Shown piece after piece: positions 1 to 36,151 of a stretch of DNA of 36,151 nucleotides (positions are counted from its first letter, which is position 1; every line of letters starts with the position of its first letter). This DNA is from Candidatus Omnitrophota bacterium. Lineage in GTDB: Bacteria > Omnitrophota > Gorgyraeia > Tantalellales > Tantalellaceae. The notes below the pieces were generated by a model that was given only the letters and a program-made list of their open reading frames with translations, was not told where the DNA came from and ran no database searches. Made by a program: the position numbers and the translations under genes. The stretch lies in contig JAJRVD010000102.1 in the NCBI GenBank assembly GCA_024277375.1, positions 1 through 36,151 on the forward strand, given 5' to 3'.

Positions 1-17
1 GTGGGATTACTCAGCAT
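1..17 (-). CDS. istB: IstB-like ATPase, first codons only
   Basis: An ATG at 17 follows a strong ribosome binding site (AAGGAGGT, about six bases upstream) and overlaps the istA stop codon at 11-13. Only Met-Leu-Ser-Asn-Pro and part of the next codon lie in the window. In IS21 elements istB encodes the AAA+ helper ATPase of transposition and directly follows istA, so position and translation signals support the call. The protein itself cannot be assessed. Confidence 0.6.
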
Positions 18-1260
18 TGCGGTACCTCCTTGTTATTTGTCTTTAAAAAATACTTTCTACCTCGTATGTTGTTATGTTTAATAATCGCTTCAGGTAAATT
101 CCGGCGCAAACGCTGTTTATCCAGACCGGTTTTTAAAATTGAACTTACACTTTTATAACTGTAGCCTTTTATTATCAAAGCCCGCCTGCATGCCGTTTCC
201 ATCCGTTCAGGGGGATACGATTTACCCAATCTCAATATCCCCAGGCACGAACGGTAAGCCTGCGCCGGATGCTCCCGTACACTCATTATCGTCTCAACGA
301 GTTCAGCTGTGTGTTCTCCTGTATTCTCAGCCCACTTTATCAGCCGCGAAGGACTCCATTCCGCATACTCTCGGTGGCTTTGTGGCATATGTTCTTTTAC
401 AGTCGTGTGTCGTCCTTTGGCATAACTTCTCAGATGACTCGCTATGCGCTTATTGTTATAAAATATTTCCACGATTTTTTCTGTATACCGTGCCTCAAGT
501 TGTTTTTGTCTCATTTGGTAGGGAACACTGTAGTAATGTCCGTCTACCTCAACATGATAATCGATCCCAGCCTTAACTTTTTTCCATTCGGCATATTCGT
601 ATCGATTGATCGGTAACGGTAACAGTTCTTTCTTCTCCGCAGCCTCAAAACAACTTTTTCTTGTTCCCTCAAGCTTCTTGAACGGTTTGTTGTTCAATAT
701 CTCTAAAAGCTCATCTATCGCCGCGTTGAGATCACTCAAACTGAAAAATGTCCTGTTCCTGAGCGCCGCCAAGATCCATCTCTCAACTACCAATACCCCG
801 GCTTCAACTTTCGCTTTATCCTTAGGCCTATTCGTTCTTGCCGGAACAATCACAGTGCCGTAATGTACCGCCATCTCGTGATATGTAGGATTTACATCCG
901 GTTCATATCTGCACGTTTTCGATACCCCTGATTTTAGATTATCCGGTACCGTTATCCGGGTTACTCCTTTTTTCTTCATTTCTGTATGTATTTCCAGTCC
1001 GGTTCCGGCCGGATTCGTGTTTTTTCGGATTCACTTTCTTTTACCAGGAGACGTTTGAGCTCGGTATCATCCATTTGTACTATCTGCTCGTATCTTAGCG
1101 ACAATTCTTTCGCTCTTCTGAGATATTTTCCCGCTGTTTTGTGCGCTATAGAGCAATTCCGGGATATCTCCCGCAAGCACTTACCCTTTTGAAGCCCTAA
1201 GCGCAGTATTTCCCTGATCTTACGCATACTTAACCCCCATTGTTTTTTCTTCCTTGCCAT
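11..1260 (-). pseudogene. istA: IstA-type IS21 transposase, frameshifted and internally deleted
   Basis: Two reading pieces make up one IstA. The first (976-1260, 94 residues) is the N-terminal helix-turn-helix region and ends at PDWKYIQK. The second (11-979, 322 residues) starts at MKKKGVT and runs through VPDNLKSGV, the [12 protein letters not shown] stretch, DKAKVE and the C-terminal domain ([32 protein letters not shown]). Both pieces are strongly IstA-like. The junction of the pieces fits a 4-base loss of GAAA, and roughly 100 residues between GVT and TVPDNL are missing, including the first aspartate of the DDE catalytic triad. Intact IstA is about 500 residues; the two pieces total 416. 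The enzyme is dead. Confidence 0.88.
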
Positions 1261-1360
1261 TGGCTACCCTCCTTGATTTGATCTTAAAGAAGATAACCAT
1301 GTTAATGGTTACATGCCAATTAGCAAGAATTCTGTTATGCGTCGATTTGCTCAGATCAGG

Positions 1361-1403
1361 TGGGGACAAGTTACCGGAATTGCTGGGGACGAGTGTCCGG
1401 AAT
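1361..1403. repeat. Tandem 20-bp repeats at the IS21 end
   Basis: TGGGGACAAGTTACCGGAAT (1361-1380) is followed three bases later by TGGGGACGAGTGTCCGGAAT (1384-1403). Sixteen or more of the 20 positions agree. IS21-family elements carry such repeated transposase-binding motifs near their termini, so these likely mark the outer end of the element and are read by IstA. The 100 bases between them and istA show no gene. Confidence 0.7.
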
Positions 1404-1998
1404 ACGCATATATATATTAACGCGAACCTTTATTTATTCCCGGTACCTGTACATTTCCGTGATCCCTTTTAGCGTTATTTTATCCACAATGATCGTTGAA
1501 AGCTTTAGATCCGTCACTTCATCTCGTCAGACACGTACCGCGGCATGTCCTAAATGGGTCAACTTCATAACGCTATTAATTCTGACCGGACTCTTAACCT
1601 CTCTCCTGACGCATTCTCCGCTTGTGAGGGCATATAGATCATGGGAAGACCGCGAAAAAGTGGTCTCCGTTGTCCTCAATGAGATCTCAGGGGTCGCCGA
1701 CAGATCCCGTGAGAAATACGTTATCCATATCAACGATCTTTCCCGTTATATTCTGCCTCCACAAGATAAAATCCCCCATAACAGATCAAAAAAATATCAC
1801 TTATCCCGCCACATTATTCAGTCCTGGCTGAATCTGAAATACCCGGACAAACGCGTAGAGATCGTCACTTATCCGGGACAAAAACCATCTTTTTCTCCTT
1901 CTCCCCCGAATGGTGTTTATTTTGAAATAACAATAGAAAAAAATAACGACATAACGGTTATGATACATCCTTCGGAAGGCGCTGAGAAAAAGCTTTAA
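1404..1998 (+). pseudogene. 3' fragment of a TMTC-like membrane glycosyltransferase, cut by IS21
   Basis: The open frame has no plausible start of its own and runs into the IS end. From about 1445 it resembles the C-terminal part of the 540-residue glycosyltransferase at 5336-6958. In order, a YLYISVIPFSVILS segment matches that protein's YMYMAAVPFCMVLS, a transmembrane helix follows, then HSPLVRAYRSWEDRE, a VIHINDLSRYI stretch matching IIHIYDLPAAI, and WLNLKYPDK matching WIEMKYPDK. It is therefore the tail of a paralogue whose upstream part was displaced or lost at the IS21 insertion. It points toward the minus-strand gene at 1958 and the two 3' ends overlap by 41 bases. Function is presumably lost. 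Confidence 0.75.
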
Positions 1999-3583
1999 GG
2001 CTTTTTCTTAGTCTCTCCATTTCTGCACTGTTAATCGCGTAAAACGAAACCGTATCGTCGCCGCAGACTACATTGTTTGAGATCTTCCACTCGTCAATTT
2101 TTATCCATTGTGAGGGGATCCCGCCATACCGATCGAACCACTTATCATACAATATCGCGATCTTAACGCGCTTCTCTGCCGCTAACTTGTATACAGCCTC
2201 CGTATCATACTTTTTATCTCTTTTTAACCTCAATACTTCCATACTCGCCAATCCCCACAGGTCCAGACATCTGATATCCGCAAGATAGTTAATAGCGCCG
2301 ATATCAACTGCCGCGACGGTTTTCCCCTGGTAGAATTTTCTAAGGAATAAACCCATCTGATACTGTTGTTCGTAAATATTCGTCGTAGCCTGCGGAGTCC
2401 TTTTAAGCGCGACCCACCCCCGCCGACAAAGCGGAAAAGCAATAAGCGCGCCACTAAGTACAAACCCTGCGTATTTCAATATATCTTTTTTCGATGTGTT
2501 GAACTTGAATTTCCCGCTTGAATTCTTCCCGGCTAACACACCCAGAACAAATATACCAAGGGCTACAAGATACGCTTCATATCTGAAAAATCGGCCCGTT
2601 TGCGCGAAAAGCATGTGCAAAAACGTGGTCAAAACAAAAATAGCGATCATGATCTGTTTGTTTTCCCAGATATTCTTCCCCCTGCCGGCTCGAACGATAT
2701 ATACGGCCGTAGCCAAAACAACAAGAACCAGCATATGCGGAGCTCTGAAAAACCGCTTGCAAGTTAACCACCCGAAAAAACCTACAATGCCGCTTAAAGA
2801 AGTAAGATCCGGGATGCGCCCCTTAATGAGAATTGAATTCGGAAGAAAACACCATCCCTGCGAGACCGATAACATCCCGTAAACAGCTATCGGGGTGATA
2901 CCGCTCACACCCAAAAACAAGCTATACGGCCACTCCTTCTTCATTGCAAACAAACACATTATTACAAAAAGCAAAAACAGGCCCTCATACCGACTCGCGG
3001 TTAAAAACGGACACAATATCAATAGCGGAAGGAACTCCAAAAACGCAGGTTTCTCCCGGTAGAGGATCTTAGCCGCCAAATAGACAAATAATACCGTAAC
3101 CAGTAAATGCAATATATGTTCCTGTCCGCCAAATACGAGTGACGGGACCGGAGTTAAAAATACGGTTAATGCCAATATAATAAGAATGGGAAAAGACTTC
3201 AGATCGTACCTGCGCAAAAGTATATAAAATAATACGCAGACAGATGTCGCAAATACAATATTTAATATCAGCGGGCTGATATCATTTATCCCGAACAAAT
3301 AATATATCAAGGACAACAACAATGTCCACAGCAAGGAGGATGAGGACGATGTAAACCCATATTTGGTAACGCCCCAAACCCCGTGTTGAACAAGATTTTT
3401 CGCCGTGGCCATATGTATATAGGGGTCATCCGTCGCGTAAATGAAGTGCCCCTGGTTCCGGGAGATGGACAGGCCCAAAAGCGCCCCAATGACCAGCCAA
3501 AGTACCCCAATAACCATGATTAAAGGATAATGCTTTTTAATAGCGCTTATTATCCAGGTCTTTCTCTTTTTTCGACTCTTCAT
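1958..3583 (-). CDS. GT-C-type polytopic membrane glycosyltransferase
   Basis: A 541-residue protein with a basic N-terminus, a first membrane helix near residues 20-42 and many further helices to about residue 385, followed by a soluble C-terminal domain of about 150 residues. The loop after the first helix carries TDDPYIHMATAKNL, with Asp52-Asp53 in the place where GT-C enzymes keep the acidic residues used with lipid-phosphate-linked sugar donors. Such enzymes move a sugar from a polyprenyl phosphate to a glycan or protein on the outer face of the membrane. It is last in a leftward chain of tightly packed genes and its first 47 bases overlap the end of the upstream gene, so a later start such as Met23 is possible. 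Donor and acceptor cannot be told. Confidence 0.75.
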   Translation of the reverse strand: MKSRKKRKTWIISAIKKHYPLIMVIGVLWLVIGALLGLSISRNQGHFIYATDDPYIHMATAKNLVQHGVWGVTKYGFTSSSSSLLWTLLLSLIYYLFGINDISPLILNIVFATSVCVLFYILLRRYDLKSFPILIILALTVFLTPVPSLVFGGQEHILHLLVTVLFVYLAAKILYREKPAFLEFLPLLILCPFLTASRYEGLFLLFVIMCLFAMKKEWPYSLFLGVSGITPIAVYGMLSVSQGWCFLPNSILIKGRIPDLTSLSGIVGFFGWLTCKRFFRAPHMLVLVVLATAVYIVRAGRGKNIWENKQIMIAIFVLTTFLHMLFAQTGRFFRYEAYLVALGIFVLGVLAGKNSSGKFKFNTSKKDILKYAGFVLSGALIAFPLCRRGWVALKRTPQATTNIYEQQYQMGLFLRKFYQGKTVAAVDIGAINYLADIRCLDLWGLASMEVLRLKRDKKYDTEAVYKLAAEKRVKIAILYDKWFDRYGGIPSQWIKIDEWKISNNVVCGDDTVSFYAINSAEMERLRKSLKAFSQRLPKDVS

Positions 3584-5336
3584 AAAGCTCGGTCAACCTG
3601 TCCTTAAACGGAATACATGATGGATACTCCCGGAGCGCCCTTTCATACCTGTGAATAATTTCTTTCCTTGATGGACGCCTTGCTAATCCCTTCTTTACGT
3701 AATAATTACGCATAGTGCTACCTATTTCTTTTCTATATGATCCGACAATATCCATGTTTTGCTCGAAATATTCTTCATACATCAGATCACTCCATTCCCA
3801 CCACATTCTATATGTCGATGAAAAACGCGGCGTATTCCTTATGGCTTCAAGATCAACGAAAGGATAGATGAAGATTTCCGGATCATAACCTTCTATGCCT
3901 TTACGCATTTCACCGAAGGTATAATCCGATATCAACTTTTCATCTTTACTCCTCAGGACAGAACACCGGCGTTTGGCTTCTCCATTGACCAGCATCATCG
4001 TATCATAAATTCGCAAACCGGTTGTATAGGCGACCTTCCCGATGTCCCTCATCCCGACTGTCGCGCCATTCTCGGCGGTTTCCATTAAAAACATCATATC
4101 AGCGATCTTAAGAGGACCTAAAAACTTCTCTATACGGATGCGCCTCATCCAATCGGCCGGTTTTTTAAAAATACGAGCACCTTTGATGCGGTAGCGATAA
4201 CTACAATCGACGCTAACGGAAACATTGACACGAACATGATAGATCACCAAAAAAACTATCATAGCGACGGCTATCTTACCATAGAACCGCTTTTGCTTAA
4301 ACAGGTTCCGGACCAGACTGTTTATTACAAGCGCCGTAAGAACAAACAATAACGGTAAAGTATACATATGATGGCGATAGTTGGGCATCCAATCCATTTC
4401 GACATAAAGGATATAGACCCAGTTCGCGAACACAAGAAGCCCCAAAATCCACATCTTACCTTTAAGAAAATACCTGTGCCATACCACCGCAACCGTTAGC
4501 GCCGCCAGCGGCAAGATACCATAGTGCCGATAAAACCCTAACAAATACTCAAGGCCGTTGCTTTCAAAAGGGAATATCGCCTTGACATAATATGTATTTG
4601 TAAAAAAACTACCGTAATAAACCAGTCTAAACCCTATAAAGCAGAAGGACGAAAGCAAAATTATCCCATAAAACTGTAAACAATATCTATCTATCGGTCT
4701 TTTTTTTCTTACACGCGTGAATACATCTGCTGCCAGAAATATTACAAGATACCCGTAACCGTCAGGTCGAGTCAAACATAATAAGCTTAAGGCATAGGCG
4801 GAGAAAGGATGGCCGCTTTGCCCTTCCTTTAAGTATAACGCCAGAGATAAAACAAGAAGGAAACTGAAAAAAATAGTTCCCATCCCCACAATTGACCAAT
4901 AACAAAAAAAACTGCTCGTCGCGAGCAATAGAGGAACTATTATAGAGCCCCAGGAGTACGATAATCTTGATAATCTATTGTAAACCCACCAGCTACAAAT
5001 AATGGTCCCGACGCCGGAAAAAAGACCTAAAACTTTCGAGACCATCCACGGGTCCAGCCCGAATTTCATCCCCGCGGCGATCATCATCAACCAGGAAAAA
5101 CTCGTGTATCCTTCGACCCTCTCGCCCGGATTATAAACCAGCCCAAACCCGTTAATAAAATTTTTCGCGTATCTGAAGGTTATATAAGCGTCATCCAATA
5201 TGTACCGATACCAGAAAAAACAGTGGTAAATATAAAAAAAGGTTAACCCTGACAAACAAATAATTATCATCATCCGTTTGTTCTCAACCATCCGCACAAG
5301 TATGCGACTATCTTTCCGGCGTGAAAATAATTCCAT
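3537..5336 (-). CDS. GT-C membrane glycosyltransferase, AftB-like first loop
   Basis: A 599-residue polytopic protein. After the first helix (about residues 22-43) comes LDDAYITFRYAKNF with Asp48-Asp49, then YNPGERVEGYTSFSW. This signature is shared with the AftB group of arabinosyltransferases and relatives that use polyprenyl-phosphate sugars. Many membrane helices follow to about residue 365, then a soluble C-terminal region. The last 45 residues (RKEIIHRYERALREYPS onward) look like a TPR-type helix pair and resemble the 39-residue ORF at 9233-9352. The ATG overlaps the upstream stop codon (TAATG), so translation is probably coupled. It probably adds a sugar to a surface polymer; the exact sugar is unknown. 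Confidence 0.75.
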   Translation of the reverse strand: MELFSRRKDSRILVRMVENKRMMIIICLSGLTFFYIYHCFFWYRYILDDAYITFRYAKNFINGFGLVYNPGERVEGYTSFSWLMMIAAGMKFGLDPWMVSKVLGLFSGVGTIICSWWVYNRLSRLSYSWGSIIVPLLLATSSFFCYWSIVGMGTIFFSFLLVLSLALYLKEGQSGHPFSAYALSLLCLTRPDGYGYLVIFLAADVFTRVRKKRPIDRYCLQFYGIILLSSFCFIGFRLVYYGSFFTNTYYVKAIFPFESNGLEYLLGFYRHYGILPLAALTVAVVWHRYFLKGKMWILGLLVFANWVYILYVEMDWMPNYRHHMYTLPLLFVLTALVINSLVRNLFKQKRFYGKIAVAMIVFLVIYHVRVNVSVSVDCSYRYRIKGARIFKKPADWMRRIRIEKFLGPLKIADMMFLMETAENGATVGMRDIGKVAYTTGLRIYDTMMLVNGEAKRRCSVLRSKDEKLISDYTFGEMRKGIEGYDPEIFIYPFVDLEAIRNTPRFSSTYRMWWEWSDLMYEEYFEQNMDIVGSYRKEIGSTMRNYYVKKGLARRPSRKEIIHRYERALREYPSCIPFKDRLTELYEESKKEKDLDNKRY

Positions 5337-6958
5337 TATATACGTTCTCTCTCTCCTCCTTTTGTCCCTCGCCCGAAGTTAACAATAATATTAACGTTGT
5401 GACCTTCCAGCGTTTCGGTTTCCAAATACAATTTTTTTGGAAGGGTCTCAAGTTCAATAGTCCTCTCTACAACAACTTCCGGGAATTTATCCGGATATTT
5501 CATCTCTATCCAGGATTTGATACTATAACTGTTCAGATAAGTCACCGACACAGCATGGGGATTTTCCAGCTTATATGATGATATGGCTGCCGGAAGGTCA
5601 TAAATATGAATAATGGATTTCGGCGGTAACCCAGCGACAATTCCCGAGAGTTCGGAAAGAAACATCGATGATATGTCTCCGCTTTCTTTCCACTCGCCAT
5701 AATTCCGAGTGAGAGGCGAATACGCCAAAAAGGAGATCGACAGCGCGGCTGTCGCGATAAACATAACAGAACCGATGATCGTATGTTTATTACGAAAACT
5801 TTTGGTCATTACAACCGACAGGACCATGCAAAAAGGAACTGCCGCCATATACATATGATAAGCGCAAAAAACCTGCGCCGATACATGTAATGTAAGGAAC
5901 AACCCTATCCAAACTATCGAGAAAAGCACCACTTTTCCTTCATTTAAACCGACGAGAAATTTCCGCATTCTACGGCGTTGTCTCGGCAAACTTACCATAA
6001 GAAAAAACATCAGAAGAACGGCAATAGTGAGCAAACTGAACAGTGAATATGACTGGCCGTTAAGATTACGCGATGGGATGGCTGGCATATTCAGAAAAGG
6101 CACGGGGTATAATAAGTACCTGAAAAAATTCGTTATGCTCTGAAATATGGGTGTCACCGGCACTGATATTCCACTATTGTATCCTCCAAGACCACGCAAT
6201 ATATATGTCCGCCAGCCAAGCAATACGAGTGTTACCTCGAAATACAGCGCGTTTTTTTTCAGAACATCTACCAAAACGGTTTTGGAAAATTTGTTATATT
6301 GAAAGAGCACCAGATAAGCACAGATCAAAAATGGCAATATTACAGCGGTTTCTTTAGAACCGAGGGCTAGAGCATAAAAAAAAAGCGAGAACAGCAAATA
6401 AGCACCTTTATATAATACGCCAGCAGCATATTTAAAAAACAGCAATAAAGACAGGAGTAAAAACAAAGTTGCCATGATATCCTGTCTTCGGGCTATTGCG
6501 GGAACACTCTCTGCTAAAATAGGATGAATAGTAAAGATAATAGCGCCAAACCAGGCCGTAACCCGGTCTTTCTTTGTTAAAAAACTCAAAAGAAAAAAAA
6601 TAAGAACAGAAACCAGAGCATGTAAGATCAAATTCGTCAAATGATATCCGAAAGGATCCAATCCCCATACCGCATAGTCTAGACCGAAGGATAACGTGGA
6701 TATGGGACGATAATACTTCATTATTTCCGCGAATTCAGTCCCATTCATAAGAGGTTCAGAGAATATTCTTACCACATCTTTAAAAGATCGGATTCGCCCC
6801 GTATCGATCAGAGTAAAACTATCCATAGCTGTGAAAAAATAATTTAAAATATCCTTATAGCTCAAAAAGGCGATCAATACTATGGATGAAAAGATAAAAA
6901 CCGAAACAAGCCGTTTTTGCGAATATTGATTTACTTTGATCATCGTATTTTGCGTCAC
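5336..6958 (-). CDS. TMTC-like GT-C membrane glycosyltransferase
   Basis: A 540-residue polytopic membrane protein starting with GTG, overlapping the upstream stop by four bases (GTGA). It carries the pattern of the TMTC/PMT-like GT-C group: an Asp in the first external loop (MDSFTLID, near 45-52), YYRPISTLSFGLDYAVWG near 82-99, GYHLTNLILHAL, then IHPILAESVPAIARRQD (His145, Glu150, Asp160) and SKETAVILPF. Homologues often end in TPR repeats. This one instead has a small soluble C-terminal domain (from about 430) shared with the truncated fragment at 1404-1998. It lies between the phosphatase-superfamily gene and the AftB-like gene in one apparent operon. Role in protein or polymer glycosylation is inferred. 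Confidence 0.72.
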   Translation of the reverse strand: MTQNTMIKVNQYSQKRLVSVFIFSSIVLIAFLSYKDILNYFFTAMDSFTLIDTGRIRSFKDVVRIFSEPLMNGTEFAEIMKYYRPISTLSFGLDYAVWGLDPFGYHLTNLILHALVSVLIFFLLSFLTKKDRVTAWFGAIIFTIHPILAESVPAIARRQDIMATLFLLLSLLLFFKYAAGVLYKGAYLLFSLFFYALALGSKETAVILPFLICAYLVLFQYNKFSKTVLVDVLKKNALYFEVTLVLLGWRTYILRGLGGYNSGISVPVTPIFQSITNFFRYLLYPVPFLNMPAIPSRNLNGQSYSLFSLLTIAVLLMFFLMVSLPRQRRRMRKFLVGLNEGKVVLFSIVWIGLFLTLHVSAQVFCAYHMYMAAVPFCMVLSVVMTKSFRNKHTIIGSVMFIATAALSISFLAYSPLTRNYGEWKESGDISSMFLSELSGIVAGLPPKSIIHIYDLPAAISSYKLENPHAVSVTYLNSYSIKSWIEMKYPDKFPEVVVERTIELETLPKKLYLETETLEGHNVNIIVNFGRGTKGGERERI

Positions 6959-9231
6959 AGGTACCCCAGACTTTTAAGGTGTTCTCTTTCCGCCTCATCC
7001 GGACTTTGGGGTTTCTGTTTTTTTTTAACCGGCACTCTTTGCGCTATCCATTCCGCAAGTTTTTTTCTCATATTCTCCGCGATACCGGGCTTTTCGTTCA
7101 AAATATTATTTTCTTCCCCCGGATCAACCCCAAGATCAAATAATCTATCTTCACGAGATGAATACCAGACATATTTATACGGAGGACAAAAAATGGCTTT
7201 GGTTATGCCCATAAACATGCCCCCAAACAGTTTAATATTCGCCGGTTTTTCATTCTGTTCTGAAAGTAGCGGCCTCCCGCGAAAAGGCCCATTTTTCCGC
7301 TCTATATCATCTATAACAATTCCCTCTACAACCGGAGGTATAGCAATACCGAGAAAATTAAGTAAAGTAGGTAATACGTCAACCAACTGCATATTTTCAG
7401 AAACCATACCTGCTTTATGCCCCACGTCCAAGGGATACTTGATCATGAGGGGAACCCTTATACTCTCTTCGTAAAGACCGTAACCGTGCCCGATCAGATC
7501 GTGCTCCCCTAACTGCTCCCCATGATCCGCGGTCACGATGATCATAGATCCGTCATAGAGGCCCGACTTCTTCAGGTATTCAAACAGATATCCTATCTGG
7601 CTATCGAGATATACAACCTCCCCTTCATAACAAGCATGCAGATGCTTCTTTAAATCTTCCGAAAATTTTATTTCTCCTTTGACCAATTCCTCCCACTCAA
7701 ACATATATCCAAAATTTCGCGCGAACTGGATAACAAACCTTTTATCATCTATTGTCTCATCATGTTCTTCCCTGTATTTCTTATCCGGGATCTGAGGCGC
7801 ATGGGTATCCATATAGTTGATAAAAAGAAAAAACGGCCCGCCTGACCGTTCGTCCAATATTTTCATAACCGTCTCATTAATACTTCCCGCCCTGCGACAC
7901 GCTTTACGTATATATGTGAGTTCTAACTCGGACAATCCGATAGCTTCAGTAAAAACAGAAGAGATCGCCCTTATATAAGGGAAAACGTCAAGCTCCTCAA
8001 AAAGAAATTTGTAAAAAGTGATCGGATTCGAACGGTTATCATAAGTTTCAAACCCCTGTGTTAACCCTGTCTCAGGTTTTAAAAATGCTCTATTTGCCGC
8101 GACCCCATATGTTCTATACCCGTTTTTACCCAATATCTCAGCCATCGTTATATTCTCAGGCGCCAAAGGATAATACATCTCTCTTATCTCCGGCATAACG
8201 CCTTCCCGTTCTTCGATCAACTCGCTAACAAATTCCAGGTATTGGGCGCCATGAGTGGTTGGATATAAACCGGTAAAAAGGGACGCATGCGCCGGAAGAG
8301 TCCATGAGCTTGTGGAAAAACAATTTTTGTAAGTTACGGAATCCGCCGCGAACAACGCCAGATTAGGGGTTATGCCCCCCGGAGAAAGATCCAAATGATC
8401 CGCTCTAAAGGTGTCAAGAACGATAAGAATAATATTTGGTTTTGACAAGCCGCCGCGGCCTGTATCAACCGTTTCACCGGAACGTATCTGTCCGGCAGAC
8501 ATCGGCCCCGGGATTTCATATCGGCAGCATCGGATAATAAACCCCCAGAAGAACAACACGGATAAGATCATACATCCATAAAAGTATACGGACGTCTTGT
8601 TATTAAAAATTCTCGCTATAACGTGTATAGACAATATCAGGATACCAAAAAAAACCAGGAAAAATGCCAGAAAACGAAATGTTATTGTATAAAGGCAGAA
8701 GTAACTTACTACACTGATCAGATTTACACCGGTGAATCTCAAATACACGTTCTTATATAAAAAAGACTTAAGGATCGTATAACCTGCTAACATCATAAGA
8801 AAGAAGAGAAATATAACAACCAGGAGATTTTCGCCGATGAAAAACTTTTCAACCGGGTTAACCTTTAGTATAAAAGAATAAATCCCCAACGCGAGTAAAA
8901 AAGACCCGAAAAATGCGGAAATAAATGCTGCTACTTTATTGACTGACAAACTTTTACGTCTTACCAAAGCAAAAAAGTAGCCCGATACATATAACATCGA
9001 GAAGATAAAAACCAGATTAAAAAGAAATACACTGACAATAAATGACAGGTTCAATATGTATTTCGCGGAATACGTCCTCCATTCCGCTATTACCCGCAGA
9101 ACGAACAGTATTTCAACGTGACTAAAAAGCAAAAATAATATTGTCGCGAAAAATACTATCTTTATCTGTAATTGTTTGCGGAATATTATTTCATTATTTT
9201 GCAATTCGATATGATCTTTCAATTTTCCCAT
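6955..9231 (-). CDS. Membrane-anchored sulfatase/phosphotransferase-like enzyme (alkaline phosphatase superfamily)
   Basis: The N-terminal third has about six to seven membrane helices. The rest is a sulfatase-fold domain: PNIILIVLDTFRADHL supplies the first metal-binding aspartate, SSWTLPAHASLFTGLYPTTH is the nucleophile region, and IVTADHGEQLGEH supplies the second metal site. At the nucleophile the motif reads T-L-P-A-H rather than the C/S-x-P-S-R of formylglycine sulfatases, so Thr is the likely nucleophile, as in LtaS and phosphoethanolamine transferases. Transfer of a phospho-headgroup to an envelope glycan fits the neighbours. I choose the ATG at 9231 (758 residues): it follows the stop of the small upstream ORF by one base and has GGCGGGG upstream. 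The longer frame from 9261 would overlap that ORF by 29 bases. Confidence 0.75.
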   Translation of the reverse strand: MGKLKDHIELQNNEIIFRKQLQIKIVFFATILFLLFSHVEILFVLRVIAEWRTYSAKYILNLSFIVSVFLFNLVFIFSMLYVSGYFFALVRRKSLSVNKVAAFISAFFGSFLLALGIYSFILKVNPVEKFFIGENLLVVIFLFFLMMLAGYTILKSFLYKNVYLRFTGVNLISVVSYFCLYTITFRFLAFFLVFFGILILSIHVIARIFNNKTSVYFYGCMILSVLFFWGFIIRCCRYEIPGPMSAGQIRSGETVDTGRGGLSKPNIILIVLDTFRADHLDLSPGGITPNLALFAADSVTYKNCFSTSSWTLPAHASLFTGLYPTTHGAQYLEFVSELIEEREGVMPEIREMYYPLAPENITMAEILGKNGYRTYGVAANRAFLKPETGLTQGFETYDNRSNPITFYKFLFEELDVFPYIRAISSVFTEAIGLSELELTYIRKACRRAGSINETVMKILDERSGGPFFLFINYMDTHAPQIPDKKYREEHDETIDDKRFVIQFARNFGYMFEWEELVKGEIKFSEDLKKHLHACYEGEVVYLDSQIGYLFEYLKKSGLYDGSMIIVTADHGEQLGEHDLIGHGYGLYEESIRVPLMIKYPLDVGHKAGMVSENMQLVDVLPTLLNFLGIAIPPVVEGIVIDDIERKNGPFRGRPLLSEQNEKPANIKLFGGMFMGITKAIFCPPYKYVWYSSREDRLFDLGVDPGEENNILNEKPGIAENMRKKLAEWIAQRVPVKKKQKPQSPDEAEREHLKSLGYL

Positions 9232-9232
9232 A

Positions 9233-9352
9233 TCATATCCCCGCCTCTTTTCGTTCATCATAAAGTGCCGCTAACCGTTGACCAAAAACAGGGTAATCAG
9301 GATGCTCCTTGCCAATTTTTTCATATTTTTTAATAAGTTCACTTCTGGACAT
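9233..9352 (-). CDS. 39-residue helical protein ahead of the sulfatase-like gene
   Basis: An ATG at 9352 opens a 39-codon frame ending in TGA at 9233-9235, one base before the ATG of the next gene. The peptide starts MSRSELIKKYEKIGKEHPDY and ends with LAALYDERKEAGI. It has the look of a TPR-like helix pair and resembles the C-terminal tail of the glycosyltransferase at 3537-5336 (ERALREYPS...FKDRLTELYEESKKEK). There is no membrane segment. The ribosome binding site is weak (GGGG about 13 bases upstream of the ATG). It may be an independent small partner protein, a translational coupler, or the surviving tail of a lost glycosyltransferase. The tight spacing supports a real gene. Confidence 0.5.
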   Translation of the reverse strand: MSRSELIKKYEKIGKEHPDYPVFGQRLAALYDERKEAGI

Positions 9353-9453
9353 AAAAAATAATTAACCCCGCGAGGCTTATCAAGATTATTCTTTTATTCC
9401 GATCTTGTGTTTTAATATGCGTATCTTCTTTTGATTATTCTATGTTTTGAAAA

Positions 9454-11049
9454 TCAGTTTTTTGTGTTTGGAACATGCTCATAATACGTGAATTTGAGCG
9501 TCCCGGAGCTGGTTTTTCTATATTTTTCATATCCCGGAATATCTTCCGTACTTATTTCAATGTATTTTTTTTGATAATTATCGTTGAATTTTGGATCTCT
9601 GGATAATTCAAGATCCGACAAAAACCAGGGATCATCAGCTGACGAACCATTTGATGACCCCATTATAATGTAATCAGGTCTTCGGGATAAAACATAGGCT
9701 CCATCCCCTTTCGCATGCCCTGGAACCGATTGCCAATATAGTTTTTTCTCTTTCATTACTCGTTTGGCTATATGCGCGTCATTTAATCCCAACATATCTA
9801 TATATGCATTATCCGGTGCGTAATATGGGGTGGAACCTGCTGTATTTAGAGCAACCAAAGAACCTTTAGGCCATGCTTCATTTATATATTTTCCAACGAT
9901 CGTGCCGATGAACGCAGCAGGATCCATTTTACGACTATCTTCATCAATATGAAATATCTGCAACCCGACACAAAATAACACGAGATAACTTATTACAAAA
10001 ATTTTTGTTCCCTTCAAGTGATCAATAAGCGGTATCGCCAAAAAATATACCAGCAATACTGTGACAGGAACAAGAGGCAGAAAAAAACGATACACTAACA
10101 TGTGATCTCCGCCAAGATAAAGGATATATGCCGTAAAAAGCACAATATTCAACAAAAGGTATGTTTTTTTATCGTCCCATGTCTTTTTAAAAAGTGAATA
10201 TGGTATCAGCAACGTTAGCCCTAAGAAAAAATACGGGGGAGACGCAAAATAAAATATGAGATATTTTATACCGCTGATCAGCTTGTAGCCATCAAAACCA
10301 TCAGCCTTTACATAAAAGGTGTTGGGCAGGATATTCCCGTAATATTTGGATCTCCATACAAAGTATGGTCCGAAGATCAGAAAAAAGCATAAAATAAACA
10401 AAAGAACTTGTTTGATTTTTACATCTTTTTTCTTTACGAAAAGGTACAGCAAAAACATGAAAGCAATAACCGCGAAAATTATACCGTCCGGACGCGTTGT
10501 CGCGGCCAACGAAAAAGCAAGGCCGCTTACAGCAATTAGCCGCCCTTTTTGTGGGCAATCAATGGCTTTTACCATAAGCCAAATACCTATGGTGCATAGA
10601 AACGTAAAAAGCAGACTTTCCATCCCGGATAAAGACCAGATTATCAACGGGAAAGAAGTTAAGATCAGTAACATCGGCGTATATCTCAAGAGGCTGTTTT
10701 GACGGAATAATTTCGCGGCGGGTAAACTCCGCAGGTATAATCCCGCGAAGACGATCAACCCTACAAAAGATGTAACACCTACTATCTTTGAAGCTACTAC
10801 CAGATCTATCCCCGCTTTTCCCAGCAGGCTTACAAAGATAAGATGAAGAAAATTAGAATAACCCTCCACTCTTTCACCGGGATTCCATACAATTCCATTG
10901 CCATCTAAGAAGTTCTGACAATATCTTAAGGTTATGAACGCGTCGTCTTGATAAAATGCCCTGTGACGATAAAACCCTATAATGCAGATCAATATCGCGA
11001 CACATACAAATACAGCAGATAATATTTTTTCACGTTTATTCATGATCAA
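9454..11049 (-). CDS. GT-C membrane glycosyltransferase, AftB-like
   Basis: A 531-residue polytopic protein. The first loop reads YQDDAFITLRYCQNFLDG (Asp35-Asp36) followed by WNPGERVEGYSNFLH, nearly the same signature as in the protein at 3537-5336, so the two are paralogues. Membrane helices continue to about residue 365. The C-terminal soluble domain has NTAGSTPYYAPDNAYIDMLGLND, similar in placement to the VDIGAINYLADIRCLDLWGL stretch of the 541-residue enzyme. This suggests a shared C-terminal domain in this family. Polyprenyl-phosphate-sugar-dependent transfer on the outer membrane face is inferred from family knowledge. The 100 bases downstream (9353-9453) hold no gene I can see. Met3 is an alternative start. 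Confidence 0.75.
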   Translation of the reverse strand: MIMNKREKILSAVFVCVAILICIIGFYRHRAFYQDDAFITLRYCQNFLDGNGIVWNPGERVEGYSNFLHLIFVSLLGKAGIDLVVASKIVGVTSFVGLIVFAGLYLRSLPAAKLFRQNSLLRYTPMLLILTSFPLIIWSLSGMESLLFTFLCTIGIWLMVKAIDCPQKGRLIAVSGLAFSLAATTRPDGIIFAVIAFMFLLYLFVKKKDVKIKQVLLFILCFFLIFGPYFVWRSKYYGNILPNTFYVKADGFDGYKLISGIKYLIFYFASPPYFFLGLTLLIPYSLFKKTWDDKKTYLLLNIVLFTAYILYLGGDHMLVYRFFLPLVPVTVLLVYFLAIPLIDHLKGTKIFVISYLVLFCVGLQIFHIDEDSRKMDPAAFIGTIVGKYINEAWPKGSLVALNTAGSTPYYAPDNAYIDMLGLNDAHIAKRVMKEKKLYWQSVPGHAKGDGAYVLSRRPDYIIMGSSNGSSADDPWFLSDLELSRDPKFNDNYQKKYIEISTEDIPGYEKYRKTSSGTLKFTYYEHVPNTKN

Positions 11050-11092
11050 TAGATCCCTCGGCTCGGCCTATCGGCCTCGCTCGGGATGACAG
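11050..11092. repeat. Short dispersed repeat, GATCCCTCGGCTCGGC family
   Basis: The spacer between two genes is filled by a repeat beginning AGATCCCTCGGCTCGGCC and ending TCGGGATGACA. The inverse of this sequence recurs inside the JAMM-sulfite reductase gene (23362-23400) and in a diverged form at 24462-24502. It is GC-rich with inverted GGCC/CCGAG blocks and can fold on itself. This looks like a non-autonomous interspersed palindromic repeat. Confidence 0.75.
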
Positions 11093-11094
11093 TT

Positions 11095-13140
11095 TTAGAG
11101 CAATGGGCTCCCATCCATGTCATTTTTTTTCTCTGCTCCACCCTCTCCGACTATCTCTAAAATAGTCGGTGTTATATCCATGATCGAGGGGTTTTCTTTT
11201 TTGATTTGTTTATTACAAAACAGTATTCCCGGGATAAGCTCCGGATCGAACAAATGCGAACCGGACCATTTTTTCAGATTATCCTCGATCAGCCCTTTCG
11301 GCACGCCTCCGATAGCTGTCTGCCAGGAAGCGCGGTAGCCTTTATTGAAACCTATATACAGATCCGGAGCTTTATCGGAGTAAGGCCCCCAGAATATGTC
11401 AGTATTCTTATATACGTTTTTTATAACAGGTTCATTATGTTTATCGTCGGTCCATTCTTTGAGTTGACGCGATATATCTTCGATCAAAAGATCCGTTTCC
11501 TTGCCCTCTTCTACAACACCTTCGGCTTCACGACCTTTTTGATTGATATAGATCGATCCGAACCCGATCGCGTATGCTTTTGTTCCGGACCAATCAATAT
11601 CCGCCAACAACTCTTCACCTGACTCAGCTTCAGCATTCCTCAGTTTAAGGTATCCATTGTCTCTGAGCCACGTATTCACGTGAGCAGCCCGTCTAAAGGT
11701 GTCAAACCCGTGGTCGGACAAAACAATTATCGTATCGTCCTTGTCTAGTTTATCCAATACCTCTCCAAGAATGCCGTCTATCTTTTTATACCAGGTGCGG
11801 ATCATTTCTTTGTATTCTTGAGGGGCGTCTTTTTCGTATAGAAGATGTTCAGCATCCGTATACCGCCAAAACATATGCTGAATAATATCGGACGCGCCAA
11901 AATAACAAAAAAGCACACCATTCTTCATGCGGCCAAGCTCAAGATCAAGCACGTCCTGCTTTTGTTTTAAAATAGTGTCTATCTGTTTGAGGAACGCTTC
12001 CTCGTCGAGCCGTTTTTCGTTAACGGCCCAGGTGTCAGCGGGCATACCCTGGGTATAATAAAGACCGGTTTTATCGGTAAGCTCTTTGGCGTATCCAGCG
12101 GGGTGTGAGATCTGAAAAAAGGGATCCCTCGGATCAAAGTTAATTGGACTTATATACAATTTAAATTCGGGTTCGGTCTCCACTAAATATAATTTGAATA
12201 TGCCTTTGGCTTTCTTAAGCGGTCCCACCTTAAAGACGACCTCATTCCAATCACTCCACTCACCCGTTTCTATCTCGACTTTTTTGTTTTGATATTCGAT
12301 AGTCGCTTTATCACCTTTCATTGTCACTTCTATTGGTACTGTTACATTTTCCGCACCGGATGTGGTCGCGACTCTCGGACCGATGAGATCCACCTGCATA
12401 CGAGAAGCTTTATTAACATGAAAAACCTTACCGCCGATATCCTTACTCTCATCAATAGATTCTGTAGTATAAAAAGAAAACGTTCCTTCCGTACCAAGAA
12501 TATCCGGCACACCCATCCCCGAAAGCATCCTACCATATATTTTGTCGGGTGGATACGTTAGAGGATGTGAGATAACAACCGTTGGCACCTTTCGTTCAGA
12601 AGTATAATTCCAAAAACATTTATCTTTAATAACCTTTTGAGGCTTCCCGCCTTTAGCCGGATCAGACAAAGATAATCTCAAACCATAATCCGCGGGATCC
12701 CTGACTATAAAATCAAAAATTCCGGTCTTGCCCGGATTCTTGCCTGTCGCGAAACTTGCCCAGGCAACAGGCGATTGGGCTGGATTTGTCGTCGCGAGAC
12801 GGCGATAAGAACCTGCTTTCTTTAACCGCTCGAAATTCGGAAGCTTACCTTCGGCCATCATAGATTCCATAATATCCGGACTTAAGCCATCAAACCCGAG
12901 AATAATGATCTTATCCTTAAATTCACTTGCGCTTTTTTTCATGATTACCCCGGCCGTGATCAGACCTAAAACAACAATAAAACCACTCACGAATATTTTT
13001 TTATGTCTCTTAAAAAACGAACATATCCTCCGGAAGAACAGCGAGAACGTCCCCAAAAAACCCAGCAGTAACGCGATTATCCCTCCACCAGCCCCTACTA
13101 TCGTAAACCCGCTTCCTGGATCTATATAAGCTATGAACAT
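11095..13140 (-). CDS. Type I phosphodiesterase/nucleotide pyrophosphatase family membrane enzyme
   Basis: A 681-residue protein of the alkaline phosphatase superfamily. Two membrane segments occupy about residues 10-36 and 48-68, followed by a large extracytoplasmic domain. KIIILGFDGLSPDIM gives the first metal-binding Asp (84), TTNPAQSPVAWASFATG gives the nucleophile region (Ser123 likely), and IIVLSDHGFDTF and HVNTWL supply the second metal site. The order matches the Phosphodiest family (AP-type phosphodiesterases and nucleotide pyrophosphatases). Substrate is unknown; an envelope lipid-linked or nucleotide-sugar substrate is plausible from the neighbouring glycosyltransferases. Repeats flank it on both sides, so it is probably transcribed separately from the packed genes downstream. 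Confidence 0.8.
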   Translation of the reverse strand: MFIAYIDPGSGFTIVGAGGGIIALLLGFLGTFSLFFRRICSFFKRHKKIFVSGFIVVLGLITAGVIMKKSASEFKDKIIILGFDGLSPDIMESMMAEGKLPNFERLKKAGSYRRLATTNPAQSPVAWASFATGKNPGKTGIFDFIVRDPADYGLRLSLSDPAKGGKPQKVIKDKCFWNYTSERKVPTVVISHPLTYPPDKIYGRMLSGMGVPDILGTEGTFSFYTTESIDESKDIGGKVFHVNKASRMQVDLIGPRVATTSGAENVTVPIEVTMKGDKATIEYQNKKVEIETGEWSDWNEVVFKVGPLKKAKGIFKLYLVETEPEFKLYISPINFDPRDPFFQISHPAGYAKELTDKTGLYYTQGMPADTWAVNEKRLDEEAFLKQIDTILKQKQDVLDLELGRMKNGVLFCYFGASDIIQHMFWRYTDAEHLLYEKDAPQEYKEMIRTWYKKIDGILGEVLDKLDKDDTIIVLSDHGFDTFRRAAHVNTWLRDNGYLKLRNAEAESGEELLADIDWSGTKAYAIGFGSIYINQKGREAEGVVEEGKETDLLIEDISRQLKEWTDDKHNEPVIKNVYKNTDIFWGPYSDKAPDLYIGFNKGYRASWQTAIGGVPKGLIEDNLKKWSGSHLFDPELIPGILFCNKQIKKENPSIMDITPTILEIVGEGGAEKKNDMDGSPLL

Positions 13141-13167
13141 ATCTATTGCTCTCGTCTCTCTGTCATT

Positions 13168-13278
13168 CAGACTGTGTCATAATGTAGGGGCTTGATTCAT
13201 CAAGCCCGTTATATCGGGTTCGATGAATCGAACCCCTACAATATATTGTATGCGGCCATCCGCAAAACGAATTACGAC
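13168..13278 (+). repeat. TIR-bearing intergenic element, copy R1
   Basis: Starts CAGACTGTGTCATAATGTAG and ends with GCAAAACGAATTACGAC, lacking the last few bases of the right terminus found in R2. Internally it holds two hairpin arms: CTTGATTCATCAAG, and GGTTCGATGAATCGAACC followed by CCTACAATATATTG. The same sequence recurs at 15330, 20444, 21459, 23536 and 25796. No coding potential. The terminal inverted repeats suggest a MITE-like element. Confidence 0.85.
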
Positions 13279-13322
13279 GAAGCAATCTCATAAATTCAGA
13301 GATTGCTTCGGGCCTTCGGCCC
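13279..13322. repeat. Two adjacent hairpins downstream of the epimerase gene
   Basis: GAAGCAATCTC (13279-13289) pairs with GAGATTGCTTC (13299-13309) across a 9-base loop, then GGGCC and GGCCC pair around TTC (13310-13322). The block lies 14 to 57 bases past the stop of the epimerase gene. A related sequence (GATTGCGAGAAGCGAAGCGA) is at 25914, beside the carrier gene, so this is another repeat family. No T-run follows, so termination is only possible, not shown. Confidence 0.6.
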
Positions 13323-13335
13323 TCGCGATGACGAC

Positions 13336-14370
13336 TCACAGGAACCTCTTAAAACACCCTAATATCCCCTGTTTCCAGGGAACGCGATGAGTTACACCGG
13401 TATCTGAAAGCTCATCCTTATGCTCCAAATACCACTCGTACGAACGTATAAGCGCCTCGGCATTACTGTGTTTCGGAACCCATCCAAGTGTATTTTTTAT
13501 TTTTTCTATAGAAACAAAAGAATCCGTATCAGCTGTACCATACACCCACTTATATAACGGCGAAAGTTTCATTGCCTCAAATAGAGCCAATACAGGCTTT
13601 ACAAAAGACGCCGGAGTTGATAAAACCTTTGAGCCTGTCGCAGCAAACCCGCATAATGCTCCAACATCTTTAGACACCGTATCGAACCGGCCGGAGCCCA
13701 CATTAAAAGAATCATTTACCTTCTCTTCGGAAAAAGTAAGAAGCATGTAGATAGCATCGACAAGATCCTCCACCTCAAGAAGCTGGTACCGGTTCTTACC
13801 ATTGCCAATGATGGGTATTTTCTTACCGTTTTCCACCCAATCATAAAGGATCTGAAATACCCCTAATCTACCGGTCCCTATGAATGTCTTCGGACGTATT
13901 ACGGGAACACACATCCCCTCGTCTCTATATTTTTCACATATGCCCTCGGCATCAATCTTTGACTGGCCGTAAGAACCAACACCCACCAAAGGGTCACCCT
14001 CATAAATAGAATGTTTTTTGGGAATACCATATACTGCAGTCGACGAGATAAAAACAACTCTTTCACTGCCGCATTCCTTGGCCGCGCTTAAAACGTTCTC
14101 CGTTCCAGTCACGTTAACATCACAAATATCTTTATTTTTCCATAAGGGTAAAGCGGCGGCGGCATGCACAACAACATCAACTTCTTTAAAGATGCTCCTC
14201 AATTCATCTCTATCCCTTACGTCCGCGTTAACATATTTTACATTTTCAGGGTATTCGTTATGGTCTATGGGCTCAATATCCAGAACAATGATATCATCAA
14301 ACTTATCTTTAAGCCTGTTACAAATATGATAACCTAAAAATCCTGCTCCACCTGTTACCGCTAACTTCAT
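13336..14370 (-). CDS. NAD(P)-dependent sugar/steroid-type epimerase or dehydrogenase (extended SDR)
   Basis: A 344-residue extended short-chain dehydrogenase. The N-terminus holds the Rossmann motif TGGAGFLG (residues 6-13). The acidic DIEP at the end of the second strand suggests NAD preference. The active site shows ISSTAVYG (Ser109-Thr111) and Y134-G-Q-S-K138. The length and the C-terminal region are typical of nucleotide-sugar epimerases and 3-beta-hydroxysteroid-dehydrogenase-like members. It lies just downstream of a UbiA-type prenyltransferase. In mycobacteria the product of the UbiA enzyme (decaprenyl-phosphoryl ribose) is epimerised by a DprE1/DprE2 pair, of which DprE2 is an SDR, so a lipid-linked sugar is one possible substrate. 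That link is inference from context; a nucleotide sugar is equally possible. Confidence 0.75.
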   Translation of the reverse strand: MKLAVTGGAGFLGYHICNRLKDKFDDIIVLDIEPIDHNEYPENVKYVNADVRDRDELRSIFKEVDVVVHAAAALPLWKNKDICDVNVTGTENVLSAAKECGSERVVFISSTAVYGIPKKHSIYEGDPLVGVGSYGQSKIDAEGICEKYRDEGMCVPVIRPKTFIGTGRLGVFQILYDWVENGKKIPIIGNGKNRYQLLEVEDLVDAIYMLLTFSEEKVNDSFNVGSGRFDTVSKDVGALCGFAATGSKVLSTPASFVKPVLALFEAMKLSPLYKWVYGTADTDSFVSIEKIKNTLGWVPKHSNAEALIRSYEWYLEHKDELSDTGVTHRVPWKQGILGCFKRFL

Positions 14371-14391
14371 ATTGATTTAACCACCTTATCT

Positions 14392-14426
14392 ACACACCCG
14401 GTGTGGTTTCACCACACCGGGTGTGT
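14392..14426. terminator. Strong perfect hairpin between UbiA and epimerase genes
   Basis: ACACACCCGGTGTGG (14392-14406) pairs perfectly with CCACACCGGGTGTGT (14412-14426) around a 5-base loop TTTCA. It starts four bases past the UbiA stop codon. The stem is long enough to terminate or stabilise RNA. On the minus strand no clear T-run follows, so a processing or mRNA-end hairpin is as likely as a true terminator. Its CCACACCGGG core recurs in the loop of the hairpin at 17578-17636. Confidence 0.55.
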
Positions 14427-14429
14427 TCG

Positions 14430-15296
14430 TTAGAAATATATAATACCGACACAAGAAATAAACCATAACACCAGATTTACCTGCATTTTTCTGTCAGAAA
14501 AAAGAATTGTGGTAGGATCGCCGTCCCAATCAAGCACATGTATCAGATAAAGATACCTGAATACGCCATATACCACGAACGGAATAGTATATATCAGGTG
14601 ATCGCTGCCGAACTTCGCTACTGTCCTTCCATCAACCACATAAAGCGCATACATAACAACAATAGACGGCGCGACTACGGCTATCATTTGATCTATAAAC
14701 CTGACGCTATACTTTTCAAGCACAATACGATGATTCGCGGCATCTTCCTCAAAAAGTTTAAGTTCCTGGCGTCTTTTATTCAACCCCATAAACAAGGCTA
14801 AAAAAAGCGTTATAAAAACTATCCAATAGGACAACTGCACATCGGCAATAACACTGCCGGCCAGAATACGCATAAGAAAAAAACCGACTATACAAAACAC
14901 GTCAACAATAACAACATCTTTAAGATATTTTGTATACAGGAAGTTTGATGCAATATACGCCGTTATTATCCATCCAAATTTCACATTAATCATAAACGAG
15001 AAAACAATGGATATCCCCGCCAATATCAGTGCTGTAATTACCGCGTGCTTAGAACTGACCTTACCGGATGCAATACATCTTTTGCTCTTAACAGGATGCA
15101 ATTTATCCTTTTCAATATCGATCATATCGTTTATCAGATATACCACTCCGGCAGCTATTGAGAACAAAAAGAAAGCTATTACAGTTTTAAGGTTATCCGG
15201 AAAAATATTGATTTTTTTCCCAAAAACTAAAGGAAGAAAGATGAAGAGATTTTTCGCCCACTGTTTAGGGCGCAAGGAATGAATTGTATTTATCAT
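14430..15296 (-). CDS. UbiA-family prenyltransferase, decaprenyl-phosphate phosphoribosyltransferase-like
   Basis: A 288-residue polytopic protein starting MINTIHSLRPKQWAKN at 15296. The longer frame upstream is translated repeat sequence and is rejected. The first Asp-rich motif reads NDMIDIEKDKLHPVKSKRCIASG, close to the NDVxDxxxDxxHPxKxxRPIAxG of decaprenyl-phosphate 5-phosphoribosyltransferase (Rv3806c group). VDVFCIVGFFLMRILAG and LFMGLNKRRQEL also fit that subgroup rather than quinone-type UbiA. Such enzymes move phosphoribose from PRPP to a polyprenyl phosphate in the membrane, the first step to polyprenyl-phospho-arabinose or ribose donors. AftB-like glycosyltransferases downstream could use such donors. 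No clear ribosome binding site precedes the start. A general lipid prenyltransferase cannot be ruled out. Confidence 0.75.
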   Translation of the reverse strand: MINTIHSLRPKQWAKNLFIFLPLVFGKKINIFPDNLKTVIAFFLFSIAAGVVYLINDMIDIEKDKLHPVKSKRCIASGKVSSKHAVITALILAGISIVFSFMINVKFGWIITAYIASNFLYTKYLKDVVIVDVFCIVGFFLMRILAGSVIADVQLSYWIVFITLFLALFMGLNKRRQELKLFEEDAANHRIVLEKYSVRFIDQMIAVVAPSIVVMYALYVVDGRTVAKFGSDHLIYTIPFVVYGVFRYLYLIHVLDWDGDPTTILFSDRKMQVNLVLWFISCVGIIYF

Positions 15297-15329
15297 AATT
15301 AATTTAATGGCAATACGGAGGCCGCCTAA

Positions 15330-15448
15330 CAGACTGTGTCGTAATGTAGGGTCTTGATTCATCAAGCCCGTTATATCGGGTTCGATGAATCGAACCCCTA
15401 CAATATATTGTAGGCGGCCACCCGCAAAACGAATTACAACACAGTCTG
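15330..15448 (+). repeat. TIR-bearing intergenic element, copy R2 (best termini)
   Basis: A 119-bp unit with terminal inverted repeats: CAGACTGTGTCGTAAT at the left and ATTACAACACAGTCTG at the right, matching at 15 of 16 positions when one is inverted. Flanking GCCGCCTAA and AAGCGGGC are also roughly inverted, so the ends may extend a little further. The body has the same two hairpin arms as R1. This copy best shows the element's full extent. Confidence 0.88.
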
Positions 15449-15511
15449 TAAGCGGGCAACTAAACAAATCTATCATGAAAATGGCAAAATTTAAAGATAA
15501 ATATACGAAAC

Positions 15512-16672
15512 TTATTTCCCGTAAGGCGAGATCTCCCTGAGACGGGTTATAATGGGAGGGACATTTTTGATAATATGATCGATGTCCTTTTCGGTATTGT
15601 ACCGGCTCAAACTAAAGCGAATGGACCCCTGAATAAACGCGAAGGGTATACCCATTGCCCGTAAGACCTGCGATGGCGATAAAGAACCGGAAGTACAGGC
15701 AGATCCCGATGAAGCCGCTATATCCTTCTCATCCATCATCAGCAGAATTGCTTCACCTTCCACAAACTCAAAGCCTATGTTTGTTGTGTTGGGCAGGCGA
15801 TTATCTGTGGCACCATTGATCCTTGAATCCGGGACTTTCTCCAAAAGAGCTTTTTCAAGTTTATCGCGCAGAGCTTTTACTTTTGCTTTTTCATCTCCAA
15901 GGCCCTTTTGAACCAACCGGCAAGCTACCCCAAGACCTACAATGGACGGTACATTTTCCGTACCCGCGCGTCGGCTATGTTCCTGATGTCCTCCAACAAG
16001 AAAGGGACTGAATTTTGTGCCCCTCCTTACATAAAGAGCACCGATCCCCTTGGGAGCATGTATTTTATGCCCTGAAATGGACATAAGGTCCACCGGAAGG
16101 TCTGTCATTTTAAGAGACACTTTCCCCACACTCTGCACAGCATCGGTATGGAATACCACTCCCCGGACCCTGGCGATCTCAGCTATTTCTTCGATCGGGA
16201 AAAGCACGCCTGTTTCATTATTAGCATGCATTATTGTTATGATGGCGGTATCAGAATCGACAGAAGATTTGAGTTCATTTATGTCTATCATCCCCTCTTC
16301 ATTAACGCTCAGGTAAGTTACTCTGTATCCGACTGTTTCCATATATCGGCAAAGATTGATAACAGCCGGGTGCTCTACTTTTGTAGTGATTATATGTCTT
16401 TTCTCCGGATATGCCTTTAGAGTGCTCATTATCGCGGTATTATCACTTTCGGTACCACAGCTTGTGAAAATTATCTCCGCCGGATCACCGGCCCCTATTA
16501 AACTCGCGACTGATTCTCTGGCGGCTTCAACGTCTTTATGTACTCTTCCGCCAAAGGTGTGCATACTGGACGGGTTGCCATACTTATCCGTAAAAAAAGG
16601 CTTCATAGCCTCAATGGCTTCCGGGGCGACCATTGTAGTCGCGTTGTTGTCTACATACACTATGTTTTTCAT
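15512..16672 (-). CDS. nifS: Cysteine desulfurase, NifS type
   Basis: A 386-residue PLP enzyme that takes sulfur from cysteine as an enzyme persulfide and hands it to NifU for Fe-S assembly. It begins YVDNNATTMVAPEA and has HPAVIN near 101, ISGHKIHAPKGIG with the PLP lysine at 203, and SSGSACTSGS with the catalytic cysteine at 326. Length and motifs are those of the NifS/IscS group (group I). Its start overlaps the end of nifU by four bases (ATGA), so they form one unit. It sits in a sulfur-assimilation region, where sulfite reductase and APS reductase both need Fe-S clusters; it may serve general Fe-S synthesis. There are no nitrogenase genes in view. Confidence 0.93.
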   Translation of the reverse strand: MKNIVYVDNNATTMVAPEAIEAMKPFFTDKYGNPSSMHTFGGRVHKDVEAARESVASLIGAGDPAEIIFTSCGTESDNTAIMSTLKAYPEKRHIITTKVEHPAVINLCRYMETVGYRVTYLSVNEEGMIDINELKSSVDSDTAIITIMHANNETGVLFPIEEIAEIARVRGVVFHTDAVQSVGKVSLKMTDLPVDLMSISGHKIHAPKGIGALYVRRGTKFSPFLVGGHQEHSRRAGTENVPSIVGLGVACRLVQKGLGDEKAKVKALRDKLEKALLEKVPDSRINGATDNRLPNTTNIGFEFVEGEAILLMMDEKDIAASSGSACTSGSLSPSQVLRAMGIPFAFIQGSIRFSLSRYNTEKDIDHIIKNVPPIITRLREISPYGK

Positions 16673-17529
16673 CCTGCAACCTCTTCTACTTCAATATTAT
16701 CGTCAACAAATTCTTTCAGCTTTGATTCAACCAAAGTCTTTAAAGTAACTCCCGTGGCGGGGCACCCTAAACAAGTTCCCAGGAACTTAATATAAACCTT
16801 ATTACGATCTATATCAATAACCTCCAGATTCCCGCCATCCGCTTTGAGTTGCGGACGTATTTCTCTCTCTATCGTATCCTGTATCAGAGATATCCTTTCA
16901 AGATTAGTGAGTTTTTTCTCGGTTTTCTTCTTTGGCGGAGTCTTCTTTTTTGTCCCTTCTTTTTCCAAAAACTCTTTGAGAAGCGCTTCGATCTCCGGTT
17001 TACATTTACCACATCCGCCGCCGGCTTTCGTATAATTTGTTATTTCCTCGACCGTACGCAGATTGTTTTCCTTGATCGAACGAATTATCTTTTTATCCGT
17101 TACGCTGAAACATTTACAGATTATCTTCTCTTCTCCCACTATCTCCTTAACTACAGGAGCTCCTCTGTAATTAGCTATAGCTTTCTCCAGGGCTTCCATC
17201 CCCATAACGGAGCAATGCATTTTCTCCTCCGGAAGACCTCCGAGAAAGTCAGCGATATCTTTATTTGTCACCTTTGACGCCGCCTCCACCGTCATCCCCT
17301 TTATCATTTCGGTCAGAACCGAAGACGAGGCAATGGCACTCGCGCAACCGAAGGTCTGGAATTTAGCGTCTTCAATGATCTCTGTTTTTTTGTTTATACG
17401 CAGGGTTAGTTTTAAAGCGTCGCCGCAAACAATATTACCTATTTCACCAACACCGTCAGGGTTTTCTACCTCTCCGACGTTCTTGGGGTTTTTAAAAAAC
17501 TCCATCACTTTTTCAGAATAATCCCACAT
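16669..17529 (-). CDS. nifU: Modular Fe-S scaffold protein NifU
   Basis: A 286-residue three-part NifU. Residues 1-125 are an IscU-like scaffold with Cys35, Asp37, Cys62 and Cys106. Residues 132-185 are a BFD-like ferredoxin domain with Cys138-x-Cys140 and Cys173-x-x-Cys176, which binds a permanent [2Fe-2S] cluster. A lysine-rich linker (191-206) leads to an Nfu domain with Cys253-x-x-Cys256. The full-length form is typical of nitrogen fixers and of many anaerobes that use a NIF-type system for housekeeping Fe-S clusters. It is followed directly by nifS in an overlapping arrangement. The SD is TGGAGGAGA, near 17537-17545, just before the ATG. Confidence 0.93.
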   Translation of the reverse strand: MWDYSEKVMEFFKNPKNVGEVENPDGVGEIGNIVCGDALKLTLRINKKTEIIEDAKFQTFGCASAIASSSVLTEMIKGMTVEAASKVTNKDIADFLGGLPEEKMHCSVMGMEALEKAIANYRGAPVVKEIVGEEKIICKCFSVTDKKIIRSIKENNLRTVEEITNYTKAGGGCGKCKPEIEALLKEFLEKEGTKKKTPPKKKTEKKLTNLERISLIQDTIEREIRPQLKADGGNLEVIDIDRNKVYIKFLGTCLGCPATGVTLKTLVESKLKEFVDDNIEVEEVAG

Positions 17530-17577
17530 ATCTCTACTTCTCCTCCATTTAATTCGAATGTTATTTTATGAGGATGT

Positions 17578-17636
17578 TGGGGTGTGTTCGGTGGGAGGAT
17601 CCACACCGGGCGGAGGGGCCCACCGAACACACCCCA
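17578..17636. terminator. Long hairpin between cysN and nifU
   Basis: GGGGTGTGTTCGGTGGG (17579-17595) is the exact inverse of CCCACCGAACACACCCC (17619-17635), with one further flanking pair, giving an 18-bp stem and a 23-base loop. The loop contains CCACACCGGG, shared with the hairpin at 14392. It lies 33 bases past the cysN stop and about 49 bases ahead of the nifU start. It could end the cys transcript or be an interspersed palindrome; no T-run follows on the minus strand. Confidence 0.6.
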
Positions 17637-17668
17637 GCAGCCTCTGCACACAAATCTATCATACCAGC

Positions 17669-19462
17669 TTATAAATAATATTCAATTATTATCTCTTCCT
17701 TCTTCAGGAGAGATAATACCTTTTTAATGGCGGCTCCGGTTGAATCGTCTTTTGATAACCGCGCGTTAACTTTAAACTTATGGAAATTGCTGTCCCCCAC
17801 ATTGATCACAAGTATCTCATTCGGTTTATTTAACAGCTTAAGTTTCTCGACTTCATAATCATACAGACCATACACAGTTGTGATAAATATCTGTCCGGAA
17901 TCGGTAAATATCCTCGCGAGTTCTCCAAGACGTCTGATATGTTCTTCCCTGTCTTTTCCATCAGAATCAATGCCCCGTAAAAAACTGGAAAGCCCCAGAT
18001 AGTACACTTTATACTTGTTCTTGAAAAGGTACTCTTCAGCGGCTTTAGCTATTTCACGAACCTTTTGTTCGGTGCCTTCTTCGCATCCGGTAAAAACAAT
18101 AAATTTTGATTTATGTCCGAATTTCGTCTCTCTTTCATCGGCAGACACAGCGCCCTTCTCCCACAAATACTCTCTTTCTTCTATGTGTTTTTTAAGGATA
18201 GAGTCTTCACTTGTAAGGCTTTCCAGTATTATTCCACCTCCGGCTATTTCATAATTATCAACTATCACGATCCGGCCCATCGTCTCCACATCACTCACTA
18301 AGTCAAACGCTATAGGGCGCGCCGCTTCAAAAACACATTCGGCGACATCGTGCCGGTCAACCTGCTCTTTATTGCTGACCGTGCTTAATTCTGAAGCGTC
18401 TAAAACGTTTATTATATCAACCAGTTTCACTGTAGTTCTCATCGCGGCAAGCTTTAACTTGTATTTTTTGTCTTTGACCAAAGGATCCCTGCCAACCCAG
18501 AATATATTGGCTTTGAATCTGGAACTCACTTTCGGCATCAGGTCCCTCGACTTGACCATAAGTTCTCCGGGCCGTATATATACTTGTGTAGACAGCGTAA
18601 ACCCTATAGCTTCACCGGCTGCAGCCGTCTCCTTCTCAGGCACGTTAAATGCCTCGACCGACTTAACGGTAGACTCTTTATACGAAGGAAGAAATGTTAC
18701 TTTATCTCCACGCTTTATAGATCCGGATTCGACCGTCCCGGCAACTATCCTTCGATCATCGTTCTCTTGGGTAAACTTATAGATATCCTGCACGGGAAAC
18801 CTGAATGGCAAGTTTTCCGCAATTGCCTGTTTTTTAAGAGCGTCCAACTCATCGAGAACCGTGCCGCCTTTATACCAAGGTGTGTTTTTCGATCTTTCCG
18901 CTATATTATCACCATAAAAAGCACTGACAGGAACAAAACTTATCGGCTCCACCTTAAGCTCTCTTAAAAATGCCGTATACTCCTCTTTTATCTTATCGAA
19001 TACACCTTTATCATAATCAACAAGATCGAGCTTGTTAACAAGGACCACTACCTGATCAATACCTAATAACGACACGAGATATCCGTGCCGTTTTGAATTT
19101 TCTCGTATACCTTCCTTGGCGTCGATCACTAGAAAAGCCGCTTCCGCGTGCGCGGCTCCCGTTACCATATTTTTTAAAAATTCTATATGCCCGGGGGCAT
19201 CGATTATAATATAGTCGCGTTTTTTAGTTTTAAAAAAACAACGAGCCGAATCTATAGTGATCCCCTGAGACTGCTCATCTTTTAGCGCGTCTAAAAGAAA
19301 CGCGTATTCAAACGGTTTGGCGTTCTTCGCGCATGTAGCTTTCACCTGTTCCAGTTTGCCCTCAGGCAAAGAATTCGTATCAGCCAGGAGACGCCCTATT
19401 ACAGTGCTCTTACCATGATCCACATGCCCCACAACAACAATATTCATCTGTTCTCTATTCAC
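17669..19462 (-). CDS. cysN: Sulfate adenylyltransferase large subunit (CysN) with a degenerate APS-kinase domain
   Basis: A 597-residue protein. Residues 1-430 are the CysN GTPase, with GHVDHGKST (12-20), DAPGH (88-92) and NKLD (143-146), followed by the beta-barrel domains. GTP hydrolysis drives APS formation from ATP and sulfate by CysD. Residues 448-597 align with APS kinase (CysC) through the pattern [19 protein letters not shown]. However, the P-loop is TGCEEGTE (458-465) instead of GxSGxGKS, and the DGDxxR motif is replaced by LSSFLR. Kinase activity is therefore most unlikely. The domain may be structural or regulatory, which fits an APS-type reductase that needs no PAPS. It follows cysD by 48 bases. 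Confidence 0.9.
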
Positions 19463-19510
19463 TATCTATTCCTTTTTCACGTTATGTTCAATCGCGCAAA
19501 GAGGGTATGC

Positions 19511-20395
19511 TTACATATACCCGTCGCGCCGTAACGTCTCCAATCCCCCACTATCATCTTTATCCTGCGCGCGCCCGGACCTCTCGGCGACATTAACAAA
19601 CTTTCCGCTTCGAAGTTCCTCTATGATCTCTTCGATATTTTTCGCGGTCGACTCAACCGGGTCAGTACACGGATAACAGCCTAAAGACCGATACCTTGTC
19701 CCCTCCCCACGATCAAGATACAACGAAGTAACCGGAATGTTTTCCTTGTAGATGTATTCCCATATATTCAGCTCGGTCCAATCCAGAAGCGGATGTATTC
19801 TTACATGAGTACCGGGCGCGAAATCTGTTTTATATTGATTCCAGAATTCAGGAGGCTGATCACCTACATCCCAGTCATTAGCTTTGTCACGCGGCGAGAA
19901 ATATCTCTCCTTCGACCTTGAACCCTCTTCATCCGCGCGCACGCCGACAATGACCCCTGTATACGGCTCTTTGTTCTCGTCTACAACATACTTATCCTTT
20001 TTGTGGTCGTACCTGTATCTTGGCCATTCTCCGGATAAGGTATGTTTAAGCGCCTCACTTTTAAGAAGCTTACAACACGTTAGCCTATCTACATTTCCGT
20101 CAGGAAAAGTTTGTTTATTATTAAGTGCTTCCGGGTTTTCGCCATAGACAAGATTAAGTTTCAATTCTTTCGCGAGATTATCCCTGTAGTCGATCATCTC
20201 GGGTATCTTGTAATGGGTGTCAATGTGTACCAGGGGGAGCGGAACATGCCCCAGAAAGGCTTTACGAGCAAGCCATAACAGAACGGTGCTGTCCTTGCCT
20301 ATGGACCACAACATGGCAAGATTCTTAAATTCCCGATAAGCTTCTCTTAAAATATGCACACTATGCGCTTCAAGTTGCTCTATTTGATTCATCAT
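19511..20395 (-). CDS. cysD: Sulfate adenylyltransferase small subunit
   Basis: A 294-residue CysD, the catalytic subunit that adenylates sulfate to APS in the cytoplasm. Seen in the sequence are [19 protein letters not shown] (the PP-loop of the ATP pyrophosphatase fold), [11 protein letters not shown], the [14 protein letters not shown] segment, and the C-terminal [14 protein letters not shown] and RSGRAQDKD stretches characteristic of this subunit. The length is close to the usual 300. The partner cysN follows. The region upstream (20401-20690) has no gene: it holds repeat copy R3 and a near direct repeat. Confidence 0.93.
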
Positions 20396-20443
20396 ATTTC
20401 CTTATAAAATTATAGACTCATGCAAAACGCTGTTTTTTTCGAT

Positions 20444-20562
20444 CAGACTATGTCATAATGTAGGGGCTTGATTTATCAAGCCCGTTATATCGGGTTCGAT
20501 AAATCGAACCCCTACAGTATATTGTATACGGCCACCTGCAAAACAAATTACGACACAGCCCG
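20444..20562 (+). repeat. TIR-bearing intergenic element, copy R3
   Basis: Left end CAGACTATGTCATAATGTAG, right end ATTACGACACAGCCCG. The terminal repeats differ at a few positions but the arms (CTTGATTTATCAAG, GGTTCGATAAATCGAACC) are intact, with compensatory changes relative to R1 (TTCATC to TTTATC, GATGAATC to GATAAATC). Outside it, CTTATAAAATTAT at 20401-20413 and CTTTATAAAATTAT at 20591-20604 form a near direct repeat. The rest of the gap to 20690 shows nothing recognisable. Confidence 0.85.
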
Positions 20563-20690
20563 AATGACAAAAGTTCCATTTTGCAGGATCCTTTATAAAA
20601 TTATCAAAAGGAGTCAGAATCTTTAAAAAAGAACTACTAGCCCTACTCTCCTGAATACTGACTACTGTCTTCCGACTTCTTAGCTTTGCC

Positions 20691-21431
20691 CTACTTCCTG
20701 CCTCTAATCACTTTTCCATTTTTTATATGCAGTCCGCATTCTTTCTGTTCCGGTGCTTCCCACCACCACCGGCCGGCACGAACGTCATCACTTTCTTTTA
20801 CCGCTCTTGTGCAAGGAGCACAACCTATGCTTCTGTATCCGGCGTCATGCAACTTATTGTAAGGCACGTCGTTGTCTTTAATGTATTTCCATATATTTTT
20901 TTCTGTCCACCCGAAGAGAGGATTTATCTTTACAAGCGAAAACGCTTCGTCCCATTCCAGAACCTCCATATCAGACCGCGTAACTGCTTGCTCTCTGCGC
21001 AGACCTGTTATCCACGCCTTCAAATTACTCAATTTGCGCTTCAAAGGCTCTATCTTACGAACTTTACAACATAGCTTCCGGCTCTCAATACTATCATAAA
21101 AAAGATTCGGCCCGAATTCTGACGTCATTTTTTCCACATCTGCCCGCTCAGGAAACAACATTTCAATATCCATACCATATTTACTTATTGTCCCGGCTAT
21201 CACATCATATGTTTGGCTCGGAAGACGGCCTGTATCAAGAGTAAAGATCTGCATTCTTTCAGACGCGCGAGCTATCATCTCCGTAAGAACCTGATCTTCA
21301 GCGCTTATACTTGAAGCCAAAGCGACATTGTCAGGTCCAAAAAACTCCGCGGCCCAAGCGATAATTTCTTCAGCCGAAAAATCCTTTAGCTTTTCCTGAT
21401 ATTCCGCAATATCCTCTTTCGTTATTTTCAT
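20691..21431 (-). CDS. cysH: Adenylyl-sulfate (APS) reductase, Fe-S type, thioredoxin dependent
   Basis: A 246-residue CysH that reduces the activated sulfate made by CysDN to sulfite. The PP-loop region is SSISAEDQVLTEM, and LDTGRLPSQTYD follows. Four cysteines for a [4Fe-4S] cluster are present: Cys121-Cys122 (RKLCCKVRK) and Cys204/Cys207 (GCAPCTR). The cluster marks the APS-reducing group rather than the cluster-free PAPS reductases of enterobacteria. The catalytic cysteine is Cys232 in KECGLH. Using APS directly means that no APS kinase is required, which agrees with the degenerate kinase domain on CysN. It is flanked by repeats R3 and R4. Confidence 0.92.
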   Translation of the reverse strand: MKITKEDIAEYQEKLKDFSAEEIIAWAAEFFGPDNVALASSISAEDQVLTEMIARASERMQIFTLDTGRLPSQTYDVIAGTISKYGMDIEMLFPERADVEKMTSEFGPNLFYDSIESRKLCCKVRKIEPLKRKLSNLKAWITGLRREQAVTRSDMEVLEWDEAFSLVKINPLFGWTEKNIWKYIKDNDVPYNKLHDAGYRSIGCAPCTRAVKESDDVRAGRWWWEAPEQKECGLHIKNGKVIRGRK

Positions 21432-21458
21432 TTATCCGCCTCCTGTCATTTTCGCGAA

Positions 21459-21608
21459 CAGACTGTGCTATTATAACGGGCTTGATATTACCTTTTAATC
21501 CCCCGCCCGGGTTTACCCGGGGCGCTCTGTCGTCGTGTAGGGGTTCGATTTATCGAACCCGCTATAACGGGCTTGCTGGATCAAGCCCCTACATTATGAC
21601 ACAATCTG
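21459..21608 (-). repeat. TIR-bearing intergenic element, copy R4 (inverted, with inserted block)
   Basis: The core is in opposite orientation to the other copies: GTAGGGGTTCGATTTATCGA near 21537 runs to CATTATGACACAATCTG at 21608, whose inverse matches the left terminus CAGACTGTGTCATAATG. A second left-like end, CAGACTGTGCTATTATAACG, sits at 21459, and a GC-rich block with CCCGGGTTTACCCGGG (about 21507-21522) lies between. This looks like a rearranged or composite copy. No coding potential. Confidence 0.7.
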
Positions 21609-21898
21609 GAAAACGGGAATCCAGCAATGCTATATCTGGTATTCCGGTACATCAACCTTCTCCCTGCCGTACTCGATCTTATTCCACGCCCTTTCATGAA
21701 AATAATACAATATGAATTTGGTTATGGCCTCTACCCCGCCGATAGAGACCGCCAATACGACCTTACCTGTAATAAGCCACGCGATCAAAAAAGTATCTAT
21801 CGTGCCTGTCACACGCCATGAAATCGCTTTTGCTATGCTTCTTTTATGTTTTTCCATGTTTAGCCTCGCACTGTCATTCCCGTGAAAACGGAAATCTA
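21609..21898. repeat. Stop-codon-spanning repeat flanking the DUF2061 gene
   Basis: On the minus strand, TACCAGATATAG followed by CATTGCTGGATTCCCGTTTT forms the end of the DUF2061 gene (21609-21641). On the other side of that gene, TAGATTTCCGTTTTCACGGG and AATGACAG (21871-21898) form the end of the TusA-like gene. TACCAGATATAG also forms the end of the Rrf2 gene (26248-26259). These are parts of one repeat family carrying a TTCCCGTTTTCACGGGAA hairpin. The interval between the two blocks is the DUF2061 gene itself. Confidence 0.55.
21630..21857 (-). CDS. DUF2061 small membrane protein
   Basis: A 75-residue protein beginning MEKHKRSIAKAISWRVTGTI and continuing DTFLIAWLITGK, IGGVEAITKFILYYFHERAWN. 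This is the DUF2061 signature: two membrane helices (about 17-32 and 34-53) after a basic start, with the conserved HERAWN motif. DUF2061 proteins often sit beside, or are fused to, sulfate-activation genes, but no biochemical role is established as far as I know. Here it lies between cysH and the TusA-like gene. Its last codons and stop (Tyr-Gln-Ile-stop) come from a dispersed repeat, so the natural C-terminus may have been replaced. Confidence 0.85.
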   Translation of the reverse strand: MEKHKRSIAKAISWRVTGTIDTFLIAWLITGKVVLAVSIGGVEAITKFILYYFHERAWNKIEYGREKVDVPEYQI

Positions 21899-22129
21899 TT
21901 TCTTTTCAATAACCACCTTAAATGTTCTGTCCAGAGGAACAACTTTAAGCACCTTATGCCCTTCTTCTTTAAGGCTTCTCGGCACATTAAGGATAGCATC
22001 ACCTTCGTCCAGAATAACTTCTAAAAGCTCCCCCGATGCGATCTCTTCCAATGCCACTTTGACCTTAACCAGGTTCAACGGACATACAACACCTTCCAGG
22101 TCTATTGCCTTCTCTATTTTAAACTCCAT
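21896..22129 (-). CDS. TusA-family sulfur carrier
   Basis: A 77-residue TusA-like protein. The active motif is LEGVVCPLNLVKVKVAL, with the persulfide-forming cysteine at 17 in Cys-Pro-x4-Lys context, followed by the usual beta-alpha-beta-beta pattern. Family members carry sulfur as a persulfide between enzymes or help reductive sulfur steps. Its start overlaps the end of the JAMM-sulfite reductase gene by 11 bases, so the two are translated together. That points to a role in handling sulfide or sulfane sulfur next to sulfite reduction or carrier loading. Exact partners are not known. Confidence 0.88.
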   Translation of the reverse strand: MEFKIEKAIDLEGVVCPLNLVKVKVALEEIASGELLEVILDEGDAILNVPRSLKEEGHKVLKVVPLDRTFKVVIEKK

Positions 22130-23498
22130 CTAATATCTCCTTCTTAACTTTCTCCTCACCGACACGATCGATACAATGGCCAAAACGCTCTTTTTTGCGG
22201 CCATGCTTTCTATATAACTCAACAGTTCGATCAATTAACACCATAAGCTCTTTCTCGTCCGCTATCAAAACCTTGAGCTTCGTAGCCAAACGAGGTTTTT
22301 TACCCATAGTACCCCCAACAAAAAGGCTGTACCCCTTCTTGTCTACTACCCAGGTATCCGTGGGGCATGTAGATGTACATATACTGCAGAAAATACATTT
22401 ATCGACGTTAAGCTTATACTCGTCATTCTCTTTATATATCGCGCCGGTGGGACAAACATTCACGCAAAGGTCACAATTTATACATTCTTCTTTCTCCCAT
22501 TTTGGCAATATCCCGCCCATGACACCTATATCGTTCTCCGTTGCTTTCGCGCAATTGTGCGGACACCCCGTAACGGAAAACTTGAACTTATGGGGCGTAT
22601 CTTTTCTGAAATATTCGTCATCCAGCCTTGCGGCGAGTTTTTTTGTATTTATAATTCCCCACCGACAAGTTGTATCACCCGGACATGCCACTACTATGCG
22701 TATCCTCGGACCGCAAGCACCCATTTCAATGTCGGCGCTTTTAAGGTCCGCACGCGCTTGCACCAAGTCCCCGCCTTTAACATTATGAATTTCAACACCC
22801 TGACGAGTAGAAAGATGAACCTCCCCATCGGCGTACTTATCAGAAACTTCAGCTATTTTTTTTAGCTGTGCCGCATTTAAGTCCCCGCCCACAACATGCA
22901 ATCTCATCGCATACAAGCCTTTTTGCTTTTGCTGTATAATGCCAATTTGTTTAAGCGCCGCCGGATCGCTCTCGTCTACCCGTATATTACCGGAATCAAC
23001 CGCAGGAGCTGCCTCTGGCAGCGAACATTTTTCCACTTCCAGCTCCACTTCACTAACCTTACCGGATACGATACTAAACGCTTTGATGGTCTTAGTATTA
23101 TCCACCAGAGAAACTATCAAATAAACTATCTTCGGATCAAAAGCGAGTTTTATATCCTCGTCGGATGGCCTCGCCGGCGAAGCCGGATGGCTGTGATATA
23201 CAGCAACCACTTCCCTGCCTTTAGCACGCGCCGCTTTCACCACCTCAAACTGTTCTTTAGGATCAAAAGAAAAATGCTCTTCGCTTTTATCCGTATTGGT
23301 CATAGGGCACACTTCACTAATCTCTGTAATCCCGAGCGAGGCCGGAGGCTCCTCCCCTGTCATCCCGAGCGAGGCCGGAGGCCGAGCCGAGGGATCTATA
23401 ACGTTCCCCGTCAAATATCCACAAGCTTCTATCGGCGCGTCTTTCTCCGCGTGCGCGAAAAGTCTATCCTTTATATTCTCACTTATCCTTAATTTCAT
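22119..23498 (-). CDS. Fusion: JAMM (HcyD/Mec-like) metalloprotease plus siroheme sulfite reductase with two 4Fe-4S ferredoxin motifs
   Basis: A 459-residue two-enzyme chain. Residues 1-155 are a JAMM domain with all zinc and catalytic residues: Glu24, His102-Ser-His104, Ser112 and Asp115. Such domains (HcyD, Mec+) trim the carrier C-terminus and free the amino acid from it. Residues 175-459 are a small sulfite reductase of the AsrC/Fsr type. HLSTRQGVEIHN is followed by Cys272-x5-Cys278 and Cys312-x3-Cys316 for siroheme-[4Fe-4S], then ferredoxin motifs Cys339/342/345/349 and Cys368/371/374/378. It would reduce sulfite to sulfide in the cytoplasm. Residues 34-58 are encoded by an inserted dispersed repeat, between EACGYLTGN and the next strand. 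TusA follows, hcyF precedes. The joining of the two activities in one frame is clear; both activities are inferred. Confidence 0.9.
   Translation of the reverse strand: MKLRISENIKDRLFAHAEKDAPIEACGYLTGNVIDPSARPPASLGMTGEEPPASLGITEISEVCPMTNTDKSEEHFSFDPKEQFEVVKAARAKGREVVAVYHSHPASPARPSDEDIKLAFDPKIVYLIVSLVDNTKTIKAFSIVSGKVSEVELEVEKCSLPEAAPAVDSGNIRVDESDPAALKQIGIIQQKQKGLYAMRLHVVGGDLNAAQLKKIAEVSDKYADGEVHLSTRQGVEIHNVKGGDLVQARADLKSADIEMGACGPRIRIVVACPGDTTCRWGIINTKKLAARLDDEYFRKDTPHKFKFSVTGCPHNCAKATENDIGVMGGILPKWEKEECINCDLCVNVCPTGAIYKENDEYKLNVDKCIFCSICTSTCPTDTWVVDKKGYSLFVGGTMGKKPRLATKLKVLIADEKELMVLIDRTVELYRKHGRKKERFGHCIDRVGEEKVKKEILDGV
23325..23400. repeat. Dispersed palindromic repeat inserted in frame in a coding region
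   Basis: ATCCCGAGCGAGGCCGGAGG occurs twice (from 23329 and from 23362). The second copy continues CCGAGCCGAGGGATCTATA to 23400, nearly the inverse of the intergenic repeat at 11050-11092. It is translated as Ile-Asp-Pro-Ser-Ala-Arg-Pro-Pro and two Pro-Ala-Ser-Leu-Gly units within the JAMM domain. The same repeat holds a TAG in another frame, which it supplies as the metY stop; here the frame avoids it. Confidence 0.8.
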
Positions 23499-23535
23499 GC
23501 TAGTTTCCCCCGTTATTCCTCAATATACTTTCGGT

Positions 23536-23606
23536 ATAATGATGTAGGGGCTTGACTCATCAAGCCCGTTATAATGGGTTCGATAAATCGAACCCCTACA
23601 ATATTT
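23536..23606 (+). repeat. Intergenic element core, copy R5 (no terminal repeats)
   Basis: ATAATGATGTAGGGGCTTGA leads into CTTGACTCATCAAG and GGTTCGATAAATCGAACC and ends CCCTACAATATTT. The two hairpin arms are kept but both termini seen in R2 are missing. It ends at the stop codon of the ThiF-like gene and fills the space to the JAMM-sulfite reductase gene. Confidence 0.8.
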
Positions 23607-24416
23607 CTACATTCTGCTCCGCAAGTCACACATCGCCTGTTCAGCATCTACAAGTTCAGTAACCGTTGGATTATCTCCGCATATCGGACAATTAGGATTT
23701 TTCTTAACCGGCGCGGTTCTGAATGTCATATTAAGAGCGTCAAATACCAGAAGACGGTTCGTCAGAAGCTCTCCCTCTCCTATAAAAAACTTCAACACTT
23801 CCGCCGCTTGTATCGTACCTAACATACCCGCGATTGCGCCCAGAACCCCTGCCTGAGAACATGTCGGAACCGCGTCCTTCGGGGGAGGAGAATTAAAAAC
23901 ACACCTGTAGCATGCCTCCCCTGGAACATACGTCATCGTTTGACCATCAAACCTTAATATACCGCCATGCGAAAATGGTTTTTTGTTAAAAACACACGCG
24001 TCATTAATAAGAAATTTTGCCGGAAAATTGTCAGTACCATCCACAATGAAGTCATAATCTTTAATTATTCCCTCTATATTATTCGCGAATACCAGTTCTT
24101 TGTAAGTTACAACTTTTACATCAGGATTTATGGCCTCCATCTTTTCTTTGGCAGATTCCACCTTAGGCTTGTTTAAGTCAGGCGTAAAATGTATTACCTG
24201 CCTTTGCAAATTCGTCCGGTCCACAACGTCACCGTCAACTATACCGATTGTCCCCACGCCCGCCGCCGCCAAATACAGCGCCGCCGGAGCGCCGAGCCCG
24301 CCAGCCCCGATGATCAGGACCTTGCCGTTCATGATCTTTTCCTGGCCGGTGACACCAACATTCTGTAATATTATGTGTCTCGAATATCTCTCTAATTGTT
24401 CATCAGTGAACTTCAT
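23607..24416 (-). CDS. ThiF/MoeB/HcyF-type E1-like adenylyltransferase
   Basis: A 269-residue E1-like enzyme. It starts with LERYSRHIILQNVG, then the nucleotide-binding VLIIGAGGLGAPAALYLAAAGVG (about 32-54) and DGDVVDRTNLQRQ, the latter providing the acidic and arginine residues for ATP. Zinc cysteines occur in ACYRCVF and NCPICGD, and a further cysteine in PTCSQAGVLG. It adenylates the C-terminal glycine of a ubiquitin-like sulfur carrier, the step before thiocarboxylate formation. No rhodanese domain is attached, so sulfur must come from another source, presumably sulfide from the neighbouring reductase or TusA. The carrier gene and metY lie just upstream. By context it is the HcyF equivalent; a ThiF or MoeB role cannot be excluded, though no thiamine or molybdopterin genes are present. 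Confidence 0.88.
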   Translation of the reverse strand: MKFTDEQLERYSRHIILQNVGVTGQEKIMNGKVLIIGAGGLGAPAALYLAAAGVGTIGIVDGDVVDRTNLQRQVIHFTPDLNKPKVESAKEKMEAINPDVKVVTYKELVFANNIEGIIKDYDFIVDGTDNFPAKFLINDACVFNKKPFSHGGILRFDGQTMTYVPGEACYRCVFNSPPPKDAVPTCSQAGVLGAIAGMLGTIQAAEVLKFFIGEGELLTNRLLVFDALNMTFRTAPVKKNPNCPICGDNPTVTELVDAEQAMCDLRSRM

Positions 24417-24461
24417 TACAACCTTCTCCTATTGTCATTCTAAGCAAACCGCCACTCTCTT

Positions 24462-24502
24462 TGTCCTCCTGAGCGAGTCCGCAGGCCGAGTCGAAGGATC
24501 TA
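24462..24502. repeat. Diverged copy of the CCGAGCGAGG repeat, supplying the metY stop
   Basis: TGTCCTCCTGAGCGAGTCCG continues CAGGCCGAGTCGAAGGATCT to 24501. It is a diverged copy of the repeat at 11050 and 23362. On the minus strand its terminal ATAGATCC gives the TAG stop of metY (24500-24502). Confidence 0.65.
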
Positions 24503-25738
24503 TATCCCCACTAACGCGCTCCTAATGTCATCTATCACATCACCCTCGTCTTCAATCCCTACAGCAAGTCTTAGCATAGTGTCTCTCACACCCATATCTT
24601 TTTTCGTCGCCTCGTCATACTCGCAAAATATTGTCGACTCAGGATGCAGAATAAGCGTCCTATTATCGTTTAAATTAGTCGCTCTTCTCACCAACTCAAG
24701 TTTATTCAAAAACGCGAAACACTCTTCTTTTGACGCCAGATCAAACGTCAGAATACTACTCGGTTTGTTCCCAAACTGTTTTTCAGAGATCTCATGATAC
24801 TTAGAACTTTTTAGTCCCGGATAGTTAACGGCCTTCACTTTAGACGCACTTTCCAAAAATTCAGCTATCACTAGAGCATTCTTACATGAAACGTCAACCC
24901 GCAGCGTAAGCGTCTCAAGCCCCAGGCTTTGTGCCGCGGCATTTTGAGGAGACATACACGCTCCCAGATTTCTGTATACTTCCTGCCGCAACTTACTGAT
25001 CAAAACGAACGGTCCGAGTTTTTTAGCGTCAGGGGCAAGTTTACTGTTCTTACTCCAATCGTATGACCCGTTATCTATCACAAGTCCTCCAACTGTCGTT
25101 GCGCCACCTGATATATACTTGGTACTGGAAAGCACCTCAACATCCACACCAAATGCCTTTGAATCGAATATATATGGAGGTGTAAGCGTAGTATCAGCCA
25201 CAACCAAAACTCCCTTGGCTTTAGCCACATCCGCTAAAGCTTTAATATCAGCAACTTCAAGCTGTGGATTAGTAATAGTTTCCAGGAATAAGATCCTGGT
25301 TTTATCATTTATTAGACTACTCACATTACCTACATCCGTCATATCCGCATAGCGTGTCTCAAGACCCCAATCCTTGAATGTCCTTTCAAACAAAGAATAC
25401 GTGTTCCCAAACAAATGCTTACTCGTAACAATATTGTCTCCTGCCTGGCATACAGCTAAAATAACATTTGAGATCGCCGCCATCCCGCTCGATAACGCTA
25501 TAACCCCGACGGCATCTGTAACCGCCCTTATTTTCTGCTCAAAATGTTCAACAGTAGGATTAGATATACGCGAATACATATGTGCGGGCTTTTTGCCCTG
25601 AAACGCGAGCTCGATATCCTCCGCTGACTCATATTCAAATGCTACGTTATTATAGGTAGGCATATGAAGTGACCCATGTGGATCTTTCTTCAAAAAACCC
25701 CTATGCAATATCTTCGTCGTAAAACTTAATTTCTTCAT
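24500..25738 (-). CDS. metY: O-acetyl/O-succinylhomoserine sulfhydrylase (MetY-like) PLP enzyme
   Basis: A 412-residue member of the Cys/Met metabolism PLP family. Features seen are FTTKILHRGF, MYSRISNPTVEHFEQKI, ALSSGMAAISNVI, ETITNPQLEVADI, ADTTLTPPYIF and the lysine-bearing SSTKYISGGATTVGG. It ends with RLAVGIEDEGDVIDDI. These enzymes replace the acyl group of an activated homoserine by a sulfur nucleophile. Next to a ThiS-like carrier, an E1 and a JAMM protease, the sulfur donor is most likely the carrier thiocarboxylate, as shown for MetY of Wolinella succinogenes. Cystathionine gamma-synthase or lyase activity cannot be excluded from motifs alone. The stop codon lies in a dispersed repeat. 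Confidence 0.88.
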   Translation of the reverse strand: MKKLSFTTKILHRGFLKKDPHGSLHMPTYNNVAFEYESAEDIELAFQGKKPAHMYSRISNPTVEHFEQKIRAVTDAVGVIALSSGMAAISNVILAVCQAGDNIVTSKHLFGNTYSLFERTFKDWGLETRYADMTDVGNVSSLINDKTRILFLETITNPQLEVADIKALADVAKAKGVLVVADTTLTPPYIFDSKAFGVDVEVLSSTKYISGGATTVGGLVIDNGSYDWSKNSKLAPDAKKLGPFVLISKLRQEVYRNLGACMSPQNAAAQSLGLETLTLRVDVSCKNALVIAEFLESASKVKAVNYPGLKSSKYHEISEKQFGNKPSSILTFDLASKEECFAFLNKLELVRRATNLNDNRTLILHPESTIFCEYDEATKKDMGVRDTMLRLAVGIEDEGDVIDDIRSALVGI

Positions 25739-25795
25739 ACTAATCCCCTCTTAAATATCTTTCAGTCGACTTCAGCATCCCCAAGACTCGTCATT

Positions 25796-25914
25796 CAGAC
25801 TGTGTCATAATGTAGGGGCTTGATTTATCAAGCCCGTTATATCGGGTTCGATGAATCGAACCCCTACAATATATTACATGCGACCATCCGCAAAACGACT
25901 TACGACACAGCCTG
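25796..25914 (+). repeat. TIR-bearing intergenic element, copy R6
   Basis: A 119-bp copy from CAGACTGTGTCATAATGTAG to TTACGACACAGCCTG, with both inner hairpin arms present. At its right edge a second repeat, GATTGCGAGAAGCGAAGCGA and onward (25914-25946), runs to the stop codon of the carrier gene. The gap between metY and the carrier gene is thus almost entirely repeat sequence. Confidence 0.87.
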
Positions 25915-25946
25915 ATTGCGAGAAGCGAAGCGACGAAGCAACCTCT

Positions 25947-26156
25947 TTATTTTCCTCCGCCCATGAAATACAGAAAATCTATCTCATCACCATCATTTAT
26001 CTGAGTCCGAGCAAACTCTTCTCTTTTGGCAAACTCACCATTAAGTTGAACAGAAACCATGTCCGGCATATCAACCTTGTTTATCTCAAGTAGTTCTGTC
26101 ACTGTTAATTTTTCCTGCTCTAAAACTTGTTCCTTCCCATTAACTACGATCTTCAC
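25947..26156 (-). CDS. ThiS/HcyS-like ubiquitin-fold sulfur carrier with C-terminal Gly-Gly-Gly-Lys
   Basis: A 69-residue carrier starting at GTG (26156): MKIVVNGKEQVLEQ. AAAGGGGG sits seven bases upstream, so the longer frame from 26201 is rejected. LTVTELLEI, VSVQLNGEFAKREEF and INDGDEIDFLYFMGGGK are the usual ThiS-like blocks. ThiS and MoaD end in Gly-Gly. Here a lysine follows Gly-Gly-Gly, so one or two residues must be removed before the glycine can be adenylated. In Wolinella HcyS an extra C-terminal alanine is removed by the JAMM protease HcyD. A JAMM domain, an E1 and MetY lie just downstream. That makes this the likely HcyS equivalent, donating thiocarboxylate sulfur for homocysteine synthesis. 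Confidence 0.88.
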   Translation of the reverse strand: MKIVVNGKEQVLEQEKLTVTELLEINKVDMPDMVSVQLNGEFAKREEFARTQINDGDEIDFLYFMGGGK

Positions 26157-26247
26157 TTCTTTTCCCCCTTTAGTGTCGTTCCCGCACCCCACCAACGTCA
26201 TTCTCTCGGGGCACCGCCCCCAAAGGGGCTGGTTCGGAAATCCATTC

Positions 26248-26670
26248 CTATATCTGGTACATTATTGTGTCTTGAGCACTTCTAGTTCTCATTACAATAT
26301 CATCAAACATAACTTTGTCAAGCACATCCGCCATGGCATGCTCAACATCCTTCCACACAGCTGAAAACCCCGTGCCGTTCTTCTCAGCCGAGGCGGCAAG
26401 CGGCAAAAGCGGTCCCGATATCTCACGAACCAACTCTCCCAGGCTTATCTCTCCAGGATCCCTTGCCAATACATATCCACCATTCTTACCCCTTATACTC
26501 TTTGCGATCCCCATACGTTTAAGCTGCAAGAGTATCTGCGGCAGATATTTAAGTGGTATTCCATGTTTTTCCGATATGATCTGCATCTGCAACGGTTTCT
26601 TGCCTGGCCAATGTAAAGCCAACGCCAAAACCGCCTTACACGCATAATCACATCTTGCCGATATTCTCAT
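26248..26670 (-). CDS. Rrf2-family transcriptional regulator
   Basis: A 140-residue winged-helix regulator beginning MRISARCDYACKAVLALALH at the ATG at 26670, which has GGAG five bases upstream. The GTG at 26676 is less likely. The DNA-binding region includes ISEKHGIPLKYLPQILLQLKRMG and the wing SIRGKNGGYVLARDP. The three-cysteine cluster motif of IscR is absent, so it is closer to CymR/Rrf2 types, which sense sulfur status, CymR doing so with CysK. It stands first in the leftward sulfur gene run. Its own promoter holds a palindrome over the -10 box, which suggests autoregulation and control of the carrier and downstream genes. Its end (Tyr-Gln-Ile-stop) lies in a dispersed repeat. Confidence 0.85.
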   Translation of the reverse strand: MRISARCDYACKAVLALALHWPGKKPLQMQIISEKHGIPLKYLPQILLQLKRMGIAKSIRGKNGGYVLARDPGEISLGELVREISGPLLPLAASAEKNGTGFSAVWKDVEHAMADVLDKVMFDDIVMRTRSAQDTIMYQI

Positions 26671-26693
26671 CCCCACTCCATTTAAATTTAACT

Positions 26694-26741
26694 AACTTAA
26701 TCAACTTAGATAAGTTTAACCTAAAACCAAAACTTTGTCAA
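26694..26741 (-). promoter_or_regulatory. Promoter and candidate Rrf2 operator
   Basis: On the minus strand, TTGACA (26741-26736), a 17-base spacer and TAAACT (26718-26713) make a good sigma-70-type promoter 43 bases before the Rrf2 ATG. The perfect palindrome AACTTATCTAAGTT (26716-26703) overlaps the -10 box, and a third AACTTA half-site (plus strand 26694-26699) follows nine bases further on. Binding there would block RNA polymerase. The match of operator and regulator is inferred from position. Confidence 0.7.
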
Positions 26742-26747
26742 GAAAAA

Positions 26748-26838
26748 AGTAGGGGCATGGCGCACCGTGCCCGATAATACCGTAGGAGCGGCCTCCGGCC
26801 GCGAACAAACATAGCAGGCATCGGGCCGGGCATTTTGT
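26748..26838. repeat. Intergenic repeats, including GTAGGAGCGGCCTCCGGCCGC
   Basis: The gap upstream of the Rrf2 promoter holds GTAGGGGCATGGCGCACCGT and then GTAGGAGCGGCCTCCGGCCG continuing CGA, the latter a GC-rich palindrome (GCGGCC-TCC-GGCCGC). The sequence stands out from its AT-rich surroundings. Such blocks look like REP-type repeats. No gene is present. Confidence 0.55.
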
Positions 26839-26841
26839 GGA

Positions 26842-28140
26842 TCATATCAGATAAAACGGCAGGAATTTGACATTATTTCTTTCTTCAATCGTCTTTTCAT
26901 TGGAGATAATCGCGATTTTTGTTTTATTTGCGTATTCATTCAAAAAAGAGGCCATTCCGGTTGGAATTTTAGACATTTTTTTTGTTTTTACCTCTATCGG
27001 TAAAAGTTCTTCCTCGTCTAATATGAAATCTACTTCAACACCATATTTCATTCTCCAAAATTTTATATTTTCAGTACTTTCCACTCTTTTTAGCAAATTT
27101 TTAAATACTGTGTTTTCAATTAAAGCACCCGCATCAACTCTATCCGTAATTTGCCTGAAATCATTAATTACCCTGTTTCTCAATCCTGTATCATAAAAAT
27201 ATACCTTAGCCATTTTTACTATCTCTTTCTTTTTATTGGTAAAAAACGGCTGAATAAACCTGCAGATATATGTACTCTCCAGTATAGAAAAATATTTTTC
27301 CACCGTCTGCCGAGCGATCCCCACCTCTTTCGATACTTCATGAATATTTATGAGATTACCTACGTTTAGCGCCAATAACTTCACTATCTTATTAAAAGCA
27401 GTTAAATTTTCCAAAGAAAATAACGCGTTAATATCTTTTCTCACATATGAAGTATACATATCACTCAAATACTTTTTCTTTTCATCCGCGTTCTCAAGCA
27501 AAACTACGGCCGGAAAACCGCCAAAAAGCGAATACTCATAATAATGACGCAATAACTTCCCATGGGACAACTCTGAAATTGGTCCAAACTCATCTATTTG
27601 ATAATATTTATCAATAAGTCTGATCATTTTTTTCTCGCCATTGAATAAGAGGTATTCCCAAAAATCCAGTGAAGTAATCTCGAATGTTATTTTCCTTCCG
27701 ACAAGTGAATCTTTAAATTTCTTCTTGATTGTCAAAGCGGAAGAACCCGTGGCGAATACTTTTATTCGATCAGAATGATGATCTACCAGAATTTTCAGTA
27801 AATTACTCGGATTATCAAGATATTGTATTTCATCAATAAAAACATATTTTTTCGTTGATGCCGGACTTTGCTCCCCTATAAACCTCAATAAATCCTCAAC
27901 ACCGCTATTCAGGAGTTCAAAATCTTCTAACCGTTCAAGATCAAAATAAAATATGTCATCGCCCAAAATTTTGGTCTTCCGCACGAGATACTGAACAAGT
28001 AAATACAAAAGCGATGTCTTCCCTACCTGCCTGGATCCCAACAATATAATCGCCTCTTTTTTCGAGATCCATTTCAATATATCCCGGAAAACACGCCGTT
28101 CAAATAACGATTTTTTAAGTATAGACGTCAATATATTCAC
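26842..28140 (-). CDS. AAA-family ATPase with DUF4143 domain
   Basis: A 432-residue protein starting with GTG at 28140 behind GAGGTGG. The N-terminal ATPase has Walker A LLGSRQVGKTS (about 34-44), Walker B KKYVFIDEIQ and sensor ATGSS. The C-terminal half has the DUF4143 layout, with an ARQTVEKYFSILESTYICR stretch, then FYDTGLRNRVI and a nuclease-like KYGVEVDFILDEE followed by IEVKTK, reminiscent of PD-(D/E)XK motifs. Such ATPases are common in mobile and accessory gene pools; a precise function is not established. It has its own promoter and is unrelated to the sulfur genes on its left. Its upstream end abuts a truncated group II intron. Confidence 0.88.
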   Translation of the reverse strand: MNILTSILKKSLFERRVFRDILKWISKKEAIILLGSRQVGKTSLLYLLVQYLVRKTKILGDDIFYFDLERLEDFELLNSGVEDLLRFIGEQSPASTKKYVFIDEIQYLDNPSNLLKILVDHHSDRIKVFATGSSALTIKKKFKDSLVGRKITFEITSLDFWEYLLFNGEKKMIRLIDKYYQIDEFGPISELSHGKLLRHYYEYSLFGGFPAVVLLENADEKKKYLSDMYTSYVRKDINALFSLENLTAFNKIVKLLALNVGNLINIHEVSKEVGIARQTVEKYFSILESTYICRFIQPFFTNKKKEIVKMAKVYFYDTGLRNRVINDFRQITDRVDAGALIENTVFKNLLKRVESTENIKFWRMKYGVEVDFILDEEELLPIEVKTKKMSKIPTGMASFLNEYANKTKIAIISNEKTIEERNNVKFLPFYLI

Positions 28141-28151
28141 AATACCACCTC

Positions 28152-28195
28152 ACTTTAGTACGACTAAAGTATAACATAAATTCAACTATAGTCAA
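28152..28195 (-). promoter_or_regulatory. Promoter with overlapping palindrome for the DUF4143 ATPase
   Basis: Minus strand: TTGACT (28195-28190), a 16-base spacer, TATACT (28173-28168), then the ATPase GTG at 28140. The palindrome ACTTTAGT-CGT-ACTAAAGT (28170-28152) overlaps the end of the -10 box. The -35 box overlaps the last codons of the intron reverse transcriptase fragment, so the intron was cut at or near this promoter. The regulator is not known. Confidence 0.65.
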
Positions 28196-28902
28196 GCGTA
28201 CTTACCGTAGTAGTTCATCCATCCTCTCAGGACTGGATTGACCACCTCAGAGAGCTCTTTAAGAGATTTATCACTCCACAGATGCAACCGCCATTTCTTG
28301 ATTCTTTGCCTTATCTCCTTTGCCGCCTGATTACTTATTGCAGGTGTAAAACTTACAAAGTATCGCCCCTTATAGTTCTTTGCTATCTCGGGTCGAAACG
28401 TATACCCCGGGAAGTCGAACTTTTGATTAGGATAATTACCTTGCCTATCCTCATCCTTACAATAGACTATTTTCGTCTTCTCCGGATGAAGTTCTAGTTT
28501 ACACTCTTGTAACCTTTTAGCAACAGCTGCTTTCATGGCTTTAGCTTCTTGTTCTGTTTTGCAATGCACCACTATATCATCAGCATAACGTTCAAACGGA
28601 ATATGAGGATAGTTTCTCCTCATCCATTCATCAAATGCATAATGCAGGAAGAGATTAGCTAGTAACGGACTAATTACTCCTCCCTGTGGTGTCCCTTTGT
28701 TCCGACTTATAACAGTGCCACTCTCCAGTTTTGCGGGCGCTTTAAGCCACCTCTCAACATAGAGTAATATCCACTCCTCATCGGTATGCTTTCTGACTGC
28801 TCTCATTAGTAGTTCATGGTCCAGATTGTCAAAGAAGCCTTTGATGTCCATATCAAGCACCCAGTTATATCTCCAACATCTTTACGGCTTTGCCTGACTC
28901 AT
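28192..28902 (-). pseudogene. ltrA: Group II intron reverse transcriptase (LtrA-like), decayed
   Basis: The protein should start with the ATG at 28902 behind GGGAGG, but after MSQAKP a TAA stop occurs. The frame then resumes at RCWRYNWVLDMDIKGFFDN, so roughly a hundred residues of the N-terminal reverse transcriptase region are deleted. The remaining 222-codon frame (28192-28860) keeps the core: KGTPQGGVISPLLANLF and the catalytic RYADDIVVH, then FDFPGYTFRPE and a partial thumb/maturase region ending GWMNYYGKYA. The rest of the maturase is missing. It is non-functional as a retroelement enzyme; a free-standing role for the 222-residue piece is unlikely. Confidence 0.85.
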
Positions 28903-29590
28903 TGGTTCCTCCCTTTACTTTTGGTTGACCAATTTATCTACAGCTAGACGATACAACCCCTTCGCTCCATTTCCATTACAGAGACTTCTTCACTACTACG
29001 GGTTGTTCCGTCCATGTGCTCTGCATCGGTACTTTCACCCTTGTGGGGTTTCCACTTGCGGTTTTTCCCTTATCATCAGAGCGACATGTTCTCACGTTCC
29101 ACACAAGAGCCTGTATCAAGTTCACGCCTCCTACATACCGGATGCCACCCAAGCAGTTAACAGGTTGCCTCTTGGATTCTGTCCCAGCGTCCTCGCTCAT
29201 CACTCTGGTTTCGACATCATCATACTGTCTTTCGATACTTCAGCGGAGGTTCACTTGCGTTCGTCTCCTTGATACTTACCTGACATATTTAACTTATGCC
29301 TTTCCCTTAACGCTTACCACACTAGCTCTTTACTAATGCAGCTTAAGGTGGTTTGAAACCTACTCCTGCAAGTCGGTTCCGAGAGACCTACTCTCATCTC
29401 TTATACAGCACCAATAACATATCAGGAACCATTCCCGTTATGGTATTGTTCGTGACACACAGCGACGACCGAGCGTCTTAACGACACTCAAGCAGCCGCC
29501 CCCAGGCGGCGGTCGAGATTCGTACTCGCTCCCGTTCCAATATTCAGTTCGGGGATGACCCTCTCGTCCCTGACGAGTTCTTGTCCCAAA
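28192..29590 (-). mobile_element. Truncated group II intron (5' ribozyme part and decayed IEP)
   Basis: The stretch from about 29590 to 28903 is the 5' RNA portion. It contains the purine-rich, hairpin-forming sequence usual before LtrA-type proteins, ending GGAGCGAAGGGGTTGTATCG and AAAGGGAGGAACC just before the reverse transcriptase ATG. A likely 5' edge is GGGACAAGAACTCGTC near 29588; the exact first base is uncertain because the GTGYG start is not intact. Domains V and VI and the 3' splice site are absent, since the element stops at the ATPase promoter. It cannot splice. No other gene lies in the 690-base RNA part. Confidence 0.72.
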
Positions 29591-29800
29591 AGATGATTTT
29601 ATCAAGTTTTAGTTCCCATATTTTAAGATTATTGTTTCCTGGAAGGGTTTTTGGAGCTTTTTGTGTATCAATAAATACCGTATGTGATCTTCCGTAAAAG
29701 TCACACTCTCAATTACGAGATTGCCTTCTGGAAGGTTTCTATAGGGTGAATTGGTATCATTTAACAGTAAAAGATAATAAATGGTAACAGATTACGGGAA
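29591..29800 (-). pseudogene. Frame-shifted coding remnant beside the group II intron
   Basis: Two minus-strand frames read as plausible protein without a start: one with RNLPEGNLVIESVTFTEDHI, and an overlapping one with CDFYGRSHTVFIDTQKAPKT and then LKIWELKLDKIIF running into the intron edge. A frameshift between them would join the two. I do not recognise the family. It may be the remains of the gene the intron entered. Apart from this the gap holds nothing I can identify. Confidence 0.3.
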
Positions 29801-29811
29801 GATTGCCTTGA

Positions 29812-30069
29812 TTAGTTTGCTGTCAAAGCCGTGTTGTAATGCGCGCTTTTGGGGGTTAGGATAAGACTCACATCTTCCAAAAAGTCTTCATCCTTTTCGT
29901 CTTTGGCCAGCTCATCCGAGTATTCGGCCTTGCTGAACACCCGCATGATCGCTTCCTCATAGTTAGCCTCATCGATTAATTTCTTCACGTATCCTGCAAA
30001 ATCCTTATCCGCAAGACTTACAAAAAAACGCTTCTCGGGACTATTCCTCAATTTTATTAAAATATTCAT
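29812..30069 (-). CDS. Small hypothetical protein, 85 residues
   Basis: I place the start at the ATG at 30069 (MNILIKLRNSPEKRFFVSL). It follows the stop of the upstream gene by one base and has ACGGGGGTG as ribosome binding site; the longer frame from 30090 overlaps that gene. The protein is mixed alpha-beta at the start and acidic toward the end (DELAKDEKDEDFLEDVS). No membrane segment or known motif is seen. It is third in a run of three small genes driven from 30520, downstream of a zinc-ribbon protein. Function unknown. Confidence 0.6.
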   Translation of the reverse strand: MNILIKLRNSPEKRFFVSLADKDFAGYVKKLIDEANYEEAIMRVFSKAEYSDELAKDEKDEDFLEDVSLILTPKSAHYNTALTAN

Positions 30070-30070
30070 A

Positions 30071-30295
30071 TTACACCCCCGTAAAAACAATACTCATCTT
30101 GTTGCCGTGTGGTTCCGGCGGTTTCCGATTAGATAACAAGCGCCGTAAATACGCCGTTACAGGCTTGTGTATTCTGAGATCATTATCTTTCATATCAATA
30201 ACTTCCTGAGAACTCCCGCATATCCCACACTTCACTGTTTCCGGTGAAGCTGTATATCCGATAGAACCGCACTTTACGCATCTGACCTTCTCCAT
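30071..30295 (-). CDS. Small zinc-ribbon protein, 74 residues
   Basis: The N-terminal half has two CxxC pairs, VRCVKCGS (Cys6, Cys9) and VKCGICGSS, spaced as in a zinc ribbon. The rest (RIHKPVTAYLRRLLSNRKPP) is basic and could touch nucleic acid. I do not recognise the family. It lies between a 48-residue putative exported peptide gene and an 85-residue gene, with spacing of 18 bases and one base, so the three likely form one transcript. Confidence 0.65.
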   Translation of the reverse strand: MEKVRCVKCGSIGYTASPETVKCGICGSSQEVIDMKDNDLRIHKPVTAYLRRLLSNRKPPEPHGNKMSIVFTGV

Positions 30296-30313
30296 GACTA
30301 CCCCCTTCCGCCT

Positions 30314-30460
30314 TTAGGCCTCTTCAAGGCTTTCTATCAGCGTATAAGGCATATTGTCACCCATTAACATTAACGTGCTTTCGTTTCCACCCGCAATGCC
30401 TAATGTTCCCAGAACAACAAACAATAACTTAATAAGTATTCTCTTTTTCTTTCTTCTCAT
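30314..30460 (-). CDS. 48-residue small protein with a signal-like hydrophobic segment
   Basis: The ATG at 30460 follows AAGGAG with eight bases spacing, a strong ribosome binding site, and the frame ends in TAA at 30314-30316. The peptide begins MRRKKKRILIKLLFVVLG, a basic start and a hydrophobic run of about 15 residues, then GIAGGNEST and a short tail ending LIESLEEA. This is the pattern of an exported or membrane-anchored small peptide; GIA-GG could be a signal peptidase site. It is the first gene of the leftward unit with the zinc-ribbon and 85-residue genes, driven by a consensus-like promoter and opposite an XRE-cupin regulator. Function unknown. Confidence 0.55.
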   Translation of the reverse strand: MRRKKKRILIKLLFVVLGTLGIAGGNESTLMLMGDNMPYTLIESLEEA

Positions 30461-30491
30461 ATCAAAGTCTCCTTTTTGTTATCCTTACTAA

Positions 30492-30544
30492 AGTATACAC
30501 CTAAATTAGCTGTTTGTCAATGGTTTTTTAGCTATTATAGCTAA
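30492..30544 (-). promoter_or_regulatory. Leftward promoter with TTAGCT-type operator sites
   Basis: Minus strand: TTGACA (30520-30515), 17 bases, TATACT (30497-30492), 32 bases ahead of the 48-residue gene. TTAGCTGTT (plus 30506-30514) sits between the boxes, and upstream is a perfect palindrome TTAGCTAT-T-ATAGCTAA (30528-30544). The same half-site occurs inverted near the opposing promoter (AACAGCTAA at 30608), so one regulator may cover both. Confidence 0.68.
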
Positions 30545-30607
30545 TATTGACTACTTTTTACCTCATTGTATAGGTTTTTTGCTATATCGCTATATTTCTT
30601 TTGCGGT

Positions 30608-30651
30608 AACAGCTAATTATTGTTGACTTTACGAGGATATGCAGGTATATT
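30608..30651 (+). promoter_or_regulatory. Rightward promoter of the XRE-cupin gene, probably leaderless
   Basis: TTGACT (30623-30628), 17 bases, TATATT (30646-30651). The ATG at 30661 starts only nine bases after the -10 box, so the transcript would begin at or within a few bases of the start codon, and there is no ribosome binding site. AACAGCTAA (30608-30616) lies seven bases before the -35 box and mirrors TTAGCTGTT at 30506. GCTATATCGCTATA (from about 30581) may be another binding site. Confidence 0.62.
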
Positions 30652-30660
30652 TGAATTACT

Positions 30661-31239
30661 ATGAAACTACATGAAAAAATCAGGATTCTCCGGAAAGACG
30701 CGAAAATATCATTAAAGGAACTGCATCGAAGGATCGTTTTCCACTACGGGGAACACGCCCTGGGGTATTGGACTCTCAGCCGGATCGAACTCGGCAAACA
30801 TGAACATGTCCGCCTTCATTCTTTAGAACAAATATGTACGGCTCTTAATGTTTCTATTGGCGATCTGTACGAAGGAGTTGAAATAGACAGCCCCGAGAAC
30901 GCTCCTTTAATAAAAAGGAACCAGCGGAGAGGCGGATACACCTACAACGATAAAGCTAAATTCGATATTATTACGCCAAGCAATCTTGATTTCTGGATGG
31001 TGGAACTGACAATACTGCCCGGAGGGAAAACATCACCTAAAAAATCTACTGCGGAAGGAATTTCTGTTGAAACTGTTTATGTTGTACACGGTACTATTCT
31101 TTGCCACATAGGCAACAAGAACTATGAACTAAAAAAAGGTGATACCATCACCTTCGATAATCATGCCTCAAGTTATTTTAAAAATACCTCCAACGCAAAA
31201 TCAGTATTATTGATCTACCAAAACCCTAAGAAGATTTAA
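30661..31239 (+). CDS. XRE-type HTH regulator with C-terminal cupin domain
   Basis: A 192-residue regulator. Residues 1-73 are an XRE/Cro-type helix-turn-helix (KIRILRKDAKISLKELHRRI, then LSRIELGKHEHVRLHSLEQI and LNVSIGDLYEG). Residues 100-185 are a small-molecule-binding cupin barrel (TILPGGKTSPKKST, ETVYVVHGTILCHIGN, ELKKGDTITFDNHASSYFKN). Members often sense a metabolite and control adjacent genes. It is the only intact plus-strand gene, divergent from the three-small-gene unit with shared TTAGCT sites between them. Its 3' end overlaps that of the double-receiver gene by 14 bases. The effector is unknown. The mRNA appears leaderless. Confidence 0.88.
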   Translation: MKLHEKIRILRKDAKISLKELHRRIVFHYGEHALGYWTLSRIELGKHEHVRLHSLEQICTALNVSIGDLYEGVEIDSPENAPLIKRNQRRGGYTYNDKAKFDIITPSNLDFWMVELTILPGGKTSPKKSTAEGISVETVYVVHGTILCHIGNKNYELKKGDTITFDNHASSYFKNTSNAKSVLLIYQNPKKI

Positions 31240-31972
31240 ACCCTCTTCGTTGAATAAAACCCATGATCTTCTTTTCCAAAACAGGTAAATGTAAGGGCTT
31301 GGACATAATATCCACAACACCGTTACCTACGGCCTCATTTATTACCTGATTATGAGTATAACCTGTGGTTATGAGAACATCGATGTGCGGATTTATTTCG
31401 TGGGCTCTTTTTATAACCTTAAATCCATCAATCCCGGGAAGACTTATATCAACTATCATTATGTTATAAAGTTCGTCTTTGATCTTCTCAAGAGCTTCTT
31501 CTCCCGTCAAAGTATAACTGAATTTAGCGGAAATCCTCTCCTTGAGATAGTCTATTATATTGTCTACCTGACCTTTTTCGTCTTCAACGATCAAGATACT
31601 TGGATCTGAGATCAATTCATTTATTTTCGCCGATAACGCCTTATCAACGTCATCAAGGTCAAAAGGCTTTCTGATATAAGCATCACACCCCATATCTTGC
31701 GCTTTGGTTCTGGTTTCAAGATCCAATAAAGCGCTAACCATGATAACCTTGGTTTTCTTATCCGTAGCCTTGATTTCTTTCAACACTTCAAGACCGTCGA
31801 TCCCTTTCATCTTAATGTCTAAAAAAACAATCCCGGGGTTTTCTTTCGCAACTATCTCAAGAGCGGATTTACCATTATCCGCGGCAAAAACACTATGCCC
31901 TTCCGTCTCTAGATAATTTTTTATCGTTTCTACAACATCTATATCATCATCCACTATCAAAATCTTGTACAT
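31226..31972 (-). CDS. Response regulator with two receiver domains and no output domain
   Basis: A 248-residue protein made of two REC domains. The first has VDDD (7-10), the phosphorylation site FLDIK, VSAL and RKPFD. The second, from about residue 127, has VEDE, the site VDISLPG, ITTGYT and SKPL. No DNA-binding or enzymatic domain follows, so it probably passes phosphate or signals by contact. It is the last gene of a leftward set with a histidine kinase and a single-receiver protein. The set suggests a phosphorelay, in which the two REC domains could accept phosphate from the kinase. Confidence 0.9.
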   Translation of the reverse strand: MYKILIVDDDIDVVETIKNYLETEGHSVFAADNGKSALEIVAKENPGIVFLDIKMKGIDGLEVLKEIKATDKKTKVIMVSALLDLETRTKAQDMGCDAYIRKPFDLDDVDKALSAKINELISDPSILIVEDEKGQVDNIIDYLKERISAKFSYTLTGEEALEKIKDELYNIMIVDISLPGIDGFKVIKRAHEINPHIDVLITTGYTHNQVINEAVGNGVVDIMSKPLHLPVLEKKIMGFIQRRGFKSS

Positions 31973-31984
31973 TCTCCTCCTTCT

Positions 31985-32230
31985 TCAAATTTCAATGTTT
32001 AGCTGAGTATACACTGTGTCCCTTAGCTTATCAACTTCGTCCGCTACTGTTTTAGCTAATTCACACGACTTCGCTACCGCTTCCAGAGCTTTTTCCATAT
32101 GTTCTTTTTCGTGCAGTTCTTTATATTGTTGCTTTTCGGCGATCTTTAAAAGAGCGCTTGAGGATATAGTCAAGCGATGTAAGTGCCTTAAAACTTCATG
32201 GAACCCGTCTCTTACTTCCTGCATATTCAC
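31985..32230 (-). CDS. Small helical protein in the two-component cluster, 81 residues
   Basis: An almost wholly helical, charged sequence (MNMQEVRDGFHEVLRHLHRL, then LLKIAEKQQYKELHEKEHM and LAKTVADEVDKLRDTVYTQL). The FHEVLRHLHRLTIS segment has histidines in a helix and recalls the histidine-bearing helix of HisKA or HPt domains, but the match is too weak to assert. There is no membrane segment. It lies 12 bases before the double-receiver gene. In this position a phosphotransfer or adaptor role is possible. I do not recognise the family. Confidence 0.6.
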   Translation of the reverse strand: MNMQEVRDGFHEVLRHLHRLTISSSALLKIAEKQQYKELHEKEHMEKALEAVAKSCELAKTVADEVDKLRDTVYTQLNIEI

Positions 32231-32246
32231 TCCTGTTTTTTACCGG

Positions 32247-32465
32247 CTATTTTCTAAGCCATTTCCCCATTCTTCCTGCTTCCTTCCTGAATTCCAAGTG
32301 TGACCTGAAAATATCCGTACGTCTTTCTATATATCGTGACTCCTCTTTAAATCTCTTCGTAATCTTACTCTCCGCGTTCAGTGTCGCCAAAACTGTAAAA
32401 CAGAATAAAGATATTGTTATCACCAAAACCAATATAATGCCCACCGCCATACCGCCAAGATCCAT
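32247..32465 (-). CDS. Single-pass membrane protein in the two-component cluster, 72 residues
   Basis: One membrane helix (residues 5-27, VGIILVLVITISLFCFTVLA in part) is followed by a basic, helical cytoplasmic tail with many Arg and Lys residues (ESRYIERRTDIFRSHLEF, GRMGKWLRK). The topology suggests an N-out membrane anchor. It sits between the single-receiver protein and the 81-residue protein. Family unknown; a membrane partner for the kinase complex is one possibility. Confidence 0.55.
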   Translation of the reverse strand: MDLGGMAVGIILVLVITISLFCFTVLATLNAESKITKRFKEESRYIERRTDIFRSHLEFRKEAGRMGKWLRK

Positions 32466-32551
32466 AATGTATTTATCACACTATACTACTCCTCGACTTG
32501 CCCGATAGCCAATCGATCAATTTATCTTCAATAAATTTTATCATATTCCCG

Positions 32552-32923
32552 CTACTTCTTCTCTCCCAGCAGTTCTTTAACCATATCGTCAAGATCTCCA
32601 AAATCTAAAGGCTTTACAATATATTTGTCTACGCCTGATCTTTTGCATTCCTCCTCTACTTCCGATTCCACAAATCCCGTTATCATAATGACCTTGATGT
32701 TAGGATCGATCTCTTTTACCTCATCAAGTACGTCAAGACCGTTCCTGCTGCCGGGCAACTGTATATCAAGCAATATACAATCCGGTTTGTCTTCGGCTAC
32801 CAGTTTCATGGCCTCGTCTCCGTCAAACGCGTAACGCGCCTCATAACCTATTGATTGAAAAAATTCCGCTATGCTTTCCGCTACCTCTGTGTCATCATCT
32901 ACTACCATTATCTTCTTCGCCAT
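32552..32923 (-). CDS. Single-domain response regulator (CheY-like)
   Basis: A 123-residue receiver domain: VVDDDTEVAES (acidic pocket), LLDIQLPG with the phosphorylated aspartate, ITGFVES and YIVKPLDF with the conserved lysine. I choose the ATG at 32923 because GGAGG stands six bases upstream; the ATG at 32929 directly abuts that site. No output domain. It overlaps the end of the histidine kinase gene by 29 bases, which makes it the likely partner of that kinase. Confidence 0.92.
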   Translation of the reverse strand: MAKKIMVVDDDTEVAESIAEFFQSIGYEARYAFDGDEAMKLVAEDKPDCILLDIQLPGSRNGLDVLDEVKEIDPNIKVIMITGFVESEVEEECKRSGVDKYIVKPLDFGDLDDMVKELLGEKK

Positions 32924-35144
32924 TTTCATCCTCCACCCATTCCGGTATAGTAATAATAAACGTTGCCCCTTCCCCCTGCTTTGACTCCGCTCTTATCTTT
33001 CCCCTGATCTGTTCCTCCACGAGGCTTTTTACAAGGTCCAGCCCTAACCCTGTTCCATAAACAGCTTTTTCGGTTTCTTGTTCAACCCTTAAATCTTTTC
33101 TGCGAGCATAATCTTCATAAAGAGCGGCGCTTCCTTTTGTGGTAAAGTATGGCAGGAATATATCAGAAAGCTCCTGCTCCTTTATACCAATACCCGTATC
33201 AATGACCCTTAACTCTATCTGCCTGATGTTTTTTGAATAGGCAACTTCTATACGTATATTATCGGATTCATCGCCGTTACCGTTCAGTTCTTTCATCCGT
33301 ATAGCGTCCACCGCGTTATCAATTACCGTTATCGATACTTCCCTGAGATCGTCTTCTTTTGCCCTTACCTTTGGTACATCCGGCGCGATTTCCAGTGTTA
33401 TAGGGATTTTACGCGTTCCCTTTTTAAATTTTAATTCGTTAACCATATACATCGCTTCTTCCAAAGGCTGTCTGATGTCAACCGCCCTTAACGGACCTTT
33501 GGTCGGTTTGGCGAAATCTCTCGCTTTTTTGACGACATCTCCTCCGGCGTCAATATAACTTGTAACCATTTTGATGTGTTCGGCCAACTTATCTATCAAC
33601 TCTTTTCCCTCCGGGGGCAGGTCATACGACCCCAGTTTCGTCAATATCTGGTCAGTATACACAGCTTTCTGAAGCCTTATCCTCGCGCGGTTCAAGTGGT
33701 TGTTGATATTATGGCTCAGGCTCGAGGCGACTTTGCCCAGAGCGGCTATTTTTTTCTGTTCCGTAAGCTCCTGCAATGTCTGTGAATTTTTAATAGCGAT
33801 CGATTCTGTGCGTGCCAGATCCATGAGTATATTCATATCGTCCTCGGTATAGTATTCGTCCGATTTCTTCTTACCCAACAATATCACTCCAAGCAGTTCA
33901 CTGCTCGCTATTAGCGGGATGGCTAATACGGCGTTAAGTGTGTTCATTTCTGATGTTAATTTTTCGCTCATATCATTGCCGTTCTCAATTTCCATCGATA
34001 AAATATCTTTAGTCGATATTAATGAACTTAGAACTTCCGGAGCATCTTCAAGCATAATATCCGTATCATAGTTCGCCCCTTTGATCAAAATAAATCCCCT
34101 GATATTTTTATCAAATAAAAAAATGGCGATCCTTTCGGGATGAAGCGTTTTGTCTAGTAGATCTATCGTTCCGCTGGCAATTTTATCTGATTCAAATTCT
34201 GTGATCACTTTATCAATGAAAGATTTCAAAACCTGCTGATAATCGTATTTCTTCTGAAACAAGTATTTGTCGGTTATATTTACCAGAAAATCTTCAAGAG
34301 GACGGATAGAGAGTATTATAATAAGGGAACTTATCGCCACGCCTAATAATCTGCCTCCCACAATTAATTCCTGAGTTAAAAGCGTTATACCCACAAATGA
34401 ACCAAGAACAGCCACAAATAAAGTTCCAAAAATCAAAGTCTTTCTGATAACAACCTCAATATCCATCAAGCGATACTTGACCATAGAGTAGGCGATCACC
34501 AACAAAAAAAATGCAATTGATATATATCCAAAAGGATACACCTCAACGCCAAAAGCAGGCAAATAGTCAACTGACCCTGTATATGCCCCTAAAAACGCTA
34601 TAAACATATACTTTATCTGATTCTTCTTATTAAGAGGAGCTTTAACAATTCTGTAGTGCCGTACAAGTTCTATAAAACTTGCTAGCATAAATCCGAAAAA
34701 GAATAACAGAACCCCAAAGCCTAAAAAACCCCACTCCGGGAAATATCCCCAAAAGTATTTTTTGACTCCAATAACTAAAAAGTCTGTTATTGTTATCAAC
34801 GCCCCAAAAAGAACCGCCGTAAGATAACCTAACAATATTGTTAACTTCCGCTTTACATCCAAAAATAAAACTATGAAAAAATACACATTTATCGATATGA
34901 ATATCACACCAAAATTATCTATCTTGAACCAGACTTTCGCTACTTCGGGAACCTTGGATAAATATCCTAATGCTGTCGCCAACAACCAGACACATACGCT
35001 TATGCAGATTAGCAAAAACACTTTATTTATGCTTGAAGACCTATTCTTGCTGTAAACAAAAAGGCCTGACAATAGCATCGAAGCCCCTACGAAGAATAGT
35101 GGAATAGCTTGCAGATTAAAGCAATAGCTTTCTATATCAAACAT
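32895..35144 (-). CDS. Membrane-bound sensor histidine kinase with 7TM-type N-terminus and GAF domain
   Basis: A 749-residue kinase. Residues 10-290 contain about eight membrane helices in the pattern of the HisKA_7TM/PrsK-type sensor region. Residues 300-455 look like a GAF domain (RIAIFLFD, AIPLIASSELLGVILLGKKK). The phosphoacceptor is His478 in SSLSHNINNHLNRAR. The ATPase domain has ITVIDNAVDAI (Asn610), VIDTGIGI, LPYFTTKG and GTGLGLDLVKSL. It sits in the membrane and signals to the receiver proteins encoded next to it. The start overlaps the upstream dehydrogenase-like gene by eight bases, so that protein is probably part of the same system. The stimulus is unknown. Confidence 0.9.
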   Translation of the reverse strand: MFDIESYCFNLQAIPLFFVGASMLLSGLFVYSKNRSSSINKVFLLICISVCVWLLATALGYLSKVPEVAKVWFKIDNFGVIFISINVYFFIVLFLDVKRKLTILLGYLTAVLFGALITITDFLVIGVKKYFWGYFPEWGFLGFGVLLFFFGFMLASFIELVRHYRIVKAPLNKKNQIKYMFIAFLGAYTGSVDYLPAFGVEVYPFGYISIAFFLLVIAYSMVKYRLMDIEVVIRKTLIFGTLFVAVLGSFVGITLLTQELIVGGRLLGVAISSLIIILSIRPLEDFLVNITDKYLFQKKYDYQQVLKSFIDKVITEFESDKIASGTIDLLDKTLHPERIAIFLFDKNIRGFILIKGANYDTDIMLEDAPEVLSSLISTKDILSMEIENGNDMSEKLTSEMNTLNAVLAIPLIASSELLGVILLGKKKSDEYYTEDDMNILMDLARTESIAIKNSQTLQELTEQKKIAALGKVASSLSHNINNHLNRARIRLQKAVYTDQILTKLGSYDLPPEGKELIDKLAEHIKMVTSYIDAGGDVVKKARDFAKPTKGPLRAVDIRQPLEEAMYMVNELKFKKGTRKIPITLEIAPDVPKVRAKEDDLREVSITVIDNAVDAIRMKELNGNGDESDNIRIEVAYSKNIRQIELRVIDTGIGIKEQELSDIFLPYFTTKGSAALYEDYARRKDLRVEQETEKAVYGTGLGLDLVKSLVEEQIRGKIRAESKQGEGATFIITIPEWVEDENGEEDNGSR

Positions 35145-36151
35145 TTTGCTGCATCCAAATCGTCACTCTTTGTTTCATGACCTGCTTAATAGTTTCCGCC
35201 GAAACAGTGTCATCTCCCGATTTATAGTCTCCCAACTCTAAACCAATATCTTTAAAAAATTCATACATGCGCCGATAATTATAGATATCCACATCACCCG
35301 TCGTTGCCTTTAAATCATCGCTCTTGTCCAAACTAAGAGCATATGTCTCAGCTAAACATCCAAATACGTTATCATCCATCCCAAAACCATAATCATAGTT
35401 TGTGCACGAATTTTTTATCTTTATAAATCCTCCTTCAAGGATTATTTTATTATCCGTCAAAGATCTTGAAATTGCTTCCGGTCTTGAATCATCAATTATG
35501 ATAAAATTATCAGGGATGTCTTGCGCCTTCAATATACTGCGAACATTAGAAGTAACGCAAATCCCAAAATGGTACTTGTCTAAAACTTCTCTCATGTTTG
35601 TACTTCCCGAACGCACAAATTTATTTATCGCGGCACTTTTGCCGTTTTTGACTAGTTCCTGCTCTATTCTATCTAACCGCTTTTGATTTATATCGACTAG
35701 CCCTAGACACTTTATTTTATTTACCAGAACTCTGCTAATGTTAGCACCCATTTTCCCCGCACCGATAATAACAATTTTAAAATCCTTTAGATCAATGCCC
35801 GAAAGTTCCGATAGTTTGCTCGCCATAAAATCAAGTGAGATTAAAGTGCCGACATGACCATTTGTTATCCGCACCTTTCTTTCCCGGGAATACTTTTTTA
35901 TCGCGGACCCTCTTGCCGTTACAACTGGCCATAACGCTCCTAATCCAACATACGAGTTGTTTTTTAAAACTTTACTGCTAAATTCTATGCATCTACGTGC
36001 CTCTTTAAGGGTTTCTTTATTCTTACTCAAAAGCATCTCAGGCAAGTAAAAACTAGACAGAACCAATCCATGAGCCATTTCAGGTGTCCTAATTGTCGCT
36101 ATGACACAAGGGCTACAACAACTAAATATTCTGATGATCGTTTTTTTTGAA
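35137..36151 (-). CDS. Acyl-ACP-reductase-like NAD(P)-binding protein, cut by the window edge
   Basis: The frame stays open to the window end, so the true start lies beyond 36151; an internal Met at 36078 gives 313 residues. After LSSFYLPEML comes a helical region with VGLGALWPVV and RITNGHVGTLISLDFMASKL, then the Rossmann motif FKIVIIGAGKMGANISRVL and, later, ILEGGFIKI and FGCLAETYALSL. This order resembles cyanobacterial long-chain acyl-ACP reductase (FLPEML, LGG, TTGN, VVGATGDIG, NGG, CFAEA). The catalytic cysteine of those enzymes is not evident here, so acyl reduction is uncertain. Its overlap with a histidine kinase gene is striking. Related families (glutamyl-tRNA reductase, shikimate dehydrogenase) share the Rossmann fold but not the other blocks. 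Confidence 0.65.
   Translation of the reverse strand, partial: SKKTIIRIFSCCSPCVIATIRTPEMAHGLVLSSFYLPEMLLSKNKETLKEARRCIEFSSKVLKNNSYVGLGALWPVVTARGSAIKKYSRERKVRITNGHVGTLISLDFMASKLSELSGIDLKDFKIVIIGAGKMGANISRVLVNKIKCLGLVDINQKRLDRIEQELVKNGKSAAINKFVRSGSTNMREVLDKYHFGICVTSNVRSILKAQDIPDNFIIIDDSRPEAISRSLTDNKIILEGGFIKIKNSCTNYDYGFGMDDNVFGCLAETYALSLDKSDDLKATTGDVDIYNYRRMYEFFKDIGLELGDYKSGDDTVSAETIKQVMKQRVTIWMQQNV

What the first reader, a model, noticed from the sequence alone, without database searches (positions are those of the whole stretch)
25947..26156. ThiS-like carrier ending in Gly-Gly-Gly-Lys, requiring C-terminal trimming
The last codons read Met-Gly-Gly-Gly-Lys-stop. ThiS and MoaD end in Gly-Gly and need no processing. 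Wolinella HcyS has a terminal Ala that is removed by a JAMM protease. A lysine cap would be a different end, and the extra glycine makes the cut site ambiguous (after the second or third Gly). A JAMM domain capable of the cut is encoded in the same cluster.
Basis: partly seen in the sequence, partly recalled or inferred. Interest (0 to 1): 0.75.

Follow-up and report, generated by a model that had tools for sequence, protein, structure and literature searches.

The report
Capped sulfur-carrier protein, ordinary lysine cap
This is a small ubiquitin-like protein that carries sulfur for making homocysteine; the extra lysine at its end is one of dozens of interchangeable caps that a neighbouring protease most likely clips off, so the lysine is ordinary, although the near-universal presence of some cap is worth testing.

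Summary
Window 25947-26156 (minus strand) encodes a 69-aa ThiS-fold carrier ending Met-Gly-Gly-Gly-Lys-stop. It lies in a sulfate-assimilation/homocysteine cluster with MetY, an E1-like enzyme, a JAMM protease fused to a sulfite reductase, a TusA-like protein and CysH/D/N, in an Omnitrophota genome. Trimming is well supported; "a different end" is not. The same GGGK end is native in Geobacter metallireducens (PDB 2K5P/3CWI) and occurs in Elusimicrobia and Desantisbacteria. Homologues carry 66 different tails in 80 named loci, or run straight into MetY. Thiamine carriers, including the paralogue in this genome, stop at plain GGG. The cut site is not very ambiguous: the first Gly can be Ala, Gly2-Gly3 are invariant, and ThiS proteins end exactly at Gly3, so the cut is most likely after Gly3, releasing Lys alone. 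The operon type was described in 2006, and capped carriers with JAMM partners are known (HcyS, QbsE, PtmS2/3). What may be new: the cap is free in sequence but kept in presence (stop directly after Gly3 in 2/80 loci, against about 30% per position just downstream), and carriers can be precursors fused to their acceptor enzymes. New member of a known kind.

The parts
25947..26156 (-). ThiS-fold sulfur carrier, 69 aa, HcyS-type, ending MGGGK
   Evidence: model pLDDT 91, best PDB match 3cwi TM 0.90
25950..25952 (-). Lys cap codon (AAA) after Gly3; predicted to be removed
   Evidence: cap position variable in homologues
24500..25738 (-). MetY, O-acetylhomoserine sulfhydrylase-like PLP enzyme (predicted acceptor enzyme; fused to the carrier in 5 related genomes)
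23607..24416 (-). E1-like adenylating enzyme (ThiF/MoeB family, no rhodanese domain; HcyF-type)
23019..23498 (-). JAMM/Prok-JAB metalloprotease domain (HcyD-type), motif residues E24, H102, H104, S112, D115; carries a repeat-derived in-frame insertion at about residues 35-60
22119..23003 (-). Siroheme sulfite reductase with a 2x[4Fe-4S] ferredoxin insert, same ORF as the JAMM domain
21896..22129 (-). TusA/SirA-like sulfurtransferase
21630..21857 (-). DUF2061 membrane protein, recurrent in these clusters
20691..21431 (-). CysH, APS/PAPS reductase
19511..20395 (-). CysD, ATP sulfurylase small subunit
17669..19462 (-). CysN, ATP sulfurylase large subunit with an APS-kinase-like C-terminal part
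26248..26676 (-). Rrf2-family regulator (CymR-like) upstream of the carrier
25788..25946 (.). Dispersed repeat filling most of the carrier-metY gap; about 40 copies in the genome; abuts the carrier stop codon

Best explanation
The ORF is the sulfur carrier of a protein-thiocarboxylate homocysteine pathway of the Wolinella HcyS type. It is made as a capped precursor. The JAMM domain of the neighbouring JAMM-sulfite reductase protein cuts after the third glycine and releases the single lysine. The E1-like enzyme then adenylates the free Gly-Gly end, sulfide from sulfite reduction (perhaps via the TusA-like protein) turns it into a thiocarboxylate, MetY transfers it to O-acetylhomoserine, and the same JAMM releases homocysteine from the carrier. 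Because that JAMM must cut Gly-Gly from whatever follows in order to release product, almost any cap is tolerated, which explains why caps drift in sequence. Shown here by sequence: fold, cluster, intact JAMM motif, cap variability, cap/JAMM co-occurrence. Inferred: cleavage itself, its site, and each chemical step.
For: Cluster content matches row 4e of Iyer et al. [quoted passage not shown] includes Wolinella and Geobacter metallireducens). MetY-cluster carriers in Omnitrophota are capped or fused in 21/21 loci, CysK-cluster carriers in 39/40, thiamine (ThiG-adjacent) carriers in 0/15. Genomes with capped versus only uncapped carriers that hold a JAMM gene: 53/57 versus 1/14, Fisher p=5e-10, TopA-linked carriers excluded. 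Named genomes from many phyla: 78/80 capped, 66 distinct tails, JAMM within 6 kb in 62/80. Replicated in a second phylum: FLYFMGGG-type carriers capped 4/4, ThiS-type uncapped 25/25. Cut site: Gly2-Gly3 invariant, Gly1 sometimes Ala or Ser; the paralogue in this genome ends at Gly3. A MetX-like homoserine acetyltransferase is in the genome. Capped carriers needing a protease are an established idea (PMC6006322).
Against: No biochemistry was done. JAMM co-occurs with the pathway, and its product-releasing role alone would give the same correlation even if the cap were never removed separately. Two of 80 named homologues, and G041 and G202 among CysK-type carriers, end in plain GGG, so a cap is not strictly required. 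The JAMM domain here carries a repeat-derived insertion not seen in the other JAMM rows examined, so its activity is not certain. The JAMM-sulfite reductase model was of low confidence.
Confidence: 0.83

Rival explanations
1. The carrier is an ordinary thiamine ThiS and the lysine is a harmless extra residue or stop-codon accident.
For: NCBIfam scores it above the ThiS equivalog cut-off (54.6 against 37.45 bits), and the Geobacter relative is labelled ThiS in the PDB.
Against: The genome has a separate ThiS ending in plain GGG next to ThiG (G000:C36, L126). The window carrier sits with MetY, E1, JAMM and sulfite reductase; ThiG-linked carriers are uncapped 15/15.
Confidence: 0.04
2. JAMM cuts after Gly2, releasing Gly-Lys, so the mature end is Met-Gly-Gly.
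For: QbsE-type caps are dipeptides (own knowledge), and the tripeptide Gly-Gly-Gly is nearly invariant.
Against: Gly1 is replaced by Ala in L059 (MAGG) and by Ser or Ala in uncapped carriers L021 and L249, whereas Gly2-Gly3 are invariant; uncapped ThiS paralogues end exactly at Gly3.
Confidence: 0.08
3. It is a SAMP- or ubiquitin-like protein modifier, with the JAMM acting as a deconjugase on target lysines.
For: E1-like enzyme and JAMM are both present; the E1 has a strong partial score to the SAMP-activating E1 model.
Against: The desampylase and SAMP-E1 models are below their cut-offs (73 against 130 bits; 332 against 450 bits). No E2 appears among the cluster proteins tested, and the carrier is fused to or beside MetY or CysK, pointing to sulfur chemistry.
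Confidence: 0.05

Closest known systems
HcyS/HcyD/HcyF/MetY/Sir pathway of Wolinella succinogenes (Krishnamoorthy and Begley 2011; known to me, paper not held)
   Same: Same gene set: capped ThiS-fold carrier, JAMM, E1-like enzyme, MetY, sulfite reductase. A Helicobacteraceae relative (L201) ends GGG-Ala in the same kind of cluster.
   Different: Cap is Lys instead of Ala; JAMM and sulfite reductase are one polypeptide here.
Geobacter metallireducens 'ThiS' GmR137, PDB 2K5P/3CWI
   Same: About half the residues identical, same fold (TM 0.90), same native end MGGGK.
   Different: Only a structure is available; labelled as thiamine protein; no function tested in anything I found.
Iyer et al. 2006 operon class 4e (PMC1779556)
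   Same: ThiS/MoaD-like, JAB, E1 without rhodanese, SirA, sulfate-assimilation enzymes and O-acetylhomoserine sulfhydrylase.
   Different: Passages read do not discuss the cap or carrier-MetY fusions.
PtmS2/PtmS3 with PtmS1 (PMC6006322) and QbsE/QbsD
   Same: Carriers with residues after Gly-Gly (MV or C) that need a JAMM protease.
   Different: Serve thiocarboxylic natural products, not homocysteine.
CysO/Mec+/CysM of actinobacteria
   Same: JAMM-linked carrier delivering sulfur to a PLP enzyme (own knowledge).
   Different: Acceptor enzyme is cysteine synthase; window cluster uses MetY.

Membership tests
HcyS-type capped sulfur carrier | ThiS/MoaD beta-grasp fold | tested here: met
   Pfam ThiS 1.1e-11; model pLDDT 91, TM 0.90 to 3cwi
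HcyS-type capped sulfur carrier | Residue(s) after the C-terminal glycines | tested here: met
   GGG-Lys-stop
HcyS-type capped sulfur carrier | JAMM protease with intact motif in the same cluster | tested here: met
   window 22119-23498, E24/H102/H104/S112/D115
HcyS-type capped sulfur carrier | E1-like enzyme, MetY and sulfite reductase in the cluster | tested here: met
HcyS-type capped sulfur carrier | Cap removed by JAMM, carrier thiocarboxylated, homocysteine formed | not testable with these tools
   needs biochemistry
ThiS (thiamine) | Ends in exposed glycines without cap | tested here: not met
ThiS (thiamine) | Next to ThiG or thiamine genes | tested here: not met
   ThiG-linked ThiS is elsewhere, G000:C36
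ThiS (thiamine) | Scores over TIGR01683 cut-off | tested here: met
   54.6 bits against 37.45; shows the model does not separate the two groups
SAMP/desampylase conjugation system | JAMM scores as desampylase NF041370, E1 as NF047750 | tested here: not met
   73.2 against 130 and 332.1 against 450 bits

The most novel reading that the evidence does not exclude
The cap is a selected latch whose sequence does not matter: a carrier of this pathway must be born blocked so that the cell's other E1 enzymes (ThiF, MoeB) cannot charge it until its own JAMM opens it. The same logic allows carriers to be made as in-frame precursors fused to their acceptor enzymes (MetY, CysK) and even to DNA topoisomerase I, cut like ubiquitin precursors.
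Probability: 0.3. Interest if true: 0.55.

Novelty: new member of a known kind. Interest (0 to 1): 0.33.

Why it matters
The comparison shows that the C-terminus of this small protein tells homocysteine or cysteine carriers from thiamine ThiS, which family models and PDB titles currently merge. It gives a ready set of naturally varied JAMM substrates (tails of 1 to 42 residues, and whole enzymes). It also raises a testable question: why a cap of any sequence is almost always kept.

Tried and rejected
Sequencing error at the stop: rejected, homologues end at the same place with other caps. Cap made by the inserted repeat: the repeat begins right after the stop and lysine caps recur elsewhere, so it is not needed. 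Cap as a pure by-product of overlap with metY: in 9 of 16 unfused Omnitrophota loci the carrier end overlaps the metY start (my reading), but 7, including the window, do not, so it is at most a contributing cause. Random stop placement: the stop rate directly after Gly3 is 2/80 against 0.22-0.39 at the next three positions (still p about 1e-7 on distinct tails), not corrected for relatedness. AlphaFold model of the JAMM-sulfite reductase: pLDDT 50, not used. Laying the whole genome in the Python box was not available. The Wolinella paper is not held.

Full report
The sequence. Window 25947-26156, minus strand, encodes a 69-residue protein that starts at GTG and ends Met-Gly-Gly-Gly-Lys-stop. 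It belongs to the ThiS family, folds as a beta-grasp with a low-confidence, probably flexible end and is closest among solved structures to 3CWI. The genome is a 2.07 Mb, 95.7% complete assembly. Named records that match genomes of its phylum sample place it in Candidatus Omnitrophota (contigs such as G162:C5 = DOGZ01000022.1, matched by length and position, an inference).

The cluster. On the same strand follow MetY, an E1-like enzyme, a JAMM domain fused to a siroheme sulfite reductase, a TusA-like protein, a DUF2061 protein, CysH, CysD and CysN; an Rrf2 regulator lies upstream. This is operon class 4e of Iyer et al. 2006 (PMC1779556), whose members include Wolinella and Geobacter metallireducens. 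From established knowledge (Krishnamoorthy and Begley 2011; citation seen, text not held), in Wolinella the carrier HcyS loses a terminal alanine to the JAMM HcyD, is adenylated by HcyF, thiocarboxylated with sulfide from Sir, used by MetY, and homocysteine is released by HcyD.

The caps. I read the carrier C-termini of 105 Omnitrophota loci with their neighbours. All 21 MetY-cluster carriers have something after Gly3: K, K, R, RR, RRSA, NN, V, VIFAF, AKRDI, SLNGSV, AHIFSL, GIHGLHNS, tails of 11-25 residues, or, in five genomes of one genus, MetY itself in frame. CysK-cluster carriers are capped or fused to CysK in 39 of 40. ThiG-adjacent carriers are uncapped in 15 of 15, among them the second carrier of the window's own genome. 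Of 80 loci from named genomes across many phyla, 78 are capped, with 66 different tails; lysine alone occurs in L149 (Elusimicrobia), L153 (Desantisbacteria) and L178. In a second phylum sample (148 genomes, phylum of a Desulfobacterales genome) the FLYFMGGG carriers are capped 4 of 4 and the ThiS-like ones uncapped 25 of 25. Geobacter metallireducens GmR137 has 70 native residues, the last being the lysine of MGGGK. So the lysine cap is neither unique nor new as a sequence.

The cut site. In 19 MetY-type carriers Gly2 and Gly3 are invariant while Gly1 is Ala in L059; uncapped carriers with Ser or Ala at Gly1 also exist (L021; L249). Uncapped ThiS proteins end exactly at Gly3. A cut after Gly3, releasing lysine alone, is the most likely reading.

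The protease. The JAMM domain keeps E24, H102, H104, S112 and D115; these columns are conserved in 99 of 99 JAMM sequences. It has an in-frame insertion at about residues 35-60 that contains a short dispersed repeat and is absent from the other rows examined. JAMM genes over 45 bits (PF14464) occur in 53 of 57 genomes with capped carriers and in 1 of 14 genomes with only uncapped ones (TopA-linked carriers left out). This is co-occurrence, and the pathway itself is a confounder.

Presence without identity. In the 80 named loci a stop falls directly after Gly3 in 2, whereas among those that continue it falls after one, two or three cap residues at rates of 0.22, 0.39 and 0.32. Using each distinct tail once gives the same contrast. 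Thiamine carriers stop right after Gly3 without trouble, so there is no general bar to Gly-stop. The count is not corrected for relatedness. The simplest reading is that some cap is favoured while its sequence is free. Overlap of the carrier's end with the metY start codon (9 of 16 unfused Omnitrophota loci, my reading) may be one cause; keeping the carrier blocked until its own protease acts may be another.

The gap to metY. The 208 bases between carrier and metY are mostly a dispersed repeat with about 40 copies in the genome, which abuts the stop codon.

Verdict. Observation confirmed; trimming likely; lysine ordinary; new member of a known kind, with a modest open question about why a cap is kept.

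Noticed in passing
L016, L022, L024, L029, L088, L103, L109, L114, L117 and 18 further Omnitrophota loci: A ThiS-like carrier sits directly upstream of DNA topoisomerase I, or is fused in frame to its N-terminus (9 loci); 22 of 27 have a cap or fusion after Gly-Gly-Gly. I found no paper on it.
   Followed up: partly
L062, L066, L068, L069, L070: Carrier fused in frame to MetY, with E1 and JAMM genes following: looks like a ubiquitin-type precursor.
   Followed up: partly
L006, L008-L011, L013, L049, L052, L134 and others (23 loci): Carrier fused in frame to cysteine synthase, with a JAMM gene in most of these genomes.
   Followed up: partly
window 22119-23498; L155, L179, L193: JAMM domain and sulfite reductase form one polypeptide; separate genes in most relatives.
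   Followed up: partly
window about 23319-23398: In-frame insertion inside the JAMM coding region containing a short dispersed repeat with over 20 copies in the genome.
   Followed up: yes
window 25788-25946 and 13162-13278: Members of a dispersed repeat family of about 150 bases, about 40 copies in the genome.
   Followed up: partly
PDB 2K5P/3CWI; NCBIfam TIGR01683: Homocysteine-type capped carriers are labelled thiamine ThiS in the PDB and by the NCBIfam equivalog model.
   Followed up: yes
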